NCBI RefSeq assembly: GCF_018861025.1
Contig: NZ_JAHKQH010000045.1
Span: 124,001-188,000 of the forward strand
Direction: 5' to 3'
Source of the DNA: Psychrosphaera sp. B3R10
Lineage (GTDB): Bacteria; Pseudomonadota; Gammaproteobacteria; Enterobacterales; Alteromonadaceae
Length of the DNA: 64,000 nt
Below the pieces are notes generated by a model. The model was not told the DNA's origin, made no database searches, and was given only the letters and a program-made list of their open reading frames with translations. Below are positions 1 to 64,000 of the stretch, piece by piece. Each line of letters begins with the position of its first letter. Positions within the stretch are counted from its first letter, which is position 1. The translations under genes and the position numbers were made by a program.

Positions 1-561
1 GTGGGCGGTGAACTTAGAGAACAGGGCGGTTTAGCCATGTTAACGGCGTTATTATGTATCCTAATCTATGTTGCTCTTCGTTTTGAATGGCGATTTGCGT
101 TAGGCTCGGTATCCGCGTTAGGACATGACGTTATTATTACGGTTGGTTTATTTAGTGCCCTAGGTATTGAATTTGACCTAACGGTATTAGCTGCTGTGTT
201 AGCCGTAATCGGTTATTCACTTAACGATACTATTGTTGTATCCGATCGAATCCGAGAAAACTTTCGAAAGATACGTCAAGGTGAAGCAGAAGAAATTATC
301 AATATCTCGTTAACGCAAACGCTTAACCGTACTATGGTTACATCATTTACGACAGCTCTAGTGTTGTTGGCCTTGTTGTTTGTTGGCGGTGAGCTAATTA
401 AAGGCTTTGCCACTGCGTTATTGTTTGGTGTTGTAATTGGTACATATTCATCAATTTATGTTGCGAGCTCTATCGCGCTTGCTTTAGGGATCAGTAAAGA
501 AGACATGATGCCAACAGAAGTTGAAAAAGAAGGTGCTGATCAAGACCAGTTAATGCCTTAA
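1..561 (+). CDS. secF: Protein translocase subunit SecF, C-terminal part (5' end outside window)
   Basis: Carboxy-terminal 186 residues of SecF, the inner-membrane partner of SecD that helps the Sec translocon complete protein export using the proton gradient. Visible are the cytoplasmic-loop motif SLNDTIVVSDRIRENFRK, typical of SecD/SecF, and about five hydrophobic segments. The reading frame is open at base 1, so the GTG at position 1 is probably internal and the true start lies upstream. In E. coli secF ends the yajC-secD-secF cluster; a strong terminator follows here, consistent with an operon end. Confidence 0.95.
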   Translation: MGGELREQGGLAMLTALLCILIYVALRFEWRFALGSVSALGHDVIITVGLFSALGIEFDLTVLAAVLAVIGYSLNDTIVVSDRIRENFRKIRQGEAEEIINISLTQTLNRTMVTSFTTALVLLALLFVGGELIKGFATALLFGVVIGTYSSIYVASSIALALGISKEDMMPTEVEKEGADQDQLMP

Positions 562-590
562 CAAAGTCCGCGTAAATTTGTATTTTGATA

Positions 591-621
591 AACGGTAAGC
601 CTAGGCTTACCGTTCTTTTTT
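591..621 (+). terminator. Rho-independent terminator after secF
   Basis: Perfect 24-base palindrome (591-614, centred on CCTAGG) followed by a run of six T. It ends 11 bases before the yajQ start codon and overlaps the region holding the yajQ ribosome binding site, so yajQ translation from any read-through transcript could be affected by the hairpin. Confidence 0.9.
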
Positions 622-631
622 GGAGATTATT

Positions 632-1117
632 ATGCCTAGTTTCGATATTGTGTCAGAAATTGATGTAAATGAAGTGCGTCACGCTACTGAAAATGCAACT
701 CGAGAAGTGTCAACACGATTTGATTTTCGTGGGGTTGAGGCCAACTTTGAATATAAAGACGGCACCGTGAAAATGGTTGGTGAAGGCGATTTTCAGTTAA
801 AGCAAATGTTAGATATTTTGAGAAATAAATGCACCAAGCGCGGATTAGATCCGGCATCAATGGACACCGAAGGGAAAGTCGATATCACCGGTAAAACCTA
901 TACACGAGTTATTGGTTTTAAAGAGGGCATTGAACAAGACATGGCTAAAAAGATCGTTAAGTTGATCAAAGAAGACAAACTTAAAGTTCAGGCGTCTATC
1001 CAAGGTGATAAAGTCAGAGTGACGGGTAAAAAGCGTGATGATCTGCAACAAGCTATGCAAGTGCTACGAAGCGCAGAGCTGGGGCAACCGCTACAATTTA
1101 ACAATTTCAGAGACTAG
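632..1117 (+). CDS. yajQ: YajQ family nucleotide-binding protein
   Basis: 161-residue member of the YajQ/UPF0234 family, two ferredoxin-like domains that bind nucleotides; family members have been reported to bind cyclic-di-GMP or GTP/ATP. Starts [11 protein letters not shown] and ends LQFNNFRD, both characteristic of the family; length matches E. coli YajQ (163). The ATG at 632 is chosen over an in-frame TTG at 620 because a GGAG lies at 622-625 and the family N-terminus begins here. It follows the secF terminator, so it probably has its own promoter or depends on read-through. Confidence 0.93.
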
Positions 1118-1139
1118 TCGATATTTTACGATCTACGTT

Positions 1140-2750
1140 TTAGGTAGTCGCTTGGATTAGTAAATTTTGACTAATCGCGTCGACTAATTGGTCAAGAGCA
1201 ATTGGTTTAGTGAGAAAGCTATCAAATAAGGCTTTCTCTCTACTTGACCTATACACATCTGCGGTAAGTGCTAGGATCGGAATTTTGACTTTGTTCGCTC
1301 TTAGCCGGCGAGTGGCTTCTATCCCACTTATTCCCGGTAAATGAATATCCATCAAAACTAAGTCAAAATCAGCATTTGTACCAAAGGTTACAGCCTCTTC
1401 GCCAGTCCCTACGATTTTAAACTGCACCGGTATTGCGCCTAACAAGGCTGCAATAACCATTTGATTGACTTTATTATCTTCAACAACAAGTATGTTTGTC
1501 GTGTCTGGGATGTTCTTTGTTTGTATATTGCTGGACGAGGGCGTCGGTACATTCTTATAAGGCAGAGACACAGTTACTGTTGTGCCGACTTTGTTTTTAC
1601 TTTGAACATCGATATGACCATGCATGAGTTCGACTAAGCCCTTAGTAATCGATAGCCCTAAGCCCGAACCTTCATTGTTTTGTGATTGCCCCGTAATTTG
1701 CGCAAACTGATTAAATAGGTAAGGGATCTTTTCAGTTTGAATTCCAATACCGCTATCGACGACTTTTAATATCAGTGTCTCATTAAGCACTGATGCACTC
1801 ACAATGACCTTGGAGTTTGAATGACTAAACTTGATGGCATTGTTTATTATATTAGATAAAACACAACCAAATTTAGCTTCATCAATTGCCACTGTTTTAG
1901 GAATATCATTGGCTATTTGGACATCAACTTTAATGCTTTTTTCGTTGGCCTTGATCATTAAGTTGTTTACGACAAATTTGATATAGTCAGAAGGGTCAGA
2001 ATGCGTAATTTCTAGATTTAACACACCAGCATCAATTTTACCGACCTCCAATAAGGCATTCAATGTTTTTAACATTTGCTTGCCGCTTAAGTCTATTTGC
2101 GACAAGTTTTCAGTGACGGCGGGAAATTGCGCTGCGAGTTCGACATTTTTCGTCAACAAGTCGGAAAGGCCAATGATTGCATTCAGAGGGGTTCGCACGT
2201 CATGGGAAATATTAGACAAAAACGATTCTTTGTAGCTGTTTGCTAAAATGAGCTTGGTACTTTGTAATTTTAATTCTAGTTGAGACATCACGGACGTTGC
2301 CAAAGTAAGCAATGATTTACTTTGCTTTGAACTCAATGTTTTAGGTCGGTCACTGGCAACGCAAATCGTGCCTATATTTAGACCTGATGGGGATTTAAGG
2401 GGCGCTCCTGCATAAAATCTAATGTGTGGAGAATTGGTCACGAGTGGGTTGTCAGCAAACCGTTCGTCTAACATAGTGTCACGAACTTCAAATATTTCAT
2501 CTTGTAAAATTGCATGGGCACAAAACGCTACGTCACGACTTGTGCAGTCTATATCGACACCAATCCGAGATTTATACCATTGTCGCTTTGCATCTACTAA
2601 GCTAATCATTGCAATTGGGCATTCACATATTTCAGACGCCAATATTGTTAAGTCATCAAAAGCTTTTTCATGTTCTGTATCAAGTATCCCATAGGAAAAT
2701 AAGGTCTTCAGACGTTCTTTTTCATTTTTAGGTAAATCAGCAATTTTCAT
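1140..2750 (-). CDS. GAF-domain hybrid sensor histidine kinase/response regulator
   Basis: 536-residue soluble hybrid kinase. Residues about 20-155 form a GAF domain of the type found in many marine-bacterial sensors (CPIAMISLVDAKRQWYK). A HisKA domain follows with H-box ISHDVRTPLN (phospho-acceptor His183), then a HATPase_c domain with N-box near 300, DSGIG near 332 and GSGLGLSI near 361, and a C-terminal receiver domain (420-530) with acidic pair VVEDN, phospho-acceptor Asp468 in LVLMDIHLPG and conserved Lys515 in FLTKPI. No membrane segment is apparent, so the signal is cytoplasmic. No separate partner gene adjoins it; yajQ is convergent. The signal is unknown. Confidence 0.9.
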   Translation of the reverse strand: MKIADLPKNEKERLKTLFSYGILDTEHEKAFDDLTILASEICECPIAMISLVDAKRQWYKSRIGVDIDCTSRDVAFCAHAILQDEIFEVRDTMLDERFADNPLVTNSPHIRFYAGAPLKSPSGLNIGTICVASDRPKTLSSKQSKSLLTLATSVMSQLELKLQSTKLILANSYKESFLSNISHDVRTPLNAIIGLSDLLTKNVELAAQFPAVTENLSQIDLSGKQMLKTLNALLEVGKIDAGVLNLEITHSDPSDYIKFVVNNLMIKANEKSIKVDVQIANDIPKTVAIDEAKFGCVLSNIINNAIKFSHSNSKVIVSASVLNETLILKVVDSGIGIQTEKIPYLFNQFAQITGQSQNNEGSGLGLSITKGLVELMHGHIDVQSKNKVGTTVTVSLPYKNVPTPSSSNIQTKNIPDTTNILVVEDNKVNQMVIAALLGAIPVQFKIVGTGEEAVTFGTNADFDLVLMDIHLPGISGIEATRRLRANKVKIPILALTADVYRSSREKALFDSFLTKPIALDQLVDAISQNLLIQATT

Positions 2751-3271
2751 AATAAGTGTACCGAGTAATTGATTACGTCCATTTATTTCCGCCTATCGTG
2801 TAAAAATAGCTTGCGAACCGTCAGCATCAATTTTACTCATTGCAGTTGTCTGTTATAAGCGAGCAAGTTACATCGCAAGTTTATTGATATTGCTTATTAA
2901 CAATATGTTTTTACCCAAGTAAGTTGTAAATATCCCCACCGCTTCGTTTATACATGTACCTTCAATTACGCAAGAAATGCTCTAGCGGTAAAAATTAAAA
3001 TCGACTCTTAATTAGATTATAGACAGTAAATAAAATGTTGAGGGACTAATTTTGATCACTTTTAATGGAGTAAAAAATAGGTGAGAAATAGTAGAATAAA
3101 AAGCTGAAATCCATATGATTCAGTAGCTGTGTGTGCATGTCTGGGTTTATTTGACAGAGCTTGATGATAAAAGCTGTAGGTGCGAAGTTCAGTTTGAATG
3201 TTAGTCGTATGAATAACTTAAAATGACGTAATTACACAATAGAATGTCGATAAGCGGTGATCTACAGTCAT
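2751..3271. other. Intergenic region, no gene recognised
   Basis: About 520 bases between the start of the hybrid kinase gene and the csrB terminator. AT-rich, stop codons in all frames, no convincing ribosome binding site followed by a reading frame and no strong hairpin. It must contain the promoter of the minus-strand kinase gene, but no clear -35/-10 pair stands out. Confidence 0.6.
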
Positions 3272-3299
3272 AAAAAAAGCAGCGCTAAGCTGCTTTTTT
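3272..3299 (-). terminator. Terminator of the CsrB-like RNA
   Basis: On the minus strand an 11-base stem (AAAAAAGCAGC / GCTGCTTTTTT) with a 5-base loop, followed by seven T. The A-tract also allows it to act on the plus strand. Confidence 0.9.
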
Positions 3300-3663
3300 C
3301 ATAGACTCTTTAAGCGTCCTGCTCAACTAATTCCGTTAGTATCGTCTTCCCTGTTTGCTCCTTGCCCTCAATTCCATTGAGTTCCCATCCATTTGGTCCC
3401 ATATTCCTTTGCGCTACCTTGCGTTCATGTCCTTATGATTCCAATTTCCATACCGACTGATTTCCGTATTGTTCGCTCCGTGCGTCCATATTAGTCCGTT
3501 AACGCATCCTACGTTTCCATCCCTAATAGTCCAATTAGCTTCCCATCTATCCCTATCCATTTCCTTGTGTTTAAGCTCCTGCTTTCCTACAATATTTCCT
3601 TATTCGCTTCCAGCGTTTCCTATCCCTGTGTGTTAAATCATTTAACACTCTCGTCGTTTCGTT
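3272..3663 (-). ncRNA. csrB: CsrB/RsmZ-type small RNA sequestering CsrA
   Basis: Minus-strand RNA of about 390 nt. The plus strand carries about 30 TCC triplets between 3315 and 3630, so the transcript contains about 30 GGA motifs, many as AGGA, TGGA or AGGGA in short loops, spaced roughly every 10-20 nt. This is the hallmark of CsrB/CsrC/RsmX-Z RNAs, which titrate the translational regulator CsrA; E. coli CsrB is 369 nt with 18-22 such motifs. The RNA has a 5' hairpin (arms GTGTTAAA/TTTAACAC) and a strong Rho-independent terminator. There is no reading frame. The 5' end is inferred from a -10-like box, so it may be off by several bases. Found by reading composition, not by covariance search. 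Confidence 0.85.
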
Positions 3664-3669
3664 GAGTTC

Positions 3670-3697
3670 ATATTAGAGACAAACGAAAAATGGGGAA
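3670..3697 (-). promoter_or_regulatory. Possible csrB promoter
   Basis: Minus strand: TAATAT at 3675-3670 as a -10 box, 16 bases downstream of a poor -35 (TTCCCC, 3697-3692). A weak -35 fits an activator-dependent promoter. Start of transcription would be near 3663. Confidence 0.4.
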
Positions 3698-3832
3698 CTA
3701 TGAAAATATTATGGTTTCTAAATATAAAAGTAGTCACATTGTGTTTTTATTGTTATTTTCCTTATGAAACAAGTGTTTATGGTGTTTTGTTCTATGGTTT
3801 AGTCGTCTATATTCAGAAAGGTCTTAGGGTAC

Positions 3833-3850
3833 TGTGAGATATGTCTTACA
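3833..3850. promoter_or_regulatory. GacA/UvrY-type activator palindrome upstream of csrB
   Basis: TGTGAG-ATATGT-CTTACA matches the known GacA/UvrY upstream activating sequence TGTAAG-N6-CTTACA at 11 of 12 defined positions. It lies about 170 bp upstream of the inferred csrB start, the usual distance for these boxes in rsmY/rsmZ/csrB promoters. The response regulator itself is not recognisable in this window. Confidence 0.75.
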
Positions 3851-4149
3851 AGTTTTCAGGCGGTATACGCTTTTGCCCATAACGTAACTTGGTATCCGCC
3901 ATTCAAAATGAATTTTTAGTCAACTGTAATGGTCTGCCGGGTCAACCCTTTATATACTAGAGTACTTTACGTGATGGTGAGTTTAGTCCAATATTTTCTT
4001 TTAATAACGACACTCAAGCAATGCAGGTTGATAGTAATTACGGAAATGCTAGCTTATTTAAAACTCCTGTTGCCAATGTCCTAGGATCAATGTGGTCGAT
4101 AATTATCAATAAGCAAGAGGATGACTTATTATTAAAGCGTAACGGTTAG
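3841..4149 (+). pseudogene. Possible decayed coding remnant, unrecognised
   Basis: One frame can be read from ATG 3841 to TAG 4147-4149 for 102 codons, interrupted only by stops at 3880 and 3958. The last 62 codons are open and look protein-like (for example QAMQVDSNYGNASLF, TPVANVLGSMW). No ribosome binding site or family was recognised. An 11-base direct repeat GCGGTATACGC occurs near each end of the segment (3860-3870 and 4421-4431). It could equally be chance openness in intergenic DNA. Confidence 0.25.
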
Positions 4150-4243
4150 TTATTTTCTTGTAGTAAGAATTTGTTTGGATATGATGAAAGGAAAGTCTAT
4201 AGGCACTTTTAGTGAATTATTTATCGTTTCTAAACAACTTCTA

Positions 4244-4266
4244 ACGCGAATTTTGACGCGAATTTT
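4244..4266. repeat. 12-bp tandem duplication
   Basis: ACGCGAATTTT occurs twice, 12 bases apart (4244-4254 and 4256-4266), in non-coding DNA upstream of yacL. Looks like a simple local duplication. Confidence 0.6.
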
Positions 4267-4452
4267 ACGGAAATGCTTCAATTGGTTATTCCTAATCTAG
4301 TTGCAGCGCTTAAGCTACTTAACAAGAATACCCACTTATTTTTAATATCCGCAGATTATTCATTAAGGCTTTTTGTTTAAAACAACTACTATAAGTTAAT
4401 ACGACACTAGCGTAATGCGAGCGGTATACGCAATTACAACAAAGGACTTAAC

Positions 4453-4860
4453 TTGGACTTTCAGTTTGTTTACGATCGACGTCTAAAACGACATTTTTTA
4501 GAACTTGGCGGTGAGTACACTGTTGTCGCTAATTTTTTTAACGACGAGTTAGCGCCAGCTGGTATGAGTATTTCAGTGCTGCAAACTTTACGCGAGCAAT
4601 TGCTAAAAAATTCTGGGGTATTGCTCGGGCAAGAGTGGTCGGTCAATATTGAAGCAGAAGAACTCACTATTTATCACAATAATTATGCTGAGCATTTAGA
4701 AAATCTGGTTACTGAACGTGACGAAGATGAGGATATGCGTCAGGAAAAAACAGAAGATGAAAGCGAATACGATGTATTTCTAGGTGACCATATTTTGAGG
4801 TGCGGTAAGGACGATCTTATTTATCTAATTGATAAATGGATTGATTTTATTCAGGAATGA
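4453..4860 (+). CDS. yacL: YacL family (UPF0231) protein
   Basis: 135-residue acidic protein resembling E. coli YacL (120 residues): N-terminus MDFQFVYDRRLKRHFLELG..., conserved EYTVVANFFNDE block, and C-terminal CGKDDLIYLIDKWIDFI. Function unknown. A TTG start at 4453 is used, supported by AAAGGA at 4441-4446. An extra highly acidic stretch (RDEDEDMRQEKTEDESEYD) explains the added length. Only seven bases separate its stop from the following kinase gene, so it probably heads a four-gene operon with signalling genes, an unusual setting for yacL. Confidence 0.8.
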   Translation: MDFQFVYDRRLKRHFLELGGEYTVVANFFNDELAPAGMSISVLQTLREQLLKNSGVLLGQEWSVNIEAEELTIYHNNYAEHLENLVTERDEDEDMRQEKTEDESEYDVFLGDHILRCGKDDLIYLIDKWIDFIQE

Positions 4861-4867
4861 ATAACGA

Positions 4868-6619
4868 ATGTTAAATAGTACAAATTCACCTCGTCATTTT
4901 GTAGTGGCCACGTTGGCATTTTTTGCTTCGTTTGTTGTGATTATTTTTATGTCACAAATGCAAACAGCCATCTTTCTAAACTATGATTTTTTTGTAAAAG
5001 TTAAAAGCTTCAAGGCAGTACTGTGTTTGTCTGCGCTATTTTATCTTTCATTTTTAACAAAAAGTTATTTGGGCAGTGTATTACGTTGGGATCGTTTTAA
5101 ATGGCATATACCGACTATATTGGTAGCACACGGCATTGAATCAACATTTTATGGGTATGTTGATAATCCCGCATACTGGGTTGTCATTAGCTGTATAACA
5201 TTAATTATTTCCGCCGTTGTTACGCTATTTTATGTTGTATCCCAGATAAAAAAAATCAAAAAAGAATGGCTGATTAATATTCTAATTGGTACCGGGTTAA
5301 TTTTTAGCTGTGTTTATGCATTTACATTAAATGTGAATTTTAATCATATTGATGAATTCAGTTTGTTGCTTGTCATACTGGTTACGTTTTCAGCCTCGTG
5401 TTTAATTTTGTCTTCATTACTGCTGTTGAGTCATCCCCATAGTTCGCAACGTGAAATGCATTCTGTACCTTTGGTCATAGCTATTATTTCTTTATTTGAA
5501 ATATTTGGTCGGGAAGGGTTCGTTGTCTGGTGGGGAGCGGTAATTCTCCATGTATTTCTATTTTATTTGTTGGTTGTCACAATTGTTAGAATAAATCAGT
5601 CAGTAGCTCGCGTGATGAATATGTATCAACAAGGCTTAGATACGAATTTAACTCCATACTTTTGTGGTAGCCTAAATGGCCGTATCTTGTTTGCTAATCA
5701 AGCATACAAGCGTCTTGTTGGCGAGAAAATTGATAGCAACACCAAAGAATTACATAATGTTTTGTTGGAACACCCCCTTTGGCCAGAAATTAAAGAAAAA
5801 TTTTGTACAAAAGGTTTTTATAAAGCGGAAACAGTAATCAATCGAAATAACTTAGCCCCACATACAGTGTCGTTACATATTAAACCATTGCATCCAGAAA
5901 ACGATTGGTACCAAGCGTCTTTTACCGATTTGGAATCTCGAATCGAAATCCAAAAGAATCGTGATGATGCGCTTGAAAAACTCGCTCAATTGTCAAAAAA
6001 CTTGATGGAAAAGCAGGAAGAAGAAAGACGATACTTTGCTAAAGAACTTCACGACGAAATTGGCCAAGGTTTGACGCTTCTTAAAATTCAGCATCAATTG
6101 CCTGAACCGGATATTGAACTAATTAATCATGTGCTAAACGAGTTATTGGAATCGGTTCGTAATCTATCACTTAATTTAAGACCTTCAATTTTGGACGATA
6201 TGGGGGTATCTGTTGCATTAGGCTGGCTAGCAGAACGACAGGTTAAATTCAGTACATTAAATGTTGAGACTAAGATCCAAACTGATGTTCCGAGGATGTC
6301 CGAAAAATTGGAGATTTCTATTTTTAGGATTGCACAGGAAGCGTTTACCAATATTCATAAATACGCTAAAGCGACAAAAGTTAAGCTCGAGTTCACCTTT
6401 GTTGATAATACAATTACATTATCAGTAATCGACGACGGCATTGGTTTTGATGTAGGCTCTAAGTTAAATTTTGCAATCAAGAGTCAAAGTTTAGGACTGG
6501 TAAGTATTAGAGAGCGTGCTTTTACTATTAATGGAAAATTGCAGTTAAATTCCAGTCCTGAAACTGGGACATCGATTAAACTGGTGGTGCCTTTTGTTGG
6601 CAGAGGTAACGTAGTTTGA
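4868..6619 (+). CDS. Membrane sensor histidine kinase, NarX/HisKA_3 type
   Basis: 583 residues. The first about 245 contain seven or so hydrophobic segments (a multi-pass sensor region of no family I recognise), then a PAS-like stretch (about 258-340), a coiled coil and a HisKA_3 domain with motif KELHDEIGQGLTLL (phospho-acceptor His395). The HATPase_c domain shows IAQEAFTNIHKYAKA, DDGIGF and SLGLVSIRERA, typical of kinases that pair with NarL/FixJ regulators. Such a regulator is encoded two genes downstream, supporting one two-component system. ATG at 4868; its TGA overlaps the next gene's TTG start (TTGA). The signal is not known. Confidence 0.9.
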   Translation: MLNSTNSPRHFVVATLAFFASFVVIIFMSQMQTAIFLNYDFFVKVKSFKAVLCLSALFYLSFLTKSYLGSVLRWDRFKWHIPTILVAHGIESTFYGYVDNPAYWVVISCITLIISAVVTLFYVVSQIKKIKKEWLINILIGTGLIFSCVYAFTLNVNFNHIDEFSLLLVILVTFSASCLILSSLLLLSHPHSSQREMHSVPLVIAIISLFEIFGREGFVVWWGAVILHVFLFYLLVVTIVRINQSVARVMNMYQQGLDTNLTPYFCGSLNGRILFANQAYKRLVGEKIDSNTKELHNVLLEHPLWPEIKEKFCTKGFYKAETVINRNNLAPHTVSLHIKPLHPENDWYQASFTDLESRIEIQKNRDDALEKLAQLSKNLMEKQEEERRYFAKELHDEIGQGLTLLKIQHQLPEPDIELINHVLNELLESVRNLSLNLRPSILDDMGVSVALGWLAERQVKFSTLNVETKIQTDVPRMSEKLEISIFRIAQEAFTNIHKYAKATKVKLEFTFVDNTITLSVIDDGIGFDVGSKLNFAIKSQSLGLVSIRERAFTINGKLQLNSSPETGTSIKLVVPFVGRGNVV

Positions 6620-7443
6620 AATCTCTTAAATATATAGTCGTTGTGTTGCTGGTATTGGCATTTAGTGCAAATGCTAACGCACAGGCCAATTTTAATGTGG
6701 TTTATAAGGTCATTACCAGCGCCGATAATCAGCTATTTTTAGTTACCGATAATGGGACTTGGAAAGTAGACGGTCAATATATTGTTAGAGTTGACTCTGT
6801 AACAGTTGAAAAGCTTAAACTTGCTAATTTTGATTTTCCAAAACCTGTTTTATCGTTTAACCATGTTTCAGAAAACCCAAGTTGGCATGGCATTTTTATT
6901 GTTATCGTAGGGATATTACTTTGTATTGCACTATTTATTTTGCAGCGCGATTCAAGCCTTAAAGATAAACAATATATGACTACGTTGAGGCAACAGAAAC
7001 GATTAATGGATTTGTGTTTCTGGGTGACAGGTGACATTGTATTAGATTGTGATTTAGAACAAAATTTTGTCGAAAAAATCACAGACAGTAAGCTGTTTTT
7101 TGATCTGGATGGAATTACATTTTTATCTGACAGCTACTTAAATCAGATCCACCCTGACGATAAATCAATGTTTCAAACGCAATATCAAGCTATATTGGCA
7201 GCTGGCCACAATCGATTTCAATTGATGTACCGATTTTCTGATAACAATGGCGATTGGCGATGGATTGTTGAAAGGGGGTGCGTCATCGAACGTGCGTCTA
7301 ACGGAGAAGCAAAACGAATAGTAACGAATTTGCGAGATGAAAGTGAGTTGCGACGTGAGCAAAATAATCTGGTTAGAATTAATCATGCTCTGGAAAAGAA
7401 AATTGCAGCGATTAAAGTGCAAGAGCAGGCAAACAAAAACTAA
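6616..7443 (+). CDS. Secreted/membrane-anchored PAS-domain protein of the kinase operon
   Basis: 275 residues: signal peptide (1-22, cleavage after ANA-QA), a periplasmic part of about 70 residues, one membrane segment (about 93-112, WHGIFIVIVGILLCIALFIL), then a cytoplasmic PAS_3-like domain ending WRWIVERGCVIERASNGEAK...DESELRR and a short coiled coil. No kinase, GGDEF or EAL domain follows, so it is probably a sensing or adaptor subunit for the upstream kinase. TTG start at 6616 inside the kinase stop codon indicates translational coupling. The pairing with the kinase is inferred from gene order. Confidence 0.7.
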   Translation: MKSLKYIVVVLLVLAFSANANAQANFNVVYKVITSADNQLFLVTDNGTWKVDGQYIVRVDSVTVEKLKLANFDFPKPVLSFNHVSENPSWHGIFIVIVGILLCIALFILQRDSSLKDKQYMTTLRQQKRLMDLCFWVTGDIVLDCDLEQNFVEKITDSKLFFDLDGITFLSDSYLNQIHPDDKSMFQTQYQAILAAGHNRFQLMYRFSDNNGDWRWIVERGCVIERASNGEAKRIVTNLRDESELRREQNNLVRINHALEKKIAAIKVQEQANKN

Positions 7444-7458
7444 AATAGGTGATAGTTA

Positions 7459-8112
7459 ATGGAGAAATACACCATATTATTTGCAGATGATCATACCTTG
7501 ATAAGACAGGGGATCATCAGCTTAGTCAGACACTTTGCCTTTATTGATAGTGACAACATATTACAGGCAAGTAATGGCCTAGAGGCCATCGCTATCGTTA
7601 AACGTGCGCATCCTGATGTTGTTGTTATGGACGTTTCTATGCCACAGATGAACGGACTTGAAGCGACCCAACTCATTAAAAGTCAGTTTCCGGAAGTGAA
7701 GGTGCTTATATTGTCTCATTACAATAACGAACCTTATGTGTTAAGAGCCTTAAAAGCTGGTGCCGATGGTTATATGTTAAAAGACGCTGCGGTAAGCGAA
7801 TTGGAGCAAGGTTTATTAAATGTGCTACATGACAAATTGTATATTAGTCCGGATATCGATCAGAATATTATCGCAAAGTTGAATAATAGCCCTAACGGAC
7901 TGAATGACGCATTAGAATTGTTAACTGCACGGCAGCGTAATATTCTACAATTAATTGCAGAAGGTCATTCTACTAAAGATATAGCCGAAAAACTTTTCCT
8001 GAGTGTAAAAACCATTGAAGCTCATCGTTCTAATATAATGGATAGACTCGCTATACGTGATATCCCTGGGTTGGTTCGTTTTGCAATTCGAGTTGGACTG
8101 ATTCAAGCCTAA
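7459..8112 (+). CDS. NarL/FixJ-family response regulator
   Basis: 217 residues. Receiver domain with acidic pocket Asp10-Asp11, phospho-acceptor Asp58 (VVVMDVSMP) and Lys108 (YMLKDA), then a LuxR-type helix-turn-helix (about 154-198, LTARQRNILQLIAEGHSTKDIA...SVKTIEAHRSNIMDRL). It is 15 bases downstream of the PAS protein gene and forms the output partner of the HisKA_3 kinase. It does not closely resemble UvrY/GacA by eye, so it should not be assumed to be the activator of the nearby csrB. Targets unknown. Confidence 0.93.
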   Translation: MEKYTILFADDHTLIRQGIISLVRHFAFIDSDNILQASNGLEAIAIVKRAHPDVVVMDVSMPQMNGLEATQLIKSQFPEVKVLILSHYNNEPYVLRALKAGADGYMLKDAAVSELEQGLLNVLHDKLYISPDIDQNIIAKLNNSPNGLNDALELLTARQRNILQLIAEGHSTKDIAEKLFLSVKTIEAHRSNIMDRLAIRDIPGLVRFAIRVGLIQA

Positions 8113-8206
8113 ATTATTAATAAATAACTCAATAGCTTTATTTGGAAATGCAGAATTTTTAATAGGACTTATACTAAGGTTACATATTTAAAAAAGGGTA
8201 TTTGAA

Positions 8207-10948
8207 TTGACTAATAACTCGCTTCTAGCGCAGCGGTATGCATTTTTGTTACTTGGCTATTTTGGTACCGGTTATATCCTTTCTAATATTTCTTTTAACA
8301 GTCAAATTGTACCAGTTTGGTTACCTGCGGGTATCGCGCTTAGCGCTGTATATCTATGGGGATACAAGCTATTACCTGCGGTATTTGTCGCATCAATCAT
8401 TTTCAATTTTTCAGTTTTGCCCAATTTTGAAGTTTCTCAAATATTGTCTGAACTCGGCTTTCAAAATATCCTAATCGCCTCCGGTGCGACGTTGCAGACC
8501 TTTGTCGGTGCATACATTCTTAATCGTTGGATTGGTAATCCTATAAAACAAGCAGAAAGTAAAAAAACCATCAGTTTTATTTTTTTTGTGGGCCTATTTG
8601 TTAATTTAATTTCGTCAAATATTGGCACTTTGTCACTGACTTTACTGAATGACCTTTTTAGCTGGGACGCTTACCTACTTAATATGATGTACTGGTGGTT
8701 GGGAGACTCATCGGGTGTATTGATCATGACACCATTTTTACTCAGTCTTTACACAGTTAATGATGAACAGCAGGACTCAAGTCAACCGAAATATATGGTT
8801 GTGAATTCGGTTAGTATCTTGTTTGTAGCAATTGTTATGATGACTTGGTTATTCGTAGAGGACTCTAATCAAAATGCGGATTCGCATATTGATTCAAATA
8901 TTAAAACCATTGAAAATGCGATTTACAGAAAAATAACAACCAATGTCGCTAAACTTCAGCAATTGAGTCATTCAATTCAATTGCAGGATGACTTAAAAAA
9001 ATCTGATTTTTTAATGTTATCTGATGATTTTTTGGCCATTGATAATTCGATTAAGGCATTGTCCTGGAACCCCTTAATTTCACAAGACAAACTGGATGCT
9101 GCGCAACAACTTCTGGCAAGAGAATATAGTGATGGTGAGCATATTAAAGGTGACCCTTTAAGTGAGGGGGACCCTATTGTTTATGTGCAATATATCAATC
9201 CAATTGAAGGTAATAAGCAAGCCGTTGGCTTTAACGTCTATTCAAATCCTTTGAGAAAGCTTACTATTGATTCAATTTTAAATACCTATCAACCCGCAGC
9301 GACGCAAATTTTACAGTTGGTTCAAAACGACTTTTTTGATCCATCTTTTTTGGTGTTTTATCCAGTTCTAAAGCCTGGTCACGACATCGATGACCCCACC
9401 AAAAATCACATCACTGGATTTGCTACAGGTGTTTTTTCGGTTTCTAAAATAATCGAAATGGCCTTAACTAAAGAGCAACGACATTTATTTGAGTACGAGT
9501 TATTTGAATTTGGCGAAGAACACCCATTTTTAACCAGCAAAAATTTTCAGGACGTTAATACACTAAAGACTAGCGCAATTTTAAATCTAAATATGTTGAA
9601 CCAGATTTGGAAGATGAAAATATTTGTCAATGAAGCAAATCTCATACTATTTAAAAATCGTTCGTATTTAGTGTTGTTTATCCTGCAATTTACTTTAGTG
9701 GTTATTTTTATAAGCTTAATTTTAATGATGAATAATCGACAAGTTGTATTAGACCGCCTCGTTTCACAAAAGACCAAGTCGCTCAGTTTGGCGGTGAAGG
9801 AAGCCAAACATGCAAATGAAGCCAAAAGCCGGTTTTTGGCGAATATGAGTCATGAAATTCGAACACCAATGAACTCTGTTGTTGGTTTTGCTCGACTTGC
9901 GAATAAATCTGATGATATCGATGAGATTAAGTCGTTTGTTAATAAAATCGAAATTTCGTCAGATATTATGATGAATGTCGTCGACGATATCTTAGATATT
10001 GCCAAAATTGAATCCGAGAAATTGAAACTAAGCGAAGAGGATTTTGATTTAAAAATAATTTTGCAAAAGGTATCTGTGATATTTAAAGCTCAAGCAGAGC
10101 AAAAATCCATAAACTGGTTGATTAATGACAACTTACCCGACGGGGTGTTGTATAAAGCTGACAAAACAAGGTTGCAACAAATTATTATGAATTTGTGCAG
10201 TAATGCTATTAAATTTACCGATAGCGGCAGTATTACCTTAAGTGCCGATGCTAAAATGCAAAGGAACGGGGTTGCGGAAGTAAAGATTGGCATAACGGAC
10301 ACAGGAATAGGCATGACCCCGAGCCAACTTAGGCACATTTTCACGCCATTCACTCAGGCAGACGATACAACCTCAAGGAAATACGGTGGCACAGGATTGG
10401 GATTAGCCATATCTAAACAATTGAGTGAATTGATGGGAGGACAGCTTACTGCTAAAAGTCAAATATCAAAAGGGACGTATTTTGAACTATCGTGCCCGTT
10501 GAAAATATCAACTAAACATGGACATGAGAAACTTAAAACACAGCAATCTGTACCAACGGTAGATATTAGCCATTTAAAAATATTGGTTGCAGAAGACAAT
10601 AAAATTAACCAACTGCTTGTGACTAAGGTACTTGAAGAATTTGCTATTACACCAACTGTTGTAGAAAACGGTGCATTGGCTGTTGAGGCAGCAAAACGCG
10701 AACCCTTTGATGCAATACTCATGGATTGCCAGATGCCTGTGCTGGATGGTTATGAGGCGACAAAACAGATTTTAATGACACCAGATTTAAACAATATGCG
10801 AATAATTGCCTTAACTGCTGATGTGGACGTATTAAGTAAGTCCAAGGCACAGGATTTTGGCTTTTCCGCACATCTTTCGAAGCCAATTGATGTCGAAAAA
10901 TTGTATGAATGTTTAGCTGAAGTTGTTCGTCATTCCAAACATAAATAG
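8207..10948 (+). CDS. MASE1-CHASE hybrid sensor histidine kinase
   Basis: 913 residues. Residues about 5-225: eight or so membrane helices resembling MASE1 (VPVWLPAGIALSAVYLWG). About 230-400: an extracytoplasmic CHASE domain (IKALSWNPLIS, VYVQYINPIEGNKQAVGFNV). A further helix near 490, then HisKA (NMSHEIRTPMNSVVGFA, His549), HATPase_c (DTGIGM, YGGTGLGLAI) and a receiver domain (ILVAEDNKINQ, Asp840 in AILMDCQMPVLDGYEAT, HLSKPI). TTG start at 8207, with AAAAAAGGG at 8190-8198 as ribosome binding site. Separated by 94 bases from the upstream regulator gene, so it may be independent. The ligand is unknown. Confidence 0.9.
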   Translation: MTNNSLLAQRYAFLLLGYFGTGYILSNISFNSQIVPVWLPAGIALSAVYLWGYKLLPAVFVASIIFNFSVLPNFEVSQILSELGFQNILIASGATLQTFVGAYILNRWIGNPIKQAESKKTISFIFFVGLFVNLISSNIGTLSLTLLNDLFSWDAYLLNMMYWWLGDSSGVLIMTPFLLSLYTVNDEQQDSSQPKYMVVNSVSILFVAIVMMTWLFVEDSNQNADSHIDSNIKTIENAIYRKITTNVAKLQQLSHSIQLQDDLKKSDFLMLSDDFLAIDNSIKALSWNPLISQDKLDAAQQLLAREYSDGEHIKGDPLSEGDPIVYVQYINPIEGNKQAVGFNVYSNPLRKLTIDSILNTYQPAATQILQLVQNDFFDPSFLVFYPVLKPGHDIDDPTKNHITGFATGVFSVSKIIEMALTKEQRHLFEYELFEFGEEHPFLTSKNFQDVNTLKTSAILNLNMLNQIWKMKIFVNEANLILFKNRSYLVLFILQFTLVVIFISLILMMNNRQVVLDRLVSQKTKSLSLAVKEAKHANEAKSRFLANMSHEIRTPMNSVVGFARLANKSDDIDEIKSFVNKIEISSDIMMNVVDDILDIAKIESEKLKLSEEDFDLKIILQKVSVIFKAQAEQKSINWLINDNLPDGVLYKADKTRLQQIIMNLCSNAIKFTDSGSITLSADAKMQRNGVAEVKIGITDTGIGMTPSQLRHIFTPFTQADDTTSRKYGGTGLGLAISKQLSELMGGQLTAKSQISKGTYFELSCPLKISTKHGHEKLKTQQSVPTVDISHLKILVAEDNKINQLLVTKVLEEFAITPTVVENGALAVEAAKREPFDAILMDCQMPVLDGYEATKQILMTPDLNNMRIIALTADVDVLSKSKAQDFGFSAHLSKPIDVEKLYECLAEVVRHSKHK

Positions 10949-10997
10949 CAAGACGTTAAGCGGAGAATATTCCGCACAGGTACAGCCATATTCGACT

Positions 10998-11861
10998 TTA
11001 GTTGTTTCTTACACTCGAACTTTTTTGGCTAAATGGTTTCGCTAAAACAAGAAAAATACCGCCAATAACCAATACGGATGCGCCAACGAGCCGCAACGTA
11101 ATTGCTTCATCAGCCCATATTAAGCCACCAACCGCTGCAATAATCGGAACGGCAAGTTGTATAACGCCGGCCTGTAGTACGTTGATATGTTTTAATATGA
11201 TGTACCAGACCGTGTAGCCAGCCGCACTTGCTAATACACCAGATGCGATCGCAAGCAAAACCCCTGTCTGATTGATAATAGTTGTGTCTAAATTAAAAAG
11301 CGCAACAAGCAGGCAGATTGGTACGGCGTAAATAAAGTTAAAGCTAGTATCAATGCTTGGATCAGAGCCAGCTTTTCCACGAATCGTATAAACTGCCCAG
11401 GCCATACCTGACAGGGCCATTAGGATAAACCCAACAATACTCGGTGATGTTAACTCCGGAAACACCAAAACTACGAGCCCCAAAAAGGCTAATCCTACGC
11501 CAAACTTCTCAATGGCTAATGTCGATTTTCCCTGCAATGCAGAAGCAATAAACATGGTTATCTGTACAGCGCCAAATAATATTAGTGCCCCTGTGCCAGT
11601 ATCTAGTGAGACATAGGCAAGTGAAAAGCAAAAGGCATAAACCATTAACCATAATGAAGAAAGCCAATTCGACTTCCGATTCAATGCCAATTTTTGTCTC
11701 TTTGCAAAAAGGAAAATAGCTAATGCAATAGCACCAGATATTAGTCTAATGTTGGTGAACGTTATGGGGTCGATGTGGTTATCACCTAACGCTAAACGGC
11801 CAAAAATAGAATTGCCAGCAAAAGCAAAGAGCGCAAATAAAATAAGGAAAATCAGCTGCAC
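10998..11861 (-). CDS. EamA/DMT-superfamily transporter
   Basis: 287 residues with ten hydrophobic segments arranged as two EamA repeats of five, the drug/metabolite-transporter fold; substrates of such exporters range from amino acids to metabolites and cannot be predicted here. GTG start at 11861 (GTGCAGCTG). It stands alone between convergent and divergent neighbours. Confidence 0.85.
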   Translation of the reverse strand: MQLIFLILFALFAFAGNSIFGRLALGDNHIDPITFTNIRLISGAIALAIFLFAKRQKLALNRKSNWLSSLWLMVYAFCFSLAYVSLDTGTGALILFGAVQITMFIASALQGKSTLAIEKFGVGLAFLGLVVLVFPELTSPSIVGFILMALSGMAWAVYTIRGKAGSDPSIDTSFNFIYAVPICLLVALFNLDTTIINQTGVLLAIASGVLASAAGYTVWYIILKHINVLQAGVIQLAVPIIAAVGGLIWADEAITLRLVGASVLVIGGIFLVLAKPFSQKSSSVRNN

Positions 11862-12018
11862 GTTAATAATGGCCTAGCCTATGTTGATTAACAGTTATGC
11901 GAATCAACTATTGTTATTGGAGATATTATTTTGAAGACAAGAATGAACAGATAAATACTAACTGTAAATTTTGAGCTAATGTCACACTTTGCAACATTAA
12001 CCCAAACAGTTGATGCGC

Positions 12019-12504
12019 CTAGTGAGAGTGGCCACATCCGCCTGCACTATGAACATGACCGTGGGCAAGTTCATCTTGAGTTGCTTCACGCACCTCTAGT
12101 ATTTCAACGTCAAATGCTAAGTCGATTCCCGCAAGAGGGTGGTTACCGTCAACAGTTACACTCTCGTCGTCTTTTGCGACAACGATAACCGTTTGCTCAC
12201 CATTGTCTGTCCCAGCGCGCAATTGCATGCCAACTTCAACTTCAAAGTCTGCAAACAACTCTTTACCAAGTTTTTGTACTAGACCGTCAAAACGTTCCCC
12301 ATATGCATCTTCAGCGGCAACTTTAACTTCAAATGTATCGCCGACAACATGGTCAATTAACTCTTTTTCTAATCCTTCGATTAAAAATTTTGTCCCTAAA
12401 ATAAACTCGATTGGTTGTGAGTCATAAGAACTGTCAATTAGAGTATCTTCGCTATCTTTTACCGCGTAATGCATTTTAACAACGGAGTTATTTGTAATTT
12501 TCAT
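12019..12504 (-). CDS. slyD: FKBP-type peptidyl-prolyl isomerase SlyD
   Basis: 161 residues. FKBP domain interrupted by the insert-in-flap chaperone domain, as in SlyD (MKITNNSVVKMHYAVKDSEDTLIDSS..., FILGTKFLIEGLEKELIDHVVGD, DGNHPLAGIDLAFDVEILEVR). The C-terminus is a short metal-binding tail HGHVHSAGGCGHSH, much shorter than the 50-residue His/Cys tail of E. coli SlyD (196). Expected to speed proline isomerisation and to bind nickel. It lies 8 bases downstream of ygfZ and is probably co-transcribed with it. Confidence 0.92.
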   Translation of the reverse strand: MKITNNSVVKMHYAVKDSEDTLIDSSYDSQPIEFILGTKFLIEGLEKELIDHVVGDTFEVKVAAEDAYGERFDGLVQKLGKELFADFEVEVGMQLRAGTDNGEQTVIVVAKDDESVTVDGNHPLAGIDLAFDVEILEVREATQDELAHGHVHSAGGCGHSH

Positions 12505-12512
12505 TTTTAGCC

Positions 12513-13340
12513 TTAGTTTTCTGCAAGAGAGTAGGGCAATTCTAGTAAACTTAGTGCCGTATCATCATCTTGGTTTATATAAATAGGTTGCTGTTCGATG
12601 TCCTTTGGCAACACGAGTTGCACGGCGGTTTCACCTTGATAGTTAGAGAAGTTTATCACTTTACCCTGCGCTCTGCGATTGCCATTTAACGCAACGTATA
12701 CGTCTTGGCCAATTTCAAATTCAACAGGTTGGTCAATTGAAGCGACAAATAATGCACGTTTGTTTTTGCCCAAGTAGCGCATTCTGGCGACAGTTTCTTG
12801 TCCCATATAGCAACCTTTGTTAAACGAAATATAGTCTAACGCTTGGAGGTTCAACATTTGAGGTACGTATTCTCCAATTGTCTTGGCGTACAGATGTGCG
12901 CGTCCGCTTAGGACTTCTTGATGCCACCATTGGGCAGCATCACCGCTGGTTTCGATTTCATCTTTACTTAAAATTAGGACATGTCCAGGAGCCAATTCAA
13001 AGTTAAAACCTTGGGCATTGACGTGGTCTGAACCATAAACGTGCCAGTTAGCGGTGTCGTCTACGATATCCGCTTTTGCAAAAACACCGTATTTGTTTAG
13101 TTCAGCTAATGAAGCTGCAGCACTGTCTTTGGTCGCGATTAGATAAAGTGCATCGTCAATTTTTTTAGCGATAAAGGTCGACCACATTTTGCCTTTGGCA
13201 TTGCAGTGACTACCGGCAAGCCAATTTGCGTCCGTCAACTTTGTGACGTCACAAGAAACTTGACCTTGTAAAAACGAGGTGGCGTCGACCCCAGAGAGTT
13301 TAATCACACTGTATTGAGTTAAGGAAACGGTCATTGACAT
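12513..13340 (-). CDS. ygfZ: tRNA-modifying/Fe-S cluster protein YgfZ
   Basis: 275-residue folate-binding YgfZ/GcvT-like protein, involved in maintenance of some iron-sulfur enzymes. The family signature KGCYMGQETVARMRYLGK with the conserved Cys is present. Shorter than E. coli YgfZ (326). Two in-frame ATG codons (13340 and 13334) are possible starts. Divergent from sdhE-ygfX, the same arrangement as in E. coli. Confidence 0.92.
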   Translation of the reverse strand: MSMTVSLTQYSVIKLSGVDATSFLQGQVSCDVTKLTDANWLAGSHCNAKGKMWSTFIAKKIDDALYLIATKDSAAASLAELNKYGVFAKADIVDDTANWHVYGSDHVNAQGFNFELAPGHVLILSKDEIETSGDAAQWWHQEVLSGRAHLYAKTIGEYVPQMLNLQALDYISFNKGCYMGQETVARMRYLGKNKRALFVASIDQPVEFEIGQDVYVALNGNRRAQGKVINFSNYQGETAVQLVLPKDIEQQPIYINQDDDTALSLLELPYSLAEN

Positions 13341-13565
13341 GGTTTAGTCCAATTTTTACGAATTGCCTACTTCTATGGGGATGAATTTACAAATTCCAAT
13401 TGATTTTGTTAATTAGTCTATCAGAGCTGAGAAATGGGGGTTGTCGTAAAACATGATTAAATGCCAAGTTGATTTGGACAAAAAGAATATAAGCTGAAGT
13501 CCAGCTATATTTTAAACTCAAACTTTTGGTATCATAGGCCTTCAAAATGATAATCGAGACGGTTG

Positions 13566-13868
13566 ATGACGGAAAAAAAAGCACAAGTCGTATATGTAGA
13601 TGAGAGCGGCACAAAATTTCAATTAGATTCCAAGCCAAAACTTAAATGGGCATGCCGACGCGGTATGTTAGAACTCGATGTATTGTTTGAACCGTTTGTT
13701 GACGATGCATATGACGCGTTAAACGAAAAGCAGCGATATACTTTTCAGCGGTTATTGGCGAGTGAAGATCCAGAGTTGTTTGCCTGGTTTATGGGACATG
13801 AAATTTGTCCAGACGAGGAATTACGCGGCATGGTTGAGCTCATATTAAATAGAGTTAAAGTGAGTTAA
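13566..13868 (+). CDS. sdhE: FAD assembly factor SdhE
   Basis: 100 residues with the RGxxE-type motif CRRGMLELDVLFEPF that defines SdhE (YgfY), which promotes covalent flavinylation of succinate dehydrogenase; also LASEDPELFAWFMGH. ATG 13566 is preferred over the TTG immediately before it. About 12 residues longer than E. coli SdhE at the N-terminus. Followed 13 bases later by ygfX. Confidence 0.93.
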   Translation: MTEKKAQVVYVDESGTKFQLDSKPKLKWACRRGMLELDVLFEPFVDDAYDALNEKQRYTFQRLLASEDPELFAWFMGHEICPDEELRGMVELILNRVKVS

Positions 13869-13881
13869 CGAGAATAGGATC

Positions 13882-14400
13882 ATGGATGATTCGTCTTACT
13901 TTAGGGTAGCCGTAGCAACAACCAATAAAGTGCGACACAGGTTGTATGTTGCGCTTTGTTTCTTAGTTGTAGTTAGTGTCTTAATAACACCGCATTTAAA
14001 TACCCTATTGTTATCACTAATTAGTTTGCTGATTGCGCTATCTGGCCTATTCATCTTTTTGGTGTTTTCAAAACGTCCGACACCACATCTTCTCCTACTA
14101 ACTGAAAAAGGCCAAGTAAACCTTGTATTTATTGCGCGTCATAGCAATAGGCCAGCAATGACAACGGCCGCCAAACCATTGAAAATTGATTCTATGCCTA
14201 GCACCTATGAATTGTCGCAAGACATGCAAATACAGTCGGGGAGTTGGGTGTTATTTGGTTGTTTGCATATCAAATTACAAAACAGATTGTCGGCTCAAAT
14301 TACTTGGTTAACGCTTTATTCTGATCAAATAATGGCAAGTGATTGGTGTCGGTTAAGGCGGATTTGCCTTAGATGTAATCGACCAGCGCCAATAAGCTAA
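13882..14400 (+). CDS. ygfX: YgfX-like (CptA) membrane protein
   Basis: 172 residues with two closely spaced hydrophobic segments (about 23-60) followed by a soluble region ending in SDWCRLRRICLR, the layout of YgfX. In E. coli ygfX is the partner gene of ygfY/sdhE and was once described as a toxin acting on cytoskeletal proteins; that role is not evident from sequence. Identification rests on position after sdhE plus topology. Confidence 0.75.
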   Translation: MDDSSYFRVAVATTNKVRHRLYVALCFLVVVSVLITPHLNTLLLSLISLLIALSGLFIFLVFSKRPTPHLLLLTEKGQVNLVFIARHSNRPAMTTAAKPLKIDSMPSTYELSQDMQIQSGSWVLFGCLHIKLQNRLSAQITWLTLYSDQIMASDWCRLRRICLRCNRPAPIS

Positions 14401-14468
14401 CCTAAATTGGCGCGTTTAGTGGTCAATATTTTAGTAAATTTAATTACGACATAAATCGTTTGGTAAAA

Positions 14469-16079
14469 CTAGGCATCTTTGTCCGGTGATAAAAACGTTG
14501 GAGTTGCGATGTCTAAGGTATCAGGATAATCCTTGTTAAAATGTAACCCACGACTTTCTTTTCGTTCCAAAGCACACAGCACAATAAGTTGCGCTACTTG
14601 TGCCAAATTACGTAACTCAAGCAAGTTATTACTCACTTTGAAATTAGCGTAAAACTCGTCTACTTCCTGTTTTATCAATTCGATCCGAGTAATCGCTTTA
14701 TGTAAGCGGCGATTGGAACGGACAATACCGACAAAATCCCACATTAGTAATCTGAGTTCGTGCCAGTTGTGACTGATAAAAATGTTTTCTTCTGAGATGG
14801 TTACGCGACTTTCATCCCACATCGAAATTGGATCGGGTTCACTGATATTGTTTATTTCAGCCAGAATTGAACTCGCCGCGCCATGGGCAAATACAATACA
14901 TTCCAGCAAGCTGTTGCTGGCCATGCGATTTGCGCCGTGCAACCCTGTGTAGGCCACTTCACCGATAGCAAACAAGTTGTCTAAGTCTGTTTTGCCGTTT
15001 AAGTCAGTAACAACACCGCCACAGGTATAATGTGCTGCAGGGACAATTGGAATTTGTTCTTTAGTAATATCAATACCTACTTTTAGGCATGTGGCGTAAA
15101 TCGTAGGAAAATGTTCCAAGATAAAAGTTTCATCTTTATGACTTATATCAAGGTACATGCAGTCAGCACCAAGGCGTTTCATTTCAAAGTCGATTGCCCG
15201 TGCCACGATATCTCGAGGTGCGAGTTCTTCACGTTCGTCAAAGTCAGGCATAAAACGAGTGCCATCAGGACGTTTTAGATAGGCCCCTTCACCACGCATT
15301 GCCTCAGTAATTAGGAAATTTTGTGCTTTATCATTGTATAAACTTGTTGGATGAAATTGATTAAACTCCATATTGGCGACACGACAACCGGCACGCCATG
15401 CCATTGCAATACCATCGCCGCTGGCAATATCGGGGTTTGACGTATATTGATAAACTTTACTGGCACCACCTGTCGCAACCGCAACGAACTTAGCTTCAAT
15501 GGTTTCGACCCGCTCTTTTGATCTATTCCAAACATAAGCGCCGTGTACCCGCTTGTCTTTTTTACCAAGTTTTTTGCTTGTGACCAAATCAAGCGCATTG
15601 AAACGTTCAAATAGAAAAATGTTTGGGTGGGCTCGTACTCGGTCAAGCAAAGTGGTTTGTACTGCTTTACCTGTCGCATCTGCGGCATGCAATATTCTGC
15701 GATGACTATGACCGCCCTCGCGGGTTAGATGAAATCGAGTTGAACCATCCTGGGCAATAATTTGATCAAATGGTACGCCTTGGTCAATTAGCCATTGCAT
15801 TGACGTTTTTGCATTGGTTGCTGTAAATCGCACTGCTTCTTCATTACATAAGCCTGCACCGGCAATTAATGTATCTTGAACATGAGATTCAATACTGTCA
15901 TTCTCGTCAAAAACGGCGGCTATACCACCTTGGGCATATAGGGTCGAACCTTCTTTCAGTTCGGACTTACTCAATATAATGACTGATGCTTTATCGGCTA
16001 TACTTAGCGCTAAAGTCAATCCAGCGGCACCACTGCCGATAATTAAACAATCTATTTTATGTTGGATTTTGTCATTCAT
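14469..16079 (-). CDS. nadB: L-aspartate oxidase NadB
   Basis: 536 residues. Oxidises L-aspartate to iminoaspartate, the first step of de novo NAD synthesis. FAD-binding [11 protein letters not shown] near the N-terminus, the [18 protein letters not shown] block, [18 protein letters not shown], and [22 protein letters not shown] all match NadB (E. coli 540). The Met at 16079 ([10 protein letters not shown]) aligns with the family start; an in-frame ATG at 16109 would add ten residues. Adjacent to and divergent from rpoE, as in E. coli. Confidence 0.95.
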
Positions 16080-16260
16080 CTGTAATTGGCCAGTTAAATT
16101 AAAATTCATAAGTGGTGGAGTGTTATCCCATATTACTATTTAGTCACTTAGTAACCGTATAATTAAATGGAATGGCATGGCTCAAACCACTATAATCCCG
16201 CTATGAGATCTTGAAAAATAAGAGATTTCGAGTTTTTTACAAAAAAAAGTAAATATATTC

Positions 16261-16287
16261 GAACTTTTTTAAATTCAGCAGGTCATA
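16261..16287 (+). promoter_or_regulatory. Sigma-E-type promoter of rpoE
   Basis: GAACTT at 16261-16266 and TCATA at 16283-16287, separated by 16 bases, match the sigma-E consensus (GGAACTT-N15/16-TCTRA) closely. It lies about 60 bases upstream of the rpoE start, suggesting autoregulation as in E. coli. Confidence 0.7.
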
Positions 16288-16349
16288 GTTGTAACAGATA
16301 GGGATGATATCAGATTATCAACTCTAATAAACTGGGAGTAGTAGCTCGA

Positions 16350-16931
16350 ATGAGCGAGCAAAGCAAAGATTTAGGACTGGTAAGGCGAGCGCAAGCTGGT
16401 GATAAAAAGGCCTTTGATTTATTGGTTAGAAAATACCAGAACAAAATCATTAGCTTAGTTTCTAGATATTTGGGGCATAACGGGGATGTACAAGATGTTG
16501 CGCAGGACGCATTTATCAAGGCATATACCGCATTACCTGGATTTCGTGGAGAAGCGGCTTTTTACACTTGGTTGTACAGAATCGCCGTAAATAGTGCAAA
16601 AAACTATTTAATGGCCAAGGGGCGCAGACCCACAAACGTAGACGTTGATGCAGAAGACGCCGAATATTACGAAACAAGTGATGCCCTTAGAGAAAACGCA
16701 TCACCTGAACGGTTGGCATTAACAGAAGAAATTAAACATGTAATTTTTGACACCATGGAAAGCCTCCCTGAAGAGCTGAGAGTAGCGATTCAATTAAGGG
16801 AAATAGATGGCATGAGTTACGAAGATATAGCAGCAGCGATGGGATGTCCGATTGGGACCGTAAGGTCTAGGATATTTCGAGCAAGGGATGCAATTGATAT
16901 TAAATTGCAACCGTTGTTAGATAATCGTTAA
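16350..16931 (+). CDS. rpoE: RNA polymerase sigma-E factor
   Basis: 193 residues, closely resembling E. coli RpoE (191): region 2 with YQNKIISLVSRYLGHNGDVQDVAQDAFIKAY and FYTWLYRIAVNSAKNYL, region 4 with LPEELRVAIQLREIDGMSYEDIA...GTVRSRIFRARDAI. Directs transcription of the envelope-stress regulon and is held by RseA at the membrane. First gene of rpoE-rseA-rseB-rseC; a sigma-E promoter lies upstream. Confidence 0.97.
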   Translation: MSEQSKDLGLVRRAQAGDKKAFDLLVRKYQNKIISLVSRYLGHNGDVQDVAQDAFIKAYTALPGFRGEAAFYTWLYRIAVNSAKNYLMAKGRRPTNVDVDAEDAEYYETSDALRENASPERLALTEEIKHVIFDTMESLPEELRVAIQLREIDGMSYEDIAAAMGCPIGTVRSRIFRARDAIDIKLQPLLDNR

Positions 16932-17053
16932 AACAGGTTTAAAAATTGCTAGGTGTTTTAACTAGCGCCTAATTATTTGATAATTGTTTTGTTTTGGTGA
17001 GCATTTAGGTTTTACTAAAAGCAATACAGTAATAACTGGAGTCGGTCGTATTT

Positions 17054-17671
17054 ATGACTAACAATAATTTAGAATCTCTTTCCGCATTACTGGATGATGA
17101 AGTAAATCAATCTGAAATAGAACAGACAATGGATGTTCTAGGTGATGAGCAAACGGCAACGTTTGGGCGTTACGGATTGATTGGCGATGTATTACGTAAC
17201 GAACAACAGTTGGTTACAGACAATGCGTTTTCCATGAGTATTCAAGCCGCAATTGAAGGTTTGGAACAGGATGCCGGATTAGAATCGAGCGTTGCTTCAG
17301 ATTCTGTTGTTGCAATAAGTACGCATCCTAAATGGCATCAGCGTATTACTGGTAAGGTTAAGAGTTTCACGTCTAGCTCTACTGGTAAAGGCATGGGCCA
17401 AATGGCAATTGCCGCGTCAGTTGCACTTGTAGCGGTATTTGGGGTGAGCAACATGGCACCACAAAATAATCTAATGCCTTCTCCGGTATTAAATACAACA
17501 CCGCTTATTGATGGTATTTCACCGGTGTCGACGGATGGCTTAAAAGCTAAACCTTCAGCCAACCAAGTGACCCAAACTCGCATTAATGCGTTGATGGCTG
17601 ACCATAATCAACAACTTCGTGTTGCTGAAGATGAAGAGCTAGATAAAGACAAAGAAGAGAACGATAACTAA
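17054..17671 (+). CDS. rseA: Anti-sigma-E factor RseA
   Basis: 205 residues. The N-terminal cytoplasmic domain (ESLSALLDDEVNQSEI..., GRYGLIGDVLRNE) matches the sigma-E-binding domain of RseA. A single membrane segment spans about 115-131, ending VAVFGVSN, followed by a periplasmic tail with a charged end. In the family, DegS and RseP cleave near this membrane segment to release sigma-E. Length close to E. coli (216). Confidence 0.93.
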   Translation: MTNNNLESLSALLDDEVNQSEIEQTMDVLGDEQTATFGRYGLIGDVLRNEQQLVTDNAFSMSIQAAIEGLEQDAGLESSVASDSVVAISTHPKWHQRITGKVKSFTSSSTGKGMGQMAIAASVALVAVFGVSNMAPQNNLMPSPVLNTTPLIDGISPVSTDGLKAKPSANQVTQTRINALMADHNQQLRVAEDEELDKDKEENDN

Positions 17672-17716
17672 ATTCAATTTGTCTAATGATGTAAAGTTAA
17701 AATCAATTAGTGTAAA

Positions 17717-17748
17717 AACGCCTGTAACTCGATAGAATTACGGGCGTT
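17717..17748 (+). terminator. Hairpin between rseA and rseB, possible attenuator
   Basis: 11-base stem (AACGCCTGTAA / TTACGGGCGTT, one G-T pair) with a 10-base loop, followed by the weak T-tract CTTGTTT. Because rseB and rseC follow in the same direction and are normally co-transcribed, it may reduce rather than stop transcription. Confidence 0.5.
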
Positions 17749-17768
17749 CTTGTTTATAAGGAAATCCC

Positions 17769-18815
17769 GTGGTCCCTTTGTTTTCGTTTAGCTTCACTAC
17801 TTATTTTAATCGTATTTTTGTGGCAGCTAAGTCTTCCATTATTTGTTTGTTTTTGCTGTTTACCAGCACAGCATTTTCCTCTCCCGCCATTCCTACCGAT
17901 ATTGCAGCAACGACTGAAAAAGTTAATGCAGCCTTCTGGTTATCTAAATTACGAATGGCATTAACTCAAACCAACTTTGAGGCGGGCATTGTCACTTTAA
18001 AAGGTGAAAAAACCGAATCTTTTCAATGGGTCCATGGTGTTGAAGAAAGCACTGGTACAGAAGTAGAGCGAGTATCCCCCCTTATTGGTGGCGGCGTTAT
18101 GACGATTCGTAAAGGCGATACTGTGACATTTGTGGAGCCTAACAAAGAACCGTATTCAGTTAAAAGTACAAGCATTCGAAGTTTTATTCCGCCAGTTTTT
18201 TATAAAAATGCTGCACAACTCATTAATAGCTATCAGTTTGTGTTGGTGAGTAAAAGTCAAATCGCAGGCCGTTCAGCACAACTTATCCGTATTGAATCGG
18301 TAAGCAAACATGCCTATAACTACTGGATTTGGATCGATGTATTAAGCGGTTTACCGCTACGTTTAGCCTTTGTCGACGAAGTAGGCGATGTTAAAGAACA
18401 AGTTCTGATGACTCACTTAACGTTGCACAAAGAGCCTGCACCAGAGATTACAAAACTTTTTGAATTCTCAACACCACCGGCTACAGAGGCATTGATCGCC
18501 CAGCGTCAGGAAACGAATAATTGGAATATGTCATGGTTACCAAACGGCTTTAAGTTGATTAAAAGTGACCGTCATCATGTCTCTATAAGTCGTGAAGTTT
18601 CTGATTATTATCTATATAGCGATGGCTTGGTTGAAGTATCTATCTACGTTCAAAGACCACTGGAGAGTTTTAATGGACCTTTAGTGTTACGAGATGGTGC
18701 AACATCGTTTGCAATGGTGCACGCTAATGGGTTTGACGTGACCGTTGTTGGTAAAGTGCCAGAAGAAATCGCCGTAAAAATTGCCAGCTCAGTGAAAGCG
18801 GTTCAACAACCATAA
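17769..18815 (+). CDS. rseB: Sigma-E regulatory protein RseB
   Basis: 348 residues; periplasmic protein that binds RseA and shields it from DegS until it senses mislocalised lipopolysaccharide or lipoprotein signals. Signal peptide within the first 38 residues (LFLLFTSTAFSS); then the MucB/RseB N-terminal domain (FEAGIVTLKGEK, FQWVHGVEESTG) and the C-terminal domain (WNMSWLPNGFKL, YLYSDGLVEVSIYV). GTG start at 17769 with AAGGA upstream. Its TAA overlaps the rseC ATG. Confidence 0.92.
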   Translation: MVPLFSFSFTTYFNRIFVAAKSSIICLFLLFTSTAFSSPAIPTDIAATTEKVNAAFWLSKLRMALTQTNFEAGIVTLKGEKTESFQWVHGVEESTGTEVERVSPLIGGGVMTIRKGDTVTFVEPNKEPYSVKSTSIRSFIPPVFYKNAAQLINSYQFVLVSKSQIAGRSAQLIRIESVSKHAYNYWIWIDVLSGLPLRLAFVDEVGDVKEQVLMTHLTLHKEPAPEITKLFEFSTPPATEALIAQRQETNNWNMSWLPNGFKLIKSDRHHVSISREVSDYYLYSDGLVEVSIYVQRPLESFNGPLVLRDGATSFAMVHANGFDVTVVGKVPEEIAVKIASSVKAVQQP

Positions 18816-19285
18816 TGATTAAAGAGCAGGGGGTTGTTGTCCAACTCGAAGGTGAATTTGCATGGGTTGAAACGTCAATCAAGTCAACCTGCTCAAGTTG
18901 TGCGGCCAAGTCGAATTGTGGCACAAGTGCTATTGCAAGCGCTGTAGCCGGTAAGTCAGTTGTCAATAAAGTGGTAAATCATTTAAATGCTGAAAACGGA
19001 GCCGTTGTTGAAATTGGTATTGCAGAAGATACGATAGTTAGTGGTGCGTTTTATATGTATATTCTGCCACTTATAACTGCAATGTTTTTTGCCTTTTCGG
19101 CACAGTATTGGTTGGCAAATTTGATTGAAGTGACCGAACCTATGGTAATACTTTTTACCTTTGCAGGTGGCGCATTGGGTTTCTATTTGGCCAAGTTAAA
19201 ACTGAGTAATTTGTCGGACACTGCTCTGCTACCGCAATTATTGAAAATCATTCCACAATCAATTGAAATTAAACAACTGAACTAA
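18815..19285 (+). CDS. rseC: SoxR-reducing/sigma-E modulating protein RseC
   Basis: 156 residues. N-terminal cysteine cluster (CSSCAAKSNCGTSAIAS) and two membrane segments (about 76-93 and 105-122), the RseC architecture. Overlaps the rseB stop by one base (TAATG), so translation is coupled. RseC family members modulate sigma-E and contribute to electron transfer to SoxR; the exact role is not certain. Confidence 0.9.
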   Translation: MIKEQGVVVQLEGEFAWVETSIKSTCSSCAAKSNCGTSAIASAVAGKSVVNKVVNHLNAENGAVVEIGIAEDTIVSGAFYMYILPLITAMFFAFSAQYWLANLIEVTEPMVILFTFAGGALGFYLAKLKLSNLSDTALLPQLLKIIPQSIEIKQLN

Positions 19286-19371
19286 AAGAAAAAACTAATT
19301 AACAATGGATTTTTTGTGTCCTATAGGTTACGTTTGTAATTTATAAGCGCACGTTATAGGGAGAATAACCA

Positions 19372-20001
19372 ATGAGTGAATTTCTATTTGCATCATTTAA
19401 CAGTTACTACACCATCGCTTTATCAATCGTATTAATATTGTTGTTTATCGAACTTGCCGGTCAACTGGTTGGCTTTTCCTTTTCTCATCTATTCGACAGT
19501 GGTGCAGATATTGACACGACAGCGAGTCTTTCTGGCAGCGCATCAGTGTCATTGGATATTTTGGGCTGGTTAGGTCTAAAAAAATTACCCTTGTTAATTT
19601 GGCTTGTGAGCTTTTTAACAGTCTTTGCCATTGTTGGCTATTGCTTGAGTTATTTTGTCTTTTTTGTACTCGATGTTTCAATAGCAAAACTTTTAGCTGG
19701 TGGTATTACACTTGTTATCTCGCTCTTCTTAAATAGCAAAGTCTGTACTAAATTGGCAGAGATTATGCCAAAAGAAGAATCCTCAGCAGTATCGAAAGAA
19801 TCTTTTGCCGGTTTACTTGCAAACATCACAGTTGGCACGGCGAAGCTAGGTCAACCTGCAGAAGCCATGATTAGAGACGAATTTAATCAAAAACACTATG
19901 TGTTAGTAGAACCTATTGAAGAAGACGAATTTAGCCAAGGCGAAAACGTTGTTCTTGTAGTTAAAGAAGGTTCTCGGTGGTTGGTAACACGGTTTGATTA
20001 A
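19372..20001 (+). CDS. yqiJ: YqiJ-family inner-membrane protein with OB-fold domain
   Basis: 209 residues, the same length as E. coli YqiJ. An N-terminal membrane segment (about 13-33), two more in the middle (about 70-120), then a C-terminal soluble OB-fold-like domain (GLLANITVGTAKLGQPAEAM..., GENVVLVVKEGSRWLVTRFD), resembling NfeD-type partners of flotillins. It immediately precedes a flotillin gene, as in E. coli. Confidence 0.82.
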   Translation: MSEFLFASFNSYYTIALSIVLILLFIELAGQLVGFSFSHLFDSGADIDTTASLSGSASVSLDILGWLGLKKLPLLIWLVSFLTVFAIVGYCLSYFVFFVLDVSIAKLLAGGITLVISLFLNSKVCTKLAEIMPKEESSAVSKESFAGLLANITVGTAKLGQPAEAMIRDEFNQKHYVLVEPIEEDEFSQGENVVLVVKEGSRWLVTRFD

Positions 20002-20114
20002 TCTTGTTTAACTCAATAAGTTTATTCTAAATGGATGGCGTGTCAGCGCCTCCCAAATAAAAAAGTAAGTCAAATAAATCAACAAAAGTTAACTCTTACA
20101 AAATGGAGATGGAT

Positions 20115-21926
20115 ATGGAAAGTATTACAACGGATATGAAACTTATATTAATTATTGCAGTAGCAGTGGTGGTCGGTTTACTTACAATAGGGCTGATTTT
20201 CGCTAAATTGTATGTCAGAGCAACAAAAGAAGTTTCCTTTGTTCGTACCGGCTTTGGTGGTGAGAAAGTCGTAAAAGATGGCGGCGCATTAGTGTTGCCA
20301 GTTTTGCACGATACAATCCCAGTAAACATGAACACGCTACGAATTGAAGTGGAAAAAACGAAATCTGAAGCCCTTATCACCAAGGATCGATTGCGGGTCG
20401 ACGTTAAAGCCGACTTTTATTTACGCGTTGCGCCAAATCAAGAATCGATCGCTATGGCAGCACAAACTCTCGGTATTCGTACGACACGCGTTGAGGAACT
20501 TAAAGCGTTAATGGAATCTAAGTTTGTTGACGTTTTACGTGCAGTGGCCGCTGAAATGTCAATGACAGAAATGCATGAACAACGTTCTGAATTTGTACAG
20601 AAAGTGCAAGTGAATGTCGCTAACGACTTAGAAAAAAATGGTCTTGAACTGGAGACGGTTTCTCTCACCGGCTTTGACCAAACCGATTTGCAATATTTCA
20701 ATGAAAACAACGCGTTTGATGCAGAAGGTCGTGCAAAACTGGCTCGTATTATTGAAGAAAAGAAAAAAGAAACAAATGACGTTGAGCAAACCAACCGGAT
20801 TGCAGTTGAACGCCGTAATTTAGACGCGTCGCGTGAATCACTAGATATTAGTAAAGATGAACAACAAGCTAAACTTGAGCAAGAAAAATCGCTGGCATTT
20901 TTACGAGCAGAGCAAAATGCAGAAATCGTAAAAACACGTGAATCAAAAATGCGTGAAGAGCGACAAGCTGAAATTGAAAAAGAACAAGCGATTGAATCGT
21001 CAGAAATCGAAAAACAAAAAGAAATTGAACGTCGGAATATTGAAAAAAACAATGCGATTGAACAAGCTAAAATTCAACAGCAACGGGATATCGAAGTCGC
21101 TCAACAAGAAAAGCAAATTGCTGTAGCAGTGAAGTCGGAAGAAGAGTCGGCGGCACGTGCTAAAGCGGCGGAATCTGAGAAGCTGAAAGTTGAAAAGGAA
21201 GAGGCGGTTGTAACAGCAAAGCAAGTCGCCACAGCAGAAAGACAAAAACAAATTGAAGTTATCGATGCGAAGAAAATAGCTGAACGTGAAGCTGTCGGTG
21301 TCACAGTTAAAGCCGAAGCAGAAAAACAAGCCGCAACAGACTATGCTGAATCTATTCAGATTAAAGCGCATGCTGAAGCAGAGTCAGCTGTGTTATTGGC
21401 TAAAGCTGACGAGAAAAAATTCGAAGTCGAAGCCGCCGGTAAACGTGCCTTGCATGAGGCTGATAACGTATTGAGCGCCGAACAAGTCGAGCTGCAAAAA
21501 GCGTTGGCAATGCTACAAGCCTTACCCCAAGTGGTTGCAGAAGCCGTTAAACCTCTACAAAACATTGATGGTATTAAGATTTTACAGGGTTATGGCGCAG
21601 GTCAAAGCCAGGGTGGAACTGAAAGCAATGGCACCAATGGTGGTGGTTTTTCAGAGCAGGTAACAAGTGCAGCACTTAATTATCGAGCAAATGCGCCACT
21701 TGTTGATGCTATGTTAAGAGAGTTAAATATGGTTGATGGTGAAAGTGGAACATTAAATGACTTAGTTTCAGGTAATTCGCCACTGCTACAAAACTCGGTA
21801 AATCAAGGGGCTGAGCAGATCCAAGTAAATCAGAGCCAGCATAGTGAAAATAAACCAAACAGCGTCCAGGCGGAGGTTGTAGCGAATAATTCGACGTTAG
21901 ATAAAACGGAAAACAGTCGTACTTAA
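20115..21926 (+). CDS. yqiK: Flotillin-family protein YqiK
   Basis: About 603 residues. One N-terminal membrane helix, then a SPFH/band-7 domain (about 30-200, KDGGALVLPVLHDTIPVNMNT), then a long charged coiled coil (about 215-470) rich in Glu, Lys, Ala and Gln, then a low-complexity C-terminus. Flotillins organise membrane microdomains. The ATG at 20115 fits the GGAG at 20105-20108; ATGs at 20103 and 20109 sit on or before it. The coiled coil produces spurious long frames on the other strand. The yqiJK pair interrupts the usual rseC-lepA neighbourhood. Confidence 0.88.
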   Translation: MESITTDMKLILIIAVAVVVGLLTIGLIFAKLYVRATKEVSFVRTGFGGEKVVKDGGALVLPVLHDTIPVNMNTLRIEVEKTKSEALITKDRLRVDVKADFYLRVAPNQESIAMAAQTLGIRTTRVEELKALMESKFVDVLRAVAAEMSMTEMHEQRSEFVQKVQVNVANDLEKNGLELETVSLTGFDQTDLQYFNENNAFDAEGRAKLARIIEEKKKETNDVEQTNRIAVERRNLDASRESLDISKDEQQAKLEQEKSLAFLRAEQNAEIVKTRESKMREERQAEIEKEQAIESSEIEKQKEIERRNIEKNNAIEQAKIQQQRDIEVAQQEKQIAVAVKSEEESAARAKAAESEKLKVEKEEAVVTAKQVATAERQKQIEVIDAKKIAEREAVGVTVKAEAEKQAATDYAESIQIKAHAEAESAVLLAKADEKKFEVEAAGKRALHEADNVLSAEQVELQKALAMLQALPQVVAEAVKPLQNIDGIKILQGYGAGQSQGGTESNGTNGGGFSEQVTSAALNYRANAPLVDAMLRELNMVDGESGTLNDLVSGNSPLLQNSVNQGAEQIQVNQSQHSENKPNSVQAEVVANNSTLDKTENSRT

Positions 21927-21948
21927 GCGGTTTAAATATTTTGTTACC

Positions 21949-21975
21949 AAAAACCAGCATTGAGCTGGTTTTTTT
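21949..21975 (+). terminator. Terminator after yqiK
   Basis: AAAACCAGC / GCTGGTTTT stem with the loop ATTGA followed by seven T, 23 bases after the yqiK stop codon. It separates the rpoE-yqiK block from lepA. Confidence 0.9.
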
Positions 21976-22151
21976 ATGTCACAATTTTATCTCAGAAGTT
22001 ATTGGTTTAAAAACCCGCTGAGTTATTTAACAGTGGAGTACAACGTCATTTCAGTGTAAAATTGCGCCCTTTTTATACGCTTGAAAATGTCGAGCGTAGA
22101 TCAGTTTTTGTTATTACGTCAGTATCATGGCGAAGGTATATCACTAAATAT

Positions 22152-23942
22152 ATGAAGAACATCCGGAATTTCTCAATAATTGCCCACATAGACCACGGTA
22201 AATCCACATTATCAGATCGCCTAATTCAGTATTGCGAAGGACTAACCAATCGTGAAATGAAAGCGCAAGTACTAGATTCGATGGATATTGAACGTGAGCG
22301 TGGGATTACGATAAAAGCACAAAGCGTAACGCTAAATTATAACGCTAAAAATGGTGAAAGTTATCAATTGAACTTCATCGACACGCCTGGACACGTTGAT
22401 TTTACTTATGAAGTTTCTCGTTCGTTAGCGGCCTGTGAAGGTGCCTTGCTCGTTGTTGACGCCGGTCAGGGTGTTGAAGCGCAAACGGTAGCCAACTGTT
22501 ATACCGCCATTGAGATGGACCTAGAAGTACGTCCTATCTTGAATAAAATCGATTTACCGCAAGCTGATCCTGACCGAGTTTCTGAAGAAATTGAAGACAT
22601 TGTTGGTATTGATGCTCTCGACGCCGTGCAATGTTCTGCTAAAACGGGTATCGGTATTGAAGATGTACTTGAAGATATAGTATTAAATATCCCGCCACCG
22701 GTCGGTGATCCAGAAGCCCCGCTTCAAGCGCTTATTATTGATTCGTGGTTTGATGCTTATCAAGGTGTTGTGTCGTTAGTTCGAATTAAACACGGCAAAT
22801 TGAAAAAAGGCGATAAAATTAAAGTCATGTCGACTGGCGCTTCTCATATCGTTGATAAAGTTGGTATTTTCACGCCTAAACAAACAGACACTGGTACGTT
22901 AGGGACTGGTGAAGTTGGCTTTATTATCGCAGGTATTAAAGATATTTTGGGCGCACCAGTAGGTGATACGTTAACGTTAAAAGACAACCCATCGCCAGAG
23001 CCGTTACCTGGTTTTCAAAAAATAAAGCCACAAGTATATGCTGGTTTATTTCCGGTGAGCTCTGACGATTACGAAGCGTTTCGTGATGCTTTGTCAAAGC
23101 TAAGCCTAAATGATGCTTCTTTGTTCTATGAGCCAGAAAGTTCGACAGCACTTGGACTTGGATTCCGTATTGGTTTCCTTGGTATGTTGCATATGGAAAT
23201 TATCCAAGAGCGTTTAGAGCGTGAATATGACTTGGATTTGATCACCACAGCACCAACGGTAAACTACGAAATTCTTAAAAAAGACGGCGGAATAATTAAA
23301 ATCGACAGCCCGTCTGAACTACCTTCTGTAGGTGAAATTGAAGAAGTTCGGGAACCAATTTGTAAAGCCGACATCTTAGTACCACAAGAGTATCTCGGTA
23401 ATGTGATTACTTTGTGTATTGAGAAACGCGGAACGCAAACCGCCATGAGCTACCATGGTAAGCAAGTTGCAGTAAGTTATGACTTACCAATGGCGGAAGT
23501 TGTGATGGATTTTTTCGACAGATTAAAATCGACTAGTCGTGGGTTTGCGTCGCTAGATTATAACTTTACTCGTTTTGCTCCTGCGGACATGGTACGTGTT
23601 GATATTTTACTTAACGGTGAACGCGTCGACGCGTTATCAATGATTTGTCACCGTGACTTTTCACAAAGTCGTGGCAGAGAATTAGCTGACAAGTTACGTG
23701 AGCTTATTCCACGCCAAATGTTTGATATTGCGATTCAAGCGGTAATTGGTGCACATATTATTGCGCGTACAACGGTTAAACAGCTTCGTAAAAACGTAAT
23801 AGCGAAATGTTACGGTGGCGACATCTCTCGTAAGAAAAAACTATTGCAGAAGCAAAAAGACGGTAAAAAACGAATGAAGCAAGTGGGTAATGTTGAATTA
23901 CCACAAGATGCATTCTTAGCCATTTTGAAAATTGGCAAGTAA
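22152..23942 (+). CDS. lepA: Elongation factor 4 (LepA)
   Basis: 596 residues, back-translocating/initiation-assisting ribosomal GTPase. G1 [10 protein letters not shown]3 DTPGHVDF and G4 NKID motifs are present; the LepA-specific C-terminus ends [20 protein letters not shown]. The family N-terminus [17 protein letters not shown] begins at the ATG at 22152; the frame is open 90 bases further upstream but that extension is not conserved. First gene of the lepA-lepB-rnc-era-recO-pdxJ-acpS block. Confidence 0.97.
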
Positions 23943-23965
23943 ATCTAAAATAGGAAATTATTGGT

Positions 23966-24883
23966 ATGGCAGGATATTTCGCAGTATTTCTGGTGGTTAT
24001 CACTTTGTTGAGTGGCCTGATCTGGCTTATTGATGCAAAGGTGTTTGCGCCTTCTAGAAGAGAAAGAGTTGCAACCGCAGTAGCTTCTGGTGTTGAACTT
24101 CCTCAGGAAGAGCTAGATAAAATTGCACCGCAACCAGCAATTGCAGAAACAGCACAGTCCATTTTTCCAATTTTGGCGGCAATTACTATTTTCCGTTCGT
24201 TTTTGTTTGAACCGTTTCAAATCCCGTCGGGTTCGATGATGCCAACGATGTTGGTGGGTGATTTTATTTTGGTTCAAAAATACTCGTATGGTGTCCACGA
24301 TCCTGTTTGGCGCTCTGAACTGGTTGCTACGGGTGAACCAAAACGCGGAGATATTGCGGTATTCAAGTACCCTTTAGATGAACGTCTTGATTACATAAAA
24401 CGTGTTATTGGGTTACCAGGTGACCGCATTGTTTATCGTAATAAACAATTGGCGATTCAACCAAGTTGTGACCGTGAACCAGAAAATTGTAAAAAACTGA
24501 TGCCGGTTGAATTGGAAGCTAAAGAGCAGGGGGCCTTTGTTCATATGGGCATGCCATTGATTACGGCCAATGAGCAATTAGGTGACGTAAATCATGAAAT
24601 ATTAGTTAACCCAGCTATCCCAGACATGGCAGATCGCTTTTATCAACAACCTGGAACGCGCGCCAGTGAATGGATTGTCCCTGACGGCAAATACTTCATG
24701 ATGGGCGATAATAGAGATAATAGTACAGACAGTCGTTTTTGGGGTTTTGTTGACGAAGAGCAGTTAGTAGGTAAAGCGGTATTCATTTGGATGAGTTTTG
24801 TTTACAACGATGGCCAAGTGAGTTGGTTACCAAATTGGGTTCCAGTAGATATCCGTTTCTCACGTCTCGGCACAGTACAGTAA
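23966..24883 (+). CDS. lepB: Signal peptidase I (LepB)
   Basis: 305 residues. Membrane serine protease that removes signal peptides. Two N-terminal membrane segments (about 4-22 and 63-80), catalytic Ser90 in IPSGSMMPT and general-base Lys145 in YIKRVIGLPGD (the same numbers as in the E. coli enzyme), and the GDNRDNSTDSRFWG box. 23 bases after lepA. Confidence 0.96.
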   Translation: MAGYFAVFLVVITLLSGLIWLIDAKVFAPSRRERVATAVASGVELPQEELDKIAPQPAIAETAQSIFPILAAITIFRSFLFEPFQIPSGSMMPTMLVGDFILVQKYSYGVHDPVWRSELVATGEPKRGDIAVFKYPLDERLDYIKRVIGLPGDRIVYRNKQLAIQPSCDREPENCKKLMPVELEAKEQGAFVHMGMPLITANEQLGDVNHEILVNPAIPDMADRFYQQPGTRASEWIVPDGKYFMMGDNRDNSTDSRFWGFVDEEQLVGKAVFIWMSFVYNDGQVSWLPNWVPVDIRFSRLGTVQ

Positions 24884-24896
24884 CTTTAAGAAAGAC

Positions 24897-24941
24897 AGGC
24901 CAACTCGAATTTGCTCTGCTAGAGTTAATTCGAGTTGGCCT
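24897..24941 (+). promoter_or_regulatory. Long perfect hairpin in the rnc leader (terminator or RNase III site)
   Basis: 15-base perfect stem (24897-24911 with 24927-24941, AGGCCAACTCGAATT arm), extended inside the loop by CTCT/AGAG, giving about 20 pairs in all, then TATTGTTTTTT. It lies between the lepB stop (24883) and the rnc start (24965). A duplex this long is a plausible RNase III substrate, as in the known autoregulated rnc leader of E. coli; the T-rich tract would also let it act as a terminator of lepB transcripts. Confidence 0.7.
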
Positions 24942-24964
24942 TATTGTTTTTTGGGCGAAAAAAA

Positions 24965-25642
24965 TTGATCAAAAAAGATTATAAGCAATTATGTAAAAAA
25001 CTTGGTTACCAATTTAACGATGAGTCGTTATTGGTACAGGCGCTAACGCACCGAAGTTTTAAAGGTAGTCACAATGAACGTTTAGAGTTTATTGGCGACT
25101 CGTTATTAGGAATGTTTGTTGCGGAAAAACTGTATTTTTCCTTTCCTAAAGCAACAGAAGGTGAATTGACTCGAATGCGATCACAAGTCGTTAAAGGTCA
25201 AACCTTGGCAATTGTAGGTAAAGACCTCGAGTTAAGCGAGTGGTTGCGTTTAGGTCCAGGCGAAATGAAAAGCGGCGGTTGTCGCCGCGAGTCAATACTA
25301 GAAGATGCAATTGAGGCGATTATAGGTGCGGTCTATTTAGATTCGGGTCTGGAAGAATGTAAAACATTTGTCCTTAATTTAGTCGACAAACAATTAAAAA
25401 ATGTTGATCCAAATTCAGCATTAAAAGATCCAAAAACGCAGTTACAAGAGTGGCTGCAATCAAGAAAACGCGCTTTACCTATATATGAAGTTGAAGAAGT
25501 ATTAGGGCAAGCACATAATCAAAAGTTTAAAGTCTCATGTACTTTAGACAATGGTGAAGTCGTTTTGTCATCAGGCACGAGTCGCAGGAAAGCGGAACAG
25601 GGTGCAGCACGACTAGCTTTAGAGGTAATTAAAAGTGAGTAA
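24965..25642 (+). CDS. rnc: Ribonuclease III
   Basis: 225 residues (E. coli 226). Catalytic signature [14 protein letters not shown] and second acidic cluster [14 protein letters not shown], then a C-terminal double-stranded-RNA-binding domain ([22 protein letters not shown]..., [17 protein letters not shown]). Processes rRNA and many structured mRNAs. The TTG at 24965 gives the family-typical short N-terminus; in-frame TTGs at 24935 and 24944 lie in or next to the leader hairpin. Its stop overlaps the era start by 8 bases. Confidence 0.93.
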
Positions 25643-26600
25643 TTCAGAAAATAATCAACAAGAATTAGACGCCTTGTTGGCAAACCTTAACAATCGTGCA
25701 GATTTATCTGACCCTAAACGGTGCGGATTAATTGCGATTGTTGGGCGTCCAAATGTAGGTAAATCAACCTTGATGAACCAAATTTTAGGGCAAAAGATTT
25801 CGATCACGTCTAAAAAACCACAAACGACACGTCACCGTATTTTAGGTATTCATACGGAAGGCAATGATCAGGTCATTTACGTTGACACGCCGGGTCTGCA
25901 TAAAGAAGAAAAGCGCGCGATTAATAAGCTAATGAACAAAGCCGCGTCAAGTGCTCTTGGTGATGTTGAAATGGTGTTGTTTGTTGTTGAAGCCATGAAA
26001 TGGCATGAAGACGATGAAATGGTATTGAACAAAATAAAACGTTCAAAACAGCCATGTATTCTTCTTATTAATAAAGTCGACAACATCAAAAACAAAGAAG
26101 AATTAATGCCATTTTTGCAAGAGATTGGTGCCAAACATAAGTTTGAAGAAATCATTCCAATTTCAGCAGAAAAGTCGACAAACATTGAGCCGATAAAAGA
26201 AACTGTTCTTAAATTTTTACCTGAGAACCCATTCTTTTTTCCAGAAGATAATGTCACAGATAGAACTTCTCGTTTTATGGCCGCCGAAATTGTTCGTGAA
26301 AAGCTAATGCGATTTTTAGGTGAAGAATTACCTTACAGTGTAACTGTTGAGATTGAACAGTTTAAATGGGATGAAAAAATCTGGCGCATCAATGCCTTGA
26401 TCTTAGTTGAACGTGAAGGTCAGAAGAAAATGGTTATCGGTAAAAAAGGCGAAAAGCTAAAAATTATCGGCCGTGACGCACGTCAAGATCTTGAATTGTT
26501 ACTCGACGAAAAAGTCTTCCTTGAGCTTTGGGTTAAAGTCAAAAGTGGCTGGGCTGACGACGAACGTGCACTGCGTTCATTGGGGTATGGCGAAGATTAA
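25635..26600 (+). CDS. era: GTPase Era
   Basis: 321 residues. Binds 16S rRNA and assists 30S assembly. GTPase motifs [15 protein letters not shown] and NKVD, then a C-terminal KH domain ([21 protein letters not shown]). GTG start at 25635 within the end of rnc indicates translational coupling. About 20 residues longer than E. coli Era at the N-terminus. Confidence 0.96.
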
Positions 26601-26603
26601 TTA

Positions 26604-27383
26604 ATGACACCTGATGTAGAGATAAAATCTGCTTTTATCCTTCATTCTCGAAGTTATAAAGAGAACCAAGCTATCGTAGAGGTTCTACTCGAAGATGAAG
26701 GAAGAGTGTCTATTGTGACCTATAAAGGGAGCAAGAAAAACTCTCAGCGCTCTGCACTGCTCCAGCCTTTTAGACCCTTGAATGTCGGTATTCAAGGGAC
26801 TTCAGGCCTCAGAAAGTTAAAACAAATTGATGCCGACTTAGAACAATCTAAACATTTGTTAGCACTAAAGGGTAAAAGCCTTTTTTGTGGCTTCTATTTA
26901 AATGAAATCATTTGCCGTTTGTGTGCATCGGATGCGTTTTTCCCCGAACTTTTTTCAATATATCAATCCACCCTTATTTCATTGTCAAAACTGGATAACA
27001 CTGCAGCGCATTTTTCAGTGCAGATGGCGTTATTGTTGCGCCGGTTTGAATTGCAGTTATTGCTGCAACTTGGCTATGGACTAAACTTTGAAACTGACAT
27101 GATGACAGGGGATGACATTGTATTTAACGATGTATATGAGTTATTTGACGCCAGTGGATTTGTGTTGTCTAACCGGTCGATTTCTGCGCCTGATACATTT
27201 ATCGGAGAAGATCTCAGTTTAATGTCGAGTTTATTAGAAATCCCTTTTGAAGACATCACAATTGACCAATTTCGTCAGCACCAGCCACTGTTTCGACAAT
27301 TAAAATTGATTATGCAAACATGTTTGCATCGCCATTTAGGGGATAAACCGTTAAAATCCCGTGAATTATTTAGAACCGCTTAA
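26604..27383 (+). CDS. recO: DNA repair protein RecO
   Basis: 259 residues. Mediator that loads RecA in the RecFOR pathway. N-terminal OB fold (SAFILHSRSYKENQAIVEVLLEDEGRVSIV..., ALLQPFRPL) and helical C-terminal domain (FCGFYLNEIICRLC, FELQLLLQLGYG). Starts three bases after the era stop. Confidence 0.92.
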   Translation: MTPDVEIKSAFILHSRSYKENQAIVEVLLEDEGRVSIVTYKGSKKNSQRSALLQPFRPLNVGIQGTSGLRKLKQIDADLEQSKHLLALKGKSLFCGFYLNEIICRLCASDAFFPELFSIYQSTLISLSKLDNTAAHFSVQMALLLRRFELQLLLQLGYGLNFETDMMTGDDIVFNDVYELFDASGFVLSNRSISAPDTFIGEDLSLMSSLLEIPFEDITIDQFRQHQPLFRQLKLIMQTCLHRHLGDKPLKSRELFRTA

Positions 27384-27401
27384 TTCTTTTTTGGAGACTG
27401 T

Positions 27402-28139
27402 ATGAGCGAAATCCACTTAGGCGTCAATATTGACCACATCGCAACACTTAGACAAGCCCGTGGTACAACGTATCCGGATCCCGTTCATGCTGCTGCTGTA
27501 GCCGAGCATGCTGGGGCGAGTGGTATTACTATTCACCTTCGTGAAGACCGTCGCCATATTCAAGATAGAGACGTATATGTTTTGGCAAAAACTCTACAAA
27601 CACGCATGAATTTAGAAATGGCGGTTACGGATGAAATGATCCGTATTGCAGAGGAAGTCAATCCTGAGTTTGTGTGTTTAGTGCCTGAAAAACGTGAAGA
27701 GTTGACCACCGAAGGCGGTTTGGATGTTTGCGGTCAATTAACCAAAATTACCGATGCGGTGACTCGACTTGATGCTATTGGTACAAAAGTTTCTTTGTTT
27801 ATTGATGCCGACCAAGCGCAGATAGACGCAGCTGTTGCGACTAAAGCGCCTTATATTGAGATCCATACAGGTCACTATGCTGATGCAACAACAGAACAAG
27901 CGCAATTAGCAGAACTCCAAAAAATCATTGAAGGCGTTAAATACGCGACTAGCAAAGGATTAATTGTTAACGCTGGGCACGGCTTACATTATCATAATGT
28001 AAAACCTATCGCGGAAATTTCCGAAATTTATGAATTAAATATTGGTCACGCAATTATTGCCCGAGCGGCGATGGACGGTTTAGACAAAGCGGTACGTGAT
28101 ATGAAAATATTAATGAATGAAGCTCGGCAGGGAATATAG
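27402..28139 (+). CDS. pdxJ: Pyridoxine 5'-phosphate synthase
   Basis: 245 residues. Condenses 1-deoxy-xylulose 5-phosphate with 3-amino-2-oxopropyl phosphate, the last ring-forming step of vitamin B6 synthesis. Clear motifs: [52 protein letters not shown] and [15 protein letters not shown] precedes the ATG. Next to recO, as in E. coli. Confidence 0.97.
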
Positions 28140-28141
28140 CC

Positions 28142-28516
28142 ATGTCAGTCATCGGTTTGGGAACAGATATTGTTGAAATCGCTCGGATAACGCAAGCGTG
28201 TGCAGGGTCAGATAGACTGGCACGTCGAGTGTTAACAGATTATGAAATGGGCTTATTTCAGCAAGATAATGAACCAAGCCGATATTTAGCCAAGCGTTGG
28301 GCTGCTAAAGAAGCAGCCGCAAAGGCGCTAGGAACAGGCATTGGACGTGGAATTTCATTTCAACATTTTGAAATTCGAAACAATGATCTGGGGGCCCCCA
28401 AATTGACTTTAACATTAGCTGCAAAACAAAGAGCAGATGACCTCGGTGTAAAAAGCGCTTTGCTTTCTATTTCAGATGAGCAAAATTATGCGATGGCGAC
28501 AGTAATTTTATCGTAA
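28142..28516 (+). CDS. acpS: Holo-[acyl-carrier-protein] synthase
   Basis: 124 residues. Transfers 4'-phosphopantetheine from CoA to acyl carrier protein. Mg-binding GLGTDIVEIARI and the KRWAAKEAAAKALGTGIGRGI helix are diagnostic. Starts two bases after the pdxJ stop; last gene of the lepA-acpS block. Confidence 0.96.
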   Translation: MSVIGLGTDIVEIARITQACAGSDRLARRVLTDYEMGLFQQDNEPSRYLAKRWAAKEAAAKALGTGIGRGISFQHFEIRNNDLGAPKLTLTLAAKQRADDLGVKSALLSISDEQNYAMATVILS

Positions 28517-28586
28517 ATAAACTGGCTAAACCGTAATCGAGGGTTACACTTAAAGTATCCATAGTTACAGGGATTGATATTGGGAA

Positions 28587-29378
28587 ATGTCTAAATTATT
28601 TAGTTACTTAGTTAAACTTGTATTGGTGATATTGTCATTTACGTTCAGTCAGGCCGCGGTCGCTGATGATGAGTGGGTTGAACTCTTCAAACTTCACAAT
28701 CAAACGAACTATGTGGCGGAAAATTATCCACCGGCAAACTTTTATAAAGATAATTTACTGCAGGGCGTTTCCATCGACTTGCTTCACGAAATTTGGTCGA
28801 CACTCTCCTTACCCAAAAAAGACGTTTTGGTCGTGCCATGGGTGCGAGGCTATCGACAGCTAGAAAATACACCTAATACTGTACTGTTTACTATGTCGCG
28901 GACCAAGGAGAGAGAAGACTTATTTAAGTGGGTGGGTCCGGTATTTTCATCGACTCATGTGCTAGTTGCAAAACAAAAAACAGTCATCGATATAAAAGAA
29001 ACTAAAGACATCTTTAAATATAGTGTCGCCACAGTTAGAGCGGATATTTCAGAAAAGTCACTGCGCAAAATTGGCTTCCCAGATCAAAAATTAGCAAAGT
29101 TGTCGAATGTAAAACAAGCCTTTTTAATGCTTAAAAATGAAAGAGTTGATTTGGTTATGCTGTCTATTCACGGCTTACATCATGTATTGATGGAACTTCA
29201 CGAGTCGAGAAACCGCTATAAAATAGTCTGGCAAGTTAATAAAATTGGTAATTATTTTGCGTTTAGTAAAGAAACCCCAGACCTGATCATAAATAAATTT
29301 CAGCAGACGCTAGACTCACTTGAAACCAAACGTATAGAAATACTGCAGAAATACAAATTGCCAGAAGAGGAGTACTAA
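28587..29378 (+). CDS. Periplasmic solute-binding-like protein (SBP_bac_3 type)
   Basis: 263 residues with an N-terminal signal peptide (about 1-26, ending SQAAVAD). The mature part has the order of family-3 substrate-binding folds (ENYPPANF..., GVSIDLLHEIW, VLFTMSRTKEREDLFKWVGPV, YSVATVRAD). No permease or ATPase gene adjoins it, so it may be an orphan binding protein or sensor. Convergent with the sirtuin gene, the two stops overlapping by four bases. Confidence 0.75.
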   Translation: MSKLFSYLVKLVLVILSFTFSQAAVADDEWVELFKLHNQTNYVAENYPPANFYKDNLLQGVSIDLLHEIWSTLSLPKKDVLVVPWVRGYRQLENTPNTVLFTMSRTKEREDLFKWVGPVFSSTHVLVAKQKTVIDIKETKDIFKYSVATVRADISEKSLRKIGFPDQKLAKLSNVKQAFLMLKNERVDLVMLSIHGLHHVLMELHESRNRYKIVWQVNKIGNYFAFSKETPDLIINKFQQTLDSLETKRIEILQKYKLPEEEY

Positions 29379-30094
29379 TCCTGCTTGGAAATGTACTCTA
29401 GTGCCGTCATCGCGTGGTAAGTGACATCCGGATGTAATACATGACTTGGTGATGGGTCTACAACTTCAATTGGGATTCTATTCTGGCGCGCGATATCGAG
29501 TGCCATTTGAGTGATATTGACGCTAAAAGACGTCCCCATAAAGACTATTTTCGCCGCGTTTTTCATTTTAGTCTGAGCCGCTGATACCCGGTACAAGTCG
29601 GTATAAAATTCATCAAATAGCAATACAAACGGCTTTAACGATACATATTTCTCGGGGCCGGTTGCTGGAATTTTGAAAATGGATAACAACGATTCGGTTA
29701 AATTTGATTCGTCTACCTGATCCCAAGGTGCGGCTAAACAATCAATATCTTGGCCTTGAGTATGAAACAAAGTAACTTGGTCGATACGACCGTGAATTGG
29801 AATATAATCGGTATTCCCTGCCTTACCATCTAAGCCATCAATGTTTTGAGTTACAACATCCTTGTTTGCTAACCAATGGTGGACGTCATTCGGCCCACAG
29901 TTCCGATATGTAACAAAACGCTTGTAATACCAGGTCAAAAACTCACTCGGATTTGTTTTATACATCTCACGAGTAGCCATTTGCTGGGGAGTGTAATTTT
30001 GACTGCCTATGGTCCAAAATCCATCTTCTCCTCGAAATGTAGGAATGCCACTTTCAGCACTGACACCGGCGCCCGTGATATATAATGTACTCAT
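29375..30094 (-). CDS. Sir2-family (sirtuin) protein lacking the zinc cysteines
   Basis: 239 residues. NAD-binding sirtuin motifs GAGVSAESGIPTFRG, TQNIDGLDG and catalytic-type His in PIHGRID are present, and GTSFSVN corresponds to the GTS motif. Sirtuins normally carry two CxxC pairs for structural zinc; here only a single Cys (GQDIDCLAAPW) occurs in that stretch. It may still be an NAD-dependent deacylase or ADP-ribosyl-handling enzyme. Located 16 bases downstream of the XRE regulator gene on the same strand, so probably co-transcribed with it. Confidence 0.85.
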   Translation of the reverse strand: MSTLYITGAGVSAESGIPTFRGEDGFWTIGSQNYTPQQMATREMYKTNPSEFLTWYYKRFVTYRNCGPNDVHHWLANKDVVTQNIDGLDGKAGNTDYIPIHGRIDQVTLFHTQGQDIDCLAAPWDQVDESNLTESLLSIFKIPATGPEKYVSLKPFVLLFDEFYTDLYRVSAAQTKMKNAAKIVFMGTSFSVNITQMALDIARQNRIPIEVVDPSPSHVLHPDVTYHAMTALEYISKQD

Positions 30095-30110
30095 TTAAGT
30101 CCCGCTAAAG

Positions 30111-31625
30111 TTATGACGAACATGGGTTGTAGCAACTCGGTTGGCGAGGGCACACATTCCCCCTCGAACAAATGAGTTTAGCTTGCTTATCCATCGCCCG
30201 TTCTATCCAGTTAATATTTAATATTTTTGCAACGCTCAACAGGTTGGATTTTAGTTTTGGCGTGAGCACGGCACTGCCGCCATTTTTAACACAACTTTGT
30301 TGGATTTCATAAGTGATAGAATCTGCGTCTTTTCCCTGCGCTTGAATGGCTGGTGTTAAATCGATGCCCGCGCAAAGCACGTGGTGGTTAGTCGCCATAT
30401 CTTGAACCTTGATGGATTCACAAATATACAATCTCGATTGGCCATCGACGTTCATTATTGAAAGTTGCGCTGACGTGCCTTCAGTTGGTTCTGAAATCAT
30501 ATTAAAAACAGCCCAATGCTGACAAGGATCGTCTACTTTTGTCATATTTCCCCAGGGAAGCGGGATGCCATTACCTCGATAAACCGCTTTAAGCTTACCA
30601 GGAGAGTATGCATCGAAATAATGCCAGTGACGATATGGTGATACCGCGGTCATACGACGCATCGCGACTGAGGCCGATACATCGGCCATCTGGTGACTCG
30701 AAATTTCATACCCGTTTCGATCGAGCAGTTGCCTAAAAGGCACTTTGGGGCACAACAGTGCGCCGGCAAAAAAGCTCGACTCGAAGTCATGCCATGCATG
30801 GAGGATATCCTGTGGGTCGACGCCTGAGTGCGCGGTTGGTCTGTTACTAGATGTATTGTTTTGACTGCCAACGGACTGAGCACTACGTAGACTTTCTTTG
30901 TTATGTAAAATGCAATGGCCAATGTAAACCGCGAGTTCATATTTCAAACGGCGAGGGTATTGCTTTAGGCGTCGGTTTAAGTACAGTTTATTGGCGGGTT
31001 CAAAATAGGATGTGATTAGGTTTTTTGACGTGACCCCTAATTCATCACGCGCTTCTTTTGGTGCTTCGTCAAACCAAAATATTTTAAGCCCAACCTGTTT
31101 AACGATGGCAAATAATTCATCGATGGTCAGCGGCATGCGTTTTAATCCTACTTCTTCAGCTGCGCGTTCTAAATCGGGAAAATGGTTTTGGTTGTTTTCT
31201 TGATGCGCTCGAATTAGCAAATGAGCAAATTGACGTCCGGATATACCTGTTTGTGACAGCATTTCGGGTATTGCGATTTGTAAAATATCTTGCGAAAACA
31301 AAAAACTAGGCTCAAGTGGCATGCCGTTTATGCCGCCTCGATTACCTTTGTCTGGCACAATATCCTGATGTTCTGGGGTATCATCTAAAAACCACTCTGT
31401 GGGCTTTTGAAAAACACTGGCCACCACCTCTAACATATCAATACTTGGCACTCTTTTGCCACGTTCAATCATCGATAAATATGAAACTGAGGGTGCATAT
31501 TCAGGGTCAATCCGAATACAACGTGCGGACAAATCTTCAATGGTTAAATTATTTCTCTTTCGTAAATTTCGTATCTTTGTGCCAAGGAAATGGGACTTAC
31601 GTAACAGGCTTTTATTCGGTCGCAT
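30111..31625 (-). CDS. XRE-family regulator with degenerate IrrE/ImmA-like domain
   Basis: 504 residues. N-terminal helix-turn-helix (about 14-77, LGTKIRNLRKRNNLTIEDLSARC...VSYLSMIERGKRVPS), a middle section, a degenerate peptidase-M78/IrrE-like segment (RLKYELAVYIGHCIL, with the HExxH motif not intact), and a Cys-containing C-terminus (CSRGNVCPRQPSCYNPC). The layout resembles the RamB/ScfR and DUF3612 regulators that control short-chain fatty acid or glyoxylate metabolism; this assignment is from memory of the families. Divergent from a malate-synthase-domain gene with phased repeats between them. Confidence 0.75.
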   Translation of the reverse strand: MRPNKSLLRKSHFLGTKIRNLRKRNNLTIEDLSARCIRIDPEYAPSVSYLSMIERGKRVPSIDMLEVVASVFQKPTEWFLDDTPEHQDIVPDKGNRGGINGMPLEPSFLFSQDILQIAIPEMLSQTGISGRQFAHLLIRAHQENNQNHFPDLERAAEEVGLKRMPLTIDELFAIVKQVGLKIFWFDEAPKEARDELGVTSKNLITSYFEPANKLYLNRRLKQYPRRLKYELAVYIGHCILHNKESLRSAQSVGSQNNTSSNRPTAHSGVDPQDILHAWHDFESSFFAGALLCPKVPFRQLLDRNGYEISSHQMADVSASVAMRRMTAVSPYRHWHYFDAYSPGKLKAVYRGNGIPLPWGNMTKVDDPCQHWAVFNMISEPTEGTSAQLSIMNVDGQSRLYICESIKVQDMATNHHVLCAGIDLTPAIQAQGKDADSITYEIQQSCVKNGGSAVLTPKLKSNLLSVAKILNINWIERAMDKQAKLICSRGNVCPRQPSCYNPCSS

Positions 31626-31639
31626 TTTGGTTCCTATTT

Positions 31640-31689
31640 TGTAAAATTTACAGTGTGAAATTTTTATTGTGAAATTTTAGTGTAAATTC
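31640..31689. promoter_or_regulatory. Four phased direct repeats, likely operator of the XRE regulator
   Basis: TGTRAAATTT occurs at 31640, 31654 and 31668, with a shortened copy TGTAAATTC at 31681; start-to-start spacing is 14, 14 and 13 bases. The first copy also forms the perfect palindrome TGTAAAATTTACA. The array begins 15 bases upstream of the regulator's start codon and lies about 90 bases upstream of the divergent gene, so one protein could control both. Confidence 0.65.
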
Positions 31690-31777
31690 ATCTAGACTGC
31701 TTATCAAGCAATTCGGACAAATACTACACAAAAAAGAATTGCACTAAAAATACCCGACATATAACGAGGATTGAACA

Positions 31778-32377
31778 ATGAATATGACAAACACTTCACA
31801 AAATGAATTTAATGCTACGTCTGGTTTTGATCAGTTCATAAATGAAGAAGTATCCATTTTGGCTGAATTAAACGAGAAACGCGTACTTGAAATTATGACG
31901 TACTCTAAAAGTTTCTTAGATAAGGTTTTCCCTTTGGAGTCGGGTTCACATCGTGATGTGAGTAGCTATGTAATTTATTACACGCATTTATTGGCGTTCT
32001 TCCCAGACGGCAGCAAAAGTGGCTTAAGCCATCCCAAACAGTTTGTCGCTTTATCAGGTCACAAAAGCGAACCAACCTCGATTGTGTTAAAAAATGACGG
32101 TTTTCATGTTGAGCTTATTTTCAATAAAAATGGGACTCGTGGGATAAAAGATATTGCCGGTATCGATGACATTCAAGTAGAAACCAACAAGCTAAACTTT
32201 GGTGGCGAAAATGCGGCTAATGACGAAACAACAGAACAAAAAACACGTCATTGGTTCAGTATGATTAGAAATGACGACGAAATGGTTTATGACGCAAAGG
32301 GCAAACAATTGTGTCGTTGTGTTGACGTACCAAAAGCGTTTACTGATAAAAACGGTGAGGACTACCCGCTTTCTTAA
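31778..32377 (+). CDS. Isolated malate synthase G beta-domain-like protein
   Basis: 199 residues. Residues about 45-140 match the beta domain of malate synthase G by eye: FLDKVFPLESGSHRDV, PKQFVALSGHKSEPTSIVLK, NDGFHVELIFNKNGTRGIKD; the N-terminal FDQFINEEV resembles the extreme N-terminus of the same enzyme. The remainder of the enzyme (TIM barrel with catalytic Arg, Asp, Glu and Mg ligands) is absent: after DKNGEDYPLS comes a stop. Ribosome site GAGG before ATG 31778 and a strong terminator after the stop suggest an intact small gene rather than recent decay. It cannot be a functional malate synthase; its role is unknown. Confidence 0.65.
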   Translation: MNMTNTSQNEFNATSGFDQFINEEVSILAELNEKRVLEIMTYSKSFLDKVFPLESGSHRDVSSYVIYYTHLLAFFPDGSKSGLSHPKQFVALSGHKSEPTSIVLKNDGFHVELIFNKNGTRGIKDIAGIDDIQVETNKLNFGGENAANDETTEQKTRHWFSMIRNDDEMVYDAKGKQLCRCVDVPKAFTDKNGEDYPLS

Positions 32378-32384
32378 GGGGATG

Positions 32385-32437
32385 CATGGTCAACATATAA
32401 GGGTCAGTAATAGACCCAGTATGTTGACCATGTTTTG
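32385..32437 (+). terminator. Strong terminator after the malate-synthase-domain gene
   Basis: 13-base perfect outer stem (CATGGTCAACATA / TATGTTGACCATG) with an inner GGGTC/GACCC stem, followed by TTTTG. It abuts the convergent rdgC stop codon and could serve both genes. Confidence 0.85.
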
Positions 32438-33328
32438 TTATACGATGACTTTTTCCAGTTCTAAAATGAGCTGGTTCAATTCGCCTGTCATGATGGCGTA
32501 ATCGGCGTCAAACTTCGCCAATTTGTCTTCATTTGGCACATCTTCAGTTTGCTCTTTTACGATATCCAAAAACTTAATTTGTTTAATGACAGCTTCTTCA
32601 TTTAATACAAACTTAGATTTTTCAGACCAAACTAAACCTAATTTTGTGACAAATTTACCGTTTGAAATATGCAGTTGCACTTCTTCTTCGGTGACATTGT
32701 GATTTTTTAGTTTTGCGACAGCGGCTTCTTCGTCTAATGCTTTTAGTTCAATATCCTGGGCAAATTCGAAAGGAGCAGGTAATTGATCTTTTTGAACCCA
32801 CAACGTCATGGTTGCCATTAGATCACCCTCTGGTTTGAATGGCAAAACAGGTAAAGTCCCTAAACATTGGCGCATGAAAGATAATAGGTTTTCAGCTTTA
32901 TTTGCGCTTGAAGAATTGACCACAATAAACTGGTCAGTCACATTGATATAGGCGTAAAGACGACTATTGCGAGAAAACGCTTTTGGCAATAATTGCTGAG
33001 TGATCTCTTCTTTGATTGTTTGTTTTTCTTTTTTACCGACTTTCTGTCCACGTTCTGCTTCAATCAGCTGAACTTTTTCATCTAATGCTTCTTTAATGAC
33101 AGACGAAGGAAGAATTTTTTCTTCGGTTTTAAGACAAACTAAAATGTTGTTATTGGCGCTGTGGCTTAAACCTTCAGTTCCAGGAATTGGTGAAACCCAA
33201 CCTTGAGTTTGTTGATCTTGGCTTCCACACGGGCGAAATAGGTGCGCTTGAAATGAATCAACTAACTCTGCTTCGCTAGTCGTAAACGGTTTTGTAAATT
33301 TGTAAATATGAGCGTTGTTAAACCACAT
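32438..33328 (-). CDS. rdgC: Recombination-associated protein RdgC
   Basis: 296 residues (E. coli 303). Ring-shaped DNA-binding protein thought to restrain RecA. Family features: MWFNNAHIYKFTKPF, GWVSPIPGTEGLSHSANNN, ILPSSVIKEALDEKV..., YAYINVTDQFIVVNSSSANKAE. Monocistronic by position. Confidence 0.95.
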   Translation of the reverse strand: MWFNNAHIYKFTKPFTTSEAELVDSFQAHLFRPCGSQDQQTQGWVSPIPGTEGLSHSANNNILVCLKTEEKILPSSVIKEALDEKVQLIEAERGQKVGKKEKQTIKEEITQQLLPKAFSRNSRLYAYINVTDQFIVVNSSSANKAENLLSFMRQCLGTLPVLPFKPEGDLMATMTLWVQKDQLPAPFEFAQDIELKALDEEAAVAKLKNHNVTEEEVQLHISNGKFVTKLGLVWSEKSKFVLNEEAVIKQIKFLDIVKEQTEDVPNEDKLAKFDADYAIMTGELNQLILELEKVIV

Positions 33329-33415
33329 GATCTTGACCCTAACTTTGATGAGCCAAAGATAATACCAGAGTAATGTTAAATTGGCTGTTCAAATCACAGC
33401 CAATTTATCGACATT

Positions 33416-35179
33416 TTATCTGTGAGTCTGAGGTAAGGCGTTTTCCAATGATTTTGGAATTCGCAAATGATAGGTTAGGCCTTCACCTTCTTTAGAACTG
33501 GCTTCAATGTCGCCCTCGAGGGTCTGCTTCACTAAGTTATAAGCGATATTTGTACCCAGCCCAGACCCGCCAGCTTCTCGCTTGGTGGTATAAAATGGGT
33601 CAAATAACATCGCAAGTTGTTCTTCTGAGACACCATTGCCATTATCTTTATATATAATGTCTACATATTCGCCATCGAGCTTTACGTCGATATCGATACG
33701 GCCTTCATCTCGACCGTCAAAGCCATGGATCACACTATTCAATAAGAAGTTGGTAAAGATTTGAGAAACCGCACCAGCAGGAACTTTCATATCCAAGTCG
33801 TCTGGGCAATTAATAAAAATATCGTGTTTTGACTTTTTCAGTTTTGGTTTTAACGATGTGATCACTTCATTGAGGTATTGTTTAATATTGATCGTACGAA
33901 CAGCTTCACTTGTTTGGTCTACTGCAATTTGCTTGAAGCTTGCAATAAGTTCGCTGGCGCGTGACAAGTTGTTGTTGAGTAAGTCGATGCTCTGTCTGCT
34001 TTCAGATACAAAGCTTTTCATGTCAGAAGCACTTAAAGATTTGTCGTCAAATTTTTTGCTTATGTGATTCAGGCGGTCAGCTAAAAAGCTAGTTGCAGTT
34101 ACACCTACACCAATTGGCGTGTTTACATCGTGAGTAATGCCGGCCACGAGACCACCAAGTGCAGCGAGTTTTTCAGATTCAACTAGTTTACCGTGCGCAA
34201 GGCTTAAGTTTTCGATGGTGTTTTCAAGTTGATTGGTTTTTTCAACCAGTTCTTTTTCTGTTTCGCGTCGAGTTTCAATTTCTTCTTTAAGATTTTTTTG
34301 CTGAGTTTCCAATTGATATTTCTGTTTTTGCAAATCCATCATAGCTTGGCTGAGATTGGCGGTTTTTTTCGCGACTTCTTGCTCCAACATCAAATTTTGT
34401 TGGTCGAGCATATCGTTGGTTTTTAGCAATTGTTTTTGAGCTTGCTTCAATTCGTCTTGGGAACTCGAGACTTTTCCAATGAGATTATTAAAGGACAGTT
34501 GGATAACGCTCAATTCGCTTTCTTCAAGTTCGGTCACTTGCAGTTGTGCTGTTCCTAAGTTATCGAGATCAATTCGTTCAATTTGGTCAACCAAATCGCC
34601 AAGTGGCTTGGTAAGATGTTTTCTAAATGCGAGTAAAAATAGACCAATTAGAAATGCCGTTTTTGTCGCTGCGCTGCCGAGCATAAAGTAAATACTGACA
34701 ATGATTCTATCGATGACAACATGGTGACTTGAGAAAAGGGTGACATCGCCTACATGGGTCGAACGGCCAGAAAATTCGAAAACGAGAGGAAAGGTATAGC
34801 CAAATAAACCATCGGCACCATGGATGACATTGCCATGTCCTGTTGAGGTGTTGCTTCTAGAGTTCTCAAATTCTGAGACTTGACCCATTTGGGTCAGCAA
34901 TTCGCTTTGATCATCTCGGATCAATACGCCTTCAATCATTGGGATCGCCAATAAACCCTCAGAAATGGATACAACTTGTGGGGTATTAAGTTCCCAAATA
35001 GCGCGGGTTAAACTGGCACTGAATGTATTTTCTAATGTCCTTAGCTCGTCACTAATGTAATTTTTGGTCGTGGTATATTCGGCCACAACTTGAATACAAG
35101 TCACTGCAAATGTTAGGACAAAGTAGACAGATAATACACTTACAAGTAGTCGACGCGAGATACTCTTGGTTGCCAGCAT
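33416..35179 (-). CDS. Membrane sensor histidine kinase with coiled coil
   Basis: 587 residues. Two membrane segments (about 10-30 and 163-183) flank a periplasmic domain of about 130 residues; a HAMP-like linker and a long coiled coil (about 240-335, many Gln/Glu/Lys) lead to a HisKA domain with GITHDVNTPIGVGVTATSFL and a HATPase_c domain (NFLLNSVIHGF, DNGNGVSEEQ, GSGLGTNIAYNLV). No receiver domain and no adjacent regulator gene, so the partner is elsewhere. The H-box THDVNTPIG is a known variant of HDLNTPLG-type kinases. Confidence 0.88.
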   Translation of the reverse strand: MLATKSISRRLLVSVLSVYFVLTFAVTCIQVVAEYTTTKNYISDELRTLENTFSASLTRAIWELNTPQVVSISEGLLAIPMIEGVLIRDDQSELLTQMGQVSEFENSRSNTSTGHGNVIHGADGLFGYTFPLVFEFSGRSTHVGDVTLFSSHHVVIDRIIVSIYFMLGSAATKTAFLIGLFLLAFRKHLTKPLGDLVDQIERIDLDNLGTAQLQVTELEESELSVIQLSFNNLIGKVSSSQDELKQAQKQLLKTNDMLDQQNLMLEQEVAKKTANLSQAMMDLQKQKYQLETQQKNLKEEIETRRETEKELVEKTNQLENTIENLSLAHGKLVESEKLAALGGLVAGITHDVNTPIGVGVTATSFLADRLNHISKKFDDKSLSASDMKSFVSESRQSIDLLNNNLSRASELIASFKQIAVDQTSEAVRTINIKQYLNEVITSLKPKLKKSKHDIFINCPDDLDMKVPAGAVSQIFTNFLLNSVIHGFDGRDEGRIDIDVKLDGEYVDIIYKDNGNGVSEEQLAMLFDPFYTTKREAGGSGLGTNIAYNLVKQTLEGDIEASSKEGEGLTYHLRIPKSLENALPQTHR

Positions 35180-35398
35180 TCCAACATATTCCTAATCGGT
35201 TTAAAGAATCAATAGCTGTAGACTTACAGTTTGGCTATTTTTCTGTGAAAATCCAGTATTATAGTGAGGATAACCCAAAAATGACGTTATTCAATTTAAT
35301 TTCTTAATGTTAGTGGTTATCTAAAATCAAAATCTACAGTAAATTTATTGGTAACATTAACAATAAATTGCGTAGAATTGTAACCGGATTATGTTTAG

Positions 35399-35428
35399 TT
35401 GCAATTAATGCAACATTAGCTGTAATAA
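35399..35428 (+). promoter_or_regulatory. Possible thr operon promoter
   Basis: TTGCAA (35399-35404) and TAATAA (35423-35428) with an 18-base spacer would start transcription near 35435, leaving about 37 bases before the leader-peptide ATG. A second candidate -35, TTGACT (35436-35441), has a poor -10 and would start too near the ATG. Weak evidence. Confidence 0.35.
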
Positions 35429-35471
35429 TTAGCACTTGACTTTTTGGCCCATTCCGTCAAATTTAGCACCT

Positions 35472-35531
35472 ATGAATTTACGCATAATCCGCACTATTAT
35501 TACGACCACCAACATTACCCATACGGGCTAG
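35472..35531 (+). CDS. thrL: thr operon leader peptide
   Basis: 19-residue peptide MNLRIIRTIITTTNITHTG with six threonine and five isoleucine codons, the two amino acids whose charged tRNA levels control the threonine operon in E. coli (ThrL). It is directly followed by alternative hairpins and a terminator upstream of thrA. Too short for automatic gene calls; identification rests on codon content plus position. Confidence 0.9.
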   Translation: MNLRIIRTIITTTNITHTG

Positions 35532-35590
35532 TGGTCGAACGAGTGCAACAAAATTTTGTTAAACCCGTGACCAAAATCACGGGTTTTTTT
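35503..35590 (+). promoter_or_regulatory. Transcription attenuator of the thr operon
   Basis: Alternative structures can be drawn: a pause-type hairpin CGACCAC (35503-35509) with GTGGTCG (35531-35537) spanning the end of the leader peptide; an antiterminator pairing of ACGGG (35523-35527) with CCCGT (35564-35568); and the terminator itself. Ribosome stalling at Thr/Ile codons would favour the antiterminator and thrABC expression. Confidence 0.75.
35561..35590 (+). terminator. Attenuator terminator of thrLABC
   Basis: AACCCGTGA / TCACGGGTT stem with a 6-base loop and seven T, located 29 bases upstream of the thrA start. Confidence 0.92.
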
Positions 35591-35618
35591 GTCTTTAGAC
35601 TTGGAAAGGTAGTTTAGT

Positions 35619-38075
35619 ATGAGAGTAGTTAAGTTTGGTGGAAGTTCTTTGGCCGATGATTTTAGATTTCAATCGGTTGCGGCTATTATTAGCGAGCAGG
35701 CGACCTCTAGCACAATTACCGCGGTACTTTCAGCGCCAAAAGGCGTTACCAATAGATTGGTGAAGTTGTGTGATATCAGTGAAGCAGGTGAAGACTACCA
35801 AGGCGAACTTGATGGTTTAGAGAAACATTTTCTTAATATCGCCGAGCAAGCCGGTTTTAGTCAAACAGCTGAATTAGTATCAAAAATAGAACAAACTATT
35901 TCTGAACTAAGTCAAAGACTTCAAGGCGTGAAGTTATTACAACATTGCCCTGATCATATCCGTGCGTTCATTATTTGTCGTGGCGAAGTGTTTAGTGTGC
36001 ATTTAATGCAGCAATATCTAAAAGTAAAAGGGTTTGAATCGCAGGTATTAGACCCTACCAAATCGATTGTTAGTTCTGACGATTATTTAAATGGCGTTGC
36101 GGATATCGAATTATCACGCGCGGCGTTATTGTCACATATGGAAAACGGTAAAAAAGTTTACTTATTACCAGGATTTACCGCCGCCAACGAAAATGGAGAG
36201 TTAACAACGTTAGGTCGCAATGGTTCAGATTATTCTGCGGCAATTGTTGCAGCGTGTTTACATGCTGCTGTTTGTGAAATATGGACAGACGTTGATGGTG
36301 TTTATAGCGCAGACCCTCGTCAAGTTCGCGGTGCTATGTTAGTTGAAAAGCTGTCATATGGTGAAGCAATGGAGTTGTCTTATTTTGGCGCCAGTGTTTT
36401 ACATCCAAAAACAATCGGGCCTTTGGCGCAGCACCAAATTCCATGTGTTATTAAAAATACGTTAAATCCAAATGCAGAAGGCACGTTGATTGCTGAAGAA
36501 GCCGCCGCAAATACGTCGCCGATTAAGGCAATTTCATCTTTAGAAGATGTAAGCATGCTAACCGTTTCAGGCCCAGGCATGAAAGGTGTTGTTGGTATGG
36601 CGAGTCGCACGTTTAAGGCAATGGCCGACCGTGAAATATCGGTTGTACTTATTACTCAGTCTTCCTCTGAATTTAGCATCAGCTTTTGTATCCCAACGGA
36701 ACGTGAAAAAGACGCTGTTGCTGCGTTGTTACGTGAATTTGAATTAGAAATTAAAGCCGGTTTATTGGCTCACCCTAAAGTAGATAACGAAGTCGCTATA
36801 GTGTCGATGATTGGCGAAGGAATGAGGCAACACAAAGGGATTGCTGCCAAATTCTTTACGTCTTTAGCACAAGCCCGTGTGAATATTCTTGCGATTGCTC
36901 AGGACAGTACAGAATCGTCAATCTCTGCAGTACTTGAGTCTAAAAAATGCGCCGATGCGATTAAAGTCTGTCACGAAAACTTCTTTACTAAAGTTCCGTC
37001 AATCGATGTGTTCATCTTAGGATGTGGCGTTGTTGGTGGTGAGTTGGTAGAACAAATTAAACGTCAGCAAACGTGGCTACATCAACGCAATATTAAACTC
37101 AATGTTTACGGCATCGCAAATAGTCGTAAATTGTTGCTTGACGCAGAAGGTATCGACTTGGCGTCTGACTGGCAATCGACACTAGCGGATTCTGAAAACA
37201 ATTTCAGCCTGTTAAACGTGACGCAGTTTGTTCAAGACAATCATTTAGTAAACCCCGTACTTGTCGACTGTACGTCTTCTGAAAGTGTTGCAAGTCAATA
37301 CGTAGAATTTTTAGCTGCAGGTTTCCATATCGTTACGCCAAATAAAAAGGCTAATACGGGCAGTATGGCGTATTACAACGAGTTACGTGATACCGCACAG
37401 TCAACAATGCGTCGATTCTTATATGAAACGACCGTTGGTGCAGGCTTACCAGTTATCGATACATTGCAGGGGTTGTTCAATGCCGGTGATGAATTAGTTG
37501 CATTTGAAGGGATATTGTCGGGTTCTTTGTCTTATATCTTTGGCAAATTAGACGAAGGAAAAACCATTTCTGAAGCAACAATCGAAGCGCGTAATTTAGG
37601 TTATACCGAACCAGACCCACGTGATGACTTAAGTGGTATGGACGTGGCGCGTAAGTTATTAATCATGGCGCGTGAAGCTGGATTAAACCTTGAATTATCA
37701 GACATCGAAGTTGAATCTGTATTGGGCAACGACTTTGACGCCACTGGCAGTGTTGATGAATTTATCGCAAAATTACCGAGTTTAGATCCAACGTTTGCTG
37801 CCTTGATTGATAACGCCAAATCAAGCGACGAAGTACTACGATATGTTGGTGAAATTAAAGACGGAAAATGTAAAGTTAAGATCGTTTCAGTCGGCGCTGA
37901 CAATCCATTATTTGCCGTTAAAAATGGCGAAAATGCATTAGCGATTCATAGTCGTTATTATCAACCAATTCCGTTTGTTTTACGCGGATATGGCGCTGGT
38001 GCCGCTGTCACAGCAGCGGGTGTGTTTGGCGATGTAATGCGTACATTGAGTTGGCAACAAGAGGTGATGCTGTGA
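35619..38075 (+). CDS. thrA: Bifunctional aspartokinase I/homoserine dehydrogenase I
   Basis: 818 residues (E. coli ThrA 820). Aspartokinase domain begins [18 protein letters not shown] with [15 protein letters not shown] regulatory domains occupy about 310-460 ([21 protein letters not shown]); homoserine dehydrogenase follows ([54 protein letters not shown]). Catalyses the first and third steps from aspartate to threonine, and family members are threonine-inhibited. Its TGA overlaps the thrB GTG. Confidence 0.97.
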
Positions 38076-39025
38076 GTCAGATAGGACAACGCGCTTCAGC
38101 GTTTGCGCCAGCAAGTTCTGGCAACGTTAGCGTCGGGTTTGATTTGCTTGGCGCTGCGCTTCTTCGTATCGATGGTGGCGAACTTGGTGACCGTGTTAAT
38201 GTTGAATTTGCAGAGCAGGACGAGCTGACAAATTCGGGTGAATATGCCCATGTGTGTCCAGATGATGCTGAGCAAAATCTAGCGTGGCAAGCTTACCGCC
38301 TGTTTCGCAGTAAATTAGCAAATGATAGTTTTCCAAAAGTAAAAATGGAACTGGTAAAATCGTTGCCAGTGGGCAGTGGACTAGGTTCTAGTGCCTGTTC
38401 TGTGGTTGCAAGTTTAACCGCCTTGAATCGATTGTTTGGTCATTATTTTAGCGATAATGACATGTTACTGATGATGGGTGAAATTGAAGCCGCAGCAAGC
38501 GGTGACTTGCATTATGACAATGTCGCGCCTAGTTATTTTGGCGGACTACAATTAATGTCACCGTCATCGGATGAGCCCGTGCTAGATTTACCAATACCAG
38601 ATCAATGGTATGTGGTTGTCGCGTTTCCTGGCTTTGCTTTCCCGACCAAACAAGCTCGAGAAGTATTGCCAAAACAGTACGACAAACATGATGTTATTGC
38701 CAATGCTCAAAATCTATCTGTGTTTATTACGCAATTATTTAAGGGGCAACAAGTTAAAGCGGCCCAGGCAATTAAAGATGTCGTGGCTGAACCTTTTAGA
38801 GGCAAATTAATCAAAGGTTTTGTTAGTGCGCGTAACGCATTAGTGGAACAAGGGGCTTTAGCGGTTGGAATTAGTGGGGCAGGGCCAACATTGTTTGCTG
38901 TAACCACTGAGTTAGCAGAAGCCAAAAACTACGAACAATATTTGAATGAGCATTACCTTCAATCGGAGAATGGTTTTGCCCATATATGTAGAATTGCCCC
39001 GCAGGGTGCAAAACATCTAGATTAA
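38072..39025 (+). CDS. thrB: Homoserine kinase
   Basis: 317 residues. GHMP kinase that phosphorylates homoserine. N-terminus [21 protein letters not shown] loop [15 protein letters not shown] and C-terminal [12 protein letters not shown]. The GTG at 38072 overlaps the thrA stop and is preceded by GAGGTG, so it is preferred over the upstream in-frame TTG at 38051. Confidence 0.96.
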
Positions 39026-39068
39026 CCCAGTAAATACTGGAATAAAGTAAGAAGTAACGAGGATTTCA

Positions 39069-40346
39069 ATGTTGTTAGCCAATATAAAACATAACGACCA
39101 ACAGGTAACGTTTGAGCAAGCAGTAAAAATTGGCTTAGGTCGTGATCAAGGTCTATTTTTTCCACAAAAAATTACTCCGCTTGAAAACTTGAGTGAACTA
39201 CTGGCAATGCCGTTTGTTGAACGTAGTGGAATAATTATTTCTCATTTATTAAACGGTGAAATCAATGTAGCTGATGCAACAGCTATGATTAAAAATGCCT
39301 TTGAGTTCCCAGCACCTTTAGCCAATGTTACTGGTAATATATATAACTTAGAGTTGTTTCATGGTCCAACGTTAGCATTTAAAGACTTTGGCGCGCGATT
39401 TATGGCTCAGTGTCTAAGTCGTTTTTCCCAGGATGGCAAGCTAACGATTCTTACAGCAACATCAGGTGATACTGGTGCGGCGGTGGCACATGCTTTTCAC
39501 GGCATTGACAACATTCGTGTTGTTATTTTGTACCCTAAAGGCAAGATAAGCTTGTTGCAGGAAAAGATGTTCTGCACATTGGGTGGTAACATTGAAACAA
39601 TCGCAGTTGAAGGCGACTTTGATGATTGCCAAGCATTAGTTAAAGCGTCTTTTGAAGACCAAGAATTACGCCAAGAAATTGGGTTGAACTCGGCAAATTC
39701 AATTAATATCAGCCGTCTATTTGCACAGGTTTGTTACTACTTTGAAGCAATTTCACAATTGCCAGCAGAGCAACAAGATAAAGCGGTAATTTCAGTACCA
39801 AGTGGTAATTTCGGTAACTTAACAGCTGGTATTATCGCTAAAGTATTAGGCTTACCAATTAAACGCTTTATTGCCGCTACTAACGCCAATGATACCGTTC
39901 CACGTTACCTAGCTACGGGCGAATGGAAACCAAAAACGACAGTCGCGACCTTATCAAACGCTATGGATGTGAGCCAACCAAACAACTGGCCACGCGTAGA
40001 ATTTATGATTGAGCAAGGTTGGTTTGATAAAAGCTTGTTATCAAGCTACATGATTGACGAAGACTTAACGCAAATGGGTGTTAAAGAACTTTATCAAATG
40101 GACTACTTGTCAGAGCCCCATGGTGCGATAGCGTATAAAGCGTTAAAACACGAAATTAAAGAAGGCGAAGTTGGGATCTTTTTAGGTACCGCTCATCCAG
40201 CTAAATTTAAAGAAAGCGTTGAAAACATTTTGGGTGAATTAATTTCATTGCCTAAAGAACTAGCAGACGTCGCTGGGAAAACACTATTGTCTAGTGAGAT
40301 GGCGCCTGAATTTGCTAAACTACGAGCCTACTTAACAAATCAATAG
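39069..40346 (+). CDS. thrC: Threonine synthase
   Basis: 425 residues. PLP enzyme converting O-phosphohomoserine to threonine. PLP lysine in LFHGPTLAFKDFGARFMAQ, followed by TATSGDTGAAVAHAF and the glycine-rich SGNFGNLTAG loop. GAGG precedes the ATG; last gene of thrABC, though ung follows by only 12 bases. Confidence 0.97.
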   Translation: MLLANIKHNDQQVTFEQAVKIGLGRDQGLFFPQKITPLENLSELLAMPFVERSGIIISHLLNGEINVADATAMIKNAFEFPAPLANVTGNIYNLELFHGPTLAFKDFGARFMAQCLSRFSQDGKLTILTATSGDTGAAVAHAFHGIDNIRVVILYPKGKISLLQEKMFCTLGGNIETIAVEGDFDDCQALVKASFEDQELRQEIGLNSANSINISRLFAQVCYYFEAISQLPAEQQDKAVISVPSGNFGNLTAGIIAKVLGLPIKRFIAATNANDTVPRYLATGEWKPKTTVATLSNAMDVSQPNNWPRVEFMIEQGWFDKSLLSSYMIDEDLTQMGVKELYQMDYLSEPHGAIAYKALKHEIKEGEVGIFLGTAHPAKFKESVENILGELISLPKELADVAGKTLLSSEMAPEFAKLRAYLTNQ

Positions 40347-40358
40347 GCAAGGTTATCT

Positions 40359-41030
40359 TTGAATTGGCAAACCTTAATTGAGCAACAAAAGCAGCTAACG
40401 TATTTTCAACAGATTGAAGCTAAATTAGCTGCCGAGGTGGAAAGTGGTGCAACCGTTTATCCGCCTCAGAAAGACATTTTTTCTGCGTTTGATAATACCC
40501 AGTTTGACCAAGTCAAAGTCGTAATTCTAGGCCAAGACCCATACCATGGACCCAATCAGGCACATGGTATGAGTTTTTCCGTTTTGCCAGGTATCAAAAT
40601 TCCCCCCTCATTACGTAACATGTATAAAGAATTGGCGTTAGAGTATCCAAATTTTGAGATCCCGACGCACGGTTTTTTGCAATCTTGGGCGGACCAAGGT
40701 GTGTTGTTGATCAACAGTGTCTTGACGGTTCGAGCAGGTGAACCTAATTCTCATCAAAAATGGGGTTGGGATATCTTCACTGACAATATGATAGCGGCAT
40801 TAAATCAACACAGAAGTGGCATCGTGTTTTTATTGTGGGGCGCGTTTGCACAGAAAAAGCAAAATCTAATCGACCCAGAACGTCATCATATTTTAACCGC
40901 GCCACACCCATCTCCGCTGTCGGCCAGAAGAGGATTTTTTGGTTGTGATCATTTCATCAAAACCAATGATATTTTGGTAAAGCAGAATATGGTTGCCATA
41001 AACTGGCAACCGCCATTAAGCTTAAGCTGA
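40359..41030 (+). CDS. ung: Uracil-DNA glycosylase
   Basis: 223 residues. Removes uracil from DNA. Water-activating loop [18 protein letters not shown] with catalytic Asp, and the DNA-intercalating loop [16 protein letters not shown] start at 40359, 12 bases after the thrC stop, so it may be read through from the threonine operon. Confidence 0.96.
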
Positions 41031-41051
41031 ACGGTATAGTCGACTTAAAGC

Positions 41052-41086
41052 AAAAAAGCCCAACTGGTTAAAGTTGGGCTTTTTTT
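41052..41086. terminator. Bidirectional terminator between ung and a DUF3545 gene
   Basis: 14-base stem (AAAAAAGCCCAACT / AGTTGGGCTTTTTT) with A- and T-tracts at both ends; serves the plus-strand thrC-ung transcript and the minus-strand small gene, whose stop codon it touches. Confidence 0.9.
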
Positions 41087-41264
41087 AAAAATCTAATTCT
41101 GCTAAATCATATTCCATTGATGGGTCGATATCTTTAAGTTCGTCGCGAAGACGATACTTTTCTTTTATCGACTCTATTTCGCGCCACTTGCGCTTTGATG
41201 CTCGTTTTGAAGACGGTTTGTTATTTTGTACAGCACTTTCGAATAACTCAGCTAGACCTTCCAT
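41085..41264 (-). CDS. DUF3545 family small protein
   Basis: 59-residue gene. Protein begins MEGLAELFESAVQNNK, has the basic core SKRKWREIESIKEKYRLRDEL typical of DUF3545 proteins of Vibrionales and Alteromonadales, and ends in an acidic tail (DIDPSMEYDLAELDF). AAGGGGG lies 6 bases upstream of the ATG. Function unknown; a charged helical protein that may bind nucleic acid, but this is a guess. Confidence 0.8.
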   Translation of the reverse strand: MEGLAELFESAVQNNKPSSKRASKRKWREIESIKEKYRLRDELKDIDPSMEYDLAELDF

Positions 41265-41446
41265 AATGGCCCCCTTAACGTCGTATTAAAATTTTTATTG
41301 TTATAAGGAATACTCAGTACATTTTTCGATGCCTGAATAATGCTTAACGCAACATTTACCATAACGCCGTTAAAAGTAAAATACTTTTGTGAAAAAAATA
41401 TGACCAGTTTATGAAACTAATTTGAACAATTTGTCGGGAAAGTAAG

Positions 41447-42331
41447 CTATTTCCTAGGTTTTATAAGGCCTGTAGTCAACATAACGCCTAATAAAATAAG
41501 CAGACCACCAAACAACATATTGATAAATAGTTGCTCATCTAAGAAGACGTTGCCAAATACCACACCAAATATCGGAATAAGGTAGGTTACCATCATGGCT
41601 TTTGTTGGGCCGGTATTTTCAATCAATCGATAAAATAACACATAAGCAATACCCGTACTGAAAACACCAAGACAAGTTATAGCAAGCCAAGCGTTGCTTG
41701 AGACTGAAGACCATTCTAAAGAGCTGCTGAGGAGCACTGGGAGCATAATGATAGCGCTGCATGCCATTGTACTCGATGCAACTAAAAGTGGCGGTACGCC
41801 TTGTAGAAAGCGTTTAGAGTAGTTTGCAGATATACCGTATAAACACGTTGCTGTAACAACGGCTAATATTGCAAAGACTTCGGCATTAACACCGTGAGTG
41901 AGCTTATGAGATGACAGTACAACAACCCCCGCAAAGCCAACAAACAAACCAAACCAAGCGCTTTTACTTAACGTTACCGACAAAATTATAAAGCTAAACA
42001 CTGCGCCCCATAAAGGGGTGACCCCATTAATTATCGAGGACAAACCCGCATCGATATTCATTGCTGCATAGCCAAACAACATAAATGGCAGAACTGAGTT
42101 GCCTATTCCAACGAATATTATGGGTTTAATGAAAGGTTTAATTGATTTCTGTTTGCTAAATTTTGTGGCCGTTAAGTACAGCAAGGGACTGAGTGTGAGC
42201 GCCGCAATGATGATCCTAAGGGACGCTAAATTTGTTGCGCCTAACTCAGGAGCCGCAACACGCATGAATAAAAACGACGCCCCCCAAAGAGCGGATAAAA
42301 TAAGTAATTCGACAAAATGTTTCGCGGCCAC
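41447..42331 (-). CDS. EamA/DMT-superfamily transporter
   Basis: 294 residues, ten predicted membrane segments in two EamA repeats (LSALWGASFLFMRVAAPELG; FSTGIAYVLFYRLIENTG in the second half). GTG start at 42331. Substrate unknown. Lies downstream of the pgi terminator, so likely has its own promoter. Confidence 0.87.
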   Translation of the reverse strand: MAAKHFVELLILSALWGASFLFMRVAAPELGATNLASLRIIIAALTLSPLLYLTATKFSKQKSIKPFIKPIIFVGIGNSVLPFMLFGYAAMNIDAGLSSIINGVTPLWGAVFSFIILSVTLSKSAWFGLFVGFAGVVVLSSHKLTHGVNAEVFAILAVVTATCLYGISANYSKRFLQGVPPLLVASSTMACSAIIMLPVLLSSSLEWSSVSSNAWLAITCLGVFSTGIAYVLFYRLIENTGPTKAMMVTYLIPIFGVVFGNVFLDEQLFINMLFGGLLILLGVMLTTGLIKPRK

Positions 42332-42364
42332 GTTGTACTCAACTATAAAAATTAACTGTCAGGC

Positions 42365-42390
42365 AAAAAAAACGCCTCACTAAGGAGGCG
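42365..42390 (-). terminator. Terminator after pgi
   Basis: Minus-strand stem CGCCTC-N6-GAGGCG followed by eight T, 28 bases downstream of the pgi stop codon. Confidence 0.88.
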
Positions 42391-42417
42391 AATTATAACA
42401 CTATATTTGACAATGAG

Positions 42418-44046
42418 TTACTTGATGACCGCTCTAAACATGTCAACTAACTGCTGAGTAGACGAGTCGAGTTCCGGTTGCGCTTTATCTTGTAATGCGT
42501 CTAGCACTCGGTTACCTAACACTTTCCCTAGTTCAACACCCCATTGGTCAAAGCTATTGATATTCCAAATAACACCTTGAACAAATACTTTATGCTCATA
42601 CAAGGCGATTAGAGAACCGAGTTGTTTTGGAGATAATTCATCCATCAACAGGGTATTTGACGGGCGGTTACCAGGCATAAACTTATGTTTAGCCAGTTTT
42701 TCCGCTTCGTCAGCATCAACGCCTTTTGCAAGTAAGGCAGCCTTGATTTCTTCTCTTGTTTCACCTTGCATTAACGCTTGAGTCTGCGCAAAACAGTTTG
42801 ACGCTAACATTTGGTGATGTTCAATTTCGTCATGTGCCGGTTTTACTGGCAAAATGAAATCCGCTGGAACAACGGTATTGCCTTGATGCATTAGTTGGTG
42901 GAAGGCATGTTGGCCATTTGTGCCTTCGCCGCCCCAAATAATAGGACCAGTTGAGTATTCAATTTCTTCATCCTCGTGGCTCGTACGTTTACCGTTTGAT
43001 TCCATATCCAGTTGTTGGACGTATGCTGGGAATCCGCGCAGATAATGCGAGTATGGTAACAATACGTGGCTTTGGCAGCCAAAAAAGTTGCTATACCAAA
43101 CACCAAGTACGCCCAAGATTACAGGTAAATTTTCGGCTAAAGGTGTATTTTGGAAATGATCATCCATATCACGAGCACCGTCAAGTACCGCGGAAAAATT
43201 GTCGTAACCAACGGCAAGGGCAATAGGTAGGCCAATCGCTGACCAAAGTGAATAACGACCACCAACCCAATCCCACATTGGGAAGATATTTTCTTCAGCA
43301 ATGCCAAATTCTGTTGCTTTGGCAATATTGCTCGAAACACACATAAAATGTTTTGCGATATCAGTAAATTTCGCACCAGACGCCAAAAACCACTCACGGG
43401 TTGTTAACGTATTTTGCAAGGTTTCTTGGGTCGTGAAGGACTTAGAACTCATTACAATTAGCGTTGTTTCAGCGTTTAATTTAGCCAAAACGTCAGTTAT
43501 ATGATGACCATCAACATTAGCAACAAAATGTACTTTGATTGCTTTTTGTTGATAAGGTTTTAACGCCTCAGTAACAATTTTAGGACCTAAAAATGAACCG
43601 CCTATCCCAATGGCAACAACGTCAGTAAATGTTTTTCCGGTGTACCCTTGGCGAGTGCCGTTGTGAACTTCTGCGACAAATTGTTTGATCTTGGCAAGCG
43701 TAGCGTGAACTTCATCAACTACGTTTTCGCCATCTACTAATACCGAATCGCCTTTGGCTCTGCGCAATGCGGTATGTAAAACTGCGCGTTGTTCAGATAA
43801 GTTGATAACTTCTCCGGCAAACATAGCGTCACGTTTTGATTCAACACCTGAGTCACGGGCAAGTGAAAGCAGGGCGTTCAAACTTTGCTGGTCTATTCGG
43901 TTTTTTGAGTAATCTAATGTAAATCCGCACGCTTTTGTGGTGAATGTTGCTGCTCGATTTTGATCGGCTGCAAACAAATCACGCATATGGCTCGGTTTCA
44001 TGCGGTTATATTCTTGCTCGACATTTTGCCATGCTTGATTGCTCAT
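42418..44046 (-). CDS. pgi: Glucose-6-phosphate isomerase
   Basis: 542 residues. Interconverts glucose 6-phosphate and fructose 6-phosphate. Family signatures: [53 protein letters not shown] and [10 protein letters not shown]. Follows tal on the same strand but with its own leader and a terminator between them. Confidence 0.97.
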
Positions 44047-44194
44047 TAATTGGTCCTCTAAAAGCTCTTTGATTGACGTTGTAATAAGTATTACAACGAT
44101 ATTTACGAAAATAAAACAAATCGATTTATAGCATTAACGTCTCCCACAACATTAACTCAATATCATCGAATTTATTAAACGTAAAGTGTAGTAG

Positions 44195-44219
44195 AAACGC
44201 GACCTAAAAGGTCGCGTTT
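44195..44219 (-). terminator. Terminator-like hairpin after tal
   Basis: Ten-base perfect stem AAACGCGACC / GGTCGCGTTT with a 5-base loop, 5 bases past the tal stop codon. The T-tract is only TTT, so efficiency is uncertain. Confidence 0.7.
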
Positions 44220-44223
44220 AATT

Positions 44224-45177
44224 TTATAGTTTAGCTTGTAATAATGCTTCAAGCTTAACTTGGTCTTTGGCGAAGTTGCTTATGCCTTCAGCTAATTTTA
44301 GCGTAGCCATTGGATCTTCGTTATGATCCCAACGGAATTGCGCCTCTGTTAGTTTTTCAGGTTTAGCTTGAACTTCACCAGAAAACGTTAGTTTTCTTTC
44401 TAATGGTTGAATTTCTTGTTCAAGTTCGTCAAGTAATGCAGGTGCGATTGTTAAACGGTCACAACCAGCAAGTGCCTTGATTTCATCGGTGTTACGGAAA
44501 CTCGCGCCCATAACGACAGTTTGATAACCGTGTTGTTTGTAATATTGATAAATTGAACGAACTGAAATAACACCTGGATCAGTTTCACCGGTGTATTCTT
44601 TTTGGTCCGTGTTGGCTTTATACCAATCTAAGATACGGCCAACAAATGGTGAAATTAAGTAAACGCCAGCTTCTGCACACGCACGAGCTTGGGCAAAACT
44701 AAACAATAATGTTAGGTTACATTGAATGCCTTCCTGCTCTAATTGCTCAGCAGCTTTAATGCCTTCCCATGTTGACGCAACTTTAATTAGTACGCGGTCT
44801 TTAGAAATGCCAGACTCTTCGTATAATTTAATTAACTTGTGTGCTTTAGCAATAGTCGCTGCAGTGTCAAATGAAAGACGAGCATCTACTTCAGTTGATA
44901 TACGACCTGGGATAACGGCACTGATTTCTTTACCGATTAATACGGCTAGCTTGTCACCCGCATCATCTAACTGTTGCTTAGGATCATTAGATTGGCTTTT
45001 TGCATAGCTTACTGCTTCATCTAAATAACTCACGTACTCTGGGATCTGAGCCGCTTTTAACAATAAAGAAGGGTTTGTCGTGGCGTCGACTGGTTGGAAT
45101 TTTTTTATCGCTTCGATTTCACCCGTATCTGCGACGACAGTTGTCATTTCTCTTAATTGCTGTAATACACTTGCCAT
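44224..45177 (-). CDS. tal: Transaldolase
   Basis: 317 residues, the same length as E. coli TalB. Pentose-phosphate enzyme transferring a dihydroxyacetone unit. [18 protein letters not shown] near the N-terminus and the Schiff-base lysine in [20 protein letters not shown]; also [19 protein letters not shown]. Next to pgi, linking glycolysis and the pentose-phosphate route. Confidence 0.97.
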
Positions 45178-45287
45178 TTTTGGCTCCTAAAATTAACTGA
45201 ATATTTGGTGTTTATCTAATTGCAGATTGGATTTTGTAGTTCTGTAACTTTATTACAAAAAACAGTCTTTCATCAAGTGGAATTCAC

Positions 45288-45336
45288 ATTTACCTGTAGG
45301 TAAATTACAAACTGTGACGCTATTGTACAAGTACAA
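45288..45336. promoter_or_regulatory. Two inverted repeats between tal and the DUF3429 gene
   Basis: ATTTACCT-GT-AGGTAAAT (45288-45305) and TTGTAC-AA-GTACAA (45323-45336) are both perfect inverted repeats in the divergent intergenic region. Shape and position suggest regulator binding sites; the protein is unknown. Confidence 0.45.
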
Positions 45337-45430
45337 CAGGTAATTCTGTTATTATGATTTTTCTTGTGAAATAACGGAATTCTATTAAGGTAACCGCTGA
45401 AATTCCTTGCAATTAGAATATTGAACAAAT

Positions 45431-45913
45431 ATGACCGAATCATTACAACAAAATAGTCAAAATAGCCTGAACTCTCAAGTGCGCATTATCACCTTTGCAG
45501 GGGTACTCCCTTTTGTTTTCTTTACCTTTTGTGTTTGGTTTCCACAACTGAATCCATTTAAAATTGATGCCTTGGTTATTTTCCGCTTTTATAGCATCGT
45601 TATTTTAAGTTTTATGGCTGGGGCATTATGGCCTTTGGGTTTTATCGCAGATCTTTCGACTGATAAACGCCATGTGGTTAGATCTGGACTGTTATGGGGC
45701 AGCATAATGATTGCACTTGCCGGTTGGGGAACTTTGTTTTTACTGCCTAAAGTGGCAATTTTTGTTTCAGCGTTGCTGTTTTTAGTCATTTGGCAAATAG
45801 AAAATAAAACCCAATTAGTGAAAAGTTATCCACAGTGGTATGCAAGTCTCCGGGCTGGTGTAACTATGGTTGTCGCGATAACACATATGTCCGTTTGGAT
45901 GACAATTGCCTAA
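45431..45913 (+). CDS. DUF3429 family membrane protein
   Basis: 160 residues with about five membrane segments (starting near 18, 45, 81, 103 and 140), including FYSIVILSFMAGALWPLGF typical of DUF3429 proteins. Function unknown. Single gene, divergent from tal. Confidence 0.8.
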   Translation: MTESLQQNSQNSLNSQVRIITFAGVLPFVFFTFCVWFPQLNPFKIDALVIFRFYSIVILSFMAGALWPLGFIADLSTDKRHVVRSGLLWGSIMIALAGWGTLFLLPKVAIFVSALLFLVIWQIENKTQLVKSYPQWYASLRAGVTMVVAITHMSVWMTIA

Positions 45914-46049
45914 GCATATTTAAAGGTCCTCAAAGTGGGTTAACAATGTCATCGTAGGGACAAATCAACGTCATCGCTTTTTTATGTTAGTGCGTGGGCG
46001 TTAATTTGGTAAACTAGTTGCAGTTTATTGCAGTAATTGATGTTGAGAT

Positions 46050-46826
46050 ATGTTGTATTTAATTTCCCCCGCTAAAAATTTAGATTATGAAACACCACCT
46101 GCTATTGCAGAGTTCACTTTACCCGAGTTGATGGATGACGCTCAAGAGTTAGCAAAAGTCTGTGTTAAATTAACGCCACAGGGTTTGAGCTCGCTTATGC
46201 ACATCAGCGACAAATTGGCTGGGTTAAATGCAGCTCGGTTTACACAATGGCACCCAGATTTTACCACTGAGAATGCGAAACAAGCCGTTTTAGCGTTTAA
46301 CGGTGACGTTTATAGTGGCCTTGAGGCAACTAAATTTAATCAACAAGAATTTGACTATGCCCAGTCGCATTTACGCATCTTATCTGGCCTTTACGGGATC
46401 TTAAGACCGCTTGACCTAATGCAACCTTACCGACTTGAAATGGGGACCCGCTTAGCAAATCCTCGCGGTAAAAACTTGTATGAATTTTGGGGCGAGATAA
46501 TCACCAACAAAATTAATGAACAAATTGCGGTAACTGATTCTAATTTTGTGGTGAACCTGGCGTCTACCGAATACTTCAAATCGGTGAAAAAGAAACAACT
46601 AAGTGTGCCATTAGTAACGCCAATGTTTAAAGATTGGAAAAATGGTCAGTATAAAATGATCAGCTTTTTTGCTAAAAAAGCCCGGGGCATGATGGTTCAG
46701 TATTTGATTAAAAACCAAATTAAAGACCTTGAAAATTTACTTAAGTTTGACATGGATGGTTATGAATATAACGCGGACTTGTCTAAGCCAAATGAACCTT
46801 GTTTCACCAGACGTATTGCAGATTGA
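46050..46826 (+). CDS. yaaA: Peroxide stress protein YaaA
   Basis: 258 residues, the same length as E. coli YaaA, which binds DNA and limits free iron during hydrogen peroxide stress. Starts MLYLISPAKNLDYETP; contains FNGDVYSGLEA, LSGLYGILRPLDLMQPYRLEMGT and NLYEFWG. In E. coli yaaA lies next to talB, and here it is also near tal. Confidence 0.95.
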   Translation: MLYLISPAKNLDYETPPAIAEFTLPELMDDAQELAKVCVKLTPQGLSSLMHISDKLAGLNAARFTQWHPDFTTENAKQAVLAFNGDVYSGLEATKFNQQEFDYAQSHLRILSGLYGILRPLDLMQPYRLEMGTRLANPRGKNLYEFWGEIITNKINEQIAVTDSNFVVNLASTEYFKSVKKKQLSVPLVTPMFKDWKNGQYKMISFFAKKARGMMVQYLIKNQIKDLENLLKFDMDGYEYNADLSKPNEPCFTRRIAD

Positions 46827-46868
46827 TCTAGATAATTGAACAGCGTTTTAGCGCTCCATTATAAATTT

Positions 46869-46899
46869 AAAAGGGCTGTATTATTAATACAGCCCTTTT
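46869..46899. terminator. Bidirectional terminator after yaaA
   Basis: 15-base perfect inverted repeat (AAAAGGGCTGTATTA / TAATACAGCCCTTTT) with a one-base centre (46884); the closing T-run suits yaaA, the A-run suits the convergent minus-strand gene. Confidence 0.85.
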
Positions 46900-46941
46900 G
46901 TATTGTCGCTTTGTTAGGGTAAGAAGTGATCAAGCTATGGG

Positions 46942-47388
46942 TTAAGCTTTACTGTCATGCCAACTAAATTCACATGACTTGTCATATTCCTTCCAAACAA
47001 CAGGTGTCCAGTGTTGTCCCGTTCTTATCTGTGATTTTGCATCCCGGTTAAACTTTGAGGCTAAGGCATATTTTTTATCCGCGCTCACATTTAAGGTTAA
47101 TGTTTTCGCTTCGCTCGTGCCATTGAGTTGTCTAAAACGTCGAACCGTTTGATCATCTATCATTTCCTTCAGTTCGATTTCATGAGTCCCGACAGGTAAG
47201 TTCATTGTTTGTCTTTGGCCCATAATATTTTTACCATCGACTTTGTAAATAAAAGCAGGGTAGATGGATTGTGATTCTTTCGTAATGTTTTTTACCGTAA
47301 TTTGACCACATTGTTGGTCAGCGAAAACTGTGCCAGAGAAAGACGCTCCAGCTGCTATTAGGCATGTTGCGATTATGATGTGTTTCAT
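46942..47388 (-). CDS. Small secreted protein, paralogue of the PDZ protein's C-terminal domain
   Basis: 148 residues with a signal peptide (about 1-23, ending VFADQQ). The mature part matches by eye the last 130 residues of the PDZ protein encoded at 48532-49485: shared order is QCGxI, DGK, a glycine turn (LPVGTHEIELKE versus LKAGRHKLLFKS), a strand with NKxYxLA/DKKYALA, and C-terminal CExxWHD. Two cysteines bracket the domain and could form a disulfide in the periplasm. No known family recognised. Downstream of, but 148 bases from, the Sel1 gene, so co-transcription is uncertain. Confidence 0.7.
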   Translation of the reverse strand: MKHIIIATCLIAAGASFSGTVFADQQCGQITVKNITKESQSIYPAFIYKVDGKNIMGQRQTMNLPVGTHEIELKEMIDDQTVRRFRQLNGTSEAKTLTLNVSADKKYALASKFNRDAKSQIRTGQHWTPVVWKEYDKSCEFSWHDSKA

Positions 47389-47536
47389 GTGTATTCCTCT
47401 TATTCATAAAAATGACGAACTAGAATTTTCAAATAAGGGCTGTCAACACTTTCCCTAACAGCCAATGTTTATTGTTAACTTCATTATTAAAGACAATACT
47501 CGACGGTTATTGGTTACAAATAAATATGATAAAAGG

Positions 47537-48472
47537 TTATCCACCGCTGCCCATAATAGCGGACAAAGCGATATCATTGAGTTCGCCTGCCAATATTTGG
47601 TATTGGCTAATACTCATACCTGTGCAAGTTAAATTTCGTTCACAGGTTTGGCTAAATATTTTAGAGCCGGTATTAACTCGATATTTTTCAGGTGAGATAT
47701 GAGAAAAGCGCTGAATCTCATAATCAAATATTTCAATTAACGATGGTGCGCGAACGGTTATGACCTCTGTGCCATCGTCTTCAGGCCAACGAAACGTAGA
47801 TTTTCTCTTGGCTTTTGAGTTTGGAGCCTGCTGAGTTTCGATGCTGTCAGATGTCTTATTTTGAATGGCGCCATTCGATTTTTTCGCAACGACTTGTTGC
47901 TCCGTATTGGCTTCTGTTTCCTTAGCTAAATTTGTGATGATCTCGTATACATCAGGTAAGTTGTCGGCATTAACTTCCCCTTTTAAATAGATATGCTCGA
48001 TAAATTCCCTAACCTGCTTGTTATTCTGTTCATAGGCTTTAGTTAGCCATTTGTCAGCATCTGAAAGTGATTTTTCACCTAATTGGCCACGATAGTAAAT
48101 AACACCGAGGATAAATGAAGATTGCCCACTGCCATTGCGGGCTGCCTTTTTAAAGTATTTTAAAGACTCATCGTAATCAAAATTTTCTTTGTCGGTAAGG
48201 TAGATATAACCAAGTTTGAACTGCGCTAAGGACGAACCAAATTTTGCAGCCCGACGATAAGTTTTTATCGCGCTGGAGGGATCTTTTTTCGTGCCGTATC
48301 CTACCCAATACATATCTCCTAAGGCGTACATTGCATCAGCGTAACCACGTTTAGCATACTGCCTAAACTCTTTAAAGTAAGTCACACACTCAGCATCAAG
48401 ACATTCTTCCATTTGATTGGCAAAGATTGTTGGATTAAAAAAAATCAAAAAAACGATAAATAATTTTTTCAT
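47537..48472 (-). CDS. Secreted Sel1-repeat protein
   Basis: 311 residues with a signal peptide (about 1-18). Three to four Sel1-like repeats in residues about 40-160 (YADAMYALGDMYWVGYGTKKDPSSAIKTYRRAA; SSLAQFKLGYIYL; SGQSSFILGVIYYRGQ), then a polar linker and a C-terminal region with two cysteines (SQTCERNLTCTGMS). Such repeats mediate protein contacts in the envelope. Fourth gene of the ECF sigma operon (59 bases after the PDZ gene). Confidence 0.8.
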   Translation of the reverse strand: MKKLFIVFLIFFNPTIFANQMEECLDAECVTYFKEFRQYAKRGYADAMYALGDMYWVGYGTKKDPSSAIKTYRRAAKFGSSLAQFKLGYIYLTDKENFDYDESLKYFKKAARNGSGQSSFILGVIYYRGQLGEKSLSDADKWLTKAYEQNNKQVREFIEHIYLKGEVNADNLPDVYEIITNLAKETEANTEQQVVAKKSNGAIQNKTSDSIETQQAPNSKAKRKSTFRWPEDDGTEVITVRAPSLIEIFDYEIQRFSHISPEKYRVNTGSKIFSQTCERNLTCTGMSISQYQILAGELNDIALSAIMGSGG

Positions 48473-48531
48473 TTCAAGCTCCTTGTTTATTTACTTGCAT
48501 TCATTACGTTAAATACGATGTGTCAGTTCTG

Positions 48532-49485
48532 TTAATCGTCATGCCACTTTAGTTCGCAATTTGCATCCGAGACTTCTAATACACTAATTTGCCATTCTTT
48601 ATTATCGTTAATCATTTCAGCCGCGAGCAGATAATTTTTGTTTGGTAGAACATCAAGCGTGAATTCCTTTTTTTCATGAAGGGTTTTAAACATCGGACGC
48701 TTTTTTGTATATCTTGCTGCGGGTTCAGATTTAAATAGAAGTTTATGACGGCCAGCTTTTAGTCTTACAGAGTTTAGGGCCCCGTTTTGCTTTGAAATAA
48801 TACCCATAGTGGAAACGATTTGACCGCTGAAGTTTTGGGTCGTTTTACCATCGATACGGCGCAGTTCTAACGGAAAAAACGTTCTGTCGCTTCTGGCTTT
48901 TGGGATCGTGTATATACGCCCACATTGATCTTCTAAGTTGTCTAATTTTAGGGTGAAGCCAGGAATATCAGTGACACTTAACACGGCTGTTAAGGTTTTT
49001 CGCTCGCCACCTTGCTGTACGTCTAATTTGATACTTTGTTTGTCGGTGAAACTACGAACAAAAGAAGAGAAGGCAGTAAGTTGGCTTCTATGGGCTGGAA
49101 TATCATCGAGGAAAAATAGTTTATCGCCGGAATTGAGTCCCAATTTTTCCGCTACGCTACCTGGGGTGATACCGACTATATGAAAGTAGTTGTCGTTACT
49201 TTGAACATCGAGCACTAAGCCTAGATCACTAATACGTGTGGGTTCTGAAGACAATAACTGTTCAAAATCACTTAATGAATTACCTCTTTGCGCCTCAATG
49301 TTTTTAACCCGTAAAATAGTTTCAGTTGTGGTTTGCTTTAATTGCGCTAATAATTTTGCTGACTCAGGTGATAATGAATTTGTTTCGTCATCACTGAATG
49401 GCTGTCCTTCAACATTTTTATTCGCTAGTAGCGAGCCACTTGAGATAAGTGCTGAGATAAATAAAATAACTTTTACATAAGACAT
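48532..49485 (-). CDS. Secreted PDZ-domain protein of the ECF operon
   Basis: 317 residues with a signal peptide (about 1-22). A PDZ domain occupies about 75-155 (LGLVLDVQSNDNYFHIVGITPGSVAEKLGLNSGDKLFFLDDI); no protease domain is present, so it is not a DegP/DegS protease. The C-terminal 130 residues form a domain shared with the small secreted protein at 46942-47388. Probably a periplasmic sensor or effector of the operon. Eight bases after the anti-sigma gene. Confidence 0.8.
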   Translation of the reverse strand: MSYVKVILFISALISSGSLLANKNVEGQPFSDDETNSLSPESAKLLAQLKQTTTETILRVKNIEAQRGNSLSDFEQLLSSEPTRISDLGLVLDVQSNDNYFHIVGITPGSVAEKLGLNSGDKLFFLDDIPAHRSQLTAFSSFVRSFTDKQSIKLDVQQGGERKTLTAVLSVTDIPGFTLKLDNLEDQCGRIYTIPKARSDRTFFPLELRRIDGKTTQNFSGQIVSTMGIISKQNGALNSVRLKAGRHKLLFKSEPAARYTKKRPMFKTLHEKKEFTLDVLPNKNYLLAAEMINDNKEWQISVLEVSDANCELKWHDD

Positions 49486-49493
49486 AACAATCC

Positions 49494-50051
49494 CTATATC
49501 TTCATTGTGGCAGGCGAAGTGGTTTTAGCTAAAATCCTTTCGATTTCAGATTTTCGTTGACGCCACAAATCGTGAATAACAACTTTATTACTTTGACTTA
49601 AATATGCGTTTTGGATCTGACTGTCTAATAACATCAAATTATGATTAATCTGAGCGGTTTCACTATAATCATACTGCCTTGCCATTTGCTTTTGTAATTC
49701 AGTATTTTGATCTATCAAAAGGCTTGTCTCTCTGTCTATCGTGTTATTTTCGGGCATCAAAAAATATACTGAAGTTGCAAATAAAATGCTCGCGGCCATG
49801 GCAAACCATTTGGGTTGTAATTTTAATTTAGTGACATTTGAAGTTGGATTTTGGGCCCGTTGAAAATCGTCCCAACTAGGTGCGCGCTTATTTTCGATAT
49901 TTGTTGTTAACTCGGTTTGCATGTTCAAATTGGCAAACGAACTTCGTATTGCAGTCAAATTATTGAATCGAGACAGACACTCCTCACATTGCATAATATG
50001 TGGCTCGTCACCTGTGGATCCTAAAAGTTGTAAATCGGTTAAATGTTTCAT
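49494..50051 (-). CDS. Anti-sigma-factor-like membrane protein
   Basis: 185 residues from the ATG at 50051, which overlaps the sigma gene stop (ATGA). The N-terminal part has HIMQCEECLSRFNNL, a Cys-rich zinc-finger-type arrangement as in ZAS anti-sigma factors; one membrane segment follows (about 92-110, FAMAASILFATSVYFLM) and a periplasmic coiled-coil-like tail. Role as anti-sigma factor is inferred from topology, coupling and position directly after the ECF sigma gene. Confidence 0.78.
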   Translation of the reverse strand: MKHLTDLQLLGSTGDEPHIMQCEECLSRFNNLTAIRSSFANLNMQTELTTNIENKRAPSWDDFQRAQNPTSNVTKLKLQPKWFAMAASILFATSVYFLMPENNTIDRETSLLIDQNTELQKQMARQYDYSETAQINHNLMLLDSQIQNAYLSQSNKVVIHDLWRQRKSEIERILAKTTSPATMKI

Positions 50052-50602
50052 TGTTCTGCCAATACTTTTAGTTGCTGATAACAACGCATCAAGACAACTT
50101 TTGAGTAACTCACTGACTTATCCAATAACTCAGCAATCTCTTTATGTTTATACCCTTCAATTTCGTGAAGGATAAAAACGGTTCTGTATTCGTCATTAAC
50201 CCGCATTAACAGAGAATTTATATCTCGAACCGCACTAAGCCAATTCTCGTTAAACAGACTTGTCGTTTCGATAATATCCTCTTCGGGGAGTTCGCAATTA
50301 AATTTGTTTTGTACTTTAAGCTTGTTAATTGCTTGGTTAATCACAATTCTTTTTAACCATGCAACAAAAACCTGTTCACCTTGGTATTGCTTTATATGGC
50401 GAAATACATTGATAAATGCATCCTGTAAAACATCCTGAGCCAACTCGTGATGCTTTACCATTCGCAGTGCAATACCATAACCTATACCGCTGTATTGTTC
50501 GTAAATTGCTTTAAATGCAGCTTCATCACCAACTTTTGCGCGCTCTAGTATCTCGTTTGAGACAAGTTGGTTAAATTCCGTATTTAAAGGCATAACATCC
50601 AT
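50048..50602 (-). CDS. ECF-family RNA polymerase sigma factor
   Basis: 184 residues. Sigma region 2 (FKAIYEQYSGIGYGIALRMVKHHELAQDVLQDAFINVFRH) and region 4 (RVNDEYRTVFILHEIEGYKHKEIAELLDKSVSYSKV) are clear. Distinct from the RpoE of this window. Its promoter region contains a TGTAACC-N17-GTCTTT element, suggesting self-activation. First gene of a sigma - anti-sigma - PDZ - Sel1 operon. Confidence 0.92.
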   Translation of the reverse strand: MDVMPLNTEFNQLVSNEILERAKVGDEAAFKAIYEQYSGIGYGIALRMVKHHELAQDVLQDAFINVFRHIKQYQGEQVFVAWLKRIVINQAINKLKVQNKFNCELPEEDIIETTSLFNENWLSAVRDINSLLMRVNDEYRTVFILHEIEGYKHKEIAELLDKSVSYSKVVLMRCYQQLKVLAEQ

Positions 50603-50620
50603 AAATTTCGAGTTTTATCT

Positions 50621-50650
50621 AAAGACAATGGGATCGTTCAAAAGGTTACA
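50621..50650 (-). promoter_or_regulatory. ECF-type promoter of the sigma operon
   Basis: On the minus strand TGTAACC (50650-50644) and GTCTTT (50626-50621) are separated by 17 bases, the form of many ECF promoters (AAC-containing -35, GTC -10). It lies about 20 bases upstream of the sigma gene start codon. Confidence 0.6.
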
Positions 50651-50746
50651 AAAAATTTAACCATATAGGTTTTTTTCTTTAGTATCGAATTTTAGCGAGA
50701 TTTATCTGTGTTGGAGGATTGGTATAAGATAGCGAAATGCAGATAT

Positions 50747-50774
50747 AAAAAAGCCCGTTACATTGAACGGGCTT
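50747..50774 (-). terminator. Terminator after suhB
   Basis: Minus-strand stem AAGCCCGTT-N6-AACGGGCTT followed by T residues; about 43 bases past the suhB stop codon and upstream of the ECF promoter. Confidence 0.88.
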
Positions 50775-50816
50775 GATAAGTTAAACCAAAACGTTTGAGT
50801 TTTGGATTAGCGGTAA

Positions 50817-51620
50817 TTACTTAGAACGTAAACCGTCGTTTAAGTGTGGACGAATCGTTTTTAAAATTGAGCCCAATACTTTTGGTGTTGCGACAACGAT
50901 ATTGCCAGATTTGTCGAAGTTGTTACCACCTTCAAAGTCAGATACTACCGCACCCGCTTCAATGGCGATTAATTGGCCGGCAGCTGTATCCCAAGGCTTT
51001 AAGCCCATTTCCCAAAAACCTTCCATACGACCTGCAGCGACATAAGCCAAATCTAATGCAGCTGAACCGGCACGACGCATATCCGCTACTTGTGGGAATA
51101 GGTCAGCAAAGATGTTTTGATAAGCATCAAGTTGGTGTTTTTGTTTGAACGGAAAGCCTGTTCCAATTAACGTACCTGAAAGGTCACGTGCTTTAGAAAC
51201 ACGAATGCGTTTGCCGTCTAATTGAGCGCCAGCACCTTTCGATGCAGTGAACATTTCACCACGAATAGGATCTAAAATTACGGCCTGTTCTAATTTTCCA
51301 TCAACCTTAAGGGCAATAGAAACGGCAAAGTGAGGGATGCCTTTAATGAAGTTTGTTGTGCCATCTAATGGGTCGATGATCCACTGATATTTTTCGTCGC
51401 CTGCAGTAATTCCACTCTCTTCAGCAATGAATGAGTGATCTGGGAAAGAGGCTTTGATAGTTTGGATGATTGCTTCTTCTGCTTCCTTGTCAACATTAGT
51501 TACAAAGTCATTAGAGCCTTTTAGTTCAGCTTTAACCATATCAAGTTGCTCGAACGCACGAGCGATAATTTTACCAGCATTACGCGCAGCACGGACTGCG
51601 ATGTTTAACATCGGTTGCAT
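50817..51620 (-). CDS. suhB: Inositol-1-monophosphatase/Nus factor SuhB
   Basis: 267 residues, the same length as E. coli SuhB, which hydrolyses inositol phosphates and also acts with Nus factors in rRNA transcription. Metal-binding motifs FIAEESG and DPLDGTTNFIKGIPHFAVSIAL, and C-terminal WDTAAGQLIAIEAGAVVSDF are present. Confidence 0.95.
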   Translation of the reverse strand: MQPMLNIAVRAARNAGKIIARAFEQLDMVKAELKGSNDFVTNVDKEAEEAIIQTIKASFPDHSFIAEESGITAGDEKYQWIIDPLDGTTNFIKGIPHFAVSIALKVDGKLEQAVILDPIRGEMFTASKGAGAQLDGKRIRVSKARDLSGTLIGTGFPFKQKHQLDAYQNIFADLFPQVADMRRAGSAALDLAYVAAGRMEGFWEMGLKPWDTAAGQLIAIEAGAVVSDFEGGNNFDKSGNIVVATPKVLGSILKTIRPHLNDGLRSK

Positions 51621-51966
51621 TTACAATCACCTATTTGTAGAAAGAACGTAAGTATTCTGAATATTCGAAGACACGGCAACGCCGCAGAGTCTTATACAAG
51701 CTTTCGCTTTGAGCTCTACATCAAACATCAGAACAGATTACTAAAGAACATTTTTTAAACAGTCGCGCATTGTAGAGATTTTTTGAAAAAAGTAAATAGT
51801 TAATGCTAAAAATGTGGAGGCAATGGCTAATTTTGACTAGGGTTGTAGAGGTTTTGCACAGGAGTGGCTGAATAAATCAGCAGCAGTAAACAAGCGATAA
51901 TTTGGCAGGGTTAAACGAAAATTTAACCCAAACCAAATGTGTTAACTGTTTAAATATCAAACAATT
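51621..51966. other. Intergenic region upstream of suhB
   Basis: 346 bases between suhB and the DUF2750 gene, both on the minus strand. No open frame with a ribosome site was seen on either strand. It should contain the suhB promoter. The only notable structure is a hairpin at 51908-51929, listed separately. Confidence 0.6.
51908..51929 (-). terminator. Weak hairpin after the DUF2750 gene
   Basis: GGGTTAAA-N6-TTTAACCC, eight perfect pairs, 38 bases past the stop of the DUF2750 gene, without a good T-tract on either strand. Confidence 0.4.
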
Positions 51967-52317
51967 TTATAGCGCTTCAATTTCAGCAACTTCCTGCGTA
52001 AAGTCGACAACTTCTAATTCTTCGCATGGGCCATTATCTTCCCAGTCTAAGCCGATTAAAATGTCGTCTTCTTTTAGTTCCTCAAACCAAAACTCTAACC
52101 ATTCAGCAACAGAAATTTGAGTTGGGACAAAATCAGACCATTCATCAACACAACATTTTTGTGCCATAGACTCTGTAGACCATAACGGCATTGTTTCTGC
52201 GTTTTCAAAATTTGAAGAATCGGCAACAACCCATCCGTCATTCGCTTTGTCGTGTAAACCCCATAACATTTGGGTGGCTTTTACTTCTTTAAAAAATTCT
52301 GCAGTTACGTCAGACAT
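51967..52317 (-). CDS. DUF2750 domain-containing protein
   Basis: 116-residue acidic cytosolic protein with DUF2750 features: MLWGLHDKANDGWVVADS, MPLWSTESMAQKCC and EWLEFWFEELKEDDILIGLDW. Function unknown. Located 9 bases downstream of ygiQ and probably co-transcribed. Confidence 0.82.
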   Translation of the reverse strand: MSDVTAEFFKEVKATQMLWGLHDKANDGWVVADSSNFENAETMPLWSTESMAQKCCVDEWSDFVPTQISVAEWLEFWFEELKEDDILIGLDWEDNGPCEELEVVDFTQEVAEIEAL

Positions 52318-52326
52318 ATTGATTCC

Positions 52327-54633
52327 TTACCGGGTACGGTTTTTAGTATTTGATTTTGGTTTTTTTGTCGACGTCGATGTTGAACCACTATTATTGCGGC
52401 TCGATGACGCAGGAGCTGGTTTTTTGCCATGTTTAAATTGGCCAAGCCCTGTATGACGAGACAATGCTTTTTGTCCACGACCACCTTTGCTAGCAGACAT
52501 ACGTTCTTCATCTGCGGATGCTGGTGGCACTAAGTGTTGTTTACCGTGACCGATTAACTTAGTCAGGCCCATGTCTTTTAAGGCATGGCGGATCATTTTC
52601 CAGTTTTTTGGATCGTGATAACGCAAAATAGCCTTATGTAAACGACGTTCTTTTTCGCCACGAGGGATCGCAACAAGATCGTTTTGACGTTTAACTTTAT
52701 GCAGTGTATCAATTTCAGTGTGATACATAGTTGTCGCCGTCGCCATTGGCGATGGGTAGAAGTTTTGCACTTGATCGAGTCTGAATCTGTTTTCTTTTAA
52801 CCAAAGGGCTAAGTTGATCATATCGTCAATAGTTGTACCAGGGTGCGCAGCGATAAAGTAAGGAATAAGGTACTGCTCTTTTCCTGCCTCTTTCGAGTAC
52901 TTTTCAAACAACTCTTTAAATTTGTCGTAGGTGCCCATACCCGGTTTCATCATCTTAGACAATGGACCTTCTTCGGTATGTTCAGGCGCAATTTTTAGAT
53001 AACCACCAACGTGATGAGTAACCAGTTCCTTGACGTAACGTGGGTCTTGGATCGCTAAGTCATAACGCACACCAGAGGCGATAAGAATTTTCTTCACACC
53101 CGGTAATTCACGTGCTCGCTGATACAATTTAATCGTAGGTTCGTGGTCGGTGTCCATGTGCTTACAAATATCGGGGTAGACACAGGATGCACGGCGACAT
53201 GTTGCTTCGGCTTTAGCGCTTTTACAACGCAACATATACATGTTGGCCGTTGGGCCACCTAAATCAGAGATGACACCAGTAAAGCCTGGAACCGTATCTC
53301 GAATTTGTTCAATTTCATTGATGATTGAATCTTCTGAACGACTTTGAATAATACGACCTTCATGTTCGGTAATTGAACAGAAAGTACAACCACCGTAACA
53401 ACCACGCATGATATTAACTGAAGTTTTTATCATTTCGTAGGCTGGAATTTTTTTACCTTCATACTTTGGATGAGGGATACGCGCAAACGGCATTCCAAAA
53501 ACATAATCCATCTCTTCCGTTTCTAAAGGAAACGCTGGTGGATTGATCCAAACACTTCGGTCACCGTGACGTTGGAATAACGCTTTAGCACAACCAGGAT
53601 TGGTTTCCTGATGCAAAATTCGGTTGGTATGTGCATATAGAGTTTGATTTTGTGATACAACTTCAAACGCTGGCAGTTTAATGTAAACACGGTCCCATGG
53701 ACGTCTTAACTGCGCTTTGGTTTTTTTCTTGTCGTATGGTTGTACAACAATCGCTTGGCTGGCGTCTTTATCTACTGCGCTTTCTTCTATGGCTTGATCT
53801 TTATTGCCACAAGTATTTGGCTCGTAATCTTGATAAGGGCTATAGAGAGGGTCGATGATCCCTGGTTTGTCGATTTGTGTCGAATCAATGCCTTGCCAAT
53901 CTGGTAACGCATCTTTAGTTATAATTGCGGTGCCACGAACGTCTCTAATATCTTTTATATCTTCACCACGAGATAAACGATGCGTGACTTCAACAAGCGG
54001 GCGTTCGGCATTACCAAAAACCAACATGTCGGCTTTGGAATCAAAAATGACACTTCGGCGTACTTTGTCTGACCAATAATCGTAGTGACTAATGCGGCGT
54101 AAGCTTGCTTCTATTCCACCAACAATGACCGGGACACCTTTAAAGGCTTCGCGACAACGTTGTGAATAAACCGTAACTGCACGGTCTGGGCGTTTACCAC
54201 CTATATTGTCTGGCGTGTAAGCATCATCATGGCGTAATTTACGGTCCGATGTATATCGGTTGATCATTGAGTCCATGTTACCGGCGGTAACCCCAAAATA
54301 CAGATTTGGTTTACCGAGTCGTTGGAAATCATTTTTACTTGTCCAGTCTGGCTGGTCGATGATCCCAACGCGAAACCCTTGAGATTCCAGCATTCGGCCG
54401 ATAACCGCCATACCAAAACTTGGATGGTCGACATACGCGTCACCCGTAACAATAATTACATCGCAGGAATCCCATCCTAGTAAATCCATTTCTTCACGAG
54501 TTGTTGGTAAAAATGGCGCTGGACCAAAACATTCCGCCCAAAATTTTGGGTAGTCCCACAACATTTGGTCACTATGGACGGTGGCCTGTGGTGGTTTGAC
54601 TGCTTTTGTCGCAACAGTAGATTGAGATTGCAT
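52327..54633 (-). CDS. ygiQ: YgiQ family radical SAM protein
   Basis: 768 residues from the Met at 54633 ([12 protein letters not shown]). N-terminal cobalamin-binding-like region ([35 protein letters not shown]), then the radical SAM core with [11 protein letters not shown] providing the three cluster cysteines, and a low-complexity basic C-terminus. The frame is open 156 bases upstream, but that extension is rich in Phe/Lys/Asn and not conserved. The substrate of YgiQ proteins is not known. Confidence 0.93.
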
Positions 54634-54832
54634 AAATAGATGTACCCGAGCTTTGCAATTAAATATCAACTTGAACAAATTTTGTACAAGAAATGAAGAC
54701 GCGGGATTATACAGAAATTTGATCAGAAGTGGAAAAGGGTTTTCCCTATATTCGAACTTTTCATAAATATATAACTTGAAGCTTTGCAATTCCGCCTTAG
54801 AATAGAGGCGATTTTTTGTCTAAAGGTGCATT

Positions 54833-55603
54833 ATGAGTGAACAGATGGAATCGGCAACTGAATGTGTTGAACCGAGAAAAACAATAACAAAATCAACATG
54901 GTTTGGACTTACGGCGTTTGTTTTAGTTTCGTTATTTTTCTATTTATTCCCGCAAGTAGACTTGTGGGTTTCAAGTAAATTTTACGATGAACAAAATGGA
55001 TTTTATTGGAATGAAACCCAATTAGTTCAAATAACCTACGATATCTTTAAGCATATGCCTAAGTTATTGCTACCAGTCATGTTTATATTTTTACTTTTAA
55101 GTATTAAAAACGTGTATTGCAAAATCCGTCGGCATTTGTGTTTATTTGCTTTAGTCACTTTATTAGTTGGCCCAGGTATAATTGTCCACAATGTATTTAA
55201 AGATCATTGGGACCGAGCTCGTCCAAGAACGGTTGTCGAGTTTGGTGGTGACAAGACGTTTTCTCCTGCGTGGGTAATCTCGGACCAATGTGAACGTAAT
55301 TGTTCATTTGTCAGTGGTCATGCTGCAATGGGCTTCTACTTTATGATCTTAGGGTGGTTACTAGGTTCACGTAAGTGGTTCTACATCGGTTTAGGTATAG
55401 GCGCGGCCGTTGGCATGATACGAGTTGTGCAGGGAGGTCACTTCTTAAGTGACTCCATCTTGGCTGGGTTTATGGTCTACTGGACAATTTGGGTATTTGC
55501 AAAATGGATGCGGGTTCCTAATCCAGGAGACGATTGGCAATGCCCACAAGTTGAAAAGCAGCGTAAGTTATGTGAGCAAGAAAAAGCCGCTGAATCAGCT
55601 TAA
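54833..55603 (+). CDS. PAP2-family membrane phosphatase
   Basis: 256 residues with six membrane segments. The three PAP2 active-site motifs are present: KDHWDRARPR, CSFVSGHAAMGF and RVVQGGHFLSDSI (catalytic His residues). Similar proteins act on undecaprenyl diphosphate, phosphatidylglycerophosphate or lipid A phosphates; the sequence does not decide which. The C-terminus is a hydrophilic tail. Confidence 0.9.
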   Translation: MSEQMESATECVEPRKTITKSTWFGLTAFVLVSLFFYLFPQVDLWVSSKFYDEQNGFYWNETQLVQITYDIFKHMPKLLLPVMFIFLLLSIKNVYCKIRRHLCLFALVTLLVGPGIIVHNVFKDHWDRARPRTVVEFGGDKTFSPAWVISDQCERNCSFVSGHAAMGFYFMILGWLLGSRKWFYIGLGIGAAVGMIRVVQGGHFLSDSILAGFMVYWTIWVFAKWMRVPNPGDDWQCPQVEKQRKLCEQEKAAESA

Positions 55604-55930
55604 TTTATCTTTATAGTCATAGCATCACGTTCGACAATTTTATTTGGAATAGAATTGTCGTTCGTGAGATTGTCCCCTCGAAAACCTTTCGTTTAGTAAG
55701 CATTATTTTACAATTCATCGTGCTACACCTCTCTTCATCATAATTTGTTTTCTACTATTCCCTACCGAACTCATCGCTTGGTTCTCTTAAATACCCTTAT
55801 CTTTGTTGCCTTTTTCATATGTTTTTTCCGAACTGATTAGCTTACTAATTAACTAAATGTCTATGTAACCTTGAAATAATTACTAATTTCGCCCAGAATA
55901 CTTAGTGTTCTAATAGTTAGAGGTGGAATC
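55604..55930. other. Intergenic region after the PAP2 gene
   Basis: About 330 bases, pyrimidine-rich in the middle. An imperfectly terminated hairpin, CGACAATT-N13-AATTGTCG (55632-55660), follows the PAP2 gene but lacks a T-tract. No coding frame was seen until the small gene at 55931. Confidence 0.5.
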
Positions 55931-56092
55931 ATGTTTACTGGTAAGCGATTAAGTAGAGCACCGGATTATATTGGGTATCTTTGTTTTTGGTTGATTATAG
56001 GTGTTTATGTGGTGCCCACTATGGCTTTTAGAGGTTTGTGCAGTGCTGTCAATTATTTGGACAGGCTTACACAAAAGTGGTTATATGGTTAA
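55931..56092 (+). CDS. Possible 53-residue membrane microprotein
   Basis: MFTGKRLSRAPDYIGYLCF... encodes 53 residues with one hydrophobic segment (about 13-32), positively charged residues before it and a short amphipathic tail. A strong GAGGTGG ribosome site sits 6 bases before the ATG, and an AT-rich inverted repeat follows the stop. Located just upstream of putP. No family recognised; could be a small subunit or a chance frame. Confidence 0.5.
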   Translation: MFTGKRLSRAPDYIGYLCFWLIIGVYVVPTMAFRGLCSAVNYLDRLTQKWLYG

Positions 56093-56115
56093 ATTAATTC
56101 GTAGACGAATTAATT
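56092..56115 (+). repeat. AT-rich inverted repeat between the microprotein gene and putP
   Basis: AATTAATTCG-TAGA-CGAATTAATT: ten perfect pairs. No T-tract follows. A second small hairpin (AGAATGT-TTAT-ACATTCT, 56132-56149, followed by TTCTTTG) could be a weak terminator. Confidence 0.5.
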
Positions 56116-56181
56116 ATTGATTGCGCCAGAGAGAATGTTTATACATTCTTTCTTTGTATTTAACACACGATGAAGTTGATT

Positions 56182-57669
56182 ATGTCGATAGATTATTCAG
56201 TTGTTTCTATAGTTTTATATTTTGTATTATTAATCGCAATAGGCTTTTATGCCATGCGTCAATCCACATCTAATAACAGTGAATATTTATTAGGGGGCAG
56301 ACAAGTTGGCCCGAACGTCACTGCTTTGTCCGCAGGTGCGTCTGATATGAGTGGCTGGATGTTGTTAGGATTACCTGGCGCAGCTTACACCACTGGCATT
56401 GGCAGTATTTGGTTGGCTATTGGTTTGGTGATAGGTGCTTATGTTAATTATCTCATTGTTGCACCAAAACTGCGGGTTTACACTGAGCTTGCTAATGATT
56501 CTTTAACCATTCCTGAATTTATGTCTCGTCGATTTATGAAAGACAAAAGTCACCTGCGACTTATCGCGAGCGTTGTTATCATCCTATTCTTTACCGTATA
56601 TACGGCGTCTGGCCTTGTTGCCGGCGGCAAGTTATTCTCCTCAGCATTTGCGACATCTTATTCATTTGGGGTTTTTGCAACGGTAGGAATTGTAGTCGCA
56701 TATACTGTTATGGGCGGATTTTTGGCTGTGAGCTTAACCGACTTTGTACAGGGGGTTATTATGCTCATTGCCCTCATTGCAGTGCCATACGTTGCATTTA
56801 TCTCAATTGATACAGTGGCACAGTCAACGAGTTTTGGTTCTCAGTTTTGGGAGTTGTTAACCAAAGAGGCCAATTTCGAAATTGTTGCCTCCATTAGTTT
56901 ATTTACCTGGGGGCTTGGTTACTTTGGGCAACCACACATTATCGTTCGATTTATGGCGATAAGCAGTCACAAAAAATTACCACAGGCTCGAAGAGTTGGT
57001 ATAAATTGGATGATCGTATCTATTATCGGGGCGTTATTAACCGGTATTGTCGGTGCTGCGTATATTAAATCTGTTGGTACACAATTGAGTGACCCTGAAA
57101 CGATATTCATTCATTTGTCGCAAATTTTGTTTCATCCTTTAGTTGCTGGCTGGTTATTAGCAGCAATTTTAGCGGCGATTATGAGTACGATTTCCTCACA
57201 GCTTTTAGTGTCATCCAGTTCGCTTGTTGAAGATCTTTATAAAGTTTACTTTTCAGAAAACGTAAGTCCTGAAAAATCACTAATTATCAGCCGTGCTTGT
57301 GTAGTGGTTGTTGCTGCTTTAGCGTCACTTATTGCACTTGCTGAATTAGGCGGTGTACTTAAATTGGTCTCTAGTGCTTGGGCAGGTTTTGGTGCCGCAT
57401 TTGGTCCAGTTATTCTATTCAGTTTATGGTGGAAGCAATTAACTGAACAAGGCGCAATTGCAGGCGTATTAGCAGGTGCTATTACTGTATTTATTTGGGG
57501 TTATATTCCATTGTTACCAAATGGACTAACATTGAGCTCTGAGTTTTATGAACTGTTACCAGCATTTTTAATAAGTTCCTTGGTTATTGTGATTGTAAGT
57601 AAACGCACACAAGTACCATGTGAAAAGACAACTGAGTTATTTGAGCTAACTAAAAATTCATTAAGTTAG
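56182..57669 (+). CDS. putP: Sodium/proline symporter PutP
   Basis: 495 residues, sodium:solute symporter family with about 13 membrane segments. PutP-type signatures: EYLLGGRQVGPNVTALSAGASDMSGWMLLGLPGAAY and VYTELANDSLTIPEFMSRRF, plus IIVRFMAISSHKKLPQARRVG. The ATG at 56182 (MSIDYS) gives the N-terminal length of E. coli PutP; ATG 56170 would add four residues. Upstream of a MarR gene and the proBAC genes, so the locus groups proline uptake and synthesis. Confidence 0.92.
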   Translation: MSIDYSVVSIVLYFVLLIAIGFYAMRQSTSNNSEYLLGGRQVGPNVTALSAGASDMSGWMLLGLPGAAYTTGIGSIWLAIGLVIGAYVNYLIVAPKLRVYTELANDSLTIPEFMSRRFMKDKSHLRLIASVVIILFFTVYTASGLVAGGKLFSSAFATSYSFGVFATVGIVVAYTVMGGFLAVSLTDFVQGVIMLIALIAVPYVAFISIDTVAQSTSFGSQFWELLTKEANFEIVASISLFTWGLGYFGQPHIIVRFMAISSHKKLPQARRVGINWMIVSIIGALLTGIVGAAYIKSVGTQLSDPETIFIHLSQILFHPLVAGWLLAAILAAIMSTISSQLLVSSSSLVEDLYKVYFSENVSPEKSLIISRACVVVVAALASLIALAELGGVLKLVSSAWAGFGAAFGPVILFSLWWKQLTEQGAIAGVLAGAITVFIWGYIPLLPNGLTLSSEFYELLPAFLISSLVIVIVSKRTQVPCEKTTELFELTKNSLS

Positions 57670-57711
57670 TGGTCAAATAATTTGAATAATAAATAATTGC
57701 TAGTGGATTCT

Positions 57712-57724
57712 ATGTTGCCAACAT
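57712..57724. promoter_or_regulatory. Palindrome upstream of the MarR gene
   Basis: ATGTTG-C-CAACAT, a perfect 13-base inverted repeat between putP and the marR-type gene; a plausible autoregulatory operator. Confidence 0.4.
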
Positions 57725-57774
57725 TTGTGAAGCAGAGTAGAGTTCGGCATTTTTAAGATTACGGCGGGTGTACA

Positions 57775-58254
57775 TTGGAAAAATATGAAGAGTTGTTAGT
57801 CGCAATTCGGCAAATTATCCGCGCAATTGATTTGCGTTCTAAGAAGTTAAGTAAAGCAGTTGGGATCACCGGCCCACAACTGTTGGTTTTGCAGGAAGTT
57901 TCGGCTTTACCAGGACTGACATCAAAGCAGGTATCGGACAGCATTAACTTATCTCAAGCAACGGTAACGAGTATTTTAGACCGTTTAGAGTCAAAGGAGT
58001 TATTGGTGCGTAAACGCGATAGTGAAGACCGCCGAAAAGTTTCTTTATATTTGACCGACCTGGGCGTGGAAACATTAAAAGATGCGCCACGTGCAATGGA
58101 AGATACGTTTATTGAAAAGTTTGAAAACATTGAGCCTTGGGAGCAGACATTGTTGTTATCAAGCGTTCAGCGAGTTGCAAGTATGATGAACGCAGGTGAA
58201 CTCGATGCAGCACCAATTCTTAATCTAGGTGAAATTCACGCACCTAAAGATTGA
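57775..58254 (+). CDS. MarR-family transcriptional regulator
   Basis: 159 residues. Winged-helix DNA-binding region (GLTSKQVSDSINLSQATVTSILDRLESKELLVRKRDSEDRRKV). The N-terminus (LVAIRQIIRAIDLRSKKLSKAVGITGPQLLVL) resembles EctR-type regulators of compatible-solute genes. TTG start at 57775. The position between putP and proBAC suggests control of proline or osmolyte metabolism, which is inference. Confidence 0.88.
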   Translation: MEKYEELLVAIRQIIRAIDLRSKKLSKAVGITGPQLLVLQEVSALPGLTSKQVSDSINLSQATVTSILDRLESKELLVRKRDSEDRRKVSLYLTDLGVETLKDAPRAMEDTFIEKFENIEPWEQTLLLSSVQRVASMMNAGELDAAPILNLGEIHAPKD

Positions 58255-58276
58255 TTGCATTGCAGTATTAAAGAAC

Positions 58277-58305
58277 AAAACCGCTCTAACTAGAGCGGTT
58301 TTTTT
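58277..58305 (+). terminator. Terminator after the MarR gene
   Basis: AACCGCTCTA-AC-TAGAGCGGTT, ten pairs, followed by five T in the run after the stem. Confidence 0.9.
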
Positions 58306-58817
58306 GTATTTACCCATTAATGTCGGTTACTCGAGTCGTCACAGCAACTGTACTCAATATTAGTTGAGGCGGGGTTAGGCACATAATTTTACTACAATCA
58401 ATTAGTTTTGCTAAGCGCAAGAAACCAGCATGGTTTTAGCAATACTCTTTCCGCTGACTGCAATGCCCAGTAGCTATCATCTTTATCCTAAGCTTAAATA
58501 TCGCGACCTTACCTAAAACATATTCTGTTGTTTAATACGTCCAAACTGCAAAAACGAAATGGATTGGCTCATCAGGGTTGTAGTGGAAGATAAAATGTTT
58601 CCTGTAAAAGCGTAAACACCAGTGTTTCTTGTTTATAATATTAGTTTACGAAATATATATATCGAATGAAAATAAACCGCCATAACATTATATAGCCTTG
58701 TTTTCGGAGCTTTTAGGGGGCTATAGATAAGGTGCTAAAAGTAATTTCAGGTTGATTAAAAATTAATAGTTAGTATACTAAACATAAGTTCACTAAATAT
58801 ATTTTTGGAGTTTTGTT
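58306..58817. other. Upstream region of proB
   Basis: About 510 bases with no coding frame found. Close to proB it holds a perfect palindrome TTAGTATACTAA (58770-58781) that could be an operator. The region is long for a promoter and may contain further regulation. Confidence 0.5.
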
Positions 58818-59915
58818 TTGTTTTCTAGTTTTAAACGAGTTGTATTGAAAGTGGGTAGTGCATTGATAGCGCCGAGTGGAAGTGGATGTAGCCCTCACAA
58901 ATTATTTCCTATCGCTCAGTTTATAATTGATTGTCGCCAACGAGGCATAGAGGTTGTTTTAGTTTCCTCTGGGTCTATTGCGGCAGGAAAACGACATTTT
59001 CCTAAAATTGATAGTGCTGATGTGTCTATCACAATGAAAAAAGCAATGGCCGCAGCGGGTCAAGCTGAAATGGTTTCAACGTGGGATAAGTTGTTTGATT
59101 TTGCGACTTGTCAAATTCTGCTGACGCATGGTGACTTACGAGACCCTGAACGTTATGCAAGTGTGTCGTCAACCATCGACGAAACCCTAAAACACGGTAT
59201 TTTACCAATCGTAAATGAGAACGATACTATTACCACTGATAAGCTAAAAGTTGGCGACAACGATAACTTAGCGGCTATGGTTTCAGCGGCGGTTGGCGCA
59301 GATGCACTAATCTTATGTACCGACGTTGACGGTTTATATTCCGCAAATCCAAAAGACAACCCAGATGCCAAACACATCCCAGAGGTCCGTTCTATCACTG
59401 ACAGTTTACGCAATTTAGATATGCGTACGACTAACTCAGTTGGTACTGGTGGTATGGCAACAAAAGTTCAAGCGGCAGAGAAAGCCATTGCAAACGGCAT
59501 TGCGACTTACATTATTCACGGTGAACAAGCGGATTCATTTCCTGCACTGTTACGGAACGAAAACCCTGGAACAATCTTCTTTCCATCAAAAAGTCCAATC
59601 AACGACAAAGATCATTGGCTCAGATACACCACACGCGCCCAGGGCGAGCTTGTTGTAAATAAGGCTGGTGAAAAAACAGTAATCGACGGTTTACTTAGTT
59701 TATCAAGCGAGCAATTGCTTGAAGTAAATGGTGACTTTAATACCGGTGATACTGTTGTTATTAAATCTGAAGATGGAAAATCTCTCGCGAAAGCAATCAC
59801 AAATTGCAGTAGTTGTTTAATGTCCTACCTAACAGAACAGGAGGATTCGTCGTCGCTAAACCATTTAGATTCTGTATATGAAAGCGACCAAATGACACTG
59901 CTTAAGGAAGTTTAA
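58818..59915 (+). CDS. proB: Glutamate 5-kinase
   Basis: 365 residues. First enzyme of proline synthesis, normally inhibited by proline. Amino-acid-kinase domain (VVLKVGSALIAPSGSG, VSSGSIAAGKRHF, VNENDTITTDKLKVGDNDNL, VGTGGMATKVQAA) and C-terminal PUA domain. TTG start at 58818 with GGAG 7 bases upstream. Its TAA overlaps the proA ATG. Confidence 0.96.
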   Translation: MFSSFKRVVLKVGSALIAPSGSGCSPHKLFPIAQFIIDCRQRGIEVVLVSSGSIAAGKRHFPKIDSADVSITMKKAMAAAGQAEMVSTWDKLFDFATCQILLTHGDLRDPERYASVSSTIDETLKHGILPIVNENDTITTDKLKVGDNDNLAAMVSAAVGADALILCTDVDGLYSANPKDNPDAKHIPEVRSITDSLRNLDMRTTNSVGTGGMATKVQAAEKAIANGIATYIIHGEQADSFPALLRNENPGTIFFPSKSPINDKDHWLRYTTRAQGELVVNKAGEKTVIDGLLSLSSEQLLEVNGDFNTGDTVVIKSEDGKSLAKAITNCSSCLMSYLTEQEDSSSLNHLDSVYESDQMTLLKEV

Positions 59916-61171
59916 TGAACAATATAGAGACTATGGCTCGAAACGCTAAACGCGCATCAAAAGTATTAATGTTGACGCCAGAAGACGTAAAAAATCGTCT
60001 TATTTTGGAAGTGGCGGCAAGAATTAGCAGTAATAAAGACATGATTTTACAAGCCAACTTTGTCGATGTTATTGGCGCTAAAGAAAAAGGCGTTGATGAT
60101 GCATTTATCGACCGGCTGACACTAACCGAAGATCGCCTAGATGAGCTATGCAGTAATCTAGTTACGCTAACTAAACTGGACGATCCAGTCGGTAAAACTG
60201 AACACTTTTCTACTCGTCCAAACGGGCTTGAAGTGACAAAGATGAGCGTGCCGCTTGGTGTGATCTGTATGATTTACGAAGCACGTCCTAATGTTACCGT
60301 AGAAGCCGCGTTAATGTGTTTAAAAGCGGGTAATGCCGCTATCTTGAAAGGTGGCAAAGAAGCCAAGAACACCAATTTAGCATTTGCTGGGATCATTCGT
60401 TTAACACTCGCTGAGTTTGCACTACCAGAGAACCTTGTTACTTTGGTTGAGTCCACGGACCGCGAAGACCTGTTAACATTGATGAAACAAAAAGATTCAA
60501 TCGATTTGGTTATCCCTCGTGGTGGCGAAGGCTTAGTTAAGTTTGTGTCCGAACATAGCCTAATCCCTGTTATTCAACATTTCAAAGGTGTGTGCCATTT
60601 ATATGTCGACAAATATGCTGACTTTGATAAAGCGATTAACATTCTGATTAATGGTAAAACCCAGCGCACAGGGGTGTGTAATGCCCTTGAATGTTTATTG
60701 GTTCATAAAGACATTGCAGACGACTTTTTACCTGTTGCAGCCCGAGTTTTAGAATCACATGGCGTAAAAGTAAATACCTGTGAAAGTGCTCATAAGTTCT
60801 TTTTGAGCCCAACTTTGTTAACGCCAGACAGCTTTGGCCAAGAATACTTGCGTAAAGAAATCGCCATACGTACCGTACCGTCGTTAATTGAAGCTATCAC
60901 GCACATTGACCAATTCGGCAGCAACCACACAGAAGTGATCATTACCGAAGATAAAGACCGCGCTAATACGTTTATTAAAACAGTAGATGCGTCAGTCTGT
61001 ATGGTTAATGCGTCATCGCGTTTTTCCGATGGCAGTCAGTTAGGTTTAGGTGCAGAAATTGGTATTGCAACCACTAAACTCCATGCTTATGGCCCGATGG
61101 GGATAGAATCTCTAGTGACCCAAAAGTTTGTTGTTTCTGGCGAAGGTCAAGTGCGAGGTACTGGCGTTTAG
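59915..61171 (+). CDS. proA: Gamma-glutamyl phosphate reductase
   Basis: 418 residues. Reduces glutamyl phosphate to glutamate semialdehyde. Motifs: VPLGVICMIYEARPNVTVEAA, GNAAILKGGKEA, catalytic Cys in GKTQRTGVCNALECLL, and DGSQLGLGAEIGIATTKLHA. Overlaps proB (TAATG), so the two are translationally coupled. Confidence 0.97.
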   Translation: MNNIETMARNAKRASKVLMLTPEDVKNRLILEVAARISSNKDMILQANFVDVIGAKEKGVDDAFIDRLTLTEDRLDELCSNLVTLTKLDDPVGKTEHFSTRPNGLEVTKMSVPLGVICMIYEARPNVTVEAALMCLKAGNAAILKGGKEAKNTNLAFAGIIRLTLAEFALPENLVTLVESTDREDLLTLMKQKDSIDLVIPRGGEGLVKFVSEHSLIPVIQHFKGVCHLYVDKYADFDKAINILINGKTQRTGVCNALECLLVHKDIADDFLPVAARVLESHGVKVNTCESAHKFFLSPTLLTPDSFGQEYLRKEIAIRTVPSLIEAITHIDQFGSNHTEVIITEDKDRANTFIKTVDASVCMVNASSRFSDGSQLGLGAEIGIATTKLHAYGPMGIESLVTQKFVVSGEGQVRGTGV

Positions 61172-61172
61172 T

Positions 61173-62057
61173 ATGGTATTTGATAGAAACTTCGCGACCA
61201 AACGCATAGGGTTTATCGGAGCCGGAAAAATGGCAAAAGCAATGATCCAAGGCTTTCTAAAGTCAGGTGTCGTTGCCAATCAAATTATTGCTTCGACCCG
61301 CACGGTTGAGTCTAAAGTGCGAGTCGAAAAAGAATTTGGGATAGCTGCTACCACGTGTAATAACGAAGTAGCGAGCCTATCTGATGTTATCTTTATTTGC
61401 GTAAAACCAACGAACGTACAAAACGCATGTGATGACATTGTTGCGGGATTAACGTATCAAGAGCTACAGACCAAAATCGTGATTTCTGCTGCCGCTGGTG
61501 TACCTAGGGTTTTAGTTAGTGATTGGCTACAAAACCTTCCAACGACATTTACTATGATGCCAAACCTCCCTGTCTCTGTTAATGAAGGGGCTATAGCACT
61601 TTATGGCAGCAAGATAAAACAACATTTTTTGACCGAAGTAACCCAGTTGTTGTCAAAACTTGGAAAAGTTTATCAAGTCGAAAGTGAAGTTGAACTCGCT
61701 TATATGGTTGGGATTGCAGGCAGTGCACCTGCTTATTATTACGCTATGGTGGAGGCAATAGAGCAGGCCGCTAAACACTACGCCTTAACTAATGTAAACG
61801 TAAGTGAAGTCGTGAGGCAAACGACACGCGGCACGCTTACCTTATTGGCAGAACAAGCATTTGATGCAAGTTATCTAAAGGATATGGTTGCCTCGCCAGG
61901 AGGGACAACTCGAGAAGCGCTTAATGTGATAGAAGAACAAAACATTGGTGATTCTTTACATGACGCTATGGAAGCCGCTGTGCTCAAAACGATGAAGCAA
62001 CTGTCATATCACCTAAGCCAGTCGAATAAGCCTAAGGTGGCAACAGAGCCTTGTTAA
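61173..62057 (+). CDS. proC: Pyrroline-5-carboxylate reductase
   Basis: 294 residues. Final step of proline synthesis. NAD(P)-binding GFIGAGKMAKAMIQGF and the signature KDMVASPGGTTREAL near the C-terminus. ATG at 61173 lies 1 base after the proA stop; an in-frame TTG at 61128 is unlikely. Grouping proB-proA-proC in one operon differs from E. coli, where proC is elsewhere. Confidence 0.96.
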   Translation: MVFDRNFATKRIGFIGAGKMAKAMIQGFLKSGVVANQIIASTRTVESKVRVEKEFGIAATTCNNEVASLSDVIFICVKPTNVQNACDDIVAGLTYQELQTKIVISAAAGVPRVLVSDWLQNLPTTFTMMPNLPVSVNEGAIALYGSKIKQHFLTEVTQLLSKLGKVYQVESEVELAYMVGIAGSAPAYYYAMVEAIEQAAKHYALTNVNVSEVVRQTTRGTLTLLAEQAFDASYLKDMVASPGGTTREALNVIEEQNIGDSLHDAMEAAVLKTMKQLSYHLSQSNKPKVATEPC

Positions 62058-62084
62058 ACACATTCTTCGTATGCTGTTGTGACT

Positions 62085-62111
62085 AGCCCAATCTTATTTG
62101 ATTGGGCTTTT
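62085..62111 (+). terminator. Terminator after proBAC
   Basis: AGCCCAATC-N6-GATTGGGCT followed by TTTTG, 28 bases after the proC stop. Confidence 0.85.
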
Positions 62112-62341
62112 GTATTTTAGGTTTCCGCACAATTGCCATTTGTCTAAAGTATCCATACTTAAAAGTCCCACAAATCCAACTATTCCCGCAATTAAGACAA
62201 TGTCAAAAACTTAACTTGTAACGATTTATTGCTAAGGCTTGTTATACCCCGAATGACAGCTATTATGACGGGGATAAACAATACAAATAAGCGCGTTGTT
62301 TGCTCTCAATTTCAGTAGAATAATTTATGCCGAGGAATGAA

Positions 62342-63538
62342 ATGGATATCGCAATTTTAGGCGGAGGTATCGGTGGAATTAGTGCTGCAATTTCGCTCAA
62401 ACAAGCCGGGTTTAATCCGACAATATATGAACGTCACCAAAGCATTTCTGAAATGGGGGCTGGCATAGTCTGTTGGCCAAACGCGATCTTTGTTTTAGAA
62501 ACACTGGGAGTTTTACAAAAGATTGAAATGTTTGGCGGCAAGATAACCGCAATGTCTCGTTTTTCTTCATCAGGCGAACCGCTTGGTAGCTTGGATGTTA
62601 GCCAGCTTAATAAACACATGACATTGCCAAGTTATTCAATTTTGCGTCGTGATTTAATGTTAATTCTCACCGAGCGTGCGCAAGAACTTAACATATCAAT
62701 TCGATATGCCCACCAAGTTACAGCAATTGCAAGTCAGCCCAGTGGCTTTAAAACTCAAATTACCTTTGATAATGGCATGGTCATAAAGCCCGACCTTATT
62801 ATAGGCGCTGAAGGGCGAATGAACTCTCCGGCTAGGCAATTTGTGACAGGAAACAATACGCCGGTATTTCAAAAGTTTATCAATTGGATTGGCGTTTATA
62901 GGGGAAATCAGCCTCTATTTGACCAAATGCAGGTGCTTGATTTTTGGGGCTGCGGCCAGCGCTTTGGTATCGTGCCTATTAATGATAAGTCTGCCTATTG
63001 GGCTGGTGGCGCATTTGTAAGTGACCTTAGAAATATAAAAACAGAGCCAGAGTTATTCAAGCAAGAGCTTGCCAATCATTTTAGTGATTGGCCTACGCCA
63101 ATTTTAACCTTGATAAACGAAACGCCTGTAACAAGTATTAACAAAATTTATGTGCATGATCACGATCCTATATCGACTTGGTACAAAACAAATGTGGTAC
63201 TGTTAGGTGATGCGGCTCATGCACCTTTACCAACATCTGGACAAGGTGCTTGCCAGGCTTTAGAAGACGTTTGGCATTTAACTAAATGCTTGAAGGCTTC
63301 CCCAAACGACATAACTTTTGCGTTTAGGCAGTATAACGATATTCGTAGAACAAAAACGGCGGGGATAATTGAAACCGGTCGTCAACTCGCTAGGTCTATA
63401 TTTAACCCTAATGAGGCTTATTGTCAGCAACGTAACCTTGTGAGTAAACAAACTGATTATAACGCAGTAGCTCAAGGGATGGCTAAAGGCTGGGCGAGTG
63501 GATTACCAATTGGTGATGTATCAAACCGTGTCAGCTAA
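62342..63538 (+). CDS. FAD-dependent monooxygenase
   Basis: 398 residues. N-terminal Rossmann motif (DIAILGGGIGGISAAISL), a middle DLIIGAEGRMN stretch and the C-terminal GDAAHAPLPTSGQGACQALED motif define the para-hydroxybenzoate-hydroxylase class of flavin monooxygenases. Some similarity in layout to urate hydroxylase HpxO, but no substrate can be assigned. The ATG at 62342 fits the GAGG at 62332-62335; an ATG at 62327 is also in frame. Confidence 0.88.
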   Translation: MDIAILGGGIGGISAAISLKQAGFNPTIYERHQSISEMGAGIVCWPNAIFVLETLGVLQKIEMFGGKITAMSRFSSSGEPLGSLDVSQLNKHMTLPSYSILRRDLMLILTERAQELNISIRYAHQVTAIASQPSGFKTQITFDNGMVIKPDLIIGAEGRMNSPARQFVTGNNTPVFQKFINWIGVYRGNQPLFDQMQVLDFWGCGQRFGIVPINDKSAYWAGGAFVSDLRNIKTEPELFKQELANHFSDWPTPILTLINETPVTSINKIYVHDHDPISTWYKTNVVLLGDAAHAPLPTSGQGACQALEDVWHLTKCLKASPNDITFAFRQYNDIRRTKTAGIIETGRQLARSIFNPNEAYCQQRNLVSKQTDYNAVAQGMAKGWASGLPIGDVSNRVS

Positions 63539-63590
63539 GTCGTTTACGGCGAGTTCATATTAAATAAATTAAGTGATTAAAGAATATATT

Positions 63591-63845
63591 ATGGGAATAA
63601 AATTTTGGTTTAAACGTGCGGCAATGGTTTTTAGTATTGTGTCGATGTTGCTGTTATTGGTCGAACTAGCTAAAGGGCATGTTTTTGAGCAGGCAATACT
63701 TTTTGCGTTAACATGGGGGGCTGTCTCCACGGCAATTTTTATTGGAACTCGGCTGTATTACACGCGAAAAGGTGTGCATTGTGAATTGTGTAATGACCTG
63801 CCAACAAAGCCTGCTGAAGGTGGAATATATTCAAATGATATATAA
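63591..63845 (+). CDS. Small membrane protein, unknown
   Basis: 84 residues from ATG 63591 (90 if a GTG at 63573 is used). Two hydrophobic segments (about 10-28 and 39-56), then a short tail with CELC, a possible metal-binding pair. No clear ribosome site and no family recognised. Confidence 0.6.
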   Translation: MGIKFWFKRAAMVFSIVSMLLLLVELAKGHVFEQAILFALTWGAVSTAIFIGTRLYYTRKGVHCELCNDLPTKPAEGGIYSNDI

Positions 63846-63881
63846 CAAGTGGTTGGCGTCTAGGTTATCGGGTGAAGATCC

Positions 63882-64000
63882 GTGTTTTTAGGTCAATTAT
63901 TTAATACAACTAATCGTTTTAATAGAGTAATCCTAAGCTGGCTCACCGCATTGTCCAAGCCCGTTCGGTTAATAACTCAAGTTTTACTTTTCTTGACGTT
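63882..64000 (+). CDS. Start of an unidentified gene, runs off the window
   Basis: From GTG 63882 (GGTGAAG upstream) the frame stays open to the window end: 39 residues, ending in a basic then hydrophobic stretch (LSKPVRLITQVLLFLT). This resembles the beginning of a multi-pass membrane protein such as a WbpM-type nucleoside-sugar epimerase, but the fragment is too short to be sure. Confidence 0.4.
   Translation, partial: MFLGQLFNTTNRFNRVILSWLTALSKPVRLITQVLLFLT

Follow-up and report, generated by a model that had tools for sequence, protein, structure and literature searches.

The 64,000-nucleotide stretch of the Psychrosphaera sp. B3R10 genome analysed here (the window) contains a gene desert of 1.70 kb (2751-4452), with the ORF of a hybrid kinase on one side and a yacL-like ORF on the other, and the question raised by this gap is whether it holds the gene of a regulatory RNA. 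An earlier note on this DNA had read it as a 1.7 kb desert, an extent with which our boundaries agree, hiding a CsrB-type sRNA with about 30 TCC triplets, i.e. GGA in the minus-strand RNA, within about 330 bases. The count is borne out: the 393-nt minus-strand piece 3271-3663 contains 30 GGA motifs (TCC on the plus strand) in a span of 309 nt, more than any of its shuffled versions, whether these keep the dinucleotides (n=1000, mean 16.0, maximum 24) or not (n=2000, mean 13.1, maximum 25). Against a background from which segments near 2900-4000 were excluded, other 330-nt minus-strand segments of the 64 kb have a mean of 2.3 GGA and a maximum of 10, and plus-strand segments a maximum of 11. 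Many GGA motifs, here intergenic and far above chance, characterise the CsrB/C-type class of CsrA-sequestering sRNAs, as does their placement in loops and single strands. All 30 are predicted to be unpaired at P>0.5, the mean predicted unpaired probability being 0.82 for GGA versus 0.42 for other triplets, and 8 fall in hairpin loops of the best predicted fold of the RNA at 3271-3663. The slightly longer piece 3680-3270 folds better than its shuffles (z = -3.64). The features of the locus are collected in Table 1.

Table 1. Positions in the window of the csrB-like gene and its signals, with the csrC candidate found elsewhere in the genome.
Feature	Position	Strand	Remarks
CsrB-like sRNA, ~390 nt	3271..3663	-	30 GGA, copies in the genus; predicted transcript, start inferred
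Array of 30 GGA (CsrA-binding motifs by class)	3317..3625	-	median spacing 10 nt
Intrinsic terminator hairpin and U run	3272..3300	-	predicted fold; hairpin and T run end 8/8 other copies
Putative UvrY/GacA box TGTAAGACATATCTCACA	3833..3850	-	171-175 bp to 5' motif in 9/9 copies
Probable -10 element TAATAT	3670..3675	-	TAnTAT here in 7/9 copies, read by eye
Possible IHF site TAAACACTTGTTT (weak)	3767..3779	-	1 mismatch to consensus
Conserved 5' domain: ACGACGAGA, first hairpin, CGC-UGGAA-GCG and GC-AGGA-GC hairpins	3575..3657	-	alignment A1, model R1
Candidate csrC: GGA-bearing RNA, UvrY-like box, terminator	L108 ~1155-1480 (G000:C48), outside the window	-	between cytochrome c/engB and yihI

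RNAs of this class end in a Rho-independent terminator. The strong terminator claimed for one end of the array is indeed found as a predicted GC hairpin with a U run, of 14 bp at 3270-3302 or of 12 bp when a shorter piece is folded, and is kept in the 8 other copies described below. A simple terminator scan listed none at the locus, probably because it counted the A/T run into the stem. Upstream of the array, where TGTGAG-N6-CTTACA had been reported at a distance of about 170 bp, the palindrome at 3833-3850 reads TGTGAGATATGTCTTACA; 175 bp separate it from the conserved motif ACGACGAGA, whose first base is 3657. The centre of this putative UvrY/GacA box is about 178 bp upstream of the start (3663) that we infer from the TAATAT -10 element, as in the CsrB/C class, in which the box stands near -180. 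The strict pattern TGTRAGN6CTYACA occurs at two places in the 4.7 Mb genome and its reversed control at none; no GGA cluster accompanies the second (L049, at most 3 GGA per 300 nt). A promoter scan gave 5 sites versus 6.6 expected, and the presumed csrB-like promoter is absent from its list. Six of the 9 copies share the offset (52-53) of the best sense-strand match to the IHF consensus; 18.6% of shuffles equal the match in this copy (2.4% to 95% over the copies), and because such matches are common in shuffles an IHF site upstream of the csrB-like RNA is only suggestive. Downstream of the promoter, model R1 gives the 5' domain 98.5 bits, this copy being itself part of the model. In the first hairpin of this domain 3 of 7 pairs differ in both partners in at least one copy and 2 are invariant, while 4 of the 7, as drawn, do not hold in 2 or 3 copies out of 9; the CGC-UGGAA-GCG and GC-AGGA-GC hairpins are invariant among all 9.

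The proteins with which a CsrB/C-type RNA works are all encoded in the genome: CsrA by a single match (63 aa, residues 1-57 nearly identical to CsrA proteins of solved structure), UvrY by a gene adjoining uvrC (391.9 bits, cut-off 280), and BarA (968.4 bits, cut-off 890). Given the GGA array, the terminator, a UvrY box at the right distance and the presence of CsrA, UvrY and BarA, sequence evidence makes it highly probable that the locus encodes a CsrB-type sponge RNA for CsrA. In the mechanism described for the class, phosphorylated UvrY activates transcription and the RNA binds many CsrA dimers, releasing their targets (PMC7652899). Here UvrY phosphorylated by BarA would bind the palindrome at 3833-3850 and activate the minus-strand promoter near 3670; the RNA of about 390 nt would expose some 30 GGA in hairpin loops and single-stranded stretches and, judging from its class, bind many CsrA dimers so as to free CsrA target mRNAs, and transcription is predicted to stop at the terminator hairpin. 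It might be argued that the RNA, though rich in GGA and controlled by UvrY, has its main partner not in CsrA but in another protein or in an mRNA, as CsrA binding is here predicted from sequence and Spot 42, an Hfq-binding sRNA, is described as also able to bind CsrA (PMC11882849). We consider this very improbable, since the 30 motifs are predicted to be accessible, 8 of them in hairpin loops, some are in short hairpins of the kind that CsrA is reported to prefer (PMC7652899), and the genome has a CsrA of the standard kind.

The search with the CsrB and RsmY/RsmZ covariance models, proposed in the earlier note as a check, came out negative. At gathering score Rfam has no match to the csrB-like RNA or anywhere in the desert, and at E up to 10 the RNA gives only sub-threshold scores, with PrrB_RsmZ (RF00166, 20.1 bits against a gathering score of 44), CsrC (RF00084, 16.3 against 61) and RsmY (RF00195, 15 against 57), two lower-scoring overlapping clan matches being left out. 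The only match of the CsrB model RF00018 (at least 71 bits required) in the whole genome has 10.6 bits and lies elsewhere. Because the other evidence is strong, we read this result as the limited reach of the Rfam models. The RsmZ and RsmY RNAs of Pseudomonas share the sponge logic and the GacA box; they differ from the RNA here in that their Rfam models are of 133 and 121 positions and score it only at the low values just given. E. coli CsrB is likewise a CsrA sponge of the GGA-array type with a UvrY palindrome near -180, its site TGTGAGAGATCTCTTACA being centred at -183/-182 (PMC4682653). Unlike the RNA here it is the subject of a matching model, RF00018, and it is quoted with 22 GGA (PMC11882849) versus 30. 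The neighbours also differ, a yacL-like gene here and syd beside csrB in Shigella (PMC4229854).

DNA searches of 60 genomes (our own, 7 of the genus and 52 others) found the 5' part of the csrB-like RNA in all 7 other genus genomes, from which 8 additional copies, two of them in G006, were extracted in full. These show a common order of box, 171-174 bp, conserved 5' motif, 23-30 GGA in 319-368 nt, and terminator, and 21-26 of their GGA are predicted to be unpaired at P>0.5; our own copy ties with that of G005 for the most among the 9. Although congeners align poorly in the middle of the array, they keep its number of minus-strand GGA, so that the pattern, rather than the letters, is conserved. 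Loss of the GGA pattern in close relatives, named in the earlier note as grounds for giving up the idea, is thus not seen, the pattern being kept in 7 of 7 genus genomes. A pattern scan of public genomes returned six stretches, four from Psychrosphaera (P. saromensis, P. haliotis and two further records) and two from contigs of a single gammaproteobacterial MAG; BLAST of the csrB-like region against plasmids gave no match. The second copy in G006 (L039 ~1878-2201, minus strand, G006:C204) has 23 GGA and its own box, and its 4.9 kb contig also bears kinase- and response-regulator-like stretches.

The gene neighbourhood is partly shared among these copies. A yacL-like gene is near csrB in 6 of the 8 additional copies, secF in 3 and a kinase-PAS-LuxR regulator cluster in 3, and in 2 (G001 and the second G006 copy) neither yacL nor secF was found on the stretch examined. 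The window has all three, with yajQ and the hybrid kinase between csrB and secF. Its cluster, at 4868-8112, comprises a sensor kinase, a PAS protein and a LuxR-type response regulator, likewise seen near csrB in 3 of 7 congeners; matches of the regulator to the MctR and UvrY/GacA models stay under the cut-offs.

A second Csr-like RNA lies elsewhere in the genome. Allowing up to 3 mismatches, the box pattern finds 11 places besides the csrB box and a control pattern 9, so that most of the 11 must be chance; the sole place leading further, C48:58596, belongs to a csrC-like RNA. Here yihI and a cytochrome c gene that adjoins engB (yihA), three names read by eye from translations, enclose a gap with a UvrY-like box, TGTGAGATATATCTCAAT. 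After the box comes a unit that has a terminator and bears 10 GGA in its last 320 nt. A similar unit precedes yihI in each of the 8 genomes of the genus; it has 8-10 GGA and is well conserved in its 3' part, while only some genomes keep the second half of the box. The Rfam CsrC model has no match to the unit here at E up to 1. Model R2, of the 3' part, finds 12 of 295 family genomes, 4 of them outside the genus and weak (37-43 bits); all four matches adjoin the same cytochrome c gene with 8-9 GGA nearby, and the roughly 3.1 kb examined include engB in three and yihI in two. The same locus, with all three genes and 8 GGA per 300 nt, was reached independently by a full UvrY box in another genus (L087). 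In Salmonella csrC is described between yihA and yihI (PMC2515195), and a listing for Shigella gives it these neighbours too (PMC4229854); the RNA upstream of yihI is therefore a good csrC candidate by position. This suggests that the organism has a CsrA sponge besides the csrB-like RNA, which is probably one of two, and it qualifies the description of the latter as 'the csrB of the organism': the CsrB-type hallmarks hold here and in congeners, the exclusiveness probably does not.

With a csrC-like RNA in place, and a long gene desert around it, the csrB-like locus could be thought a decayed or silent copy that the RNA at yihI has replaced. This is extremely unlikely, as the box, its spacing, the -10 element, the 5' domain and the terminator look intact and no other of the 9 copies has more GGA. 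That the plus strand instead encodes a short peptide in the 55-codon open frame 3469-3636, the GGA of the opposite strand being incidental, has next to no probability, given that the frame has no NCBIfam or Pfam match, that the array middle aligns poorly among congeners with its minus-strand GGA number maintained, and that the box spacing and terminator suit the minus strand. The other of the two short frames tested in the desert, 3961-4146 on the plus strand between box and yacL, likewise has no Pfam match and is possibly a gene remnant.

Returning to the CsrB-type sponge RNA, its distribution depends on what is searched for. Searching 295 genomes of the family with model R1, made from the 5' domain, retrieves 8 at E up to 0.01, every one of them from this genus. 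This restriction does not mean that other family genomes are without such an RNA, since UvrY boxes and GGA clusters are found outside the genus. A box is present in 34 of the 60 genomes, 26 of them outside the genus; loci were taken from 22 of these, one box each, and 20 were scored (L094 and L097 excluded). In 15 of the 20 the box has 15-25 GGA per 300 nt to one side and at most 8 to the other, the cluster beginning 173-181 bp after the box in 10 of the 15. Such a cluster is missing from the other 5, among them L087, whose box is at the csrC-like locus. Two loci in other genera stand out: 35 GGA are clustered downstream of the UvrY box at the centre of L096, and 33 follow that of L106, where two RNAs may lie in tandem. 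In view of the L096 cluster and the scored loci, the claim of more GGA than in E. coli CsrB stands as a count, 30 being high yet within the normal range and no outlier, and we regard the csrB-like RNA as a sound, if unexceptional, representative of a familiar class. Ten genomes outside the genus were rejected as relatives, their DNA match being short and confined to the terminator end (best E 3.1e-6). No tblastn match to yacL, secF or yajQ was obtained at the 22 loci with 1.5 kb flanks; with YacL identity only 27-34% even within the genus, this missing synteny is weak evidence of absence.

Analogues of this RNA have been described in other genera. NCBI places Psychrosphaera in the Pseudoalteromonadaceae, and in Pseudoalteromonas fuliginea Pf1 has a GacA-type box and is reported to bind CsrA, the GGA counts given being 21 or 25 for Pf1, depending on the paper, 21 for Pf2 and 9 for Pf3 (PMC9927453, PMC11882849); its authors state that Pf1 and Pf2 have no significant matches outside Pseudoalteromonas (PMC11882849). 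The A(N)GGA-rich Aln1a-c RNAs of the marine relative Alteromonas macleodii, the highest expressed genes in their data set, were concluded to sequester CsrA; unlike the RNA here, all three come from one 404-nt intergenic region (PMC5864184) and are necessarily much shorter one by one. For Marinomonas, too, Csr sRNAs with this design have been published (PMC8523701). In the collection of papers that we searched there was none on Psychrosphaera and CsrA, and the two returned for Colwellia, CsrA and csrB had, from their listing, no bearing.

It is possible, if rather doubtful, that csrB of Psychrosphaera is an array specific to the genus which gains and loses GGA-hairpin modules, its sponge capacity (23-30 motifs in 319-387 nt) being tuned from species to species with promoter, 5' domain and terminator unchanged, and that it works beside an older csrC-like RNA kept at yihI since before the split from the enterobacteria. 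Since Rfam does not find the csrB-like RNA, annotation based on it will miss a principal CsrA antagonist of the genus. A covariance model for the Alteromonadaceae could draw on the 9 copies and the csrC-like RNA, and so could studies of how sponge RNAs keep their function while losing sequence similarity.
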